Part shown: piece after piece, positions 1-64,000 of the stretch
Numbering within the stretch: the first letter of the stretch is position 1
How the letters are laid out: every line of letters begins with the position of its first letter
Assembly: GCA_902532195.1 (NCBI GenBank)
Contig: CACAHE010000003.1
Span: 47,307 to 111,306, forward strand
DNA from: an uncultured Pelagibacteraceae bacterium
GTDB taxonomy: Bacteria; Pseudomonadota; Alphaproteobacteria; Pelagibacterales; Pelagibacteraceae
Length of the DNA stretch: 64,000 bases
Reading direction: 5' to 3'
The notes under the pieces: model-generated
What the model saw: the letters and a program-made list of their open reading frames with translations, nothing else
Told to the model about the DNA's origin: nothing
Databases searched by the model: none
Made by a program: the position numbers and the translations under genes

Positions 1-953
1 ATCAACCATGGATGAGGATAGGATGATAATCCACCAGGTTTTACTTCTTGTCTAAATCTATCTAATTCTTTTTCATTTATTCTTCCTTCAAGGAATGCTC
101 TAGCATACATACCAGGAGCACTATGACCTTGAAAATAAATTAGATCTCCACCAAATTTATTATTTTTTGCCCTCCAAAAATGATTCATTCCTACATCATA
201 AAGTGTTGCTGCAGATGCAAATGTACCAATATGTCCACCTAGTTCGGGATTTTTTTTATTTGCTCTCACTACCATTGCTGCAGCATTCCATCTTATTAAT
301 GATCGAATTTTTCTCTCCAAATTTTGATCTCCGGGGGATTTTTTTTCTGCTTCGGGTGATATTGTATTTATATAAGGAGTATTCCTCGAAAGAATTAAAT
401 CAGATCCTTGTTTATATGAATGCTCTATTAATTGTTTAATTATATATTGAGCTCTATGTTTTCCATCTCTCTCTAAGACTGCTGATAAAGACTCCAGCCA
501 TTCTTTAGTTTCAATTGGGTCAATATCTTTTCCGTTTTTTATTTCTATTCTTTTTTCGATAGTTTTACTTTCTTTAGTTTTAATAATTTCTGTTTCTGTA
601 TTTTCCTTAAGAATTAAAGTTTCTTCAGCTTCTTTTATAATTTTTTCTGTATCTGAAGGTATTTTTTCAGGAGTATTATTTTCTTTTTCTGTTTCAATAT
701 TTTTTTTTACTTTAGTATTTACACCAGCTAAGGTTATAAGCAAATCACCTTTGGAGACTTTATCTCCTACCTTGACATTAACATTTTCCACTTTTCCATC
801 AAATGTTGAAGGGACTTCTACAGATGATTTGTCACTTTCTAATGTGACTATAGGATCATTTTTTTTAATATTCTCACCAGCTTTAACTAACACCTCAACT
901 ATTTCTACATTTTCAAAATCACCAATATCAGGAACAAATAATTTTTCAGCCAT
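1..953 (-). CDS. aceE: Pyruvate dehydrogenase E1 component (AceE-type, partial at window edge) with N-terminal lipoyl domain
   Basis: Minus-strand translation from ATG at 953 stays open to base 1: MAEKLFVPDIGDFENVEIVEVLVKAGENIKKNDPIVTLESDKSSVEVPSTFDGKVENVNVKVGDKVSKGDLL (lipoyl domain with ESDK lysine), a charged linker, then DPIETKEWLESLSAVLERDG..RSLIRWNAAAMVVRAN..LGGHIGTFASAATLYDVGMNHFWR..GGDLIYFQGHSAPGMYARAFLEGR (homodimeric E1p). Absent from the ORF track because no stop lies in the window. Confidence 0.93.
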   Translation of the reverse strand, partial: MAEKLFVPDIGDFENVEIVEVLVKAGENIKKNDPIVTLESDKSSVEVPSTFDGKVENVNVKVGDKVSKGDLLITLAGVNTKVKKNIETEKENNTPEKIPSDTEKIIKEAEETLILKENTETEIIKTKESKTIEKRIEIKNGKDIDPIETKEWLESLSAVLERDGKHRAQYIIKQLIEHSYKQGSDLILSRNTPYINTISPEAEKKSPGDQNLERKIRSLIRWNAAAMVVRANKKNPELGGHIGTFASAATLYDVGMNHFWRAKNNKFGGDLIYFQGHSAPGMYARAFLEGRINEKELDRFRQEVKPGGLSSYPHPWL

Positions 954-1196
954 AATTCAATTCAATAGTAAACATAACATTAATTTGATAGTCGATACAT
1001 TTTAAACATATTTATATCCTTTTTTCGTCATCGTTAAATGAGTAAATATAGACATGTTAACAAATTTTTTAATTAAAATTAAAGTTTTTAATAATAAACA
1101 AGACTTAGATGCTAAATTTTGGATACAAAGAGTTTTGTTAAAGAAAAAGTATAAATTAGTTTAATTTTTTAAACATTCATCTATATTAAATCATAT

Positions 1197-1273
1197 GGGC
1201 TGCTAGCTCAATTGGATAGAGCGCAGAGCTACGGACTCTGAGGTTGAGGGTTCAAGTCCTTCGCGGCCCACCA
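1197..1273 (+). tRNA. tRNA-Arg (anticodon ACG), CCA encoded
   Basis: GGGCTGC/GCGGCCC acceptor stem, CAGAG-CTACGGA-CTCTG anticodon arm, GAGGG-TTCAAGT-CCTTC T arm, terminal ACCA. Confidence 0.95.
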
Positions 1274-1284
1274 AGAAAGGAAAG

Positions 1285-1368
1285 ATGAAAGTTTCTTTAC
1301 AAAAATCTGTAATTTACTTTTTTTTATTAGTTATATTTGTATTGTTATTGATCACATTATTAATTTAA
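1285..1368 (+). CDS. 27-aa single-TM hydrophobic micropeptide (hypothetical)
   Basis: AAGAAAGGAAAG-ATG; MKVSLQKSVIYFFLLVIFVLLLITLLI*; stop directly abuts the start of the next CDS (1369). Confidence 0.45.
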   Translation: MKVSLQKSVIYFFLLVIFVLLLITLLI

Positions 1369-1776
1369 ATGAATAAAAAATTTCAACAGATCAGCTTAAA
1401 ACCAGGTTTTATGAAACATAATGGTGGTTTATTTTTTCGTAAAATTTCAAACAAAAATTATGAATTTAAAACTAAAATAAATAAAAAACATTTAAATAGA
1501 GCTGGTATAACCCATGGAGGATATATAGCCTCAATTATAGATGCAGGTGCAGGAACGGGAGCTCATAGAGTTACAAATAATAAAGTATGTGTAACAATTT
1601 CATTAGATATAAAATTTATAGATTCAACCAAATTAGGTGATGAAATTATAGGAAATGTTTATATACAAAAAGTTACTAGGTCTTTAGTTTTTTTGGTTTG
1701 TAAACTAAAAAGTAATAAAAAAATAATTGCTACTGCTTCAGGAGTCTGGAAAAAAACAAATAAAGAATTTGCTTAA
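1369..1776 (+). CDS. PaaI-family acyl-CoA thioesterase (hotdog fold)
   Basis: AGITHGGYIASIIDAGAGTGAHR hotdog signature and overall length. Confidence 0.85.
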   Translation: MNKKFQQISLKPGFMKHNGGLFFRKISNKNYEFKTKINKKHLNRAGITHGGYIASIIDAGAGTGAHRVTNNKVCVTISLDIKFIDSTKLGDEIIGNVYIQKVTRSLVFLVCKLKSNKKIIATASGVWKKTNKEFA

Positions 1777-4097
1777 TTTGGTTTTCTTCTAAAATTTAAA
1801 TATCCAAAAATTGCAAACAAAATAAAAGCAATTGGGTAAACATAATTTTTGCTTGGTCTATCTAGATTTTCTACTTTTAACTCAGTAATAGAGTCGTCAA
1901 TTTCAAAACCAGATTTTTTTGCCAAACCATTCCATTTTAAATTATCAACTATAATTTGATTATCTTTTTTGATTAAAGTTAGCCCATATTTTTCCAAATT
2001 AAATTTTTGGTCAAATGTATTTTTATTTATTACAAACAATTTATACCTTTCGCCATATTCACTAAATCGAGTAATTTTTATATGAACATCTCTACTTTTT
2101 TCTAACTTAACTAAGTTAATTTTATTTAAATCTTTATATTCAAATTTAGGATAAAATTTATTTAAAATAAATTCTGGAGATAAAAAAGAAATTGATACAA
2201 CTAAAAAAATAATAGTTTCGTACCATCTGAGTTTATTGAAAAACCATCCTTGTGTAGCTGATGTGAAAATTAATATTCCTATTAAAGAAGTCACAATTAC
2301 TAGTAACGCATGCCAAATATTTTCAATTCCTATTAATAAAATCTCGTGGTTGAATAAAAAAACAATTGGGAGAATACCAGTTCTTAAACTATACCAGAAT
2401 GCCTGTACTCCAGTTCTAAGAGGATCTCCTCCTGAAATGCCTGCAGCTGCGTATGATGCTAGTCCAACGGGTGGTGTTACATCTGCCATCAAGCCAAAAT
2501 AAAATACAAACAAATGAACTGCTATAATTGGAAAAATAAATCCAGATGCGTTACCTACATCAACTAAAACCATTGACATAAGTGATGCAACAACTACATA
2601 ATTTGCCGTAGTTGGAAGTCCCATACCAAGCAATAAACATAGAATTATAGTTAATAATATTAGAATTATGACATTATCTTTTGCAACAGACTCTATAACA
2701 ATAATTAAATTTGTACTTAATCCTGTTGAGCCTACAGCTCCTACAATAACTCCTGCTGTTGCAATTGCAATACCAACTGCCACCATGTTTATAGCGCCTT
2801 TTTCAAAACCTACGACTGTTTGATTAAACCAAGTTTTTAATCCATCTCTAAAATTTGATTGTTTAATTAATATGTTTATTAAATTTACAGAAATTAATGC
2901 AATAGTTGCATAGAATATTGAATATGAAGCAGTAAGTCTTAGATAAACTAGCAAATAAATCAAAACAAAAATCGGAATTAAAAAATGTAAACCTGAAAGA
3001 AAAGTTTTTTTTAAATTTGGTACTTCCTTTTCATCCATTCCTTTTAGATTTAATTTTAATGCCTCTAGGTGTGAAATATAAAACAATGCAATGTAAGATA
3101 TCACTGCTGGTAAAAATGCGTGTTTAACTACCTCGAAGTATGTGACTCCTATAAAACTTGCCATAACAAAAGCTGCTGCTCCCATTACTGGAGGCATTAT
3201 TTGCCCATTAACCGAAGAAGAGACTTCAATTGCTCCTGCTTTTTCTTTTGAAAAGCCAGTTTTTTTCATTATCGGGATTGTAAAAGTGCCTGTGGTAACT
3301 GTATTCGCTACCGATGAGCCTGATATCATGCCTGTCATTCCTGATCCTAAAATTGCTGCTTTAGCTGGGCCACCTCTCATTTTTCCTACCATAGCAAAAG
3401 CTAAATCTAAAAAATATTGACCTCCTCCAGCAGTTTCTAGAAGCGCACCAAACAAAACAAACAAAAATATAAAATCAACAGAAACACCTATTGGAATTCC
3501 AAATATTGCTTCTTGATCAAACCATTGAAATCCTACTAATCTCTTTAAAGAAAGACCTCCATGTGAAATCATTTCTGGTGCATATTTTCCAAAATAAGAG
3601 AATAGCAAGAAACAGACTGCAATAATAACTAAAGGTATTCCAATTACCCTTCTAGTTGCTTCAAGTAGAATTAAAATTCCACATATTCCAATAATTAATT
3701 CTATTGGAAGAATAAAATTTTCACCTAAATTAATTTTTAATAGAATGCCTCCTCTATCTACTAATTGATCATAAAAAAAATAAATATAAAGACAGCAAAA
3801 AGTTCCTACTATACTTATAAAAATATCAAATATTGAAATTTTTTTGGATTTGGAAAAAGGAAATATTAGAAAAGCTAATAATAATGCAAATCCTAAATGA
3901 ATAGCTCTAGCGGGTAAACCTTTAAACATTCCAATATTAAACCAAAAAGGAAAGGGGGATGCATACCATAATTGAAATAAAGACCAAATTATTGCTATAG
4001 CAGCAACAATTTTTAAATGAAGACCTCCAAGATTCCTAGTAGGTGATAAATCTTCGTGAATTTTACTTTCAATTTTTGTATCTATATCTTTATTCAT
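1773..4097 (-). CDS. TRAP transporter fused permease (4TM/12TM, TAXI type)
   Basis: 774 aa polytopic; GSGMTGMISGSSVANTVTTGTFTIPIMKK and GMGLPTTANYVVVASL DctM-like motifs; C-terminal soluble extension. Confidence 0.92.
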   Translation of the reverse strand: MNKDIDTKIESKIHEDLSPTRNLGGLHLKIVAAIAIIWSLFQLWYASPFPFWFNIGMFKGLPARAIHLGFALLLAFLIFPFSKSKKISIFDIFISIVGTFCCLYIYFFYDQLVDRGGILLKINLGENFILPIELIIGICGILILLEATRRVIGIPLVIIAVCFLLFSYFGKYAPEMISHGGLSLKRLVGFQWFDQEAIFGIPIGVSVDFIFLFVLFGALLETAGGGQYFLDLAFAMVGKMRGGPAKAAILGSGMTGMISGSSVANTVTTGTFTIPIMKKTGFSKEKAGAIEVSSSVNGQIMPPVMGAAAFVMASFIGVTYFEVVKHAFLPAVISYIALFYISHLEALKLNLKGMDEKEVPNLKKTFLSGLHFLIPIFVLIYLLVYLRLTASYSIFYATIALISVNLINILIKQSNFRDGLKTWFNQTVVGFEKGAINMVAVGIAIATAGVIVGAVGSTGLSTNLIIVIESVAKDNVIILILLTIILCLLLGMGLPTTANYVVVASLMSMVLVDVGNASGFIFPIIAVHLFVFYFGLMADVTPPVGLASYAAAGISGGDPLRTGVQAFWYSLRTGILPIVFLFNHEILLIGIENIWHALLVIVTSLIGILIFTSATQGWFFNKLRWYETIIFLVVSISFLSPEFILNKFYPKFEYKDLNKINLVKLEKSRDVHIKITRFSEYGERYKLFVINKNTFDQKFNLEKYGLTLIKKDNQIIVDNLKWNGLAKKSGFEIDDSITELKVENLDRPSKNYVYPIAFILFAIFGYLNFRRKPN

Positions 4098-4127
4098 TTA
4101 TATATAAGATGATACTTTACTACAAAA

Positions 4128-4157
4128 AAAAGGCCCAATAAATATATTGGGCCTTTT
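4128..4157 (-). terminator. Intrinsic terminator/attenuator-like hairpin between TAXI receptor and permease genes
   Basis: 12-bp perfect stem AAAAGGCCCAAT..ATTGGGCCTTTT with 6-nt loop; followed on the minus strand by a T-run. Confidence 0.85.
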
Positions 4158-4178
4158 AAATTAAATTAAGTATTTGGA

Positions 4179-5186
4179 TTACATTAACCCAGCTTCTTTA
4201 TAGTATTTAACTGCACCTGGATGTAATGGAGCAGATAAACCATCAGCTATCATATTTTTCTTTTCTAATGGTCCAAAAGCAGGATGTTGTTTTCTAAAAT
4301 CATCAAAGTTTTCAAAAACAGCTTTTGTAACTAAATAAACAAGCTCTTCAGGAACATCGGCACTTGTAACAACTGTAGCTTTTACACCAAAAGTTGTAAC
4401 ATCTTTCTTTTGTCCTGTGTAAGTTCCTTTAGGTATTGTTGCTGCAGCATAATAATCTGCACCATCAATAAGACCTTGAACTGGTCCACCTACTAAATTA
4501 ATTGGTAAAGCTTTAGCCCCACAAGTTGCTGCTTGTTCCATAGCTCCATTTGGAAATCCAACTGAATAACCAAAAGCATCTATTTTTCCATCACAAAGTG
4601 CTTTAACTTGCTCAGATGATGTTAATTCAGTTACTGATTTAAAATAACTATTACTAACACCCATTGCTTTCATAAGCTCTTCCATAGTTCCTCTTTGACC
4701 TGAACCTGGATTACCTATATTAACAACTTTTCCTTCAAGTCCTTTAAAGTCTTTTACTCTAGCTTTTTTTCTAGCCCAAATTTGGAAAGGTTCATTATGA
4801 ACTGAAAAAACAGCTCTTAAATTACCAAATTTTTTTCCTTCCCATTTGCTTGAACCATTATAAGCATGAAACTGCCAGTCTGATTGTGCTACACCAAATT
4901 GAAACTCACCATCTTTTATTTGGCCAATGTTATAATTAGACCCTCCAGTTGAAGGCGCTGTACATCTATATGCTTTATCAGTTGCACCTTTTTTTCTTCC
5001 ATGTTCCGCACTAGTCGCATATTTATGCAACATTTTGCAAATAGCATTTCCAGTTTGAAAGTATACGCCAGTCGGTCCACCGGTTCCTATCGTGAAAAAC
5101 TCTGCAGATTTTGCAACTGTAGAAAAAGACAACGTAGCTACAAAAAGCAATAGAGCGCTCGATAAGGAAGTAATTATTTTTCTCAT
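4179..5186 (-). CDS. TRAP transporter solute receptor, TAXI family
   Basis: Signal peptide, then FFTIGTGGPTGVYFQTGNAICKML; LNLVGGPVQGLIDG region; adjacent to a TRAP permease. Confidence 0.92.
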   Translation of the reverse strand: MRKIITSLSSALLLFVATLSFSTVAKSAEFFTIGTGGPTGVYFQTGNAICKMLHKYATSAEHGRKKGATDKAYRCTAPSTGGSNYNIGQIKDGEFQFGVAQSDWQFHAYNGSSKWEGKKFGNLRAVFSVHNEPFQIWARKKARVKDFKGLEGKVVNIGNPGSGQRGTMEELMKAMGVSNSYFKSVTELTSSEQVKALCDGKIDAFGYSVGFPNGAMEQAATCGAKALPINLVGGPVQGLIDGADYYAAATIPKGTYTGQKKDVTTFGVKATVVTSADVPEELVYLVTKAVFENFDDFRKQHPAFGPLEKKNMIADGLSAPLHPGAVKYYKEAGLM

Positions 5187-5257
5187 ATTATTTCTCCTCT
5201 ACTATTATTATTTAGAACAATTCTAATCAAAACTTTGTGGTCGAGTCTATAAAAAAA

Positions 5258-6484
5258 TTAAGTTGATTCAACCCAGGCTTTTAATCTTTTTGTGCCTTCT
5301 ACTATTTTTGGTGCAAATTCATTTAATAAATTGTCATCTATACTTAAATTTTTAGGAATATTTTTCATAAATTCATCACCATTAAAATCAGTAAAACTTA
5401 TTCTTGCATACATTTTTTTTTCTGAAAAACCAAAGTCTGATCCTGGTAGTGCTGCAACCCCAGCTTTGTTCAACATATCTTTACACATATCTTCAGAAGT
5501 TTTGAATTTTTTATCCATAAATTCTGGCATTAAATAAAAACCCCCTTGTGGTTTGCTAATTAAAACTTTATTTGATCTTAAATTTTCATAAACATAATTC
5601 CCTACACTTTTTAAAATATTTTTTGAAATATTTAAGTATTCTGTATGATCATTTTTAAAAGCAGCAATTGCAGCATATTGTATTGGTGCACTAACAGATG
5701 TAAAAGTTTCGCTAGCTAAAACTTTTAAAGATTCTCTTAATTTAATAAATTGGTTTGGTATAACAAAATATCCCAGTCTCCATCCGCCTGCACCACACCA
5801 TTTGCTTAATCCATTGCTGACGATTGTTTGGTCAGGACAAAAATCAGATATAGATTGAAAATCTGATTCAAAGGTCAAATCAGAATAGATTTCATCTGAT
5901 AGTACTAAAATTTTATACTTTTTCACAACTTCACTTATTTCTTGAAGGTTTTTACAAACAAGTCCACATGGATTATTTGGAGAATTTAAAAAAAGTAAAT
6001 AATTTTTATTTTTATTTTTTGAAACAATATTTTCTATACTTTCTGCAGATGGAAACCAATTTCTTTCTCTAGAAGTTTCAATAAAATGATATTTATTTCT
6101 TCCTAAAATTGCTTGAGGTTTATATGAAACCCAACTTGGGGCTGGCAATAATACTTCGCCATCAAAAAGTATATGCAATAAAAACATGAGTTCTTTTGAT
6201 CCTGGTCCAATAATAATATTAGACTCATCATATTTATTTTGTTTTTTTTTTGATTCAAACTGAGCAATTGCATTTCTTAATTCTGGGAGTCCTTGCATTG
6301 GAAGATACTTGTTATGATGAGCATTTTTTTTTAGTTCCAAAATTACATCTTCTGGAACTTTAAAAGGAGATTGTCCAAACCCAAATTTAAATATTTCTTT
6401 TCCTTGTAATTCAAGGTCTTTGGATAACTCGTTAATTCTTAGAGTTGATGAAGGTTTTAAATTTTTTACTATTTCTTTAATCAT
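5258..6484 (-). CDS. Class I/II PLP aminotransferase (aspartate aminotransferase-like)
   Basis: LNSPNNPCGLV, LSDEIYSDLTF, SNGLSKWCGAGGWRLGY (PLP lysine). Confidence 0.88.
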   Translation of the reverse strand: MIKEIVKNLKPSSTLRINELSKDLELQGKEIFKFGFGQSPFKVPEDVILELKKNAHHNKYLPMQGLPELRNAIAQFESKKKQNKYDESNIIIGPGSKELMFLLHILFDGEVLLPAPSWVSYKPQAILGRNKYHFIETSRERNWFPSAESIENIVSKNKNKNYLLFLNSPNNPCGLVCKNLQEISEVVKKYKILVLSDEIYSDLTFESDFQSISDFCPDQTIVSNGLSKWCGAGGWRLGYFVIPNQFIKLRESLKVLASETFTSVSAPIQYAAIAAFKNDHTEYLNISKNILKSVGNYVYENLRSNKVLISKPQGGFYLMPEFMDKKFKTSEDMCKDMLNKAGVAALPGSDFGFSEKKMYARISFTDFNGDEFMKNIPKNLSIDDNLLNEFAPKIVEGTKRLKAWVEST

Positions 6485-8440
6485 TTAATTTTTTAATTCG
6501 CTCAAATCTTTATATTCCTTAAGTACTTCTGGATTTGCTAAAGCCTGAATATTTTTTATTTTATTTCCTTCAATTATATTTTTCACAGCTAATTCTACAA
6601 TCTTTCCATTTTTTGTTCTAGGAATATCAGAAACTTTTATAATTTTTGATGGAACGTGCCGTGGTGAAGCATTTAATCTTATAGCTTTTTTTATTTTTTC
6701 TATTAAATAATCACTCAATTCAAATTTTTTATCAATTACAACAAATAAAATAATTCTAATATCGTTATCCCAATTTTGCCCTACAACTATAGACTCTTTA
6801 ATTTCGTCAAATTTTTCAACTACAGAATAAATTTCAGATGTTCCCAATCTAACTCCTCCAGGATTTAATGTTGCATCCGAACGTCCATAAATTATGTATC
6901 CTCCATTATCTTTTCTTTCAGCATAATCGCCATGATGCCAAACTCCTTTAAACTTTTGAAAATATGCTTTTTTGTACTTAATATTATTTTTATCATTCCA
7001 GAACTTTTTTGGCATTGATGGAAATGCATTTTTGCAAATTAACTCTCCTTTTCTATTTTTAATTTTTTTTCCATAAATATTATAAACTCCAACATCCATT
7101 CCAAGACCATTATTTTGAATTTGTCCATTAATTACTGGACTATAAATATTTCCAAGCACAAAACATGAAACGATATCTGTTCCTCCTGAAATCGATGAAA
7201 GGTGTAAATTTTTTTTAATTTTTTTATATATATAATTGAAACAATCTTTTGATAAAGGAGATCCAGTTGAGCAAATAGTTTTTAATTTTTGTAATTTATA
7301 TTTTGACTTGATATTAATATTTAATTTTCTCAATGAGTCTAAATATTTAGCACTTACCCCAAAAAGACTAATTTTTTCTTTTTCAGCTATTCTTATTAAT
7401 AAATCTTTTTCCTTATACATAGGAAAACCATCAAATAATACTATTGAAGCTTGAGATGCTAAAGCACTAACTAACCAATTCCACATCATCCAACCACAAG
7501 TGGTGAAATAAAAAACATTATCTTTTGGCTTTATTTCGCAATGTAATTGATGTTCTTTCAAATGTTGAAGTAAAACACCGCCAGCTATATGGCATATACA
7601 TTTTGGCTTTCCAGTTGTTCCACTTGAATACAAAATTGCTAATTCATGATCAAAATCAAACTTGTTAAATAAAATTTTTATTGGTTTAATTTTATAAATT
7701 TCATTCCAAAAATAATATTTAATATTTTTAATCTTTTTGAATTTTAGATATTTTTTGCCAGGATAGTTTACTATTATAACTTTATTAATTGATTTAATTT
7801 TTTTTAAAATTATCGGTAATCTTTCAATTATATTTATCTCCTTTCCATTATAATAGTACCTGTCAGAAATAATTAAAACTTTAGGTTTGATTTGAGCAAA
7901 CCTTTCGATTACGCCATTTGCACCAAAATCTGGAGAACAAGAAGACCATATCGCCCCTAAAGAAGCTGTTGCTAAAAAACTTTCTACTGTCTCTGTAATA
8001 TTTGGTAAATATGCAGCAATCCTATCTCCTTTTTTTATATTTAATTTTTTAAATAGATTTATTAGTTTACTTACGTTTTCATTTAATTCTTTCCATGTTC
8101 TAATATTTTTATAACCGTTTTCACTTATAAATGTAATTGCTTTTGAATTTTCATTTTTTGAAAGTAGGTTTTCAGCAAAATTTATTTTTGAATTAATAAA
8201 AAATTTATTTTTAATAAGTTCTTTTTGAAATAAAAATTTATTTGTTTTAATACCTTTTACTTTGCAAAAATCCCATATTGAGGACCAAAAAAATTTTTTA
8301 TTTTTTATAGTCCATTCAAGTAATTTTGAGTAATTTTTTGTAACTTTATAATTTGACCTTTTAGACAAAAACTTTTCAAATCTGTATAAATTAGAGTTTT
8401 TCTTTAAATTACTTGACGCTTCCCATAATTTTTTATTCAT
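6485..8440 (-). CDS. Acetoacetyl-CoA synthetase (acetoacetate-CoA ligase)
   Basis: AMP-binding ILYSSGTTGKPKCICH; TTCGWMMWNWLVSAL; YGRSDATLNPGGVRLGTSEIY; 651 aa. Confidence 0.9.
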   Translation of the reverse strand: MNKKLWEASSNLKKNSNLYRFEKFLSKRSNYKVTKNYSKLLEWTIKNKKFFWSSIWDFCKVKGIKTNKFLFQKELIKNKFFINSKINFAENLLSKNENSKAITFISENGYKNIRTWKELNENVSKLINLFKKLNIKKGDRIAAYLPNITETVESFLATASLGAIWSSCSPDFGANGVIERFAQIKPKVLIISDRYYYNGKEINIIERLPIILKKIKSINKVIIVNYPGKKYLKFKKIKNIKYYFWNEIYKIKPIKILFNKFDFDHELAILYSSGTTGKPKCICHIAGGVLLQHLKEHQLHCEIKPKDNVFYFTTCGWMMWNWLVSALASQASIVLFDGFPMYKEKDLLIRIAEKEKISLFGVSAKYLDSLRKLNINIKSKYKLQKLKTICSTGSPLSKDCFNYIYKKIKKNLHLSSISGGTDIVSCFVLGNIYSPVINGQIQNNGLGMDVGVYNIYGKKIKNRKGELICKNAFPSMPKKFWNDKNNIKYKKAYFQKFKGVWHHGDYAERKDNGGYIIYGRSDATLNPGGVRLGTSEIYSVVEKFDEIKESIVVGQNWDNDIRIILFVVIDKKFELSDYLIEKIKKAIRLNASPRHVPSKIIKVSDIPRTKNGKIVELAVKNIIEGNKIKNIQALANPEVLKEYKDLSELKN

Positions 8441-8603
8441 AAATAAAATATATTGAATTATTTGATTTTATGTTACTGTTCTTCTTACAAAAATACCAAA
8501 TGAGAACTTTTTACTTAATGATTCGGACTAGTTTTAGACTATCTTTGTTCTTTTAGCACAACAACATATAGTAGAAAAAAAAAACAATATACCAAAGATA
8601 GAA

Positions 8604-11084
8604 ATGACAAAAAATAAAATAACAGCAGTTTTGGGTCCCACAAATACTGGAAAAACTTATCAGGCAATCGAGAGGATGCTATCTTTTCAATCTGGCATGA
8701 TTGGGTTTCCACTTAGGTTACTTGCAAGAGAAGTTTACGATAAAGTCATTAAAAAAGTTGATGTTAGCAAAGTTGCATTGATAACTGGTGAAGAAAAAAT
8801 TATTCCTTCAAATGCGAAGTATTATCTTTGTACTGTGGAGTCAATGCCATTAGATAAAAATTTAGAGTTTGTTGGTATTGATGAAATTCAAATGTGTTCT
8901 GATCATGAGAGAGGACATATATTTACAGACAGATTATTAAATCTTAGAGGTGAAAAACTAACAATGTTTATGGGCTCTAATACAATAAAAAATATTATAT
9001 CTAAACTTGATGGTGATTTAGAATTTATTAATAAAGAAAGACTTTCAAAACTAACTTACAGTGGGCATAAAAAAATTTCTAGAATTGAAAGAAAAAGTGC
9101 AATTATAGCTTTTTCTAATGAGGAAGTTTATGCAATTGCGGAGTTAATAAGAAGACAAAAGGGTGGTGCTGCAATAGTAATGGGTTCATTAAGCCCAAAA
9201 ACAAGAAATTCTCAAGTAGATTTATATCAGTCAGGTGATGTGGATTATCTAGTAGCAACTGATGCTATAGGAATGGGTATAAACATGGATTTAGATAACG
9301 TATATTTTTCTAACTTAAAAAAATTTGATGGAAAAAAATTAAGAAAACTTAACATATCAGAAATAGGACAAATATCAGGTAGAGCTGGAAGGTATTTAAA
9401 TGATGGTTGCTTTGGTATAACTGGAGATTGCAAAGAAATTAGTTCGGATGAGGTAGATTTACTTGAGGGCCATAAGTTTGATGAAATTAAAACAATTTTT
9501 TGGAGAAATACTAATATTAATTTTTTAAATGTAAAAAATTTAATCAAATCTTTGGAAGAAAAACCAAATGAGGAATGGTTAAGACGAATTCATGAATGTG
9601 AGGATGAAAAAGTTTTAAAATTATTTTTAAAAGGCGAAATAAATTCAGGATTAAAATATGATGAAAACCAACTAAGACTATTATGGGAATGTTGTCAAAT
9701 TCCAGATTTTGTAAAAAAAACATATGGTCATCACATAGAAATAGTAACTAAAGTATTTAATTTTTTAAATAAAAAAAATGGTAAAATTCCGAGTCAATAT
9801 ATGAAACAACAATTATCATTGCTGAATAAAATGGATGGAAATTTGGATTCTATTTCTAACAGAATTGCAAATGTTAGAACCTGGTCTTATGTTTCAAATA
9901 AGTCAAATTGGGTTGAAAATCAAGATTATTGGATTGAAAGAACAAAATCTTTAGAAGATAAGTTGTCTGATCGTTTGCATGAAGAGCTTACCAAAAGTTT
10001 TATTGATAAAAGAGCCAGCGTACTTGCAAGAGGCTTAAAACAAGACATTAACTTTGAAACAAAAATTTTAGATAATGAAAGGGTAATGATAAATAATCAA
10101 TTCATTGGTCAATTAAAAGGGTTAAAACTAGATTTAGATTTTAAAGTTGGTGCATTAGACACTGACATTAAGTCTCTTAAAAAGGCAGCAAGACAGAATG
10201 TGGGTCCTGAAATATTAAATAGAATTCAACAAATTATAAAAACCGGTTTAATAGAATTAAAGGATGATTTTAAAGTTTATTGGGGAAAATTTCCAATAGC
10301 AAAGCTTTCACCTGGTAAAAATTATTTAAATCCAGATATCAATTTAATTGTTGATGATATGGTAGAAAGTAAAGATCAAACTAAACTTTCAAATTATATT
10401 TTAGATTGGATAAATAAAAAGATTCAAGAGGATCTAAAAAGTTTGATTGATTTAAAAAATATTGATTTATCAAATCCTACCATAAGAGCCTTATCTTACC
10501 AACTATATGAAAATAATGGTGTGCTTAAAAGGGAAAAGATAGTTGAATACTTAAATAAACTTGGTCAAGAGGAAAGAAAAATTTTAAGAAAAATTGGAGT
10601 AAAATTTGGAAGATATCATATATTTTTATTTAAACTCTTTAAACCTAGTGCAGTATCACTAAGAATTGCTTTATGGAAAAACTTTCATCAAAAATATTTT
10701 AATCTTAAACCACCTAAATTTGGTTTAAATTTTTTAGAAAATACATCTTCAAATAATCAAAATTTCATGTTGCTTTGTGGATTTGAAAAATTCGGTAATT
10801 ATTTTGTAAGGATAGATATTCTTGAAAGATTATTTATCATGATTATGAATTCGAATAATGAAAATAAAAATGAAATAAAGCTAACTCCTGAAATGCTAAA
10901 TTTATTGGGTTGTAGTAAGGAAAATTTTTTAAAATTAATTGAAAAAATGAATTATAAATCATTTGAGAAAAAAGAAAATATATACTTTAAGTATATAAGA
11001 TCAAAAAATATAAAGAAAAATTTTGAATTTAATAATAAAAGAGATAATCCTTTTAATGTTTTAAAACATATAGATTTTAAATAA
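8604..11084 (+). CDS. SUV3-like DExH RNA helicase
   Basis: AVLGPTNTGKTYQAIERML, FPLRLLAREVYD, IDEIQMCSDHERG, VATDAIGMGINMDLDNVYFS, QISGRAGR. Confidence 0.92.
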   Translation: MTKNKITAVLGPTNTGKTYQAIERMLSFQSGMIGFPLRLLAREVYDKVIKKVDVSKVALITGEEKIIPSNAKYYLCTVESMPLDKNLEFVGIDEIQMCSDHERGHIFTDRLLNLRGEKLTMFMGSNTIKNIISKLDGDLEFINKERLSKLTYSGHKKISRIERKSAIIAFSNEEVYAIAELIRRQKGGAAIVMGSLSPKTRNSQVDLYQSGDVDYLVATDAIGMGINMDLDNVYFSNLKKFDGKKLRKLNISEIGQISGRAGRYLNDGCFGITGDCKEISSDEVDLLEGHKFDEIKTIFWRNTNINFLNVKNLIKSLEEKPNEEWLRRIHECEDEKVLKLFLKGEINSGLKYDENQLRLLWECCQIPDFVKKTYGHHIEIVTKVFNFLNKKNGKIPSQYMKQQLSLLNKMDGNLDSISNRIANVRTWSYVSNKSNWVENQDYWIERTKSLEDKLSDRLHEELTKSFIDKRASVLARGLKQDINFETKILDNERVMINNQFIGQLKGLKLDLDFKVGALDTDIKSLKKAARQNVGPEILNRIQQIIKTGLIELKDDFKVYWGKFPIAKLSPGKNYLNPDINLIVDDMVESKDQTKLSNYILDWINKKIQEDLKSLIDLKNIDLSNPTIRALSYQLYENNGVLKREKIVEYLNKLGQEERKILRKIGVKFGRYHIFLFKLFKPSAVSLRIALWKNFHQKYFNLKPPKFGLNFLENTSSNNQNFMLLCGFEKFGNYFVRIDILERLFIMIMNSNNENKNEIKLTPEMLNLLGCSKENFLKLIEKMNYKSFEKKENIYFKYIRSKNIKKNFEFNNKRDNPFNVLKHIDFK

Positions 11085-11503
11085 TGTTTAATTTTTTAAA
11101 AGAAAAGAAAACTGATAATAATAATTCAGAGCTAGATATAGCCGCATTACTAGTACATGCAGCTAAAATAGATGAAAACTATACTACAAAAGAGAAAGAC
11201 ATTATAAAAAAAACACTTGAAGAATTGGGTTCAAATACTGAAGATTTAGATAAAATTTTAATTTCTGCAGAAAAAATAGAGTCAGATTCTAATCAAATTT
11301 TAAATTTTACGCGAAAAATTAAAAGTGTTGATAAAAATATTAAGATTAAAATATTTGAATCCTTGCTAAAAATAATCTATTCAGATGGACAATCTGATAT
11401 GTACGAAGCAAATTTAATAAGAAGACTGGCTGGTCTATTATATTTAGATAATAAATTAATTGGAGATTTAAAAAATAAAATAAAGTCTGACATAAACAAA
11501 TGA
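11084..11503 (+). CDS. TerB-like (tellurite-resistance-family fold) protein
   Basis: [29 protein letters not shown] and [21 protein letters not shown], TerB-like helical repeats. Confidence 0.75.
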
Positions 11504-11832
11504 CCTATTTAGTTAACGAAAAATGTATTAAATGTAAATTAATGGATTGTGTAGAGGTTTGCCCAGTCGATTGTTTTTATGAGGGAAAAAATATGCTTGT
11601 AATTAAACCAGATGAGTGTATAGATTGTGGCGTCTGCGAACCAGAGTGTCCAATCGATGCCATTGTTCCGGACACAGAAAATGGTAGCGATAAATGGCTA
11701 GAAATAAACACAAAATATTCGGAAATCTGGCCAAATATTTCAGCGAAAAAAGAACCTCCATTAGATAACGAAAAATTTAAAAATGAAGAAAATAAATTTG
11801 AAAAATATTTTAAAGAAAACCTACCAAAATAA
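11500..11832 (+). CDS. fdxA: 7Fe ferredoxin FdxA
   Basis: [29 protein letters not shown]...[16 protein letters not shown]. Confidence 0.93.
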
Positions 11833-12503
11833 TTAAAAATAAAAAAGAGACTTCTGTAGAGGAAAATAAAACAGATTCAGCAAGAATATCTAAATCTAAC
11901 GAACAAAAGCCAGAAATAAAAAAAATTAAAACTCAAGCTACTGAAAAACGTAATTATAAAATTAAAGATTATGTTGTATATCCAAAACATGGCGTCGGAC
12001 AGATAACTGAATTTAAAAAAATAAATATTGGTGGAATTGATGTGGAGACTTATGTATTAAAATTCGAAAAAGATAAAGCTAGCGGAATGGTTCCAGTCAA
12101 TAAACAATCAAATTTAAGACCGCTTGCTTCAATTAATCAAGTCAATAAATGTATTAGTATATTAAAAAGTAAACCAAAAATTAAAAGATCTATGTGGAGC
12201 AGGAGAGCTCAAGAGTACGAAAATAAAATTTCTTCAGGTAAAATATATGAGTTAGCTGAGGTCGTTAGAGATTTAAACAAAGGTGAAGATTTAATGATAG
12301 ATCAATCTTACAGTGAAAGACAATTATTTGAAAAAGCATATGATAGAATATTGACTGAATTTCAAATAGTTATGGATTTACCTTTAGAGGATGCACAGAA
12401 AAAACTAGATAAAGCTCTTAAAAGAAACTTGGAAAGCCAAATTGCAAAACCTGTAACAACTTCTCCAGAAAAAATTGCGGAAAATACTCAAGAATTAGAA
12501 TAA
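11832..12503 (+). CDS. carD: CarD/CdnL-family RNA polymerase-binding regulator, probable non-canonical start (ATT at 11832)
   Basis: Open frame from 11829/11832: [78 protein letters not shown]... The ORF-track start (GTG at 12042) cuts inside the CarD RID domain. Confidence 0.85.
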   Translation: MKNKKETSVEENKTDSARISKSNEQKPEIKKIKTQATEKRNYKIKDYVVYPKHGVGQITEFKKINIGGIDVETYVLKFEKDKASGMVPVNKQSNLRPLASINQVNKCISILKSKPKIKRSMWSRRAQEYENKISSGKIYELAEVVRDLNKGEDLMIDQSYSERQLFEKAYDRILTEFQIVMDLPLEDAQKKLDKALKRNLESQIAKPVTTSPEKIAENTQELE

Positions 12504-12509
12504 AAAAAA

Positions 12510-12541
12510 ACGCTTCTCACAACAAATGTCATGAGAAGCGT
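12510..12541 (-). terminator. Intrinsic terminator for the minus-strand micro-ORF
   Basis: ACGCTTCTCA..TGAGAAGCGT 10-bp stem; T-run on the minus-strand side (AAAAAAAAA at 12502-12510 on plus). Confidence 0.75.
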
Positions 12542-12566
12542 AATATTTAAAAAAAAGAAATCTAAA

Positions 12567-12641
12567 CTATCTTCTTCTTCTTCTTTTTTTAGCTTTTTTA
12601 GCTTTCTTTTTTCCTTTAGCTTTTTTTCTTCTTTTAGCCAT
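12567..12641 (-). CDS. 24-aa ultra-basic micropeptide MAKRRKKAKGKKKAKKAKKRRRRR
   Basis: AGGGAG Shine-Dalgarno 5-6 nt before ATG; TAG stop; followed by an intrinsic terminator; all remaining residues are K/R/A/G. Confidence 0.6.
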   Translation of the reverse strand: MAKRRKKAKGKKKAKKAKKRRRRR

Positions 12642-12661
12642 CTTTAGCTCCCTTTTTAATT

Positions 12662-12680
12662 TCGAATCATTGTGATTCGA
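12662..12680. repeat. Inverted repeat TCGAATCA-TTG-TGATTCGA in the leader of the basic micro-ORF
   Basis: 8-bp perfect stem, 3-nt loop, 21 bp upstream of the micro-ORF start. Confidence 0.6.
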
Positions 12681-12840
12681 TTGTTTTCTTATTTTTATTT
12701 TTTTTGAATGGTTATGTCAAATATTTAATTTAGTTTATTATTTTAATTAAAAAAATATTTTAAAAAAAAAATAATACTATTAAAAAAGTAAGATAAACTG
12801 CGAATAATAATTGATTTTAAATTTAATTTTAAATTATTTT

Positions 12841-14550
12841 TTAATACAAACTTTCAAAATTTATTTTATATTTTTGAATAATTTTATATCTTTTTAACTT
12901 TAAAGTTGGTGTTAACATTCCATTTTCAATTGAAAATTTATCTTTAATCGTAAAAAATTTTTTAATATTTTCTATTTTTGAAAGTTTTTTATTTATTTTA
13001 TTTATTTGATCTTTAATTTCTTCTTCTGAATGTATTTTATTTTCATTACTTAAAACTAATAATGCTACTAAATATGGTTTATTATCTCCGTAGACAACAG
13101 CCTGTTCTATAATTTCAGAATTAACTAATTCATTTTCAATCTTTATTGGAGAAATATTATCTCCACCTGGAGTAATTAAAATATCTTTTTTTCTATCAGT
13201 AATTTTTAAATAATTGTTTTCAAACGTACCTATGTCCCCCGTATGTAGCCAACCATTTATTAAAACTTTATCTGTTTCATCTTGATTATTCCAATAGCCC
13301 AACATTACATTTTCACCTTTTACAAGTATCTCACCATCCTCAGCAATTTTTACTTCGTTTCCCTTAAATGGAGGCCCAACTGTTTCTACTCTAATATCGT
13401 CTATAGGGTTACAGCTTACAACTGGTGAAGTTTCTGTTAAACCATACCCCTGTAAAGTTGGCAGCCCTATGGCATTTAAAAATAATCCTACTTCTCTATC
13501 TAAAGCTCCACCTCCTGAAACAAAAGTTTTTAATGATCCGCCGAATTGAGCCTTAATTTTTTTTCTTATAATTTTGTCTAAAATTTTATCTTGAATTTTT
13601 TCAAAAATATCTAATGGTTCTTTTTTGATTTTTTTAAGACCCAGATTTACCATTTTTTGAATCAGTTTTCTTTTGATTCCTGTTGCTTTATTAAAACTAG
13701 AATTAATTTTCTGGTATAAATTTTGATAAAATCTTGGAACTGCAGTCATAATCTGTGGACTGCAGTCATTCATATTTTTAATTAATTTTTCAATACTCTC
13801 AGCATAATATATTCTAGCCCTTACACTAATTTGTACAAATTGTACTGTATGCTCGTATGAATGGGATAACGGCAACCAAGTTAAAAATCTAGTCTCGTTA
13901 TTTAAAATTAAAGGTTTAAGAATATCAATTGCACCTTCGCAATTGTTTAAAATTCCTCCATGACTTAATATTACTCCCTTGGGATTTCCTTGTGTGCCAG
14001 ATGTATAAATTATACAAGCTGGATCTTTTCTATAAATTTTTAATTTAGAAATACTTTCATTTTCATTTTTAAGATCAAAAAATAGATTATGAATATTAGT
14101 ATACTCATTTTCATTTGCTTGCTCTAACTTTTCAAAAGAGAAAATTTTTTTTATAAAATTTTTATTTTTAATTATATTTTTTACTTTATTAAATTGTTCT
14201 GAGTTTGAAACAAAAACTACTGATGGTTTACAATCATTTATAATATATTCGTAATCTCTCTCAGCATATGTCGTATATGCTGGAACAGTTATTGATTTTG
14301 ATAACATTATTGAAAGATCTGAAATAAACCACTCTGGTCTATTTTCTGAAATTAATAGACATCTATCACCTTTATCTACATATTTTTTTAATTCATTGCT
14401 TAATTTAATTATTGATAGATATGTTCTTTGCCAACTGTAATTTTCTTTCGGATCTTTTAAAGATGACAACAAAAAAATTTTTTTATTTTTTTGTTCGTCA
14501 TAATTATAAAAAAATAATTCAAGTAAGTTATTTAAATTTCCTAATTTCAT
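12841..14550 (-). CDS. Long-chain acyl-CoA synthetase (AMP-binding)
   Basis: IIYTSGTQGNPKGVILSHGG, GYGLTETSPVVSCN, GWLHTGDIG. Start set at ATG 14550; the ORF-track start at 14568 (TTG) lies inside the tRNA. Confidence 0.9.
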   Translation of the reverse strand: MKLGNLNNLLELFFYNYDEQKNKKIFLLSSLKDPKENYSWQRTYLSIIKLSNELKKYVDKGDRCLLISENRPEWFISDLSIMLSKSITVPAYTTYAERDYEYIINDCKPSVVFVSNSEQFNKVKNIIKNKNFIKKIFSFEKLEQANENEYTNIHNLFFDLKNENESISKLKIYRKDPACIIYTSGTQGNPKGVILSHGGILNNCEGAIDILKPLILNNETRFLTWLPLSHSYEHTVQFVQISVRARIYYAESIEKLIKNMNDCSPQIMTAVPRFYQNLYQKINSSFNKATGIKRKLIQKMVNLGLKKIKKEPLDIFEKIQDKILDKIIRKKIKAQFGGSLKTFVSGGGALDREVGLFLNAIGLPTLQGYGLTETSPVVSCNPIDDIRVETVGPPFKGNEVKIAEDGEILVKGENVMLGYWNNQDETDKVLINGWLHTGDIGTFENNYLKITDRKKDILITPGGDNISPIKIENELVNSEIIEQAVVYGDNKPYLVALLVLSNENKIHSEEEIKDQINKINKKLSKIENIKKFFTIKDKFSIENGMLTPTLKLKRYKIIQKYKINFESLY

Positions 14551-14558
14551 AAAATTAT

Positions 14559-14645
14559 TGGTGGGCAAAGAGAGACTCGAACTCTCACAGTATTACTACC
14601 ATTGGATTTTGAGTCCAACGCGTCTACCAGTTCCGCCATTCGCCC
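14559..14645 (-). tRNA. tRNA-Leu (anticodon CAA), CCA encoded
   Basis: GGGCGAATGGCGGAACTGGTAGACGC..TTGGA-CTCAAAA-TCCAA..long variable arm..GAGAGTTCGAGTCTCTCTTTGCCCACCA. Confidence 0.95.
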
Positions 14646-14712
14646 TAGGTTCATTGCTATATTTAATTTATAAAATAATAGTATAAGAAGAATTATTGTA
14701 TTAAAAGATAAT

Positions 14713-15318
14713 ATGTTTAAAGAACTTTATTTAAAAACAATAAAATTAGCGGGCCATAAAAGTTCTAAAGTTTTTCTTGGTATAATTTCATTTATAGAGA
14801 GTTTTATTTTTCCAATTCCCCCAGATGTTCTAATTATACCTATGACTATTGCGAGACGAAATGAATGGTTCAAAATTGCTCTTGTCGCTACTATAGCATC
14901 AGCATTAGGAGCTTGTTTAGGATATTTTATCGGCTATGTTTTTTTTAACGAAATAGGAATAAAGATTTTTGAATTTTATGGAGTAGATCCATCTTTTTGG
15001 AAAAGTAAAGTTTCTTCTGAGGGTGGAACAATAGCGTGGATAACTCTTTTAGCTATTGCTGGATTTACTCCTGTTCCTTTTAAGTTGTTAACTATTACAA
15101 GTGGGTTTGTTCAATTTAATATAGTTTATTTTATAATAATTTCTATTCTAACCAGAGGATCTAGATTTTTTATTATTGCTTTTTTGATTGGAAATTTTGG
15201 TTCTGCTATGAAAAAAATTATTGAAAAAAAACTTTTTACTGTATCAATAATTTTTGCAATAATAGTTATAATCATAGCATATTTTGTTTACAAATTTTTA
15301 TTAAATTTCACCTATTAA
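14713..15318 (+). CDS. YqaA/DedA-like SNARE-associated membrane protein
   Basis: FIESFIFPIPPDVLIIPM, ASALGACLGYFIGY, AGFTPVPFKLLTITSG, RGSRFFIIAFLIGNFG. Confidence 0.85.
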   Translation: MFKELYLKTIKLAGHKSSKVFLGIISFIESFIFPIPPDVLIIPMTIARRNEWFKIALVATIASALGACLGYFIGYVFFNEIGIKIFEFYGVDPSFWKSKVSSEGGTIAWITLLAIAGFTPVPFKLLTITSGFVQFNIVYFIIISILTRGSRFFIIAFLIGNFGSAMKKIIEKKLFTVSIIFAIIVIIIAYFVYKFLLNFTY

Positions 15319-15321
15319 ATC

Positions 15322-15801
15322 ATGGAAAAACTAATAGTAAAAAAAAATATTTATTTATTAGTCTTTATTATTTCACTATTATCAATTTTAAGTGCAATAT
15401 ATATTGAATATATTTTAGGAGAAAAACCTTGCTTGCTATGTATTTATCAAAGGATACCTTATCTAGCTTCAATTTTTATTTGTTTTTTAGGTTATTATAA
15501 TAATAAAAGTTTTTTTTTAATATATTGTCTCTTTTTTATTTTTTTAATTAGTATAACTTTATCAGGCTATCATTTGGGAATAGAAAATAATATTTTTAAA
15601 GAACTTCCAGGTTGTTCAAATGAAAATATTAATTTAATTGATAAAGAAGAATTGTTAAAATCACTTGAATTTTCTAGACCTAATTGTAAGGACATAAGTT
15701 TTAAATTACTTGGTTTGTCCCTTGCGGCAATTAATTTAATTATATCAGTTTTTATTTCTGTATTAATACTAATATTATTAAAAAATGAAAAAAACAGATA
15801 A
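15322..15801 (+). CDS. dsbB: Disulfide bond formation protein B family
   Basis: GEKPCLLCIYQRIPYLASI, Cys pairs, four TM segments. Confidence 0.85.
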   Translation: MEKLIVKKNIYLLVFIISLLSILSAIYIEYILGEKPCLLCIYQRIPYLASIFICFLGYYNNKSFFLIYCLFFIFLISITLSGYHLGIENNIFKELPGCSNENINLIDKEELLKSLEFSRPNCKDISFKLLGLSLAAINLIISVFISVLILILLKNEKNR

Positions 15802-16318
15802 AAACAAACTAGAAGAGTTTATTAGAGTAGACCATGCGGGTGAAAGAGGTGCTATTAAGATTTATGAAGGACAATTGCTAGCTTTAAACACTATTAAAAA
15901 AAATGATAGTTTGAGAAAAAAAATTCAAGAAATGAAAATTCATGAAATAGAACATGCTGATTTTTTTGAAAAAGAGATAAAAAAACGAAATATAGAACCT
16001 ACAAAATTATTACCACTATGGGATTTATTAGGTATGGGACTAGGATTTGGTTCTGCAATTTTAGGAGATAAAGCTGCAATGTTGTGTACTGCATCTGTTG
16101 AAGAAGTAATAGATAAACACTATCAAAATCAAATAAATCAGATAGAAGATGATGAAAAATTTCTTAAAAATAAAATAATAAAATTTAGAGAAGATGAACT
16201 TCATCATAAAGATATAGCTTATAAAAATGGTGCTACAAAAAAAGGTATTTATTCTATTTTAGATAAAATAATTAAAACTGGATCAAAAATAGCTATAAAT
16301 ATTTCTGAAAAAATATAA
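15785..16318 (+). CDS. coq7: Demethoxyubiquinone hydroxylase (Coq7/UbiF-type di-iron)
   Basis: RVDHAGERGAIKIYEGQ, EIEHADFFEKEI, ASVEEVIDKHY, EDELHHKDIA. Confidence 0.93.
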   Translation: MKKTDKNKLEEFIRVDHAGERGAIKIYEGQLLALNTIKKNDSLRKKIQEMKIHEIEHADFFEKEIKKRNIEPTKLLPLWDLLGMGLGFGSAILGDKAAMLCTASVEEVIDKHYQNQINQIEDDEKFLKNKIIKFREDELHHKDIAYKNGATKKGIYSILDKIIKTGSKIAINISEKI

Positions 16319-16321
16319 TTA

Positions 16322-16891
16322 TTAAGGTTCTAGTTCCACATCCCAATAGAGGTGGTCAATCCATGTTTTATGTAAAAAATTAGGTGGGAAATTTTTTCCA
16401 TTTTTATGTAAGTCTTCCGTAGTTGGCTGATAAGGTTTTTGATATAAAGCCATTCCTGACTGGTTTAGCAACCTTCCACCTTTTTTTACATTACAGTTAG
16501 AACAAGCTGTTACAACATTATCCCAATCAGTTTTTCCTCCTTTAGATCTAGGTAATAAATGATCAAATGTTAATTCTTTTTTACTTCCACAATATTGACA
16601 AGAAAATTTATCTCTTAAAAAAACATTAAATCTTGTAAAATTTGGATTTGATAAAGGTCTAATATAACTTTTTAAAGCTATTACACTTGGAAGTTTCATG
16701 CTAAATGAAGGGCTGCTGACAACTCTATCATAGTAATTTACAATATTTACTCGATCTAAAAAAACAGATTTTATGGAATCTTGCCAGCTCCAAAGTGACA
16801 AAGGATAATAGCTTAGCGGTCTGTAATCAGCGTTCAAGACAAGTGCTGGACATTTTTCTAAGGATATTTTTCTATTTATAGTTTTCATCAT
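16322..16891 (-). CDS. HNH endonuclease domain protein
   Basis: FSCQYCGSKKELTFDHLLPRSKGGKTDWDNVVTACSNCNVKKGGR. Confidence 0.9.
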   Translation of the reverse strand: MMKTINRKISLEKCPALVLNADYRPLSYYPLSLWSWQDSIKSVFLDRVNIVNYYDRVVSSPSFSMKLPSVIALKSYIRPLSNPNFTRFNVFLRDKFSCQYCGSKKELTFDHLLPRSKGGKTDWDNVVTACSNCNVKKGGRLLNQSGMALYQKPYQPTTEDLHKNGKNFPPNFLHKTWIDHLYWDVELEP

Positions 16892-16951
16892 AATTAGACT
16901 AACTTATATAAATTTATATATCAATATCACAAATTAAACATTAATAAATTA

Positions 16952-17608
16952 TTAAATTATTAAGTTTTTTTTAATAAAACTTAATGCATGACTTGATGCT
17001 TCGATAGGTATGTGATGCTCACAATTTTTTATAATTTTTGTTTCAATATTAACATTATTTCTAATCATAAAATCTTTTGCTTCTAAAAGAAAATTTACAG
17101 GTACAATTGTGTCCAAATCACCATGTATTAAAAGCATATTTGTTTTTGATATAATTCTATTAACTAAGTTTTCTTTGTTAATAATTTTACCAGAAAAACC
17201 AACTATAGAATTAAATTTCTCTTTAGAAGTTAAACCAATATTTATTGACATCATACTTCCTTGGCTAAATCCTGTTAAACAAATTTTATTATTAGTCAAA
17301 TTAAATTTTTGTTTTACTTCATCAATATAAAATTTTAATTTTTCTTCTCCTTTTAATGATTCTTTTAAAATATAATTTGGATCATCTACAGATAGATCAA
17401 ACCATTGAAATCCAACAGGATTAACTTTGCATATTTCATGACCATTGGGACATAAAAAAATTGTATTGGGAAGAAATCTTTTCCAATTTAATGATAAAGC
17501 GCTAATATCGTTACCATCGCCACCGTATCCATGTAATAAAATAATTGCATATTTAATTTCTTGATTTTTTTCTGGTGAAATTGCTATTGTATCTAATGAA
17601 AATTTCAT
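16952..17608 (-). CDS. Phospholipase/carboxylesterase family alpha/beta hydrolase
   Basis: ILLHGYGGDGNDI, LTGFSQGSMMSI, HGDLDTIVPV, EHHIPIEA. Confidence 0.9.
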   Translation of the reverse strand: MKFSLDTIAISPEKNQEIKYAIILLHGYGGDGNDISALSLNWKRFLPNTIFLCPNGHEICKVNPVGFQWFDLSVDDPNYILKESLKGEEKLKFYIDEVKQKFNLTNNKICLTGFSQGSMMSINIGLTSKEKFNSIVGFSGKIINKENLVNRIISKTNMLLIHGDLDTIVPVNFLLEAKDFMIRNNVNIETKIIKNCEHHIPIEASSHALSFIKKNLII

Positions 17609-18150
17609 TTTAATTGTCTCTGTTCATAACTTAGCAACCATTCAATAAATTGATCATCACTAAAATCTATAGCACCTATTATTCTTGCAAATTCATCTCC
17701 ATTTTTATTAAATAAAATTGAAGTGGGCAATCCTCTTAATGAGAATTTTTTTGGTAAATTAACAGTTTCATCAAAAAAAATTTCAAGATTATCAATATTT
17801 AGTTTATCAAAAAATATAACTGATTTTGAAACTCCCTCTTGTCCTACATTAATTGGGATAATTTTTAAACTTTTAAATTTTTTGTTTGCCTGTAATTTAT
17901 TTAAAGAAGGCATCTCGTCTAAACAAGGTTTACACCAAGTTGCCCAAAAATTTATTATTGTTAGTGAATTATTATAATCACTTAAATTAACAACATTATT
18001 TTCAATGTTTCTAAATGTTATATTTTCGACCTTTTTGGGCTTATCATATATTAACAGATTTTTTATATTTGGTTGTTTTATTGCATAAGATAAATTTGTT
18101 GATATTAAATATATAAAAATCGAAATAAATTTAATTGTTAATAATTTCAT
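17605..18150 (-). CDS. TlpA-like thioredoxin-fold protein
   Basis: Signal peptide; INFWATWCKPCLDEMPSL; LRGLPTSILFNKNG. Confidence 0.9.
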   Translation of the reverse strand: MKLLTIKFISIFIYLISTNLSYAIKQPNIKNLLIYDKPKKVENITFRNIENNVVNLSDYNNSLTIINFWATWCKPCLDEMPSLNKLQANKKFKSLKIIPINVGQEGVSKSVIFFDKLNIDNLEIFFDETVNLPKKFSLRGLPTSILFNKNGDEFARIIGAIDFSDDQFIEWLLSYEQRQLK

Positions 18151-18173
18151 TCTAAAATGTATAATTACATATC

Positions 18174-19568
18174 ATGAAGCAAAATAAAAACAATATACCA
18201 GTCTGGAATGTAAGAATTTCTAAAAACGGTTCTACAGTTTTTCAGAAAGTAGGAAGTTCAATAAATATAGATAGAAGACTTTATAAAGAGGACATTCAAG
18301 TATCTATCGTGCACACAGAAATGTTGTTTAAGCAGAAAATTATTTCATTTAAAGTAAAAAATAAAATTATATGGGGTCTAAATAAAATTAAAAATGAAAT
18401 AATTAAAAAAAAATTTAATTTTAGTACAATTCATGAAGATATACATATGAATATAGAAAAAAGATTATTTGAAATAATTGGTGATGATGCAGGTTTTGTT
18501 CATACAGGTAGATCTAGAAATGACCAGGTAATTACTGACCTAAAGTTATGGTTACAATCTTCAACTAAAGAGATTAACAATCTTTTGATCAGCATAATGA
18601 AGTCAATTCTTAAAATTTCTGAAGATAATATTAAAACTATTATGCCTGGATTTACCCATCTAAAAAATGCACAGCCAATTTCTTTTGCACATTATTTACT
18701 TGCTTACATTGAAATGTTTAAAAGAGATAAAAATAGATTTACTCATAATTTGATTACTTTATCAGAAAATCCTTTGGGTAGTGCTGCTCTAAGTGGAACC
18801 TCATTTAATATTGATAGAAACTATACTACAAAAAAATTGAAATTTTCTAAACCAACTGACAATTCTATTGATGCAGTTTCTGATAGAGATTTTGTAATAG
18901 ATTTTTTATACTCAGTATCCGTTTGTTCTTTACATATATCCAGGTTTGCTGAGGATTTTATTATATGGAACTCTGATGCATTTAAACTAATTAAACTTAA
19001 TGACAAAATAGTTACTGGATCTTCCATAATGCCACAAAAAAAAAATCCTGATCCATTAGAATTTCTAAGAGGAAAAACAGGTAGTGCTTATGGAAATTTA
19101 ATTTCTATGTTAACAATTCTTAAAGGTTTGCCATTATCTTATTTTAAAGACTTACAAGATGACAAAGAATTAGTTTTTAAATCATATGATCAGATTAAAT
19201 ATTCATTACAAATTTTAAATGAGATATTAAAAAATTTTTCTGTAGATAAGAAAAGAATGTATGAATTTGCTGGTGAAGGATATACAACTGCAACAGATTT
19301 AGCAGATTATATTGTAAAAGATTTAAAAATATCCTTTAGAAGAGCATATGAAATTACTTCAAGTATTGTGAACTATGCAGAAAAAAATAAAAAGAGACTT
19401 AGTGACTTAAGCATTAATGATATTAAAAAAATAGAACCAAGATTAAAAGACGAAGTAATTGAAATATTTGATTTGAAAAACTCCATTAAATCAAAAAAAT
19501 CATATGGAGGTACAGCTTTTGAAAACATCAAGAAAATGATAAAGAAATATAAAAAAGAGATAAAATGA
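18174..19568 (+). CDS. argH: Argininosuccinate lyase
   Basis: DAGFVHTGRSRNDQV, GSSIMPQKKNPDPLE. Confidence 0.96.
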   Translation: MKQNKNNIPVWNVRISKNGSTVFQKVGSSINIDRRLYKEDIQVSIVHTEMLFKQKIISFKVKNKIIWGLNKIKNEIIKKKFNFSTIHEDIHMNIEKRLFEIIGDDAGFVHTGRSRNDQVITDLKLWLQSSTKEINNLLISIMKSILKISEDNIKTIMPGFTHLKNAQPISFAHYLLAYIEMFKRDKNRFTHNLITLSENPLGSAALSGTSFNIDRNYTTKKLKFSKPTDNSIDAVSDRDFVIDFLYSVSVCSLHISRFAEDFIIWNSDAFKLIKLNDKIVTGSSIMPQKKNPDPLEFLRGKTGSAYGNLISMLTILKGLPLSYFKDLQDDKELVFKSYDQIKYSLQILNEILKNFSVDKKRMYEFAGEGYTTATDLADYIVKDLKISFRRAYEITSSIVNYAEKNKKRLSDLSINDIKKIEPRLKDEVIEIFDLKNSIKSKKSYGGTAFENIKKMIKKYKKEIK

Positions 19569-19684
19569 TCAAAAAATTAATAATACTATTATTTTGTTTT
19601 CTATTTTTTATATCCTGTGGAAAAAAAGGGGACCCTGTATATAAGGGCTCTAAAATAAATTTTGAAAAAAGCAAAATTGTTTAA
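19565..19684 (+). CDS. lptM: LptM/YifL-like small lipoprotein
   Basis: MIKKLIILLFCFLFFISCGKKGDPVYKGSKINFEKSKIV (39 aa): lipobox then CGKKGDP; sits between argH and lysA with ATGA and TAATG overlaps, the conserved proteobacterial location. Not in the ORF track. Confidence 0.9.
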   Translation: MIKKLIILLFCFLFFISCGKKGDPVYKGSKINFEKSKIV

Positions 19685-20898
19685 TGAATTATAAAAAAAA
19701 CCATTTTTTTATTGAAAATATTTCTTCTGAAAAAATCGCAGAAAAATTTGCTACTCCTATTTATTGTTATTCATATAAAATACTTAAAACAAATATTAAA
19801 AATTTTAAAAGAAATTTTAAAACTATAAAACCCACGATTTGTTTTGCAGTAAAATCAAATACAAATTTAAATTTATTAAGGGAAATTAAAAAATTTGGAC
19901 TTGGTGCAGATGTTGTTTCAATGGGCGAAATGATGATAGCAAAAAAAGCTGGCATAAGTTCAAAAAAAATAGTTTTTTCTGGCGTGGGAAAAACTAAAAA
20001 AGAAATAAATTATGCTATAGAAAAAAATATATTACTAATTAATGCAGAGTCTAAAAGTGAGATTATTTTAATTGAAAAAATCGCAAAATATAAAAAAAAA
20101 AAAGTAAATATTGGAATTAGATTAAATCCAAACACCAATCCTAAAACATTAGATCAAATTTCTACAGGAAAGAAAGAAAATAAATTTGGTGTAAGTGAAA
20201 ATACTTTTTTAGAGCTAGTAAATTATATTAAAAATTCTAGTTATCTAAACCTTAAATGTTTAAGCGTGCACATTGGTAGCCAAATACTTAGTCATAAACC
20301 ATATGAAAAAATGTTAAAAGTTTTAGATAAAATAATAAAAAAATCTAATCATAATTTTGAATTTTTAGATTTAGGTGGTGGTATGGGAATACCATATGAA
20401 AATAAATTTAAAAAATTAAATTATAAAAAATATAGTTCAGCAATAAATAGATTATTAAAAAAACATAAATCAAAAATCATTTTTGAACCAGGAAGATCAA
20501 TTGTTGGAAATGCAGGTTTCTTAATTACAAAAGTTCTTTATATTAAAGAGGCTCAAAATAAAAGTTTTGTTATTTTAGATGCCGGAATGAATGACATGAT
20601 GAGACCAGCATTATATGGTGTTAAACATAAAATAGTCCCATCGATAAAAAGTAAAAACTATTCAAAAAAAACTTATGAATTTGTTGGTCCTATTTGTGAA
20701 ACTACTGATAAATTTTCAACTTTATCTAAATTTCAAAAGTTGAATGAAAATGATATAATTATTATTTGTGATACGGGTGCATATGGAGTTTCTCTGAGTT
20801 CAAATTACAATGTTAGACCAAAACCCCCAGAATTACTTATCAAAGGATCAAAAATAAATGTTATTAAACGAAGAGAAAAGCTTGAAGATCTAATTTAG
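19684..20898 (+). CDS. lysA: Diaminopimelate decarboxylase
   Basis: FAVKSNTNLNLLREI, LSVHIGSQI, FEPGRSIVGNAG, GPICETTDKF, CDTGAYGVSLSSNYN. Confidence 0.96.
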   Translation: MNYKKNHFFIENISSEKIAEKFATPIYCYSYKILKTNIKNFKRNFKTIKPTICFAVKSNTNLNLLREIKKFGLGADVVSMGEMMIAKKAGISSKKIVFSGVGKTKKEINYAIEKNILLINAESKSEIILIEKIAKYKKKKVNIGIRLNPNTNPKTLDQISTGKKENKFGVSENTFLELVNYIKNSSYLNLKCLSVHIGSQILSHKPYEKMLKVLDKIIKKSNHNFEFLDLGGGMGIPYENKFKKLNYKKYSSAINRLLKKHKSKIIFEPGRSIVGNAGFLITKVLYIKEAQNKSFVILDAGMNDMMRPALYGVKHKIVPSIKSKNYSKKTYEFVGPICETTDKFSTLSKFQKLNENDIIIICDTGAYGVSLSSNYNVRPKPPELLIKGSKINVIKRREKLEDLI

Positions 20899-20908
20899 CT
20901 TTATTCAA

Positions 20909-21610
20909 ATGATAAGACATTACTTATTTTCGTTTTTCTTTTTTTTAGGAATTATTTTAATTTCATTAGTTTTTCTTCCATCATTATTTTTACCTCAAAA
21001 AATTGTCATATTAGGTGGAAAAATTATGGGACATTGGTCTGCATTCTGCTTAAAAAAAATTTTATCAATAAATATAATTATAAAAGGAAAAGATAAAATA
21101 GATCCTAACAGCAAATTCTTTATTGCATCATCCCATCAGTCAATGTTTGAGACATTTTTTTTACAAACAATTTTTAATTCGCCAATATTTATTTTAAAAA
21201 AAGAATTATTAAACATCCCAATATTTGGGTGGTATTTAAAAAAAATTGGATCAATTTCTATAAATAGAAACAAAATATCTAAAGATAATCTTGGCTTTTT
21301 TGAAGAGATATCAAAAACAGTTAATCAATCAAATAGACCAATAATAATTTTTCCTCAAGGAACCAGGGTATCTCCGGAAGATAGAACCGAATTTAAGAAA
21401 GGTGCAGGTAGAATTTACGAAGAATTAAAAATTAAATGTATGCCTGTTGCCATAAGTTCAGGAAAAATATGGCCCAAACATGGGCTTAAAAAAACAAATT
21501 TAAATTTAACAGTATCTATTTTAGATCCAATAAACCCTGGATTGGAAAAAGATTTATTTATAAAAAATTTACAAGAAAAAATTTATTCAGAATTAGATAA
21601 AATAGATTAA
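20909..21610 (+). CDS. plsC: 1-acylglycerol-3-phosphate acyltransferase (PlsC family)
   Basis: SSHQSMFETFF (HX4D-like variant), FPQGTR. Confidence 0.88.
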   Translation: MIRHYLFSFFFFLGIILISLVFLPSLFLPQKIVILGGKIMGHWSAFCLKKILSINIIIKGKDKIDPNSKFFIASSHQSMFETFFLQTIFNSPIFILKKELLNIPIFGWYLKKIGSISINRNKISKDNLGFFEEISKTVNQSNRPIIIFPQGTRVSPEDRTEFKKGAGRIYEELKIKCMPVAISSGKIWPKHGLKKTNLNLTVSILDPINPGLEKDLFIKNLQEKIYSELDKID

Positions 21611-22719
21611 CCTTTCATTGGCATCACAACAAATATACTATCAAAATCTCCTGGGTCCTTTATTAGTGCTGGAGAGCCTGAATCTTTAAAATAAATTTCA
21701 ATTTTCTCACCTTCTAACTGAGAAGCTATATCTATTAAATATCTAGAATTAAAACTTATATCAAGTTCATGATCAAATTTTACAGCTAAACTTTCTTTTC
21801 CATCTCCACTGTTAGTATTGTTTACTGAAAGATTAAGTATATCTTTTTGCAAATTAAATTTAACTCCATCTTTTTTATCTAGAGAAACAGATGCAACACG
21901 ATCAACTGAGTCTAAAAATAACTTAAGATCAACATCTAATTTTTTTTTATTTTCTTTAGGGATCACCTGAACATAATTAGGAAACTTACCATCGATTAGC
22001 TTTGAAATTAAAATACTATTGTTCATTTCAAATTTAATTTTTGATTTAATATTTGATATTTTTACATCACCATCATAGTCCTCCAAAAGTGAACATAATT
22101 GAAAAATTGTTTTTTTAGGTAAAATTATTGGATAAAAATTAATTTTATCATTTAATCTTATTTTTGAAATTGACATTCTGTGGCTATCAGTTGCTGCCGC
22201 TGTTAGAAAAATTTTGTCATCAACTTGATTTAGATGTAAAAAAATTCCAGTTAAGTAGTGTCTAGTTTCGTCATTAGATATGGAAAACTTAGATTTATTT
22301 AAAAGTTTAAGTAATTTTTTTGAATTAATTGTAAACTCATTATCTGAAAAATTTTCATCTGAAAGTGGAAAATCTGCTGGGCTCATACAATTCAGGTTAA
22401 AAACAGATTTTTCTGACTCTAAATGAAGTTTATTTTCTCCAATATCAGAAAAATTTATTTTTTTTCCTGAAGAAAATTTTCTTACAATATCGTACATGAT
22501 TGAAGATGATGTGGTTGTCTTACCTTCCTCCTCAATTTCTACATTTGAAATTTGATTTATAAATATTAAATCTAGATCTGTAGCTGTCAACTTTAGTTTG
22601 GAGTCTGCTACTTCCAAAAGCACATTTGATAAAATTGGCAATGTACTTCTTTTCTCTATAACTCCTTGGCAGTAATTTAAAGATTTTTGCAAATCTTGTT
22701 GATTTACATTAAATTTCAT
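21607..22719 (-). CDS. dnaN: DNA polymerase III beta clamp
   Basis: MKFNVNQQDLQKSLNYCQGVIEKRSTLPILSNVLLEV; C-terminal FVVMPMKG. Confidence 0.96.
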   Translation of the reverse strand: MKFNVNQQDLQKSLNYCQGVIEKRSTLPILSNVLLEVADSKLKLTATDLDLIFINQISNVEIEEEGKTTTSSSIMYDIVRKFSSGKKINFSDIGENKLHLESEKSVFNLNCMSPADFPLSDENFSDNEFTINSKKLLKLLNKSKFSISNDETRHYLTGIFLHLNQVDDKIFLTAAATDSHRMSISKIRLNDKINFYPIILPKKTIFQLCSLLEDYDGDVKISNIKSKIKFEMNNSILISKLIDGKFPNYVQVIPKENKKKLDVDLKLFLDSVDRVASVSLDKKDGVKFNLQKDILNLSVNNTNSGDGKESLAVKFDHELDISFNSRYLIDIASQLEGEKIEIYFKDSGSPALIKDPGDFDSIFVVMPMKG

Positions 22720-24139
22720 TCTCTTTATTGTATAAAATTTTATTTTTTAAATTATCAATATTAATATTTAATTCATTATCTTCTTTTCTTAATTTTTCTA
22801 TAGTTTTAACTGAATGAATGACAGTTGTGTGGTCTCTATTTGAAAAAGCTCTACCTATTTCAGGCAAAGATTTTGAAGTAAGAAGTTTAGACAGATATAT
22901 TGCAGTTTGTCTAGGTCTCACTAAATATCTAGATCTTCTTGAAGAAAGCATTTCATTTTTACTAATTTTGAAAAATTTACAAACTATTGTCTGAATTAAA
23001 TCAATAGTTACTTTATTCTCTGAGAAATTAAGCAAGTCTTTTAAAATAACTTTTATTTCTGTTAAATTAGGTGTCTTATTATATATTTTTGAAAAAGAAA
23101 TTATTCTATTTAACGATCCTACTAATTCTCTATTACTTGTTCTTACTTCAGTACTAATAAATTTTAAAATTTCATCTGAAATATTCACTTCATTTGAATA
23201 TAATAATTTTAATTCTTCAACTTTATTTTTTAAAATTTTATATCTTAGATCAAAGTCAGAATTTTGAATATCTACAACTAGTCCTCCAGAAAACCTGGAT
23301 TTTATTCTTTCCTGAATTCTTGACAATTTGTTTGGGGATCTATCGGCAGATAATATTATTTGCGAACCTTTATCAATTAAAGCATTAAATGTATGAAAAA
23401 ATTCTTCTTGCATAGCTTCTTTGCCGTTCATGAATTGAATGTCATCTATAAGCAAAACATCAGTATTCCTAAAGTAATCTTTAAATTTTACCATTTCATT
23501 TGATTTTATTGATTTTACAAATTGGTACATAAACCTTTCGGCAGATATAAACATAACTTTATAATTTTTTTTAAGACTAAGACCAATTGCATTTAACAAA
23601 TGAGTTTTACCCATTCCAATACCACCATATAAATATAACGGATTATATTGAGCTAAATCTTGTGAAACTTTCTTTGATGCTTCAAAAGCTAGCTTATTAC
23701 TTTGACCTAAAATAAAATTATCAAAATTTTTATTTGGATCTATTCGATTATATTGAAGATAAGAATCTTTTAAAAAAGATATTTTTGGGGATGAATTTAA
23801 ATTATTAAAAGTGTTATTTTTTTTAATAAATTTATCATCATCATAATTATCATCTTTTTTTTCCATTATGTTAAATTCAATCCTATTGATTTCTCTCTTG
23901 TTAAGTTTAACAATTTGTAATATTTGATCTAAATACCTAGAGGTAATCCAATCACGAATAAATCTTGTTGGAACTGAAATTAATATGTAGTTATTAAACT
24001 CCTCTATAAAATTAATTTTTTTTAGCCAACTTTCATATATATCCAGACCAAACTTTTCTTTCATTTCAGCCTGGATATTCTCCCAATTAATTTTCTTCTT
24101 GTGATACTCTTCTTTATTTTGAATTAAATTATTTTTCAT
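22709..24139 (-). CDS. dnaA: Chromosomal replication initiator DnaA
   Basis: NPLYLYGGIGMGKTHLLNAIG, DVLLIDDIQFMNGKEAMQEEFFHTFN, SNRDHTTVIHSVKTIEKL. Confidence 0.97.
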   Translation of the reverse strand: MKNNLIQNKEEYHKKKINWENIQAEMKEKFGLDIYESWLKKINFIEEFNNYILISVPTRFIRDWITSRYLDQILQIVKLNKREINRIEFNIMEKKDDNYDDDKFIKKNNTFNNLNSSPKISFLKDSYLQYNRIDPNKNFDNFILGQSNKLAFEASKKVSQDLAQYNPLYLYGGIGMGKTHLLNAIGLSLKKNYKVMFISAERFMYQFVKSIKSNEMVKFKDYFRNTDVLLIDDIQFMNGKEAMQEEFFHTFNALIDKGSQIILSADRSPNKLSRIQERIKSRFSGGLVVDIQNSDFDLRYKILKNKVEELKLLYSNEVNISDEILKFISTEVRTSNRELVGSLNRIISFSKIYNKTPNLTEIKVILKDLLNFSENKVTIDLIQTIVCKFFKISKNEMLSSRRSRYLVRPRQTAIYLSKLLTSKSLPEIGRAFSNRDHTTVIHSVKTIEKLRKEDNELNINIDNLKNKILYNKENEI

Positions 24140-24233
24140 GGAAGGTCTCCAATTAAATCTTATAGTAAGTTAATTCAATAAATTAATTTGTTTTTTAAAA
24201 AAAAAATAAAATCTCTAATTGAATAAATCTGTA

Positions 24234-24242
24234 CGTGAATAA
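24234..24242 (-). promoter_or_regulatory. Near-consensus DnaA box
   Basis: CGTGAATAA on plus; 8/9 to TGTGNATAA. Confidence 0.35.
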
Positions 24243-24428
24243 TTACTAAATTATAAATTGAATCTTTTTATTTTTTTTTAAAAAGTAAAAATAATTTTAC
24301 TAAATAAAAAATATTTAAATCTACATATGGTATGAAAAATAGAAATTAATTTATATTTAGTATAATTATTTTTTATTATTAAAAGTTGTAAAATAAAATA
24401 TACAACTCGAGATTAACTCTTTAATTTA

Positions 24429-24437
24429 AGTGGATAA
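24429..24437 (-). promoter_or_regulatory. Near-consensus DnaA box
   Basis: AGTGGATAA on plus; 8/9 to TGTGGATAA. Confidence 0.4.
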
Positions 24438-24456
24438 TGATGTCTAGTATAAGTTG

Positions 24457-24717
24457 TTAAAGTGAGTTAATTTTTTTTGTTATCCTAGATATATTTCTAG
24501 ATGCGTTTTGTTTTTTTATAATTCCTGTTTTTGCAACCCTCATTAACTCTGAGTTTAGTTTTGGTAAAAAAGATAAAGCATCCTTTTTATTTCTTTTATC
24601 TAGTAACAAATTCATTTGTTTTAGAGCATTTTTATATTTACTTCTTCTAGATCTATTTACTACAGTCTGCCTTAAAATTCTTCTTGTAGTTTTAATTGCT
24701 GATTTTGTGTTTGCCAT
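24457..24717 (-). CDS. rpsT: 30S ribosomal protein S20
   Basis: MANTKSAIKTTRRILRQTVVNRSRRSKYKNALK. Confidence 0.96.
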   Translation of the reverse strand: MANTKSAIKTTRRILRQTVVNRSRRSKYKNALKQMNLLLDKRNKKDALSFLPKLNSELMRVAKTGIIKKQNASRNISRITKKINSL

Positions 24718-24767
24718 GGCGCGACTATATAGCTTGCATGATCTTTTTGGTCAATAAAATAATTAAT

Positions 24768-25631
24768 TTATTTTTGACAAATATTACATACATAGGTTGA
24801 TCTTTTTGATATATTTAATTTAACTATTTTTTCTTTACAATTTTTAGAAGGACAGTTTTCACCTTTTTTTCCATACACTTTAAATTCCTTTTGATAAGAT
24901 CCTTCATTACCTTGAAAATCTTTGAAATTTTTAATTGATGAGCCTCCTTTTTTTATTGCTTTATTCAATACTAATCTTGAATATCTTATAATTTTTTTAA
25001 TTTCCTTTTTCGTTATATCATTTCCTTTTTTAAGAGGATTGATTTTAGAATAAAACAATATTTCACTAGCATAAATATTTCCTATACCCGAAACAAAGTT
25101 TTGATCTAAAAGTAAATTTTTAATATTTTTTTTTTTTTTCTTAATTTTTTTTTTAAAATATTCTTGTGAAAAAAACTTATCAAAAGGTTCGGGTCCTTTT
25201 TTATTAAAATAATTTTTTAATTCATTTTTTGAATTAATGATTTTTAAAAAACCAAACCTTCTTGGGTCATTGTATATAATTTTAAAATCTGGAAAATAAA
25301 ATTCAATATGATTATGTTTATTTGGTAATTTAGGAGAATGATAGAAGCTTAAGTTGGAATTAAGATTTTTTGAATTTTTTTCTAAATAATGAAGCGTTCC
25401 TGACATGCCTAGATGAATAATCAAAAAAATATTATTTTCTAAATTTATTATTATATATTTAGATCTTCTTCTAATATTTATAATTTTTTTATTTATAATG
25501 TTTTTTTTGAAATTTTTTTGAATTTTGTAGCGTAAGTTTGGATTATTAATTATAATATCTCTAATAACTTTGTATTTTACCTTTTTTTCTAAGGACTGTT
25601 TTACTATTTCTACTTCTGGCAATTCTGGCAT
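24768..25631 (-). CDS. mutM: Formamidopyrimidine-DNA glycosylase
   Basis: MPELPEVEIVKQSLEKK; IHLGMSGTL; FVSGIGNIYASEILF; zinc finger ..CPSKNC..YVCNICQK. Confidence 0.96.
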   Translation of the reverse strand: MPELPEVEIVKQSLEKKVKYKVIRDIIINNPNLRYKIQKNFKKNIINKKIINIRRRSKYIIINLENNIFLIIHLGMSGTLHYLEKNSKNLNSNLSFYHSPKLPNKHNHIEFYFPDFKIIYNDPRRFGFLKIINSKNELKNYFNKKGPEPFDKFFSQEYFKKKIKKKKKNIKNLLLDQNFVSGIGNIYASEILFYSKINPLKKGNDITKKEIKKIIRYSRLVLNKAIKKGGSSIKNFKDFQGNEGSYQKEFKVYGKKGENCPSKNCKEKIVKLNISKRSTYVCNICQK

Positions 25632-25674
25632 TTGATACTATATTAATATCATTAGAATAAATAAAAACTAAATC

Positions 25675-26379
25675 ATGCAACAAAAATTACAACAAAATGT
25701 AGGGTTGGTTAAAAGAGTATTTAACTCTGTATTTGATAAATATGACCTTATGAACGACATAATGTCTTTTGGGATTCACAGAATATGGAAAAATGAATTG
25801 ATACATCTTTTAAATCCTTCAGAAAATACTAAATTAATTGATGTGGCATGCGGCACAGGAGATATAGGAAGTTTATTTTTAAAAGCTACAAATAATAATT
25901 CACAAATTTTATGTGTAGATCCAAATAAAAAGATGATTAATAAAGCAAAAAAAAAATTTAATAAATCAAAAAATATAAATTTTAATGTTAGTTCTGCAGA
26001 AAAAATAAGCGCACCATCAAATTACTATGACTATTATACTATTAGTTTTGGTATTAGAAATACTTCAAATTTGGATAAAAGTATTTCAGAAGCATATAGA
26101 GTCTTAAAAAAAGGTGGTAGATTTCTATGCCTAGAATTTTCTAAAATTGAAAATTCAAACTTGAATTTTTTATACGAGGAATATTCAAAGTTGATACCAA
26201 TGATTGGCAAAGTTGTTGTGGGCAATAAAGATCCTTATAAATATCTTATAAAAAGCATTAGAGAATTCGTAAATCAAGAAGAATTAATTGAAATTATGAA
26301 AAAAAATAAATTTCATAAATGTAAATATAGAAATTTAAGTGGTGGAATTGTTGCTATTCATTCGGGTTGGAAATTATAA
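25675..26379 (+). CDS. ubiE: Demethylmenaquinone/ubiquinone methyltransferase UbiE
   Basis: VFNSVFDKYDLMNDIMSFGIHRIWK, DVACGTGDIG, SFGIRNTSNLDKSI. Confidence 0.96.
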   Translation: MQQKLQQNVGLVKRVFNSVFDKYDLMNDIMSFGIHRIWKNELIHLLNPSENTKLIDVACGTGDIGSLFLKATNNNSQILCVDPNKKMINKAKKKFNKSKNINFNVSSAEKISAPSNYYDYYTISFGIRNTSNLDKSISEAYRVLKKGGRFLCLEFSKIENSNLNFLYEEYSKLIPMIGKVVVGNKDPYKYLIKSIREFVNQEELIEIMKKNKFHKCKYRNLSGGIVAIHSGWKL

Positions 26380-27947
26380 TGATAAAAAAACTATTTGTAC
26401 TTTTAAAAATCGCAAGGAGATTGGCTGTTTCAGATGCCTTAAAAATTATTTCTAAAACTCATAAACCGCCCTTTTTAATAAAAATTCTATTTAGTATTTT
26501 GTCATTTTCTTTTTTTTCTAAGAATAATGATTTTCAATCTATGAAAGATGAAGAAAGGTTATGCAAATCTATAGAAAATATGGGCCCAACATTTATAAAA
26601 CTCGGGCAGTTTTTGGCTACTAGACCAGATATCATAGGTGAAGATTTATCTAACCAACTAGAAAAGCTTCAAGATAAAGTTCCTCCTTTTCCATCTTATC
26701 TAGCAAAAGAGAAAATTAAAAAAAATTTAGGAAGTGCATTATTTCAATCAATAATTAATTTAAGTGAACCAGTTGCGGCTGCATCAATTGCTCAAGTTCA
26801 TAAAGCTCAAATCAATGATAATGGAGTATTAAAAGATGTTGCAATAAAAGTTTTAAGGCCAAATATTAAAAAAATTTTTAATGATGAAATAGATGCTCTA
26901 ATGCTATTTGCATATATTGTTGAAAACATAATAAAAAAAACAAAAAGATTAAAATTAGTCGAAGTTGTTTTTTTGTTAAAAGAAATTACTAATCATGAAA
27001 TGGATTTAAGATTTGAAGCTGCTGCAGCAAATGAATTTGCAGAAAATACAAAAAATGATTTAGGTTTTAATGTACCAAAAATTTATTGGAATTTTACAAG
27101 TGAAGAAGTTTTAACATTAGATTGGATAGAAGGAATATCAATAAGAGAAAAGGTGAAGCTTGAAAATAATAAAATTAATGTAAATAAATTATCCTCAGAT
27201 ATAATTCAACATTTCTTAAGGCACGCAGTAAGAGATGGTTTTTTCCACGCAGATATGCATCAAGGAAATTTATTTATAAATAACAGTGGCCAAATTGTAA
27301 CTATAGATTTTGGAATAATGGGAAGAATAGATAAATTAAATAGAAAATATTTAGCTGAAATTTTATATGGATTTATACAAAGGGATTACAAAAAAGTAGC
27401 AGAAGTACATATTATGGCAGGATTAGTTCCACAAACAGTTCAAGTCGAAGAACTTTCACAAGCATTAAGATCAATTGGGGAGCCAATTTTTGGACAAGCT
27501 GTTAAAGATATTTCTGGAGGGAAACTTCTAAAACAACTTTTTGAAATAACTGAAAAATTTAATATGCAAACTCAACCTCAGCTTCTTCTTCTTCAAAAAA
27601 CTATGGTGGTAGTGGAGGGTGTCGCTAGAAAACTAAATCCTAGCACAAATATTTGGGACACGTCTAAGCCAGTTTTAGAAAAGTGGTTGAAGGAAACTAA
27701 AGATCCAATAAATAATTTCACAGAAACTTTAAAAGATTCATCTGAAATATTAAAAAGACTCCCAGAATTACCTAAAATCATGGATAAAGCTAATCAAGCG
27801 TTAACTTATCTTGCCAGTGGGCAAATTCCACATAACTCAAATTCGTATTCATCTCTTAAAGAAAAAGAAATGGAAATGAAATCTTTTAAAAATCAAAGTA
27901 TAATTGGCATATTATCACTTGTAATTTTAGGCTTCATAGTATTTTAA
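26379..27947 (+). CDS. ubiB: UbiB/ABC1 family atypical kinase
   Basis: MGPTFIKLGQFLATRPDIIGEDL, EPVAAASIAQVHKA, GFFHADMHQGNLFI, TIDFGIMG. Start placed at the TAATG overlap with ubiE (26379). Confidence 0.95.
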   Translation: MIKKLFVLLKIARRLAVSDALKIISKTHKPPFLIKILFSILSFSFFSKNNDFQSMKDEERLCKSIENMGPTFIKLGQFLATRPDIIGEDLSNQLEKLQDKVPPFPSYLAKEKIKKNLGSALFQSIINLSEPVAAASIAQVHKAQINDNGVLKDVAIKVLRPNIKKIFNDEIDALMLFAYIVENIIKKTKRLKLVEVVFLLKEITNHEMDLRFEAAAANEFAENTKNDLGFNVPKIYWNFTSEEVLTLDWIEGISIREKVKLENNKINVNKLSSDIIQHFLRHAVRDGFFHADMHQGNLFINNSGQIVTIDFGIMGRIDKLNRKYLAEILYGFIQRDYKKVAEVHIMAGLVPQTVQVEELSQALRSIGEPIFGQAVKDISGGKLLKQLFEITEKFNMQTQPQLLLLQKTMVVVEGVARKLNPSTNIWDTSKPVLEKWLKETKDPINNFTETLKDSSEILKRLPELPKIMDKANQALTYLASGQIPHNSNSYSSLKEKEMEMKSFKNQSIIGILSLVILGFIVF

Positions 27948-27956
27948 TTCTCGAGA

Positions 27957-29156
27957 ATGAACAATTTAGAAAATAAAAAAATTTTACTTATTATCTGCGG
28001 GGGTGTGGCTGCTTATAAAAGTCTTGAATTAATAAGATTATTAAAAAAAAGAGGAGCTTCTATTAAAACTATTCTTACAAATAGTGCTAGTAAATTTATA
28101 ACTCCACTTTCAGTAACTTCACTATCGCAAGAAAAAACTTATTTAGATCTTTTTGATTTTAAAAATGAAGCTGAAATGGACCATATTTCACTGTCAAGAT
28201 GGTCAGATATAGTTTTAATTGCTCCAGCAACAGCCAATACAATTTCAAAACTTAGCTATGGTATGTCAGATGATCTTGCTTCAACTATCGTACTTGCTTC
28301 TGATAAAAAAATCTTTTTAGCACCCGCTATGAATGTAAGAATGTGGGAACATAAAGCTAATCAAGAAAATTTAAATAAATTAAAAAATTATGGATATAAA
28401 ATAATAGGGCCAGAAATAGGGGATATGGCGTGCGGGGAATATGGAGAGGGTAAAATGACCGAACCAAATATCATCATTGAAAGACTCGAACTTTATTTTA
28501 ATAAAATAAAAAAAAATAAAAAACTTAAAGCTATAGTTACTGCAGGACCTACACATGAATATATAGATCCAGTAAGATATATAACAAATAAATCAAGTGG
28601 CAAACAAGGTTATGAAATTGCTAAATCATTATGTTCTAATGGATTTGAAACTACTTTAATATCTGGCCCAACAAACTTAAAATTGGACTCTGAAATAAAT
28701 TTTATTAAAGTAACTAATGCTGATGAAATGTTTAAAGAAACATTAAATCATTTACCAGCAGATGTTGCAATTTTTTCAGCTGCTGTTTCTGATTGGAAAA
28801 TTAAAAATATAGCCAATAAAAAAATTAAAAAAAATCCAGAAGTTAATTTAAAATTAGAAACAAATATTGATATTTTAAAATATATTTCAAATCATAATTC
28901 ACTTAGGCCTAAACTTGTTATTGGTTTTGCTGCAGAAACGGATGATGTTGAAATGAATGCTAAGAAAAAATTAGACGAAAAAAATTGTGATTGGATTATA
29001 GCAAATGATGTCTCTGATAGAACAATAGGATTTGGATCTGATTTAAATGAAGTAACAATTTTTTATAAAAATGATGAAATAGAAAAAATTACTAAAATGA
29101 GCAAAACCCTTTTAGCAGAAAAAATTGTAGAGAAAGTAATTTCAAAATTTAATTAA
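27957..29156 (+). CDS. coaBC: Phosphopantothenoylcysteine decarboxylase/synthase
   Basis: ICGGVAAYKSLELIRLL, APAMNVRMW, TAGPTHEYIDPVRYITNKSSGKQGYEIA. Confidence 0.96.
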   Translation: MNNLENKKILLIICGGVAAYKSLELIRLLKKRGASIKTILTNSASKFITPLSVTSLSQEKTYLDLFDFKNEAEMDHISLSRWSDIVLIAPATANTISKLSYGMSDDLASTIVLASDKKIFLAPAMNVRMWEHKANQENLNKLKNYGYKIIGPEIGDMACGEYGEGKMTEPNIIIERLELYFNKIKKNKKLKAIVTAGPTHEYIDPVRYITNKSSGKQGYEIAKSLCSNGFETTLISGPTNLKLDSEINFIKVTNADEMFKETLNHLPADVAIFSAAVSDWKIKNIANKKIKKNPEVNLKLETNIDILKYISNHNSLRPKLVIGFAAETDDVEMNAKKKLDEKNCDWIIANDVSDRTIGFGSDLNEVTIFYKNDEIEKITKMSKTLLAEKIVEKVISKFN

Positions 29157-29594
29157 ATGGTGAAAGTTTTAATTAAAAAGCTAAATCCAAATGTTAAATT
29201 ACCTAATTATAAAACTGAAGGATCTTCAGGTATGGATTTAATGGCCTGCTTGGAAAATTCAATAAAAATTAATCCTGGTAAATCTGCACTAATACCTACG
29301 GGATTATCCATTGCAATCCCAGATGATACAGAAGTACAAATCAGGCCAAGATCGGGTTTGGCAGCTAAATCGAATATAGGTGTATTAAATACACCAGGAA
29401 CTATAGATAGCGATTACAGAGGTGAAATAAAAATAATTCTATTCAATCACGGTGACAATGAATTTCTAGTAAATAATAATGATAGAGTAGCCCAAATGGT
29501 TCTTACACCAGTTTTAAAAATTGAGTTTGAGGAAGTTGAAGATCTTCCAAAAACTATCAGAGGATCTGGTGGATTTGGATCCACAGGTAAATGA
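29157..29594 (+). CDS. dut: dUTPase
   Basis: GSSGMDLMA, RPRSGLAAKSNIGVLNTPGTIDSDYRGEI, GSGGFGSTGK. Confidence 0.96.
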   Translation: MVKVLIKKLNPNVKLPNYKTEGSSGMDLMACLENSIKINPGKSALIPTGLSIAIPDDTEVQIRPRSGLAAKSNIGVLNTPGTIDSDYRGEIKIILFNHGDNEFLVNNNDRVAQMVLTPVLKIEFEEVEDLPKTIRGSGGFGSTGK

Positions 29595-30333
29595 AAAAAA
29601 ACTTAACCAAAAAAGAAATTGAACGATATTCAAGACAAATTGTACTGAAAGATGTTGGGGCAAGGGGTCAAAAACAAATAATAAAATCCAAAGTTTTAAT
29701 AATAGGTAGCGGTGGATTGGGATGTCCAATAGCTGATAGTTTATCTCGTGCAGGTGTTGGAAATATAGGTATTGCTGATTTTGATAAAGTTCAGCTTTCA
29801 AATATTCACAGACAATCAATATTTAATACAAATGATATTGGAAAATATAAGACATTAGTAATTAAAAATAGAATTAATCTAATTAATCCATTAGTAAAAG
29901 TAAAAATTTTCAATAAAAAAATAGTCGAAAAAAATATAAAAAATATAATTAAAGATTTCGATATAATAGTAGATGGTTCAGATAATTTTAAAACAAAATT
30001 TTTACTTAATAAATATTCAATTAAATATAAAAAAAATTTAATTATTGGAGCTATCAGTAAATTTGATGGTCATATTTTTTCATTTAATTTTAAAAATATG
30101 AAAGAACCTTGTTTAAAATGTTTTTATCAAAATAATCCATCAGATGATATTTTGAATTGTGAGCAAGAAGGTATACTTGGTCCTATAGCAGGAGTGGTTG
30201 GAAATATTCAAGCTAACGAAGTCTTAAAGAAAATACTTAAAATTGGAAAAGGTATCACCGGATCAATTCTAATCATCAATTTACTTAATCTTAGTTTTAG
30301 AAAAGTAATTTTCAAAAAAAAAAGAGAATGCAT

Positions 30334-30346
<13 letters not shown>
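29591..30346 (+). CDS. HesA/MoeB/ThiF family E1-like adenylyltransferase
   Basis: VLIIGSGGLGCPIADSLSRAGVGNIGIADFDKVQLSNIHRQ; CLKCFY; C-terminal CICQS. Confidence 0.92.
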
Positions 30347-33004
<2,658 letters not shown>

Positions 33005-33013
33005 TTAACATAA

Positions 33014-33030
33014 TTTATAACCATTCTAAA
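33014..33030. promoter_or_regulatory. ICE-like (Irr) operator upstream of katG
   Basis: TTTATAACCATTCTAAA; 16/17 match to TTTRGAAYNRTTCYAAA (consensus recalled). Confidence 0.6.
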
Positions 33031-33044
33031 CTAGAAGTCAATAG

Positions 33045-33061
33045 ATTAGAACAATTGTAAT
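33045..33061. promoter_or_regulatory. Second ICE-like operator in the irr-katG spacer
   Basis: ATTAGAACAATTGTAAT; 14/17 match; centre 31 bp from the first site. Confidence 0.45.
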
Positions 33062-33084
33062 GTAAATTTAATATTATTTTTAGA

Positions 33085-33501
33085 TTAATAATCAGTTTCA
33101 ACTTTAACTAGCACTTCAACTGATTTAATTTTTTTACCAGGAATAGTTTTGTTTATTTTTATGGGTCCAATTTCTGAATTATGTATATCAATTAGCTCTT
33201 TCTTTTGTTCATCATAAAAATGATGGTGATCTGTCGTATTAGTATCAAAATAGCTTTGGTCAGAATTTATTGCAATTTCTTTGAGATAACCTTTTTTTTT
33301 AAATGCATGAATAGTGTTATAAATTGTTGCTAGTGAAATCTTATGGTTTGTTTTTCTCTCTATAATTTTTACAAGTTCATTTATAGAAAAATGAAAGGTT
33401 TCTGCTGGACTGAAGAGCACCTCACATATACTAATTCTTTGTTTGGTGGGTCTAAGACCGGAAGCTCTTAGTTTTGTAATAAATTCAAGGTTATTTGACA
33501 T
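33085..33501 (-). CDS. irr: Fur-family iron response regulator Irr
   Basis: LRPTKQRISICEVLF; ISLATIYNTIHAFKKKGYLKEI; TTDHHHFYDEQ (HHH heme/metal motif); adjacent to fabA as in other alphaproteobacteria. Confidence 0.85.
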   Translation of the reverse strand: MSNNLEFITKLRASGLRPTKQRISICEVLFSPAETFHFSINELVKIIERKTNHKISLATIYNTIHAFKKKGYLKEIAINSDQSYFDTNTTDHHHFYDEQKKELIDIHNSEIGPIKINKTIPGKKIKSVEVLVKVETDY

Positions 33502-33506
33502 TGTTA

Positions 33507-33523
33507 ATTATAATAGTTCTAAA
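33507..33523. promoter_or_regulatory. ICE-like operator between irr and fabA
   Basis: ATTATAATAGTTCTAAA; 15/17 match; immediately upstream of irr. Confidence 0.55.
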
Positions 33524-33573
33524 CTATATGTATATTATATTATGCCATAATCAAGTAATAAGATATCGAACCA

Positions 33574-34074
33574 ATGAAAAAAAAAAGCTTTTCTTATCAA
33601 GATTTAATTAATTGTGGAAATGGCGAACTTTTTGGCCCTGGAAATGCTAAACTTCCATTACCTCCAATGCTGATGTTTGACAGAATAAGTGAAATTGGCG
33701 AAAATAAGGGAAATTTTAAAAAGGGATACATAAAAGCTGAACTTGATATAAAAGATAATCTTTGGTTTTTTGACTGCCATTTTAAAGAAGATCCAGTAAT
33801 GCCTGGTTGTCTTGGTCTGGATGCAATGTGGCAGTTAGTAGGATTTTATCTTGGGTGGCTTGGAAATCCTGGAAGAGGAAGAGCATTAGGAGTTGGAACA
33901 GTGAAATTTACAGGAGAAGTTATAAAAAGCGTAAAAATAGCAACATATGAAATTGATATGAAAAGAATATTAATCAAAGAAGGGACAACAGTTGGACTTG
34001 CAAACGGAATTTTAAAAGCAGATGGTAAAAATATTTATTCAGCTGATAATTTAAAAGTAGGATTATTTAAATAA
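33574..34074 (+). CDS. fabA: 3-hydroxydecanoyl-ACP dehydratase
   Basis: [39 protein letters not shown]. Confidence 0.96.
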
Positions 34075-35285
34075 TGAAAAGAGTAGTTATAACAGGTATT
34101 GGGATAGTTTCTTGCTTAGGTAATAATCAAGAAGAAGTTTACCAATCATTGCTAAATACAAAATCAGGAATTACATTTTCCGAAGAATATAAGGAATATA
34201 ATCTTAAAAGTCATATACATGGAATGCCAAAAATAAAATTAGAAGATTATATAGATAGAAAAATAATAAGATTTATGGGTAATGGATCAGCTTACAATTA
34301 TATCGCAATGAAAGAAGCAGTTAAAGATTCTGGTTTAGATGAAAAAGAAGTTAGTAATTTTACAACAGGCATGGTTATGGGATCTGGGGGACCTTCAATA
34401 GAAAACGTAATACTTGCAGCAGACAAAACCAGAGAAAAAAATCCAAAAAAAATGGGACCCTTTGTTGTCCCAAGAACAATGGCTAGTACTGCCTCTGCAA
34501 CACTAGCGGTCCCATTTAAAATAAAAGGAGTAAATTATACTATTAGTTCAGCGTGTGCTACGAGCGGACATTGTATTGGAAATGCAATGGAATTAATCCA
34601 ATTAGGTAAGCAAAATATAATTTTTGCAGGTGGAAGTGATGAGGTTCATTTTGCGTTAACAGCTATGTTTGATGCAATGACTGCTTTATCATCTAAATAC
34701 AATGATACACCTGAAAAAGCCTCACGACCTTATGATAAAACTAGAGATGGATTTGTAATATCTGGAGGAGGAGGTGTGCTAGTTATGGAAGAATATGAAC
34801 ATGCAAAAGCAAGAGGTGCAAAAATATATGCTGAAATAACTGGTTATGGAGCAACTTCAGATGGTTATGATATGGTAGCACCATCAGGTGAGGGAGCAGT
34901 TAGATGTATGAAAATGGCAATGAATACTAGCAAAAAAAAAATTGACTATATAAATACGCATGGAACATCAACTCCAGTAGGGGACATAACTGAGCTTAAA
35001 GCTGTGGGAGAAGTTTTTAAAGACAATATACCTAAAATAAGTTCTACTAAATCTCTTTCTGGACATTCGTTAGGAGCAACATCAGTTCATGAAGCAGTTT
35101 ACAGTCTAATTATGATGAAAAATAATTTTATTTCAGCTTCTGCGAATATTTCAGATATAGACGATGAAGCAAAAAATTATCCTATAGTTACAAAAGTTGA
35201 AAAAAACGTAAATATAAATTCAGTTATGTCTAATAGTTTTGGTTTTGGTGGAACCAATGCAACACTAGTTTTTGAGAAAGTTTAA
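34074..35285 (+). CDS. fabB: 3-oxoacyl-ACP synthase I
   Basis: [57 protein letters not shown]. Confidence 0.96.
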
Positions 35286-35289
35286 TAAT

Positions 35290-36075
35290 ATGAGTTTAAT
35301 GAAAGGTAAAAAAGGATTAATCATGGGTGTTGCTAACGAGAGATCCATAGCCTGGGGTATTTCTCAAAAATTAGCAGAAGCAGGAGCTGAACTTGCATTT
35401 ACTTATCTGGGTGATGCACTTAAAAAAAGAGTTATTCCTTTAGCAGAAAAACTAAATTCAAAAATTACATTTAGCTGTGATGTTGAAAAAAAACAAGAAA
35501 TAACAAAACTTTTTGAAGATATAAAATCAAAATGGGGTCAAATTGATTTTGTAGTTCATGCTGTTGCTTTTTCAGATAAATCTGAGTTATCAGGAGAATA
35601 TTTAAATACTACTAGAGAAAATTTTTTAAGAAGTATGTTAATTTCATGCTTTTCATTTACAGAGGTTGCTAAAGAAGCTTCTAAAATAATGAATAAAAAT
35701 GGAAGTATGCTTACTTTAACTTATGAGTCTAATAAAGCTATTCCAAATTATAATGTAATGGGAGTTTGTAAATCTGCGCTAGAAGCAAGTGTTAAATATC
35801 TGGCAAGAGACCTGGGAGCAAAAGAAATTAGAGTAAACGCAATTAGTGCAGGACCAATTAAAACTCTAGCAGCTTCAGCTATTGGAGATGCAAAATTTCT
35901 CTATAAATGGAATGAAGATCATTCTTTCTTGAAAAGAAATGTAGATATACACGATATTGGAAATTCAGCTTTATATCTATTAAGTGATCTTGGAGGTGGT
36001 GTTACAGGTGAGATTCACTATGTCGATGCTGGCTATAATAAAGTTGGTATGCCTGATCCAAAAAATATAACTTAA
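35290..36075 (+). CDS. fabI: Enoyl-ACP reductase (NADH)
   Basis: KGLIMGVANERSIAWGIS, YNVMGVCKSALEASVKYLA. Start at 35290 (MSLMKGKK) preferred over 35272. Confidence 0.95.
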   Translation: MSLMKGKKGLIMGVANERSIAWGISQKLAEAGAELAFTYLGDALKKRVIPLAEKLNSKITFSCDVEKKQEITKLFEDIKSKWGQIDFVVHAVAFSDKSELSGEYLNTTRENFLRSMLISCFSFTEVAKEASKIMNKNGSMLTLTYESNKAIPNYNVMGVCKSALEASVKYLARDLGAKEIRVNAISAGPIKTLAASAIGDAKFLYKWNEDHSFLKRNVDIHDIGNSALYLLSDLGGGVTGEIHYVDAGYNKVGMPDPKNIT

Positions 36076-36079
36076 TTTT

Positions 36080-36193
36080 ATGTCTAAAAGATATAGTGGT
36101 AAATCTTTTAAAGACTCAACTGTGATGAAAAAAGCCAAACTTACTTTCAAGGAAAAGAGAAAAATAAAAAGAGAAAAAAAGAAGAATAAGTAA
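36080..36193 (+). CDS. 37-aa lysine-rich hypothetical peptide
   Basis: MSKRYSGKSFKDSTVMKKAKLTFKEKRKIKREKKKNK; TAATG-coupled to the next small ORF. Confidence 0.55.
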   Translation: MSKRYSGKSFKDSTVMKKAKLTFKEKRKIKREKKKNK

Positions 36194-36342
36194 TGTTGAT
36201 ACTAGTTTGGTTTGTAATTTGTATTATATTTTATTTTGTTCAATTGATTTTAGGAAATTCAGGTCACGCGCTAGAAGTATTTGCTATCTTAAGTGCAATA
36301 GCTATTTTCCTAATTAGTAAAATCAGACACAAAATTAAATAA
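36193..36342 (+). CDS. 49-aa small two-TM membrane protein (hypothetical)
   Basis: MLILVWFVICIIFYFVQLILGNSGHALEVFAILSAIAIFLISKIRHKIK; overlaps the upstream stop (TAATG). Confidence 0.55.
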   Translation: MLILVWFVICIIFYFVQLILGNSGHALEVFAILSAIAIFLISKIRHKIK

Positions 36343-36375
36343 TCAGTAAAAATTATTTAAGATTTACTTTCATCT

Positions 36376-38448
36376 TTACGCAACAGCTTGTTTAATAGAT
36401 AGTTTAACTTTACCCCTATCAAATCCAATAACTTTTACTTTTACTTCATCTCCTTCTTTTACAACATCAGTGACTTTTGCTACTCTTTTGTCTGCAAGTT
36501 CAGATATATGAACAAGTCCATCTTGTTTACCTAAAAAATTTACAAAAGCTCCAAATTCCATAATTTTAATTACCTTACCATTATAAATTTTATTCATTTC
36601 GGCCTTGGCTGTTAGATCTTTAATCATTTGCATTGCTTTATTTCGGGACTCATCATCTGGCGCAGCAACTGTTACAACACCATCATCATTAACATCTACT
36701 TTAGCCCCAGATTTTTCAACTATTTCTCTAATTGTCGCTCCACCTTTTCCTATTACTGTAGCGATATCTTTTTTATCTACAGTTATTTTTTCCATTTTTG
36801 GAGTATGCTTACCAACGTCTGATCTTGATTTATTTAAAGCTTTGTTCATTTCGCCTAATATGTGAATTCTTCCATCTTTAGCTTGTTTTAAAGCTTGTTC
36901 CATTATTTCAAATGTAATTCCTGTAATTTTAATATCCATTTGAAGAGATGTAATTCCATCTTTAGTCCCAGCAACTTTAAAGTCCATATCACCTAAGTGA
37001 TCTTCGTCTCCAAGAATATCTGATAATACACTAAAATTATCACCTTCTTTAATTAATCCCATAGCAATACCCGCAACTGGTTCTTTTATTGGAACACCAG
37101 CATCCATTAGTGCTAAAGAAGTTCCACAAACAGTTGCCATTGAGGAAGAACCATTTGACTCTGTAATATCTGATACTATTCTAAATGTGTAAGGAAAACT
37201 TTCTTTAGATGGCAAAGATGATTTAATTGCTCTCCACGCAAGTTTTCCATGTCCAATTTCTCTTCTTCCTGTACCAACTCTTCCTACCTCTCCAACTGAG
37301 AATGGAGGAAAATTATAATGAAGCATAAACCTTTCTCTTTGTAAGCCTTCTAAACTTTCAATTCTCTGCTCATCATCTGAGGTTCCAAGTGTAGTTGTCA
37401 CAATTGCTTGTGTTTCGCCTCTTGTAAATAATGCTGAACCATGAGTTCTTGGCAATATTCCAACTTCACACATAATTTGTCTTACATCTGAAAGCCCTCT
37501 TCCATCAATACGATTTTTATTTTTTAAAATATCAGTTCTAACTATTTTTTTTTCTAAATTTTTAAGTTCATAGTTAACATCTAAATCTGTGTAATTTTCA
37601 TTTTCCTCAAATAATTTTTTTGCTTTATCTGTTATTTCTGAAATTAGATTTGATCTTTCTTGTTTGTTTCTTATTGAAAAAGCTTTAGTTAAATCAGCCT
37701 TGAATTCTTTTTCAAGTTTTTTCTTAACTTCGGAAAGATCTTTTTTTTCTACAACCCAGTCAGGTTTTTTGCATTCTTTTGCAAGGTCTTCAATCATTTT
37801 AATTATAGGAACAAAATTTTCGTGGCCAAATTTCACTGCATTAAGCATTTCTTCCTCTGTTAAACCATTTGCTTCGGATTCAACCATTAAAACTGCATCC
37901 TTTGTTCCTGCAACTACTAAATCTAATTTTGAATTCTCTAATTCCTTTTTTGATGGATTAAGAACATATTTGCCATCAATAAATCCTACTCTTGAAGCAG
38001 CTACAGGTCCCATAAATGGCATGCCTGATATAGCTAAAGCTGCTGATGAAGCAATAATTGATAAAATATCTGCTTCATTTTCTTTATCATAAGATATTAC
38101 CGTTGGAAGTAGTTGCACTTCATTTCTAAATTCATCTGGAAACAATGGTCTTATAGGTCTATCAATTAATCTCGAAATTAATGTTTCACTTTCTGTTGGT
38201 CTTGCTTCTCTTTTAAAATATCCACCTGGAATCTTTCCTGCTGCATAATATTTTTCTTGATAGTTTACTGACAGTGGAAAATAGTCAACTTCAGGATTTA
38301 TTTTTTTTGCCCCAACTACGGTAGCCATTACGACAGTCTCTCCACATTGAGCTATTATTGCGCCATCGGCCTGTCTAGCAATTTTTCCAGTCTCTATACT
38401 TATTTTTTTTCCTTCTATTTCAATTTCTTTTTTAAATACTTTAAACAT
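36376..38448 (-). CDS. pnp: Polynucleotide phosphorylase
   Basis: [31 protein letters not shown] and S1 domains. Confidence 0.97.
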
Positions 38449-38697
38449 TTATTTCCTTAAATTTAATTTTGATATTATATCTTTATACGATTCCATCTTA
38501 TTTTTCTTCAAATAGTCTAATAGCTTTTTTCTTCTATTTACTGCTTTTAATAATCCTACAGAAGAATGTTTATCTTTTTTAAACTTTTTAATATGTTTTG
38601 AAAGATTCTCTATTTTATCTGTTAACAGTGAAATCTGTACTTCAGATGATCCAGTATCCTTTTCATGTATGGCTACTTCTTTTATTTTTTTTTTCAT
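38449..38697 (-). CDS. rpsO: 30S ribosomal protein S15
   Basis: DTGSSEVQISLLTDKIENLSKHIKKFKKDKHSSVGLLKAVNRRKKLLDYLKK. Confidence 0.96.
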   Translation of the reverse strand: MKKKIKEVAIHEKDTGSSEVQISLLTDKIENLSKHIKKFKKDKHSSVGLLKAVNRRKKLLDYLKKNKMESYKDIISKLNLRK

Positions 38698-38707
38698 AAT
38701 TTCCCTT

Positions 38708-39073
38708 TTATTTATGTGTCTGTTTTATTAAATTTTCAATTTTTTCTGCATAATCAAAAGAGTCATCTTTAACAAATAAAATTTTTGGTAAAAATTTCAT
38801 TGTTATTTTTTTTGATAAAACTTTTCTTATAATAAATGAAAATTCTTTTAATTTTTCTATCACTTCATTAGAGTTTTTGCCGCCTAAAGGTAAAACAAAT
38901 GCTCTTGCTGTTTTTAAATCTGGACTCATTCTAACTTCAGTAACAGTAATTCCTTTTGTCTCTAAATTTGGAATTTTTGCCTCTCCTCTAATAAATATCA
39001 TACCTAGAGCTTGCTTAATCATTTCACCTACTCTTAGTTGTCTTTGTGTTATAGGTTTTCCTTGATTTCTCAT
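38708..39073 (-). CDS. rbfA: Ribosome-binding factor A
   Basis: QRQLRVGEMIKQALGMI, VTEVRMSPDLKTARAFV. Confidence 0.93.
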   Translation of the reverse strand: MRNQGKPITQRQLRVGEMIKQALGMIFIRGEAKIPNLETKGITVTEVRMSPDLKTARAFVLPLGGKNSNEVIEKLKEFSFIIRKVLSKKITMKFLPKILFVKDDSFDYAEKIENLIKQTHK

Positions 39074-41298
39074 TATACTCTTCTTTCGGTAATTGTTGAA
39101 TTGTAAGCTTCAATTATATCATTTTTTTGGTAATCATTAAAATCTTTGATGGTAATTCCGCATTCCAAACCAGCTGCAACTTGTTTAGCTTGATTTTTTT
39201 CTCTAAAAATTGATCCAATTTTTCCGTTAAAAATTATTCTTCCATCCCTAATTATTCTCGCATTAGAGTCCTGTGATATTTCTCCATCAATAACTTTGGA
39301 GCCAGCTACTTTACCCACTTTTGATACCTTGAATATTTCAAGTATTTCAGCAGATCCGATTATTTTTTCTTGTATATCAGGAGTTAGTAGTCCTGACATT
39401 TTATTTTTTACAAAATCTAAAACCTCATAAATAATATTATATGAAGAAATATTAATTTTTTCTTGCTCAGCAAGTCTTTTTGCTTCTTTATTTGGTTTTA
39501 CATTAAAAGCAATTAATATTGCTTTTGAGGCTTTTGCTAGAGTTACATCTGTTTCTGTAACCATTCCAATATCAGCCAAAATTATTTTAGGTGAAACTTC
39601 TTCATGTTGTATTTGTGCAATTGCATTTTTTATAGCTTCTGAAGAACCATGAACATCTGATTTTATTATAATATTTAAAACTTCTGTAGATTTATCTTTA
39701 AATGCTGAGTCCTGTGTAACAAATGTTAAAGGATTTTTTCCTTCCTGTTTTTCTTGAATTCGTGAATCACAAATTGCTTTAGCTTCTTTTTCACTTTCAA
39801 AAACAATAAAATCATCTCCAGATTTTGCTGCTCCATTTATTCCTAAAACTTCTACAGGTGTTGAGGGAGGGGCTTCTGCAATATTTTTTCCTAGATCGTT
39901 AATGATTGCTCTTACTTTTCCCCATTTTAGTCCACTTACAAAATAGTCTCCTTTTTTTAAAGTACCAGTTGTTACAATAATGTTAACAATTGGTCCTTTA
40001 CCTATGTCAATTTTTGATTCTATTACTGACCCGGTAGCTTTAGTTTCAAAATCAGTTTTTAAGTCAAGTAATTCTGACTGAAGTTGAATTGATTCTAAAA
40101 GTTTATTTAAATTTTTTTTTGTTTTTGTTGAGATTTCTACCATTAAAGTATCACCTGACAGTTCTTCAGCAATCAGTTCATGTTCAAGTAATTGATTTTT
40201 AATTTTTTGAGGATCAGATTCTGGTAGATCACATTTATTAATTGCTACTACTATAGGTACTTTTGCTGCTTTAGCATGTTTTATAGACTCAACAGTCTGC
40301 GGTTTTACACCATCATCAGCTGCAACTACTAATACTACTATATCAGTTAATTTAGATCCTCTTGCCCTCATTTCCGTAAAAGCAGCATGTCCTGGAGTAT
40401 CAATAAAAGTAATTTTATTTGATTCTGTTGTAATTTGATATGCGCCTATGTGTTGTGTTATACCTCCAAATTCTCCTGCAACTACGTTTGCTTTCCTAAA
40501 TTCGTCCAAAAGTGATGTTTTGCCGTGGTCGACGTGACCCATTACAGTAACTATAGGAGGTCTACTTTTTAGATTCTCAGATTTAAATTCTTTTATTTTA
40601 TTTATAATTTCTTCAGTTTTTTGTTCTTTAATTGGATTGTGACCAAATTCTTGAACTAAATATTCAGCTGTATCAGCATTAATACTATGGTTAATAGTTG
40701 CGGTAACTCCCATGCCTAGCAAATGTTTTATTATATTGCTTGACTGTTCTGCCATTCTGTTGGCTAATTCTCTAATTGTTATTACTTCTGGAATTTTAAC
40801 ATCACGTTTAACTGGCTTTAAAGGTTCTTTATTTTCTTCTTTTTTTAAGTCTCTATTTTCTTTTTGTTTCGCCCTTTTTAATGAGGCTAAACTTCTTCCT
40901 TTGGTTTCTATATCTTCACTATTTAAAGCTCTTGAAATAGTAAGCTTAAGTTCTCTACGCCTCGACCCTATTTTTCCTTTTACAGGAGTCTCTCCTTTTA
41001 ACCTTTTTGTTGCACGTTGCTCAGCTAGTTTTCTTTTTTCAAAATCATTTGGTGTATTAATCGATGGTTTAGTAAATACAGGTTTTTTTGAAAAGGAAGA
41101 TGGTTTTGATCCAAAAGACGGTTTTGATGCAAAAGACGGTTTTTGATTTTTATTACCAAAAGTTGATCTATTTACATATCGATTAGATTTTTTTTCAATT
41201 AAAACTGAATTTTTACCTTGAGTTTTTGCAATCTCAATATTGCTCATTGTTTTTTTTGAGCTTCCAGAAATAGTTAATTTTGTTTTTTTTTTTTCCAT
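39073..41298 (-). CDS. infB: Translation initiation factor IF-2
   Basis: RPPIVTVMGHVDHGKTSLLDEFRKANVVAGEFGGITQHIGAY. Confidence 0.97.
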   Translation of the reverse strand: MEKKKTKLTISGSSKKTMSNIEIAKTQGKNSVLIEKKSNRYVNRSTFGNKNQKPSFASKPSFGSKPSSFSKKPVFTKPSINTPNDFEKRKLAEQRATKRLKGETPVKGKIGSRRRELKLTISRALNSEDIETKGRSLASLKRAKQKENRDLKKEENKEPLKPVKRDVKIPEVITIRELANRMAEQSSNIIKHLLGMGVTATINHSINADTAEYLVQEFGHNPIKEQKTEEIINKIKEFKSENLKSRPPIVTVMGHVDHGKTSLLDEFRKANVVAGEFGGITQHIGAYQITTESNKITFIDTPGHAAFTEMRARGSKLTDIVVLVVAADDGVKPQTVESIKHAKAAKVPIVVAINKCDLPESDPQKIKNQLLEHELIAEELSGDTLMVEISTKTKKNLNKLLESIQLQSELLDLKTDFETKATGSVIESKIDIGKGPIVNIIVTTGTLKKGDYFVSGLKWGKVRAIINDLGKNIAEAPPSTPVEVLGINGAAKSGDDFIVFESEKEAKAICDSRIQEKQEGKNPLTFVTQDSAFKDKSTEVLNIIIKSDVHGSSEAIKNAIAQIQHEEVSPKIILADIGMVTETDVTLAKASKAILIAFNVKPNKEAKRLAEQEKINISSYNIIYEVLDFVKNKMSGLLTPDIQEKIIGSAEILEIFKVSKVGKVAGSKVIDGEISQDSNARIIRDGRIIFNGKIGSIFREKNQAKQVAAGLECGITIKDFNDYQKNDIIEAYNSTITERRV
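41102..41137. repeat. 18-nt imperfect tandem repeat in infB encoding the SFxSKP unit
   Basis: GGTTTTGATCCAAAAGAC / GGTTTTGATGCAAAAGAC; protein KPSFASKPSFGSKPSSF. Confidence 0.6.
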
Positions 41299-41308
41299 TA
41301 AACATCTC

Positions 41309-42862
41309 TCAATCTTTATAAATTATATTTCTTGCTGACATAATTAAATCATCAGCTTCTTTTCTTGTTAAAGCAAAATCTTCTAAAAAACCTTTAATTT
41401 TTACTCTTTCTCCTTTAACTATATCAAACGTTCCAGTTAGTTCATCAGATGATAAATCAGCAAAATCATTTAATGTTAAAATTTTCTGCTCACCTAAGGT
41501 GACTAACATTCCTGGAGTTAAACCTTTGTGATTAATTAACTCATTTTCCAAACCTAAATCTTTAATTTTTTTAGCAATTTCTTCCTGATCTTTTTGATAA
41601 AATTCTTTTGCTCTTTCTATTAATTCTTTAGCAGTTTCTTCTTCTATTCCTTCAATTTTTGTCAAAGCTTCTATTCCACTATCTTTAATATCATCGATTG
41701 AAGAAAAACCTTCTGCAACTAAAAGTTGGCCTAATGTTTCATCAAGTTCTAAATTTTTAACAAAATTGTCAGTCTTTTCTTTAAATTCAACTTGTCTCTT
41801 TTCTGAGTCCTCTTGGTCAGTCATAATGTTAATTTCATAATTAAGTAATTTTGTTGCTAATCTTACATTTTGACCTCTTCTACCTATAGCTTTGCTTAAA
41901 TTTTCCTCTGTCAAAATTACGTCTAATTTTTTTTGATCATTATCAACATTTACTCTTTGAACTTCTGCTGGAGATAATGCATTTGCAACTACTACAGCAG
42001 TATCTTCAGACCAATTTACAATATCTATTTTTTCTCCTTGCAATTCATTCACAACTGCTTGAACTCTACTACCTCGCATTCCAACACAAGCTCCGACTGG
42101 GTCTAAAGATGCATCTATAGCTTTAACACAGATTTTAGCCCTACTTCCTGGATCTCTTGCTGAAGATTTTATTTCTATTAACCCATCGTAAATTTCAGGA
42201 ACTTCTTGTATAAAAAGTTTTTCCATAAATTTTGGATGTGCCCTAGAAAGAAATATTTGTTGACCTCTTGGTTCTCTTCTAACATCAAGACAATATGCTT
42301 TTACTCTATCTCCAGGTTTAATATTTTCTCTGGGTATCATTTCATTTTTTTGGATTATTGCTTCTGTTCTTCCAAGATCAACTATAACGTTTCCGAATTC
42401 CAATCTTTTAACTATACCACTTAAAATTGTATCTTTCTTATCAATAAAATCATTAAACTGTCTTTCTCTTTCTGCTTCTCTAACATTAAATGTTATTACT
42501 TGTTTCGCAGTCTGAGCGGCTATTCTTCCAAAATCAAAAGATGGTAATGGTTGCAGTATTTCATCACCAAGTTTCTTGTCTTTATTTTCTTCACTTAAAT
42601 TAACCGCATCTTTTAAGCTAATTTCCAAATTTGTATTTTCAGGATTTTCAACAATAGTTAGTTTTCTATAGATGCCTATATCTCCATTTTCTCTGTTTAT
42701 TAATACTTTAATCTCATTTTCTGAGCCAAATTTTGATTTTGCTGCCTTTGCTATACCATTTTCCATAGAGTCTATAATAAGCTCTTTATCTATAGACTTC
42801 TCCAATGCTACAGCTTCAGCTATTCTTAATAATTCTAATTTATCTGCTCTTCTATTTAACAT
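41309..42862 (-). CDS. nusA: Transcription termination/antitermination factor NusA
   Basis: S1/KH: RDPGSRAKICVKAIDASLDPVGACVGMRGSRVQAVVNEL; C-terminal helix-hairpin-helix repeats. Confidence 0.96.
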   Translation of the reverse strand: MLNRRADKLELLRIAEAVALEKSIDKELIIDSMENGIAKAAKSKFGSENEIKVLINRENGDIGIYRKLTIVENPENTNLEISLKDAVNLSEENKDKKLGDEILQPLPSFDFGRIAAQTAKQVITFNVREAERERQFNDFIDKKDTILSGIVKRLEFGNVIVDLGRTEAIIQKNEMIPRENIKPGDRVKAYCLDVRREPRGQQIFLSRAHPKFMEKLFIQEVPEIYDGLIEIKSSARDPGSRAKICVKAIDASLDPVGACVGMRGSRVQAVVNELQGEKIDIVNWSEDTAVVVANALSPAEVQRVNVDNDQKKLDVILTEENLSKAIGRRGQNVRLATKLLNYEINIMTDQEDSEKRQVEFKEKTDNFVKNLELDETLGQLLVAEGFSSIDDIKDSGIEALTKIEGIEEETAKELIERAKEFYQKDQEEIAKKIKDLGLENELINHKGLTPGMLVTLGEQKILTLNDFADLSSDELTGTFDIVKGERVKIKGFLEDFALTRKEADDLIMSARNIIYKD

Positions 42863-42872
42863 TTTCGTTTAA

Positions 42873-42902
42873 TCCAAAAAAAAATGGGCCGAGGCCCATT
42901 TT
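42873..42902 (-). terminator. Intrinsic terminator downstream of metK
   Basis: AAAATGGGC-CGAG-GCCCATTTT hairpin with a T-run on the minus-strand side. Confidence 0.85.
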
Positions 42903-42958
42903 GAAATTTCAATAATGTAAGGTGAATATATGTATTTTTCTTATATTTTCAACTTTAT

Positions 42959-44122
42959 TTACTTACTAAAAATGTCTGATTTATCGGTTTTTTCCCAAGA
43001 AAAAGACCCATCAGCTCCTGGATCTCTTCCGAAATGTCCATAAGCTGCAGTTTTTTCGTATATTGGTTTATTTAAACCTAACATCTCTCTAATGCCTCTT
43101 GGACTTAAATCAAAATTATCATTAATTAATTTTTCAACATGTCTATTTTTTTCTTCATCATTATCAAAAAGATCAACATAAATTGACAAAGGTTTTGAAA
43201 CTCCAATTGCATAAGCTAATTGAATTAAACATTTATCTGAAATTTTTGAAGCAACAACATTTTTTGCTAAATATCTCGAAGCATATGCAGCTGATCTATC
43301 AACTTTAGTAGGGTCTTTTCCTGAGAAAGCTCCTCCACCATGTGGAGCTGCACCACCATATGTATCTACAATTATTTTTCTTCCTGTTAATCCACTATCG
43401 CCATCAGGACCACCAATTACAAAATTTCCTGTAGGATTTACATATATTTCATTTTCTTCTAATCCATTTAAAAGATTTTTTGGAATAGATTTTTCAATGT
43501 AAGGTTTTACTAGTTCCCTTACTTGAAGTTGATTTACATCTGCTGAATGTTGAGTTGATACAACAACTGATTTTACATTTGCAGGTTTTCCATCTTTATA
43601 TTCAACTGTAATTTGACTTTTTGAGTCAGGTTCTATATTTTTTAACTTACCCGATTTTCTGTCTTCTGCCATGAGTCTTAAAATTTTATGTGAATAATGT
43701 ATTGGTGCTGGCATAAGTACATCTGTCTCGTTGCATGCATATCCAAACATTATTCCTTGGTCTCCAGCTCCTTCATCTTTATTGCCTGAAGAATCTACTC
43801 CCATTGCTATGTCAGCAGATTGTGAATGAAGATGGCTCTCTATCTTTGTAGCATCTTTCCATGTAAAGCCTTTTTGATCATATCCAATATCTTTAATACA
43901 TTCTCTAACTTTTTGTATTAAATCATCTTTTTTAATTTCTGGACCTCTTACTTCCCCAGCTAAAACAACTTTATTTGTTGTTGTTAAAGTTTCACAAGCG
44001 ACTCGTGACTGTGGCTCTGCACCTAAGTAAGAGTCTACAACCATATCTGATATTCTGTCACAAACTTTATCTGGATGCCCTTCTGAAACTGACTCGCTAG
44101 TAAATAAGAAATTTTTTTTCAT
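42959..44122 (-). CDS. metK: S-adenosylmethionine synthetase
   Basis: [57 protein letters not shown]. Confidence 0.97.
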
Positions 44123-44123
44123 G

Positions 44124-45656
44124 CTAACTCCCTTTTTCTTTTTTTTTTAAAAAAAAAATCAAAGTAATATAAAATAATATAAAATAAAAGAATAAGTTGT
44201 TGCCATAAGTGCTAAAAAAGGTCTTTTTATTATTTTTAAATTTTTTTATTTCAATAACTCCCTTCTGGGTTGATTCTAATTTGTTTATAATCTGTCCAGT
44301 AGGATCAATATAAGCTGAAGTTCCGTTATTAGTTGAACGAATTAAATTTTTTCCCTCCTCTATAGCTCTAAATATTGAGTGTGAAAAATGTTGATGGAGA
44401 CCAATTGAATTCCCAAACCATCCATCTTCTGAAATATTTATTATAAAATCATAGTCATTAGTTCCTTTATTTAATCTTCCAGAAAAAATTATTTCGTAAC
44501 AAATGAGTGGTAAAAAATTTATTCCATTTATATTTAAAACTTTTCTAGTTTTACCTGAAGAAAATGATTGATAACCACCAGTAATTTTTTTTACTCCTAA
44601 TTTTGAAAGTAAACTTTCAAATGGTAAAAATTCACCAAATGGCACTAGATGATTTTTATTATATTGTGCCAGTATATTTGCATTATTATCTAACACTACA
44701 AGAGAATTAAAAACTTTTAAATTTTCACTACTGTTCATACCTAAAATAATTTTATGATTTTTAGAATAATTATCTTTAAAATACTTTTTATAATTTTTTA
44801 TATCATTTAAGTAAATACTTGTAAGAGTTCCTTCTGGAAAAATAAAGATTGTATCTTCTTTAATATGTGGATCACTTAGTTTTATTAATTCCAATATTAT
44901 TTCTTTAGGGTTTTCATTTTGATAGAATCTATCAATATTAATTTTTGGGGAAATAATTTTTATTGTATTAGTCATTTTTAAATAATTATTTTTTTTATAA
45001 TTTTTTATAACTGCTAAGCCGTAAAAATAATTTGAGGCAAGTAATAAAAATAAAAAAACTAAAGATATTAATTTCAATTTTTTTTCATATTTAAAAAAAA
45101 ATATTGAAGGAATTAAAAAAATAGTAATTGATAGTAAATTAAATGAATAAGTTCCAATTACAGATAAGATTTGTAAAAAATTTATATAATTAGTCCAACT
45201 AAAAGCTATTAAATTCCAAGGAAATCCACCAAATATAAATCCTCTCACAAACTCAACTAATGAAAATATTGCTGAAAAAATCAATATAGAGCTAAAATTT
45301 CTTTTTAATTTAAATAAAGAACAAAATAAAATAGCTAATCCATAAAATACTGCAAGGAATGATGGAATAATTATTAAAGCTATTGGAATTAAAATTTTAA
45401 ATTGAGTATCAAAAGTTAATGCATTTGTAATCCAATATAAATTAGAAATAAAATAACCGAATCCAAATAACCAACCAATTTTGAACGCTAACCATTTTTT
45501 TTCTTTCAAATAAGATACAAAGAAAATAAAAAAAAGTGGAAAAGTAAAAAAATTTATAATTATAAAATTATAGGGTGTTAAACTAAATGAAGTAATTAAA
45601 CCCAACAAAAAAGGAATTAGGTAAAATAAAAATTTATTTTTTATGTTAAAAGTCAA
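44124..45656 (-). CDS. lnt: Apolipoprotein N-acyltransferase
   Basis: [58 protein letters not shown]. Confidence 0.93.
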
Positions 45657-46098
45657 TTTTTTTATTTAAAAGTTTTAATATTTTATTTTCTTTATTATTC
45701 ATTTTTTTAAAATCTTTATTTTTTTTATGATCATATCCATTTAAATGTAAATATCCGTGTATCCACATCTTATCAAATTCTAAGTTGAAATTTGTTAAAC
45801 TCGACCTTTTATTAATAATTTCAAAACTAATCGCTATATCTCCAATATAAATCATTTTTTTGTAATTATGGCTAGAAGGAAAAGATAATACATCTGTTGG
45901 TTTATTTTTTTTCCTAAATTTTTTATTAAGTTTTTTCATTTTTTTATTATTAGTAAGCAAAATGGTAAACTCTTGATTTTTATTTTTAAATAAGGGAAAT
46001 TTAGATAATTTTTTTATTTTCTTTTGAATATAATCTTTGGGTGATTTAATCTTATTTTTCCATCTTGGATGATCTATAATTACCGAAGCTCTTATCAT
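45646..46098 (-). CDS. ybeY: Endoribonuclease YbeY
   Basis: RKKNKPTDVLSFP, HGYLHLNGYDHKKNKD. Confidence 0.93.
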   Translation of the reverse strand: MIRASVIIDHPRWKNKIKSPKDYIQKKIKKLSKFPLFKNKNQEFTILLTNNKKMKKLNKKFRKKNKPTDVLSFPSSHNYKKMIYIGDIAISFEIINKRSSLTNFNLEFDKMWIHGYLHLNGYDHKKNKDFKKMNNKENKILKLLNKKIDF

Positions 46099-47105
46099 TC
46101 ATTGCTATTTTTATCAGAGTAAGCTTTAACAATTTTAGAAACTAAAGGGTGTCTAACTACGTCTGTATGATCAAAATCAACTACAGATATTTCTTTTAAA
46201 TGTCCTAAAAGTTTTTTAGACCTATTTAAACCTGATAGTGATTTATTGGGTAGATCAATTTGTGATGGATCACCATTAATAACAATTTTAGAATTTTCTC
46301 CTATCCTTGTTAAAAACATTTTAATTTGAGTGTCAGTAGCATTTTGTGCTTCGTCTAAAATGGCAAAAGAATTTTTTAGAGTTCTTCCTCTCATAAAAGC
46401 TAATGGAGCAATTTCTATATCACCTACTTCAATTTTTTTTTGTATTTTTTCAAAGTCTAAAAGATCATAAAGAGAATCATAAAGTGGTCTTAAATATGGA
46501 TCTACTTTTTCTCTCATATCACCAGGTAAAAATCCCAATCTTTCTCCGGCTTCAACAGCTGGTCTTGATAATATTATTCTTTCAATTTTCTTTTCTAAAA
46601 GCATTGTTAAAGCAACAGCGACCGCAAGGAATGTTTTTCCTGTGCCAGCAGGACCCGCGGAGATTATAATTTCGCTTTCCCTCAATGCTCTAACATAGTT
46701 TTTCTGCTTTTCAGATCTTGGGATAACAGATTTTTTTGGAGTCTTAATAATATATTCAATATTCTTTCCAGAATTATTTAGTTTTTCATCTATCATAAAT
46801 TTATTTATTGACGAAATTATATCTTTTTTTTCTATAGTACCATTAATTTTAAATTGTTCTGATAAAAATTTAATTGCATTTTTTACCAATTCATTCTTTT
46901 TTGGATCACTTTTAACAATTATCGAATTTCCTCTAGAATAAATATTTGTATCTGTAATATTTTCTAATTCTTTTATATTATTATTAAACTCTCCAACTAC
47001 ACCAAGCAATGTTTCGTTACTTTGAAAAATTATACTTAGTGTATCATTATCAGAATATACTAATTTTAAATCTGAATTTATTGTTTTATTAATTTTATTA
47101 TCCAA
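46095..47105 (-). CDS. PhoH family ATPase
   Basis: SAGPAGTGKTFLAVAVAL, RPAVEAGERLGFLPGDMREKVDPYLRPLYDSL, LDEAQNAT. Confidence 0.95.
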   Translation of the reverse strand: MDNKINKTINSDLKLVYSDNDTLSIIFQSNETLLGVVGEFNNNIKELENITDTNIYSRGNSIIVKSDPKKNELVKNAIKFLSEQFKINGTIEKKDIISSINKFMIDEKLNNSGKNIEYIIKTPKKSVIPRSEKQKNYVRALRESEIIISAGPAGTGKTFLAVAVALTMLLEKKIERIILSRPAVEAGERLGFLPGDMREKVDPYLRPLYDSLYDLLDFEKIQKKIEVGDIEIAPLAFMRGRTLKNSFAILDEAQNATDTQIKMFLTRIGENSKIVINGDPSQIDLPNKSLSGLNRSKKLLGHLKEISVVDFDHTDVVRHPLVSKIVKAYSDKNSNE

Positions 47106-47106
47106 G

Positions 47107-48441
47107 CTATGCTGCTCTCATATTATTATTTTCAATTTTGCCAAATAAAGTATTTTGATTTGAGTTTTCAATTTTAACATTTACGATTTTACCAATTTTG
47201 CTTGTGTCACCTTTAAAAATTACTGAATTTAAATACTTATTTCGTCCAAATAGTTTATCTTGACCTTCTATTTTGTTTTCAACTAAAACTTCTATGGTTT
47301 TATTTACAAAAGATTTATTCATTTCTAACTGAAAGGAAAATAAATATTTTTGTATTTTAATTAATCTCTCTTTGGATATTTTTTCATCAATTGTTTTTAA
47401 TTCTGCAGCTTTTGTTCCAGGTCTAGGACTAAAAATGAAAGAAAATGAGTTTATAAATTTAATTTTTTTTATTAGTTCTATAGTTTGATTGAAATCAAAA
47501 TCTGTTTCTCCTGGATATGAAATAAGAAAATCACTTGAAAAGTGTATTAAAGGATTAATTTTTTTAAGATTATCGTAAATATCTAAATATTCTTCAACTG
47601 TATGTTTTCTATTCATTTGCTTTAGAATTTTATTTGATCCACTCTGTATTGGTAGATGTACAAAAGGCATTAGTTTTTTTGAAGTTGCATAACATTCAAT
47701 AAGATCATTTGTCATATCTTTTGGATGCGATGTGGTATATCTAATTCTTTTTAATTCTGAAAACTTTTCTAACTCATTTATCAAATTTGAAATTTTATAT
47801 TTATTAAATCCTTCTACATATGAATATGCATTTACGTTTTGACCAAGTAATGTAATTTCTTTTACACCATTTTTAACTAACTCTTCAGCTTCATTAATTA
47901 TTTTATTAAACGGTCTCGAATATTCAGGTCCCCTAGTATATGGAACGACACAAAAATGGCAAAATTTATCACAGCCCTCTTGTATAGTTAAAAAAGAAGA
48001 AATTTTATTACTAGTATTTTTAATTTGATCAAAATATTGAAATTTTGAAATTGTTTCAAAATCTGTTTCTTCTTTTTTTTGTTTTGTAGTGTGACTCTTT
48101 AAAATATTATTTATTTTATGATATGATTGTGGTCCAATAACAATATCGATATATGGTTCTCTTTTCAACATTTCCTGATTTTCTGCTTGAGCAACACATC
48201 CTGCAACTACGACTATAGGTTTATTTTTATTTTTATATAATTTTTTTACTCTTCCTACCTCATGATATACTTTTTCTTTTGCCTTATCTCTTATGTGGCA
48301 AGTATTTAAAATATAACAGTCTGTATTCTTTTGATCTTGTGTTTTAATAAATCCAATTTTTTTAACAGAATCATAAATACGATTAGAGTCATACTCATTC
48401 ATCTGACATCCAAATGTTTTAATAAAAATCTTTTTTTCCAT
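47107..48441 (-). CDS. miaB: tRNA-2-methylthio-N6-dimethylallyladenosine synthase MiaB
   Basis: KTFGCQMNEYDS, EGCDKFCHFCVVPYTRGPE (radical SAM), TRAM domain. Confidence 0.96.
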   Translation of the reverse strand: MEKKIFIKTFGCQMNEYDSNRIYDSVKKIGFIKTQDQKNTDCYILNTCHIRDKAKEKVYHEVGRVKKLYKNKNKPIVVVAGCVAQAENQEMLKREPYIDIVIGPQSYHKINNILKSHTTKQKKEETDFETISKFQYFDQIKNTSNKISSFLTIQEGCDKFCHFCVVPYTRGPEYSRPFNKIINEAEELVKNGVKEITLLGQNVNAYSYVEGFNKYKISNLINELEKFSELKRIRYTTSHPKDMTNDLIECYATSKKLMPFVHLPIQSGSNKILKQMNRKHTVEEYLDIYDNLKKINPLIHFSSDFLISYPGETDFDFNQTIELIKKIKFINSFSFIFSPRPGTKAAELKTIDEKISKERLIKIQKYLFSFQLEMNKSFVNKTIEVLVENKIEGQDKLFGRNKYLNSVIFKGDTSKIGKIVNVKIENSNQNTLFGKIENNNMRAA

Positions 48442-48444
48442 TAA

Positions 48445-48873
48445 TTAAGATTTTTTTTTGACACCATATAATTCTAATTTATGGTCTACTAATTTGTAAC
48501 CATATTTTTGAGCAACTTTTTCTTGAAGTTTTTCTATTTCTTCATCTACAAATTCTATAATTTCACCAGTTTTAATATCAATAAGATGATCATGGTGACT
48601 TTCACTAAGTTCTTCGTATCTGGCTTTACCACCCTTGAAATCATGTTTTGTTATAATGCCCGATTCTTCAAAAAGTTTTACTGTTCTATAAACTGTTGCA
48701 ATACTAATTTTAGGATCTATTTTTATAACTCTTTTATACAACTCATCTACATCTGGATGATCCGACTCTCCGTAGGTTAACTTAGACTCGCCCATTACTT
48801 TAGCAATGATTTTTCTTTGCTCAGTAAGTTTAACACCCTTAGATATACATTTTTGCTGTATTGTTTGTGACAT
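48445..48873 (-). CDS. fur: Fur family transcriptional regulator
   Basis: ISIATVYRTVKLFEESGIITKHDF; HHDHLIDIKTGEIIEF. Confidence 0.9.
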   Translation of the reverse strand: MSQTIQQKCISKGVKLTEQRKIIAKVMGESKLTYGESDHPDVDELYKRVIKIDPKISIATVYRTVKLFEESGIITKHDFKGGKARYEELSESHHDHLIDIKTGEIIEFVDEEIEKLQEKVAQKYGYKLVDHKLELYGVKKKS

Positions 48874-48882
48874 AATTCTATT

Positions 48883-49260
48883 TTAACTTGAATATATAGG
48901 TTTAATCAAATTTTTTTTCAACACCCCTTCTTTATATAAATTTAATATTTCTTTATAATCTTTGTCAAATATTTGATCAGAGCTAAATCCATATAAATCA
49001 ATGTTATTTGTTGTACAAAGTGCTTTAGCTACTGAAATAGATATTCTTATACCTGAAAACTTACCTGGACCTTGATTTATAAATATATTTTTTACATTTT
49101 TAATTTTTATCTTTTTTTCTTCAAAAAATTTAAATAGTAACTGTGTAAATTTATCAAAATTTTCTCTATCGTTTGGAAATTCACTAGTATATGATTCATC
49201 TTCAGATATGATTTTAAATAAAATTTTATCTTTTGCTGCATCAATAATTAAATTATTCAT
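48883..49260 (-). CDS. tsaB: TsaB-like protein (t6A biosynthesis), internally shortened
   Basis: MNNLIIDAAKDKILFKI...INQGPGKFSGIRISISVAKALC...LIKPIYSS; 125 aa. Start set at 49260; the ORF-track start at 49308 is antisense to the deacetylase. Confidence 0.8.
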   Translation of the reverse strand: MNNLIIDAAKDKILFKIISEDESYTSEFPNDRENFDKFTQLLFKFFEEKKIKIKNVKNIFINQGPGKFSGIRISISVAKALCTTNNIDLYGFSSDQIFDKDYKEILNLYKEGVLKKNLIKPIYSS

Positions 49261-50266
49261 AATTTTTTTATTTATTGCTAATAGTAATGCAGATGAGAAT
49301 AATATCAAATACTATTCAAAAGATCAGGGAACACTTGCATTAATGTATCATAGATTTGAAGAAAATAAATATCCATCAACAAATATTCGAATGGAAGTAT
49401 TTAAAAATCAAATTGAAATCATAAAAAGAAAAAATATAGATTTTGTTAGTCTTAACGAATTTAATGATAAATTTAAAAATCCTAAAGATCATAAAAAAAT
49501 TTTATTAACAATAGATGATGCTTTCCAATCGTTCTATGAAAATGCTTGGCCATATTTAAAAAAAAATAAAATTCCATTTATTTTATTTGTATCTACTGAG
49601 CCAGTAGGAAAACCTGGTTATATGACTTGGAAACAAATAAAAGAAATTGAAAAAGAAAATTTTGCAACTATTGGAAATCACTCTCATTCTCATGAATATT
49701 TAGTTGATTTTAGTTTTGATCATTTCAAAAATGACATTGATAAATCAATTGTAATTTTTAAAAAAGAGTTAGGCTACAATCCTATTTATTTTTCATACCC
49801 GTTTGGGGAGTACAGTCTAAAACAAAAAAAATATATAAGTAAAAATTTTAAGTATGCCTTTGGTCAAAATTCAGGGGTGATAGATATTAATAAAGATAAA
49901 TATGAACTACCAAGATTTCCAATAAATGAGAAATATGGAGATTTAGAAAGATTCAAATTTCTAATAAATTTATTACCTTTTCAATTTAAAAATTTTTTTC
50001 CAGAAAATAAATTAGTTTCTAAAAATAATAATCCACCTGAAATGGTAGTTGAATTTTTTGATAAACAACAAAATATTGATAAAATTAATTGTTTTTCTAA
50101 TGAAGGAAATAAATGGGAAAAATCTAATATTGAAATAAAAGATAATAAACTGTTTGTTAAATTCAGAGAAAAATTTAATTTTAGAAGAGGAAGAATAAAC
50201 TGTTCGTTAAATGATGTTGATGGATGGAGATGGTTTGGTTTTCAATTTACTGTAAAAATAGATTAA
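49208..50266 (+). CDS. Polysaccharide deacetylase family protein (secreted)
   Basis: Signal peptide IIKLFIIFLFIANSNADENN; LALMYHRFEENKYPS; LLTIDDAFQSFYENAWPYLKK; GNHSHSHEYL. Confidence 0.9.
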   Translation: MILNKILSFAASIIKLFIIFLFIANSNADENNIKYYSKDQGTLALMYHRFEENKYPSTNIRMEVFKNQIEIIKRKNIDFVSLNEFNDKFKNPKDHKKILLTIDDAFQSFYENAWPYLKKNKIPFILFVSTEPVGKPGYMTWKQIKEIEKENFATIGNHSHSHEYLVDFSFDHFKNDIDKSIVIFKKELGYNPIYFSYPFGEYSLKQKKYISKNFKYAFGQNSGVIDINKDKYELPRFPINEKYGDLERFKFLINLLPFQFKNFFPENKLVSKNNNPPEMVVEFFDKQQNIDKINCFSNEGNKWEKSNIEIKDNKLFVKFREKFNFRRGRINCSLNDVDGWRWFGFQFTVKID

Positions 50267-51393
50267 ATTATTTTTTTTAATTTTTCACTAGTAGGTAATA
50301 ATTGAGAATCGTCGAAATCATTTAAAGAATTTTGTTTAATTATTTTAATTAAAATTTCAGTGTATTCATCTCCTGTTTCAGCATATTTATCTAGAAATCT
50401 AACCAGTTCTAAACTATTAAGTTCTCCATAATTATCTCTTTGGATAGCCCTTGCTTCTCTAAAACCTTTATAGCTTGAATGTGTATTAAGATTTCTTTGA
50501 TAAGCTCTTACAGATGCTTGCAGAACTTTAAATTTCATAACTTTGTGAGATGAATCTGAATCTGATTTTGCAGGTTTAATTCCTTCACCTGAATAAGTCC
50601 ACTGACCAAATAATGCATTTCCCTCTAAAGCAAATCTTGATGTTCCCCATCCAGTTTCTTTTGCTGCTTGTGCAATTGCCAATGAAACTGGAATTTCATC
50701 CATTCTAATTTTTAGTGTTGTTAAATCTCTATTTACCACACCATATTGTTTAAATTTTTTGTTTAACCAGTCTCTTTCAGATTTTGAATTATTGTTTTTA
50801 TTTAATATTACAAATAATCTTTTTCTATCTAATTTAATTATATTATTTTCCTCTAAAATAAGTGGCAATACAATCTTAATGAATAATTCTTTTCTTTTTT
50901 TTGTACTTTCGATAAATTTTATTTCTTTAGGTAATAAATCTAAAGCTATAGGTTTAACTATTTTATTTTTTCTTATATCTTTTAAATTATAATTTGTTTC
51001 TTCAAATAGTTGCTCTAATGTTGCTGCACTCAGCCTAACTGTATCATTTGATACATCATCAAAATCAAAAACATCATAGAATAAGTCCTTAAAACTAACT
51101 TTTTCTTTTTCTTCTGGTGAAAGATCCAATTCCTTACCACTCATGACTTTTTCGAAATTCATTTTTGATTTATTTTCAATAATTTCGGCAGTATAAAAAT
51201 TTTTATTATAAAATTTTACAAGCACTGGCAAAATACTAAAGAAACCAATTAGAAAGAATCCGCATGCCCCAACTAATAAAAAGTTATGAATATTTTTATT
51301 TAAAGAATTTGGAGTTTTCTTATCAATTATATAACCTTTTTTAAGTAAAATATTTCTTATTTTTGATAATGATAATTTATTAAAATTTGTCAT
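50263..51393 (-). CDS. Bax-like glucosaminidase-domain protein
   Basis: VSLAIAQAAKETGWGTSRFALEGNALFGQWTYSGEGIKP; FKVLQASVRAYQRNLNTHSSYKGFREAR. Confidence 0.9.
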   Translation of the reverse strand: MTNFNKLSLSKIRNILLKKGYIIDKKTPNSLNKNIHNFLLVGACGFFLIGFFSILPVLVKFYNKNFYTAEIIENKSKMNFEKVMSGKELDLSPEEKEKVSFKDLFYDVFDFDDVSNDTVRLSAATLEQLFEETNYNLKDIRKNKIVKPIALDLLPKEIKFIESTKKRKELFIKIVLPLILEENNIIKLDRKRLFVILNKNNNSKSERDWLNKKFKQYGVVNRDLTTLKIRMDEIPVSLAIAQAAKETGWGTSRFALEGNALFGQWTYSGEGIKPAKSDSDSSHKVMKFKVLQASVRAYQRNLNTHSSYKGFREARAIQRDNYGELNSLELVRFLDKYAETGDEYTEILIKIIKQNSLNDFDDSQLLPTSEKLKKII

Positions 51394-51425
51394 TATATTT
51401 CTTATATATTTTTTTTATGAAAATT

Positions 51426-51968
51426 CTAGAGAGCAATTACGTTTTTTACTTCAGGAATGTAATGACATAGAAGATTCTGTACACCCTGTTTTAAGGTCAT
51501 TTTTGAGCTAGGACATCCTGAACAACTCCCTTGTAATTGAACTGTTACGGTTCCATTTTTAAATTCCTTAAATTTTATATCTCCACCATCTCTTTCAACA
51601 GCTGGGCGGACTTTCGTATCTAAAATTTTTATAATTTGTTTTTCAGTTTCAGAAATATCTTTATTAAATTTTTCCTCATTTTTTGAGTCAATTACAACAT
51701 CATTTCCACTTGAGTAATAATCGTTTATAAATGAAATAATAATATGTTTTAACTCTTCCCAATCTATTTTTTCATCCTTATTAACTGATATAAAATCTTC
51801 AGCTAAAAATACTCCAACAACTCCATTTACTGATAATATATTCCTAACAAGCTCATTATTAGATTTGCTCTTATCAGTGATTTCTATGGAACCGTCATTT
51901 GAAACTTTTTTATTTGGTAGAAATTTTAAAGAATTAGGGTTTGGTGTTTTTTGTGTTTGTACGAACAT
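51426..51968 (-). CDS. Fe-S scaffold/carrier NfuA (Nfu N + NifU C)
   Basis: MFVQTQKTPNPNSLKFLP; VERDGGDIKFKEF..GSCSGCPSSKMTLKQGVQNLL. Confidence 0.94.
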   Translation of the reverse strand: MFVQTQKTPNPNSLKFLPNKKVSNDGSIEITDKSKSNNELVRNILSVNGVVGVFLAEDFISVNKDEKIDWEELKHIIISFINDYYSSGNDVVIDSKNEEKFNKDISETEKQIIKILDTKVRPAVERDGGDIKFKEFKNGTVTVQLQGSCSGCPSSKMTLKQGVQNLLCHYIPEVKNVIAL

Positions 51969-52015
51969 AGTATTTATATAATCATTAAATTAATATTTTA
52001 AATAGACAATTATAC

Positions 52016-53017
52016 TTAAAAACCAATAATTTTTTTCATATCTTTAACTTTTTTTGAAGCTATAACCTCAGCTTTTTCACTTCCTGCCTTTAATATATTG
52101 TCAATAAAATTATGATCCTTTTGTAATTTATTTATTTCGTTGGATATTGGAGTAATTTTTTCAACTACTATATCGGTTAAAATTTTTTTAAATTCAGAAA
52201 AATTTTTTCCACTAAATTCTTCGATTGAAATTTGTAAACTTTGATTTTTAAAACTAGAATATATTCCTAATAAATTCTCAGCCTCAGGCCTCTTAGATAA
52301 ATCTTTTATATTATCTGGCATAGGTTTTGGGTCAGTTTTAGCTTTTCGAATTTTATTTACAATATCATCTTCACTATCTGTTAAATTAATCCTACTTAAA
52401 TTAGAAGGATCTGATTTACTCATTTTTTTTGTTCCATCTTTTAAACTCATAATCCTTGCAAAACTTTTTTGGATCAGTGGATCTGGAACTTTTAAAAAAT
52501 CCTTTACATTAAAATCTAAATTAAATTTTTGAGCAATATCCCTTGAAAGTTCTAAATGTTGTTTTTGATCTTCTCCAACTGGTACATGAGTAGAATCATA
52601 TAGCAAAATATCTGCTGCCATAAGAACAGGATAAATATATAAACCAACACTAGCTTTTTCTTTATCTTTGCCAGCCTTCTCTTTAAACTGAGTCATCCTA
52701 TTTAGCCAACCCATTCTTGCAACACAACTAAGTATCCAAGATCCTTCTGAATGTGCAGGAACTAAAGATTGATTAAATATAATACTTTTTTTATAATCTA
52801 ATCCACTTGCTAAAAAAGCTGCTGTTGTCTCCCTTATATTATTTTTTAAAATTTTAGGATCTTGTTTGACTGTAATTGCATGCAAATCTACAACGCAGTA
52901 AACACATTCATTTTCGTCTTGATTTTGAAGTTCAACAAAATTTTTAATAGCGCCTAAATAATTGCCTAAATGTAGATTTCCGGTTGGTTGTACGCCTGAG
53001 AAAATTTTTTTAACCAT
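52016..53017 (-). CDS. trpS: Tryptophanyl-tRNA synthetase
   Basis: [27 protein letters not shown]. Confidence 0.97.
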
Positions 53018-53022
53018 TATTA

Positions 53023-54552
53023 TTAATACTTTAATTTAATATCGGAAGTTTTAAAAGCTTTTGTAAGTATTGATAGCACAATATAAATGATTAAAGTTAC
53101 TATAACTAATAATATCATTGTTATTAGTTTTTTGTCACTTTCATAATTCAAATAATTAGAAAAATGGTTAATTAGTATATAAAATATATAGCTACTTAAA
53201 GCAGTAGAAGTGATTATTTTAAAAAACTTGTTTAAAAAATTATAGTTTAAAGAAAAATAACTCTTATTAATTAAAAAAATTAAAAGTAAAAAAGCATTAA
53301 ACCAAGATGATATTGTTGTTGCAATTGGAATAATTATAAAACCAATTTTATTAAAAAAATAAACACTTATTAAGATATTTATAAATACAGATATTAATGA
53401 AAATATAAATGGTGTTCTTGTATTGTGCCTTGCAAATAAAAAAGTAGAAAAAATTTTTATAAATGCAAACGCTGGCAATCCCCATGCAAAGTAAAATAGT
53501 GCTTTCGAAGAATTTTTAACACTTTCTATATCAAATGAACCATAACCAAACAAAGATGAGGTAATTTGATCTGAAGCAATCAATAAAGCTAAACAAGCTG
53601 GAAAACTTAAAAATATACTTAATTCCAGAGCTTTATTTTGAATAAAATTTATTTTATTTTTGTTATTTGTTTGTATGTATCTACTTAGATTGGGAAGAAC
53701 AACTGTCCCGATTGCAATTCCTGCTATTGCTAAATTTATTTGATAAATTCTATCTGCATAATATAGATAAGATACAGCACTTGCTTGAAAAGAAGCAATA
53801 ATAGTTCCAACTAAAATATTAATTTGTGTTACTCCAGATGAAAAAATACTTGGTAGCAATTTATTAAAAAACACTTTAACCTTAGAGTCAATTCTAAACT
53901 TTAATGAAAAACTTGGAAAATAAAATTTTTTTGAGTAATAAATTAAAAAAATTAATTGTACTAATCCAGCTAATGTTACAGCATAAGATAGCTGGTATAC
54001 TAATTCATAATTTAAATTATTTCCAAATAATAGAACAATAATTAAAAATATATTTAAAATTATAGGAGCTGCTGCTGCAACTCCAAATTTATTGTGTGAA
54101 TTTAGAATTGCTGAAAAAAAAGAAGCTAAACTTACAAAAAGTAAAAATGGAAATGTAATTCTTGTTAAACTAATTGTTGTATCTAGCTTATCTACATTAT
54201 CTTTAAATCCTGGTGCAATTAAGAATACAAACCCAGGCATAAATATTTCAATTATAAAAACTATAAAAAGAATAGATATGAAAAGTAAGTTAAATATTTT
54301 ATTAGAAAATTTTTGTGCCTTTTTTTTTCCTAATACAAGTTCTGATGAGTAGCTTGGAACAAATGCAGCATTAAATGTACCTTCAGAGAACAATCGTCTA
54401 AATGTGTTTGGTATTCTAAATGCAACAAAAAAAGCATCTGCAATTGGTCCTGAGCCAAGATAGATTGCTATCAAAACATCTCTTAAATACCCAAGTATTC
54501 TACTAATTATAGTAAAGAAACTAAATGTGCTTGTTGACTTAATTAAGTTCAT
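53023..54552 (-). CDS. murJ: Lipid II flippase MurJ
   Basis: [52 protein letters not shown]. Confidence 0.96.
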
Positions 54553-54602
54553 AAATCATATTAGTCTTAAAATTGCTCTAATTGTATATCTAATTACATA
54601 TA

Positions 54603-56891
54603 ATGAAAAAAAATAAAATTGAACATTATTCTGATAAAGAAGCATTAGAATTTCATAATTCAAATAAATCTGGCAAGATTGAGATAATTTCATCAAAACC
54701 TATGACTACTAAAAGAGACCTTGCTCTAGCATATTCTCCAGGGGTTGCTGCGCCAGTAAAAGCCATTTTTGAAAATCCTGATCTTGCATATGATTATACC
54801 ACTAAAGGAAATTTAGTTGCAGTAATAAGCAACGGTTCTGCTATTTTAGGATTAGGAAACCTTGGTGCAATTGCTTCCAAACCAGTAATGGAAGGTAAAG
54901 CAGTTCTTTTCAAAAGATTTGCAGATATAGACTCTATAGATCTAGAAATAGATTCAAATGATCCAGATGAAATTGTAAATTCGATAAAAAATTTTTCAAA
55001 AAGTTTTGGTGGAATTAATTTGGAAGATATCGCTGCTCCAGATTGTTTTATAATTGAAAAAAAACTTAAAAAAATTTTAGATATTCCCGTTTTCCATGAT
55101 GATCAACATGGAACAGCAATAATAACCTGTGCAGCACTAATAAATGCTTTAGACATAACTAAAAGAGATATTAAAAAAATAAAAATAGTAATTAACGGAG
55201 CTGGAGCATCAGCAATGGCATGTGCAGATCTTTTTATAATTAAAGGTGTACTTAAAAAAAATATTACGATGTTAGATAGAAAAGGAGTTATTTATAAAGG
55301 AAGAGAAAACTTGAATGAATGGAAATCTAAACATGCTACTGAAACTAAATCTAGAACATTAGATGAGGCAATTAAAGGAGCTGATGTTTTTCTTGGATTA
55401 TCTAAAGCTGGAACACTTAAAAAAGATATGGTTAAAAAAATGTCAAAGAATCCAATAATTTTTGCGTGCGCAAATCCAGATCCTGAGATTACCCCTGAAG
55501 AAATTGAAGAAGTAAGAACAGACGCAATAATTGCTACTGGTAGATCAGATTATCCAAATCAAGTAAATAATTTAATTGGATTTCCATATATTTTTAGAGG
55601 TGCTTTAGATGTAAGGGCAAAAACAATTAATGAAGAAATGAAGTTGGCTGCATCAAATGCAATAGCTGCACTGGCAAGGGAAAGAGTGCCTGATGAAGTT
55701 GTTGCTGCAATGGGAGGTGAAAGACCAAAATATGGAAAAGATTATATTATACCTTCTACATTCGATCCAAGATTGATTAGTGTAATTCCTGTTGCTGTTG
55801 CCAAAGCTGCAATAAAAAGTGGAGTTTCAAGAAAAAAAATTGAAAATTTTGAAATTTATTCTGAACAACTTAAACAAAGGTTAGATCCTTCAGTAACTAT
55901 AATGCAAGGTATCAACTCACAAATTAAGAAAACACAAAAAAAAGTAGTTTTTGTTGATGGAGAAGATGAAAATACTCTTAAAGCAGCCATAGCTTTTAAA
56001 AATAGTGGCCTAGGTATACCAATAATAGTAGCCAAAGAAAAAGTTGTAAAACAGAGATTGAAAGAGATTGGTTATAGTGAAAACTTTAATATTGAAATAG
56101 TCAATTCTACAATAAAAGAAAAAAGGGAAAAATACACAAATTTTTTATTTAAAAAATTGCATAGAGAACAGGGATTACTCGAGAGAGACTGCGATAGAAT
56201 GGTTAGAAATGATAGAGTTATTTGGGGAGCTTGTATGGTTTCATGCGGAGATGCTGATGCAATGGTTACTGGAAATACCAGAAGGTATTCACAATCACTT
56301 CAAAAAATTAAAAGGGTGGTTGATCCAAGGCCAGGTGAAATTATGTTTGGTTTAAACATGTTAGTAAATAAAGGAAGAACAGTATTTATTGCTGATACTA
56401 CCGTACATGAATATCCTTCATCATCTCAGTTGTCTGAAATAGCGATATCTTCAGCTAGAGTAGTTAGACTTTTTGGTTTTGATCCAAAAATTGCATTTTT
56501 ATCTCACTCCACTTTTGGTCAACCTATTACAAGCAGAACTAAACACATTAGAGATGCAGTTAATATATTAAAAGAAAAAAATGTTGATTTTAAATTTGAT
56601 GGAGATATGCAGCCTGATGTCGCTTTAAATGAAGAATATAAAGAATTGTATCCTTTTTCTGAAATAGTAGGTAATGCAAATGTTTTGATTATGCCTGGTC
56701 AACATAGTGCTGCGATAACTTATAAAACTTTGATGACACTAGGTGGTGCTAAAGTAATTGGTCCTTTGCTTGTTGGTTTAGGACAGGCGATAGAAATTGC
56801 ACCTTTGAGATCATCAACTTCAGATATTTTAAATTTAGCATCTGTTGCTGCATATTCTGCTGGGGTAATAGATTACAATAAAAAAAATTAA
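54603..56891 (+). CDS. maeB: NADP-dependent malic enzyme with phosphotransacetylase-like C-terminal domain
   Basis: LALAYSPGVAAPVKAI, HDDQHGTAIITCAALINAL, PTA-like C-terminal half. Confidence 0.95.
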   Translation: MKKNKIEHYSDKEALEFHNSNKSGKIEIISSKPMTTKRDLALAYSPGVAAPVKAIFENPDLAYDYTTKGNLVAVISNGSAILGLGNLGAIASKPVMEGKAVLFKRFADIDSIDLEIDSNDPDEIVNSIKNFSKSFGGINLEDIAAPDCFIIEKKLKKILDIPVFHDDQHGTAIITCAALINALDITKRDIKKIKIVINGAGASAMACADLFIIKGVLKKNITMLDRKGVIYKGRENLNEWKSKHATETKSRTLDEAIKGADVFLGLSKAGTLKKDMVKKMSKNPIIFACANPDPEITPEEIEEVRTDAIIATGRSDYPNQVNNLIGFPYIFRGALDVRAKTINEEMKLAASNAIAALARERVPDEVVAAMGGERPKYGKDYIIPSTFDPRLISVIPVAVAKAAIKSGVSRKKIENFEIYSEQLKQRLDPSVTIMQGINSQIKKTQKKVVFVDGEDENTLKAAIAFKNSGLGIPIIVAKEKVVKQRLKEIGYSENFNIEIVNSTIKEKREKYTNFLFKKLHREQGLLERDCDRMVRNDRVIWGACMVSCGDADAMVTGNTRRYSQSLQKIKRVVDPRPGEIMFGLNMLVNKGRTVFIADTTVHEYPSSSQLSEIAISSARVVRLFGFDPKIAFLSHSTFGQPITSRTKHIRDAVNILKEKNVDFKFDGDMQPDVALNEEYKELYPFSEIVGNANVLIMPGQHSAAITYKTLMTLGGAKVIGPLLVGLGQAIEIAPLRSSTSDILNLASVAAYSAGVIDYNKKN

Positions 56892-57481
56892 TTTTTAATT
56901 ACTCTTAAATCTTCAACAAGCAAAATACTTGCTATTACATCTTCAACATCAGCTATCTCATTCGCTTCTTTTATAATCTCTAATTTTTCATTTTCATCTT
57001 GAGCAATTCCATAAACATAAATTTTCTTTTTGTATGTATCAACATTATAATTTACAGCACTAATTTTTTTGTTAATAAGCATCGCCGTTTTAAGCTGAGA
57101 AGTAATTAAAACATCTTTAGCAGATTGTTTAAAATTAAAATCTTCTTTAATTTTTAAATCATTTTTTACTGATCTAGTTCCTTTAGTTTCCCATACTAAT
57201 TTAGTAATTTTAAGTTTCTCTTCAGGATTATCTACCTTTCCAGTAATAAAAACTCTCCCATCTATTACCTTTGTTTTTACAGTAAGAAAATAATTTTTTT
57301 CCATAGCAACTAGTTTAGCATCTATAGTTTTATCCATAATTGAATCATCTATTTGTGTACCTAATGTTCTTGGATCATATGCAATACTAACACCTGTTCC
57401 AAAAACACCAGAAGTAGCTGCACCCACACACCCAATTAAGAGAAGAAAAGATAGAAGTGGAATAAAAATTTTAATTTTCAT
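56888..57481 (-). CDS. BON-domain lipoprotein (DolP/OsmY-like)
   Basis: Lipobox LLLIGCVGAATSG; two BON domains (VKTKVIDGRVFITGKVDNPEEK; YGIAQDENEK). Confidence 0.88.
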   Translation of the reverse strand: MKIKIFIPLLSFLLLIGCVGAATSGVFGTGVSIAYDPRTLGTQIDDSIMDKTIDAKLVAMEKNYFLTVKTKVIDGRVFITGKVDNPEEKLKITKLVWETKGTRSVKNDLKIKEDFNFKQSAKDVLITSQLKTAMLINKKISAVNYNVDTYKKKIYVYGIAQDENEKLEIIKEANEIADVEDVIASILLVEDLRVIKN

Positions 57482-58334
57482 TTTTTAATGATAAACAATA
57501 ATTATAAATCTCTTTTTTTGAAACGTTTTTTTCATCGCTAAAAATGTTTGTTATATCTTTAATAGTTAATTTTTTTATTAAATATTTAATTTTTTTTTTA
57601 TCTGATTCGTTTAATTTATTTGAATCTTTTCTAATGTTTCCTTTTTCGGAAAGAATTACTGTAATTTCACCTTTTAAGTTATTTTCAAATTCATTTAAAT
57701 TGCTAACTGAAGTTCTAAAGTATTCTTCGTAAAATTTTGTCATTTCTTTGCAAACTAATATTTCTCTATCAATAAAATATTTTTTTAACAAACTAATGAT
57801 TTTATTTATTTTTTTTGCTGAAATAAAAAAAACAATTGAAAAATTTAAATCAGATAAATGCTTAAAAATTTTTTCTACTTCAGATTTTTTGTCAGGAATA
57901 AAACCATTAAATAAAAATTTATCTGAAAAACCACTAATTGAAACCGCCGATGAAACTGCTGAGGGGCCAGGTATAGGAAATATATTAATATTATTTTTTA
58001 CACAAGATTCTATAAGTATTTTTCCTGGATCTGATATAGAAGGTGTACCGGCATCTGAAATTAACGATACTATTTTATTCAACTTTATAGTTTCTATTAT
58101 TTTAGAAACGTTTTTTTTTTCATTAAATTTATGGTTAGACATTAATTTTGCGCTAATATTAAAAGATAAAAATAATTTTTTTGAGACTCTGGTATCTTCA
58201 CACAAAATAAGATCTGATTTTCTTAAAATTTCTAATGCTCGATGAGAAATATCTCCAAGATTCCCTATGGGCGTAGCTACAATATACAAACCTTTTACAT
58301 TTTCTCTTGTTTTTTTGCCAGAATGTAGATTCAT
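57471..58334 (-). CDS. rsmI: 16S rRNA 2'-O-methyltransferase RsmI
   Basis: GLYIVATPIGNLGDISHRAL, EDTRVSKKL, SDAGTPSISDPG, PGPSAVSSAVSISGF. Confidence 0.95.
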   Translation of the reverse strand: MNLHSGKKTRENVKGLYIVATPIGNLGDISHRALEILRKSDLILCEDTRVSKKLFLSFNISAKLMSNHKFNEKKNVSKIIETIKLNKIVSLISDAGTPSISDPGKILIESCVKNNINIFPIPGPSAVSSAVSISGFSDKFLFNGFIPDKKSEVEKIFKHLSDLNFSIVFFISAKKINKIISLLKKYFIDREILVCKEMTKFYEEYFRTSVSNLNEFENNLKGEITVILSEKGNIRKDSNKLNESDKKKIKYLIKKLTIKDITNIFSDEKNVSKKEIYNYCLSLKNEN

Positions 58335-58365
58335 TAATTTAATAGACTATAATAATAACATTAAA

Positions 58366-59517
58366 ATGAAAAAAATTATTCAATTTATTACTTTAACTTT
58401 CATATACTCTTTTTTTATATCTACAGTATCTATTGCTGAAGACAAAATAAAAATTGGTCTTATCGTTCCTTTATCAGGAGAACATAAAGAAATAGGACAA
58501 TCAATTGTAAATTCTGTAAGACTAGCCATAAACAAAATAGATAATAATAGAATCCAAATAATTCCTAAAGATACTAAATCAAATCCAGAAATAACTTTAA
58601 AAGTTTCAAAAGAGCTTCATCAGGATGGAGTAAAAATAATTTTAGGACCTGTATTCAATGAAAATTTAGTTTACTTAGCTGAGCTAAATGATGTGCTTTT
58701 TATATCATTCACTAATAAAGTATTAAATAATCCAAAAAATGTAATAGCAGCTGGCATTAATGCTATTTCTCAAATTAAAACGATAATTAAGTTTCAAAAA
58801 TTATCTAATTTAGAGAGAAGTATATTTTTAATTCCTGACTCTAGTTTTAAAAAAGAAATAAAAGAAGCAATTAAAAATACGAATATCCAATTAAAAGATA
58901 TTTTTATTTATGATACTGATCCAACACTTTTAACTGCCCAGATAGAAAAGTTAACAAGATACCCCCAGAGAAAACAAAGGTTGGAAGATGAGATCCAGAG
59001 ATTGAAAGAGTCTGAAGAAATGAATAAAGAAACTAAAATATCCAATTTAGAAAAAAAAGATACATTAGGAGGAATTAATTTTGACTCAGTAATTATCGCA
59101 GATTTTGATGAAAGTCTTAAAAGTGTCACAACTTCTTTATTATATACAGACGTCTCATCAAAAAGAGTTCATTATATTTGTATGAACCAGTGGTTTGATA
59201 AATCTTTACTTAAAGAAAAATCACTACAACCAATATATTTTCCTTCCGTTAACAAAGAAAATTATGAAGAATATATTAATGAATATATAAATACTTTTAA
59301 AAAATATCCAAATCAAATATCATTTTTGAGTTATGATATAGTAGGTTTAGTATATTTTTTACTTTTTCAAAATGATTTTGAAGTCGATAAAAAGATATTC
59401 TATAAAAAAAACAAATTTAAAGGCAAGATAGGTTTTTTTGAAATAAATAAAAATAAAATTAGCCATTTATTAAATTTTTACTCAGCAGAAAATGGGCGAT
59501 TTAAAAAAATTTTTTAA
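58366..59517 (+). CDS. LppC/LpoA-like penicillin-binding protein activator family (periplasmic-binding fold)
   Basis: MKKIIQFITLTFIYSFFISTVSIAEDKIKIGLIVPLSGEHKEIGQSIVNSVRLAI. Start moved from 58267 to ATG 58366, which gives a clean signal peptide and no overlap with rsmI. Confidence 0.8.
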   Translation: MKKIIQFITLTFIYSFFISTVSIAEDKIKIGLIVPLSGEHKEIGQSIVNSVRLAINKIDNNRIQIIPKDTKSNPEITLKVSKELHQDGVKIILGPVFNENLVYLAELNDVLFISFTNKVLNNPKNVIAAGINAISQIKTIIKFQKLSNLERSIFLIPDSSFKKEIKEAIKNTNIQLKDIFIYDTDPTLLTAQIEKLTRYPQRKQRLEDEIQRLKESEEMNKETKISNLEKKDTLGGINFDSVIIADFDESLKSVTTSLLYTDVSSKRVHYICMNQWFDKSLLKEKSLQPIYFPSVNKENYEEYINEYINTFKKYPNQISFLSYDIVGLVYFLLFQNDFEVDKKIFYKKNKFKGKIGFFEINKNKISHLLNFYSAENGRFKKIF

Positions 59518-60103
59518 TTTTTTTAAACGCAATTGCTCTATGATCTATCTTATATTTTTTTATTGGTTTCATTTCACCAAAAGTCAATTTACTTTTATTG
59601 GGAATAAAAATTGGATCATACCCAAATCCATATTTACCTAATTTTACTTTTGAAATTTGACCTTCTATAGTTCCTACAGAAGTTATATATTTTTTATTTG
59701 TCCAGTATATTGTTAAAGAACAAACAAATTTTGCTTTAACTTTTTTTTCACGCCATTTTAAGTCAACTAAATTTAATTTATTATAAACTTTTTTTATTGC
59801 TAAATTAAAGTTATTTTTTTTTCCTCCCCATCTTGCAGAGTAAATACCTGGTGATCCACCTAACATTTTAATTCTAAGACCTGAATCGTCAGCAATACAG
59901 ATCATACCAGCCTTCCTTGAAAAAAACTTAGCTTTTAACAGTGAGTTCTCTCTAAAAGTTCTTCCAACTTCTTTTGGACTAGGAATATTTAATTGTTTTG
60001 GCGTATAAATTTTAATATTATTGGGAAGTAAATCTCTTATTTCCTTTATTTTACCAGGATTATTTGATCCGATTATAATTTTTGTAATTTTTTTATTTTT
60101 CAT
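59501..60103 (-). CDS. rdgB: RdgB/HAM1 non-canonical purine NTP pyrophosphatase
   Basis: IGSNNPGKIKEIRDLL, ADDSGLRIKMLGGSPGIYSARWGG, GFGYDPIF. Confidence 0.94.
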   Translation of the reverse strand: MKNKKITKIIIGSNNPGKIKEIRDLLPNNIKIYTPKQLNIPSPKEVGRTFRENSLLKAKFFSRKAGMICIADDSGLRIKMLGGSPGIYSARWGGKKNNFNLAIKKVYNKLNLVDLKWREKKVKAKFVCSLTIYWTNKKYITSVGTIEGQISKVKLGKYGFGYDPIFIPNKSKLTFGEMKPIKKYKIDHRAIAFKKIKKFF

Positions 60104-60139
60104 CTAGAAATTATCATTTTTCTTACCATATACATAGAT

Positions 60140-60778
60140 ATGGAAAAAGAAGAATTAGATAAAAAAGATAATAATATTGAAAATTCTGAAAATATTAATT
60201 CAAGCAATGAAGAACAAACAAATCAAAAAGAAAATAAGGAAGAAATAAGCTTAGAAGAAAAAGTAAAATTGTTAGAGGATAAAGTCACTAGAACACTAGC
60301 TGAGATGGAAAATCAGAGAAGAAGATATGAAAAGGAAAAAGAAGATGCATTTGAGTATGGCGGATTTTCATTTGCTAAAGAAGCACTCAACTTATTAGAC
60401 AATCTAGAAAGGTCAAAAGAATCATTGTTAAACGATGAGAGCCTTAAAAATAATGTTGCTTTAAAAAAGATAACTGAACATTTAAATATTATATATGATG
60501 ATATGATTTCTATTTTTAAAAAAAATAATATCGAGCCAATTAAATCTATTGATGAAAAACTAGATCCAAATCTTCATCAAGCCATGATGGAGGTTATAGA
60601 TGATAAAAAGGAAAATGGAACAATAGTTCAAGAGATTCAAAAAGGTTTTCTATTAAAAGATAGATTACTTAGACCTTCTTTGGTTGCAGTATCCAAAAAA
60701 AACTCAAAAACCGAAGGTATAGATAAGCGAGATGATAAAAAACATAAAGAAAATCAAGATAAAATAAAGGAAAAATAA
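60140..60778 (+). CDS. grpE: Nucleotide exchange factor GrpE
   Basis: AEMENQRRRYEKEKEDAFEYGGFSFAKEALNLLDNLERS; HQAMMEV. Confidence 0.94.
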   Translation: MEKEELDKKDNNIENSENINSSNEEQTNQKENKEEISLEEKVKLLEDKVTRTLAEMENQRRRYEKEKEDAFEYGGFSFAKEALNLLDNLERSKESLLNDESLKNNVALKKITEHLNIIYDDMISIFKKNNIEPIKSIDEKLDPNLHQAMMEVIDDKKENGTIVQEIQKGFLLKDRLLRPSLVAVSKKNSKTEGIDKRDDKKHKENQDKIKEK

Positions 60779-60790
60779 TTGATTAAGTAG

Positions 60791-60816
60791 CTTGTACAAT
60801 AAAAATTAACACATAT
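60791..60816 (+). promoter_or_regulatory. Candidate heat-shock (RpoH-type) promoter before dnaK
   Basis: CTTGTAC-N12-CACATAT resembles CTTGAAA-N11-16-CCCATNT; imperfect match. Confidence 0.3.
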
Positions 60817-60838
60817 ATGAAATCTTGGAATTAAACAA

Positions 60839-62761
60839 ATGAGCAAAGTAATAGGAATAGATTTAGGAACTACAAATTCTTGTGTAGCAATTATGGATGG
60901 TGCACAGGCAAAAGTTTTAGAAAATACAGAAGGTGCCAGAACAACACCTTCAGTTGTTGCCTTTAATGATGGTGATGAAAAACTAGTAGGTCAACCAGCG
61001 AAAAGGCAGGCTGTAACAAATCCTGAAAATACAATTTTTGCAGTTAAAAGATTGATTGGAAGAAATTTCAGCGATCCAACAGTAAAAAAAGATTTAGAAA
61101 CTGCACCATTTAAAATTATAAATTCTGAAAAGGGAGATGCTTGGATTGAAGCTAAAGGAAAAAAATATTCACCTTCTCAAATTTCAGCGTTTGTATTACA
61201 AAAAATGAAAGAAACTGCAGAAAAATATTTAGGTCAAGCAGTTACCAAAGCAGTTATAACTGTTCCAGCATATTTTAATGACGCTCAAAGACAAGCAACT
61301 AAAGATGCTGGAAAAATTGCTGGACTTGAAGTTTTAAGAATTATAAATGAACCAACTGCTGCATCACTTGCATATGGATTAGATAAAAAAGCAAATAAAA
61401 AAATAGCAGTTTATGATCTTGGTGGTGGAACTTTTGATGTATCTATACTCGAGTTAGGTGATGGTGTTTTTGAAGTTAAATCAACAAATGGTGATACATT
61501 TTTAGGAGGTGAAGACTTTGATAATACAATTGTTGAATATCTATTATCAGAATTTAAAAAAGAAAACGGCATTGATTTAAAAACTGATAAGCTTGCTTTA
61601 CAAAGATTAAAAGAGGCTTCCGAAAAAGCTAAAATAGAACTTTCTTCAGCAGCGCAAACAGAAATAAATTTACCATTTATTACTGCTGATAAAACTGGAC
61701 CAAAACATATTAATTTAAAAATGACTAGAGCAAAACTTGAGGCTTTAGTTGAAAACTTAATTTTAAGAACAATTCCACCTTGTAAAACTGCACTAAAAGA
61801 TGCTGGGTTATCTGCGAGCGAAGTAGACGAGATAGTGCTAGTCGGTGGAATGACAAGAATGCCAAAAGTAATTGAAGAAGTTAAAAATTTTTTTGGAAAA
61901 GAACCTAATAAATCAGTTAATCCCGATGAAGTAGTTGCAATGGGTGCAGCAATTCAAGCGGGAGTTTTACAGGGAGATGTTAAAGATGTTCTGTTATTAG
62001 ATGTAACTCCTTTATCACTTGGTATTGAGACTTTAGGTGGAGTTTCTACAAAATTGATTGAAAAAAATACAACTATACCAACAAAAAAAAGTCAAGTTTT
62101 CTCAACGGCAGAAGATAGTCAGCCAGCTGTATCAATAAGAGTACTTCAAGGTGAAAGAGAAATGGCATCAGACAATAAAATTTTAGGAAATTTTGAATTA
62201 GTTGGTATAGCGCCAGCTCCAAGAGGAGTTCCTCAAATAGAAGTTACATTTGATATTGATGCAAATGGAATTGTAAATGTTTCAGCGAAAGATAAAGGAA
62301 CAGGTAAAGAGCAAAAAATTCAGATTCAAGCTTCTGGAGGTCTTAGTGACGAAGAAATTAGTAAAATGGTGAAAGAAGCTGAAGCAAATAAAGATGCCGA
62401 TAAAAAGAAAAGAGAAGCAGTAGACGCTAGAAATCAGGCAGATACTTTACTTCATTCAACAGAGAAAAATCTAAAAGAACATGGTTCAAAAGTTTCAGAA
62501 ACAGATAAAAAAGCAATTGAAACAGCGTCGTCAAATTTAAGAAATTCTCTTAAAGGTACTGACTTAGAAGATATAAAAAAGAAAACTCAGGAATTAGTTC
62601 AAGCATCGATGAAGTTAGGTGAGGCTATATATAAATCTCAACAAAGTGCTAAGCCTGGTGATGCTCCAAAAGAAGCAAAAAAAGAAGGAAAAAAAGACGA
62701 TAACGTTGTTGATGCAGATTTCGAAGAAGTAAAAGACGATAATAAAGAGAAAAGCGCCTAG
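60839..62761 (+). CDS. dnaK: Chaperone DnaK
   Basis: [21 protein letters not shown]. Confidence 0.98.
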
Positions 62762-62789
62762 GCTAACAACTGTTTGTCTGTAATTAGTT

Positions 62790-63917
62790 ATGGCAAAAAG
62801 AGATTATTATGAAGTCTTAGGTGTAAAAAAAAATTCTACTCCAGAACAAATAAAATCATCATACAGAAAATTAGCAGTTAAATATCATCCTGATAAGAAT
62901 AAAGATAATAAGGAGGCTGAAGAAAAATTTAAAGAGGCTTCCGAAGCTTATCATGTATTATCTAATTCTGAGCGTAAACAAAATTATGATAATTTTGGAC
63001 ATGCTGCATTTGAAAATGGTGGAGGAGGAAGAGGTGGATTTAGTAACTTTGATTTCTCAAATCATTTTTCAGATATATTTGAAGATTTTTTTGGCGAAGG
63101 TTTTGGAGGAGGAAGTAGAAGAAAAAGAAGATCAAATTATAGAGGGTCAGATCTAAGATATGATTTATCAGTCACTCTTGAAGAGGCATATGCTGGGAAA
63201 AAACAAGATATAAAATTCTCTACCTCAGAAAAATGTGATTTATGTAACGGGAGTGGATCTAAACCAGGCCATAGTCCCAACTCTTGTTCTATGTGTGGCG
63301 GGCACGGTCAAGTGAGATCAAATCAAGGATTTTTTACAGTACAACAAACTTGCCCACAATGTTCAGGTTCAGGTGAAGAAATTACTAACCCCTGCAATAG
63401 TTGCAGTGGCCAAGGCAAAAAACAAGCTTCGAAAAGATTATCTGTAACAATTCCAAAAGGAGTTGATGATGGAACAAGAATTAGACTTTCAGGTAAAGGT
63501 GAAGCAGGGTCAAGAGGAGCAGGAAGTGGTGACTTATACTTATTTATTAATGTATATTCTCACGATCTCTTTAAAAGATCTGAAGAAAATTTATTTTTTG
63601 AATGTCCAGTTTCAATAGCAGATGCAGCATTAGGTGCATCTGTAGAAATTCCAACTATAGATGGTGGTAAAGCAAAAATTAAAATTCCTGCAGGAACTCA
63701 AAGTGGCAAGCAATTTAGGTTAAAAGGAAAGGGAATGCCCTACATGAGAGGAAGTGGAAATGGAGACCTTTATGTCCAAGTAAATACTGAAGTACCTGTA
63801 TCTTTAAACAAAGAACAAAAAGAACTATTAGAAAAATTTAGAGAAATTGAAAATGAAAAATCAAACCCAAGTATTAAAAAATTCTTTCAAAAGGCAAAGA
63901 GTTTCTGGAAAAACTAA
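62790..63917 (+). CDS. dnaJ: Chaperone DnaJ
   Basis: J-domain with HPDKN; G/F region; four CxxCxGxG zinc motifs. Confidence 0.98.
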
Positions 63918-63920
63918 AAT

Positions 63921-64000
63921 ATGGGACTAGAAGAAATTGTCCCAGCAATATCTTTAATAGCTGTTTTAATATTAGTTCTTCCTGCATTTCTTAGATCTAA
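63921..64000 (+). CDS. Hypothetical small membrane protein (partial at window edge)
   Basis: MGLEEIVPAISLIAVLILVLPAFLRS... 3 bp after dnaJ. Confidence 0.5.
   Translation, partial: MGLEEIVPAISLIAVLILVLPAFLRS

Follow-up and report, generated by a model that had tools for sequence, protein, structure and literature searches.

The textbook scheme of 2-oxoacid dehydrogenases places the swinging arm on E2, and the locus described here raises the question of whether a dominant marine group has it on E1. The DNA analyzed was a 64,000-nucleotide stretch (the window; G000:C3:47307-111306) from a 0.97-Mb draft genome of 34 contigs and 78% completeness. At its left edge, an open reading frame on the minus strand ran from ATG 953 to position 3 without interruption, and an earlier note, made from the letters alone, had proposed that this frame fused a lipoyl domain (LD) to the N-terminus of the pyruvate dehydrogenase (PDH) subunit E1p, AceE (Table 1). 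Extending the contig leftward past the window edge carried the frame on to a full aceE of 1,024 amino acids (L004:7186-10260, minus strand). A tRNA-Arg gene (anticodon acg, window 1197 to 1273) lies between aceE and a thioesterase-like gene.

Table 1. Parts of the aceE fusion gene that fall within the window
Feature	Window position	Strand	Evidence
aceE 5' part (LD-E1p fusion, residues 1-317 of 1024)	1..953	-	open frame from ATG 953
Lipoyl domain (LD), residues 1-78	720..953	-	PF00364 and AlphaFold2 beta domain
Predicted lipoyl-lysine Lys42 codon (ESDKSS)	828..830	-	sequence; DK motif in family
Flexible linker, residues 79-141, ~63 aa	531..719	-	mostly pLDDT <50; varies among relatives
Conserved linker motif TEKIIKEAE, residues 102-110, predicted helix	624..650	-	119/131 loci; model
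E1p start, residues 142-317, with N-terminal segment aligning to E1p chain of PDB 9h1n	3..530	-	TIGR00759

Domain searches with the full protein confirmed the fusion. Pfam placed Biotin_lipoyl (PF00364) at residues 6 to 75 with 68 bits (E value, 6e-19; curated cut-off, 22.1), and also found Transketolase_N, PDH_E1_M (350 bits), and the TK C-terminal domain. The NCBIfam aceE model TIGR00759 gave a full-length equivalog match to residues 142 to 1022 (1,416 bits against a cut-off of 859.9), for a protein order of LD, linker, and complete homodimeric E1. The lipoyl motif reads ESDKSSVEVPS, with Lys42 in its DK motif. In an AlphaFold2 model (pTM 0.70), residues 1 to 77 form a beta domain (block pLDDT, 71 to 90), followed by a linker predicted mostly at low confidence, with one helix at residues 100 to 113, and then E1. 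When aligned to 1l8a, the Escherichia coli active-site residues H106, Y177, H407, E571, and H640 correspond to H241, Y312, H542, E706, and H775, and these positions were identical across 34 aligned sequences.

A stop or frameshift in other assemblies, or a separate start for E1, would leave two genes where the earlier note saw one, and neither was borne out for this gene. No in-frame ATG, GTG, or TTG occurs between the LD and E1 in the window's aceE, which rules out a separate E1 start; among relatives' linkers, 64 of 131 contain one of these codons, with ATG in 22. An assembly artifact is ruled out by some 130 loci of relatives at which the frame is likewise uninterrupted, single-contig genomes among them.

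The same architecture was found in all 14 genera of the family sample, and the earlier note's guess of SAR11 was right. Strong AceE matches came from 257 of 297 Pelagibacteraceae genomes and again from 14 of 14 genera, with the AceE N-terminus removed by a contig end in genera g465 and g468. The best 80 named matches were all to Pelagibacteraceae or Pelagibacter, the named relatives being Pelagibacteraceae (SAR11) single-cell genomes, metagenome-assembled genomes, and one bin labelled Candidatus Pelagibacter. No AceE was found in 24 genomes of the sister family of the order. In the Pseudomonadota phylum and class samples, AceE matches from outside the family began at query residue 113 or later among the matches listed, and no LD-E1p fusion outside Pelagibacteraceae was seen among them. 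None of 16 outside loci whose frames were long or whose scores were high carried an LD on E1. In other Proteobacteria, the long open frames that lie upstream of AceE (L182-L195) were considered as further fusions but contained no lipoyl domain. AceE operons outside the family were laid out in the usual way, E2 bearing LDs and E3 often doing so too. At the level of sequence, what had been noticed as a local oddity is a family-wide trait, accompanied by recurrent absence of the LD from E2. SAR11 has been reported to possess aceEF in a paper from which the words lipoyl and fusion are absent (PMC10030771). A search of the open-access literature found no description of an LD on E1p or of SAR11 lipoyl domains; a report outside it is possible.

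The gene adjoining aceE showed this absence directly. Encoded 6 bases downstream, aceF (L004:6253-7179, minus strand; 308 amino acids) begins directly at the E3_binding domain (PSBD, residues 7 to 41), continues into 2-oxoacid_dh (residues 79 to 298), and has no PF00364 match by Pfam, so that a count of lipoyl domains in the neighboring E2, suggested in the earlier note, came to zero. The model of the long form of PDH E2, TIGR01348, aligned only over profile positions 279 to 581 (347 bits against a cut-off of 552); the PSBD and a catalytic domain with DHRxxDG were present, and the N-terminal lipoyl domain or domains were missing. A structural model of AceF is similar to the core of E. coli E2p (4n72, 7b9k). 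Residues 2 to 52 of AceF match chain A of 9h1n and residues 142 to 183 of E1 match chain C (9h1n_C), and both partners of the predicted docking contact, the E1 N-terminal segment and the E2 PSBD, are kept.

A key consideration was whether any other LD in these genomes could serve the complex. In the window's genome, Biotin_lipoyl occurred in three places: E1, SucB, and a 122-amino-acid BCCP. SucB, the only other E2, carries its own LD and is encoded beside lpd, and Lpd has no LD by Pfam. Across 15 genomes with an LD-less E2 (the window's and 14 others, some of them 95 to 99% complete), PF00364 was found in at most three places, namely the E1-LD, a frame of about 430 to 450 amino acids (the size of SucB), and a frame of about 90 to 150 amino acids (the size of BCCP), the latter two being identified by sequence in the window's genome and by frame length in the others. 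Each genome tested encoded two E2-type proteins, and lipA was found in eight of eight, once below its cut-off. The E1-LD is the sole putative PDH-type lipoyl domain found in the LD-less-E2 genomes searched. The earlier note had suggested that E1 could present an arm of its own and so lessen reliance on E2 lipoyl domains. At the sequence level this suggestion gained strong support from the comparison, because in the window's genome and many relatives E2 is without an LD and PF00364 matches nothing beyond the E1-LD and the SucB- and BCCP-sized frames.

Family members differ in how many LDs they encode. An E2-LD was present at 74 and absent at 57 of 131 loci, drawn from two overlapping collections in which not all species are distinct and in which most genomes are incomplete drafts. 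Combinations of LDs on E1 and E2 were (1,1), (1,0), (2,1), (1,2), and (2,2), with two LDs on E1 in two genera. The lipoyl-lysine DK motif was kept in 137 of 137 family E1-LDs, and the lysine motif in 74 of 77 E2-LDs. The three exceptions, which read EDEEN, EDDEN, and EDDES, are all second E2-LDs; they belong to genera g460 and g466 (L218, L219, L221) and appear to be decaying domains.

On a tree of the E1 and E2 catalytic regions (73 rows), presence of the E2-LD required four changes if gains were allowed and seven losses if they were not, the loss-only count falling to six or four when branches with support under 80 or 95 were collapsed. A single loss, with all LD-less E2s in one clade, was rejected by the AU test (P = 0.0006); a scattered pattern is what one would predict were the E2-LD dispensable in the presence of an E1-LD. 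Repeated loss, in four to seven events when only losses are counted, is favored over repeated gain because all 23 core-genus E2-LDs cluster together, apart from E1-LDs (SH-aLRT 89, in an LD tree of only 80 columns); the same grouping speaks against E2-LDs having arisen anew from E1-LDs. The E1-LD itself may have come from E2 or from an LD-bearing E3 of the aceE-aceF-lpd operon type. A pattern like that of repeated loss could also result if lineages had exchanged aceF by recombination. Species with an LD-less E2 had a median E1 linker of 55 versus 49, a comparison with only four independent pairs. In one LD-less E2 clade (18 loci; L077-L089, L031, L032, L135, L215, and L216), DHRxxNG replaces DHRxxDG, and its reading as a sign of decay was dropped, as Asn614 is named in the title of an Azotobacter E2 structure (PDB 1dpc).

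The linker itself is otherwise variable but contains a motif, TE[KN][IL]IxxAE, at the 119 loci counted in Table 1; this motif was absent from E2 N-terminal regions and from the 17 E1s examined from outside the family. Some members encode a second AceE (L057-L061, L175, L228) of about 885 amino acids that is 52 to 55% identical, lacks an LD, and has no adjoining aceF. Extra aceE copies have been reported in SAR11 subclade IIIa (PMC10030771).

Taken together, SAR11 very probably has a type of PDH complex with its swinging arm on E1p. In E. coli, both E1p and E3 are brought into the complex by the PSBD, and the swinging arms are the lipoyl domains (PMC8421416). In the SAR11 version, the N-terminal LD would hang from AceE on a flexible linker, and the E1 dimer would bind the AceF PSBD through the segment at its own N-terminus. 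Tethered to the PSBD-bound E1 N-terminus, the LD would lie near E1, the E2 core, and E3 on neighboring PSBDs. It could then undergo reductive acetylation in an E1 active site, transfer the acetyl group to CoA in the E2 core, and be reoxidized by Lpd (encoded beside sucB) on other PSBDs. In LD-less-E2 genomes, a complex would have as many arms as it has E1 chains bound. That E1 is lipoylated and docks in this way, that the arm reaches far enough, and that the complex turns over are all steps we infer. In species with an E2-LD, more than half of the loci, the E1-LD is predicted not to be the sole arm. A bolder version, which we consider possible though unlikely, holds that the complex with an LD-less E2 is wholly E1 armed, that arm number is set by E1 occupancy and not by the E2 core, and that the linker helix (TEKIIxEAE) serves as a novel docking element, placing E1 or its LD on E2 or E3.

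Could the E1-LD instead be a redundant extra arm, with the main arm on another polypeptide? Retention of an E2-LD beside the E1-LD at 74 of 131 loci fits this explanation for those species, but in LD-less-E2 species it would require the SucB LD to act in trans. Such use is disfavored by the selectivity that E1p enzymes show for lipoyl domains of their own, and the E1-LD is nearer to relatives' PDH-E2 LDs (about 55 to 60% identity) than to the SucB LD (34%). The lysine motif was also never lost from the E1-LD, yet was lost from some second E2-LDs. Despite a precedent for trans use in the Corynebacterium PDH-ODH hybrid, in which OdhA uses the LDs of AceF (PMC7568260), we consider redundancy improbable.

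An E1-LD that serves assembly or regulation and carries no acyl group would suit the conserved linker motif that adjoins it, but is very hard to reconcile with a lysine motif kept without exception and with the finding of no other PDH-type LD in LD-less-E2 genomes. SAR11 genomes are streamlined, and the aceE of one genome (G032; L055) is split by frameshifts or stops, which may be an assembly error; decay or loss of function of the complex in LD-less-E2 species might be read from these facts. Open frames and invariant E1 and E2 active sites across the 57 LD-less loci, or across those aligned to represent them, together with conservation of the aceE-aceF pair and its order, make decay scarcely credible.

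If the arm does reside on E1p, the E2 arm was discarded after the move to E1, apparently several times. Close relatives with differing LD counts on E1 and E2 would then constitute a natural experiment on what dictates the arm's location, how many arms are needed, and in what way E1 occupancy limits flux.

Compared with AceE/AceF/Lpd of E. coli, the SAR11 complex shares a homodimeric E1p (residues 142 to 1021 aligned to 1l8a with 1,111 bits) and an E2 in which a PSBD precedes a catalytic core closest to E2p (7b9k), with docking segments retained. The systems differ in that E. coli E2p has its own LDs, to which the E1-LD matches in three stretches of 7b9k, whereas the window's genome encodes an LD on E1 and none on E2. 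Mitochondria provide an example of a second polypeptide besides E2 that contributes a lipoyl domain, the E3-binding protein (protein X), but protein X is not itself an E1, and the E2 there retains its own lipoyl domain or domains. The Neisseria p64k-type lipoyl-E3 fusions likewise carry an LD on a component other than E2, and the E1-LD matches both 1gjx and the LD-bearing E3 5u25; the SAR11 protein falls outside the p64k type, since its fusion partner is AceE, Lpd is free of LDs, and an E2 with no LD at all can occur. Redistribution of E1, E2, and LDs is also known from the actinobacterial OdhA/PDH-ODH hybrid, where a catalytic domain is served by the LD of another polypeptide (PMC7568260). 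In OdhA, E1o is joined to the catalytic domain of an E2 and the LDs are borrowed from AceF, whereas in SAR11 the LD itself appears to have moved to E1p.
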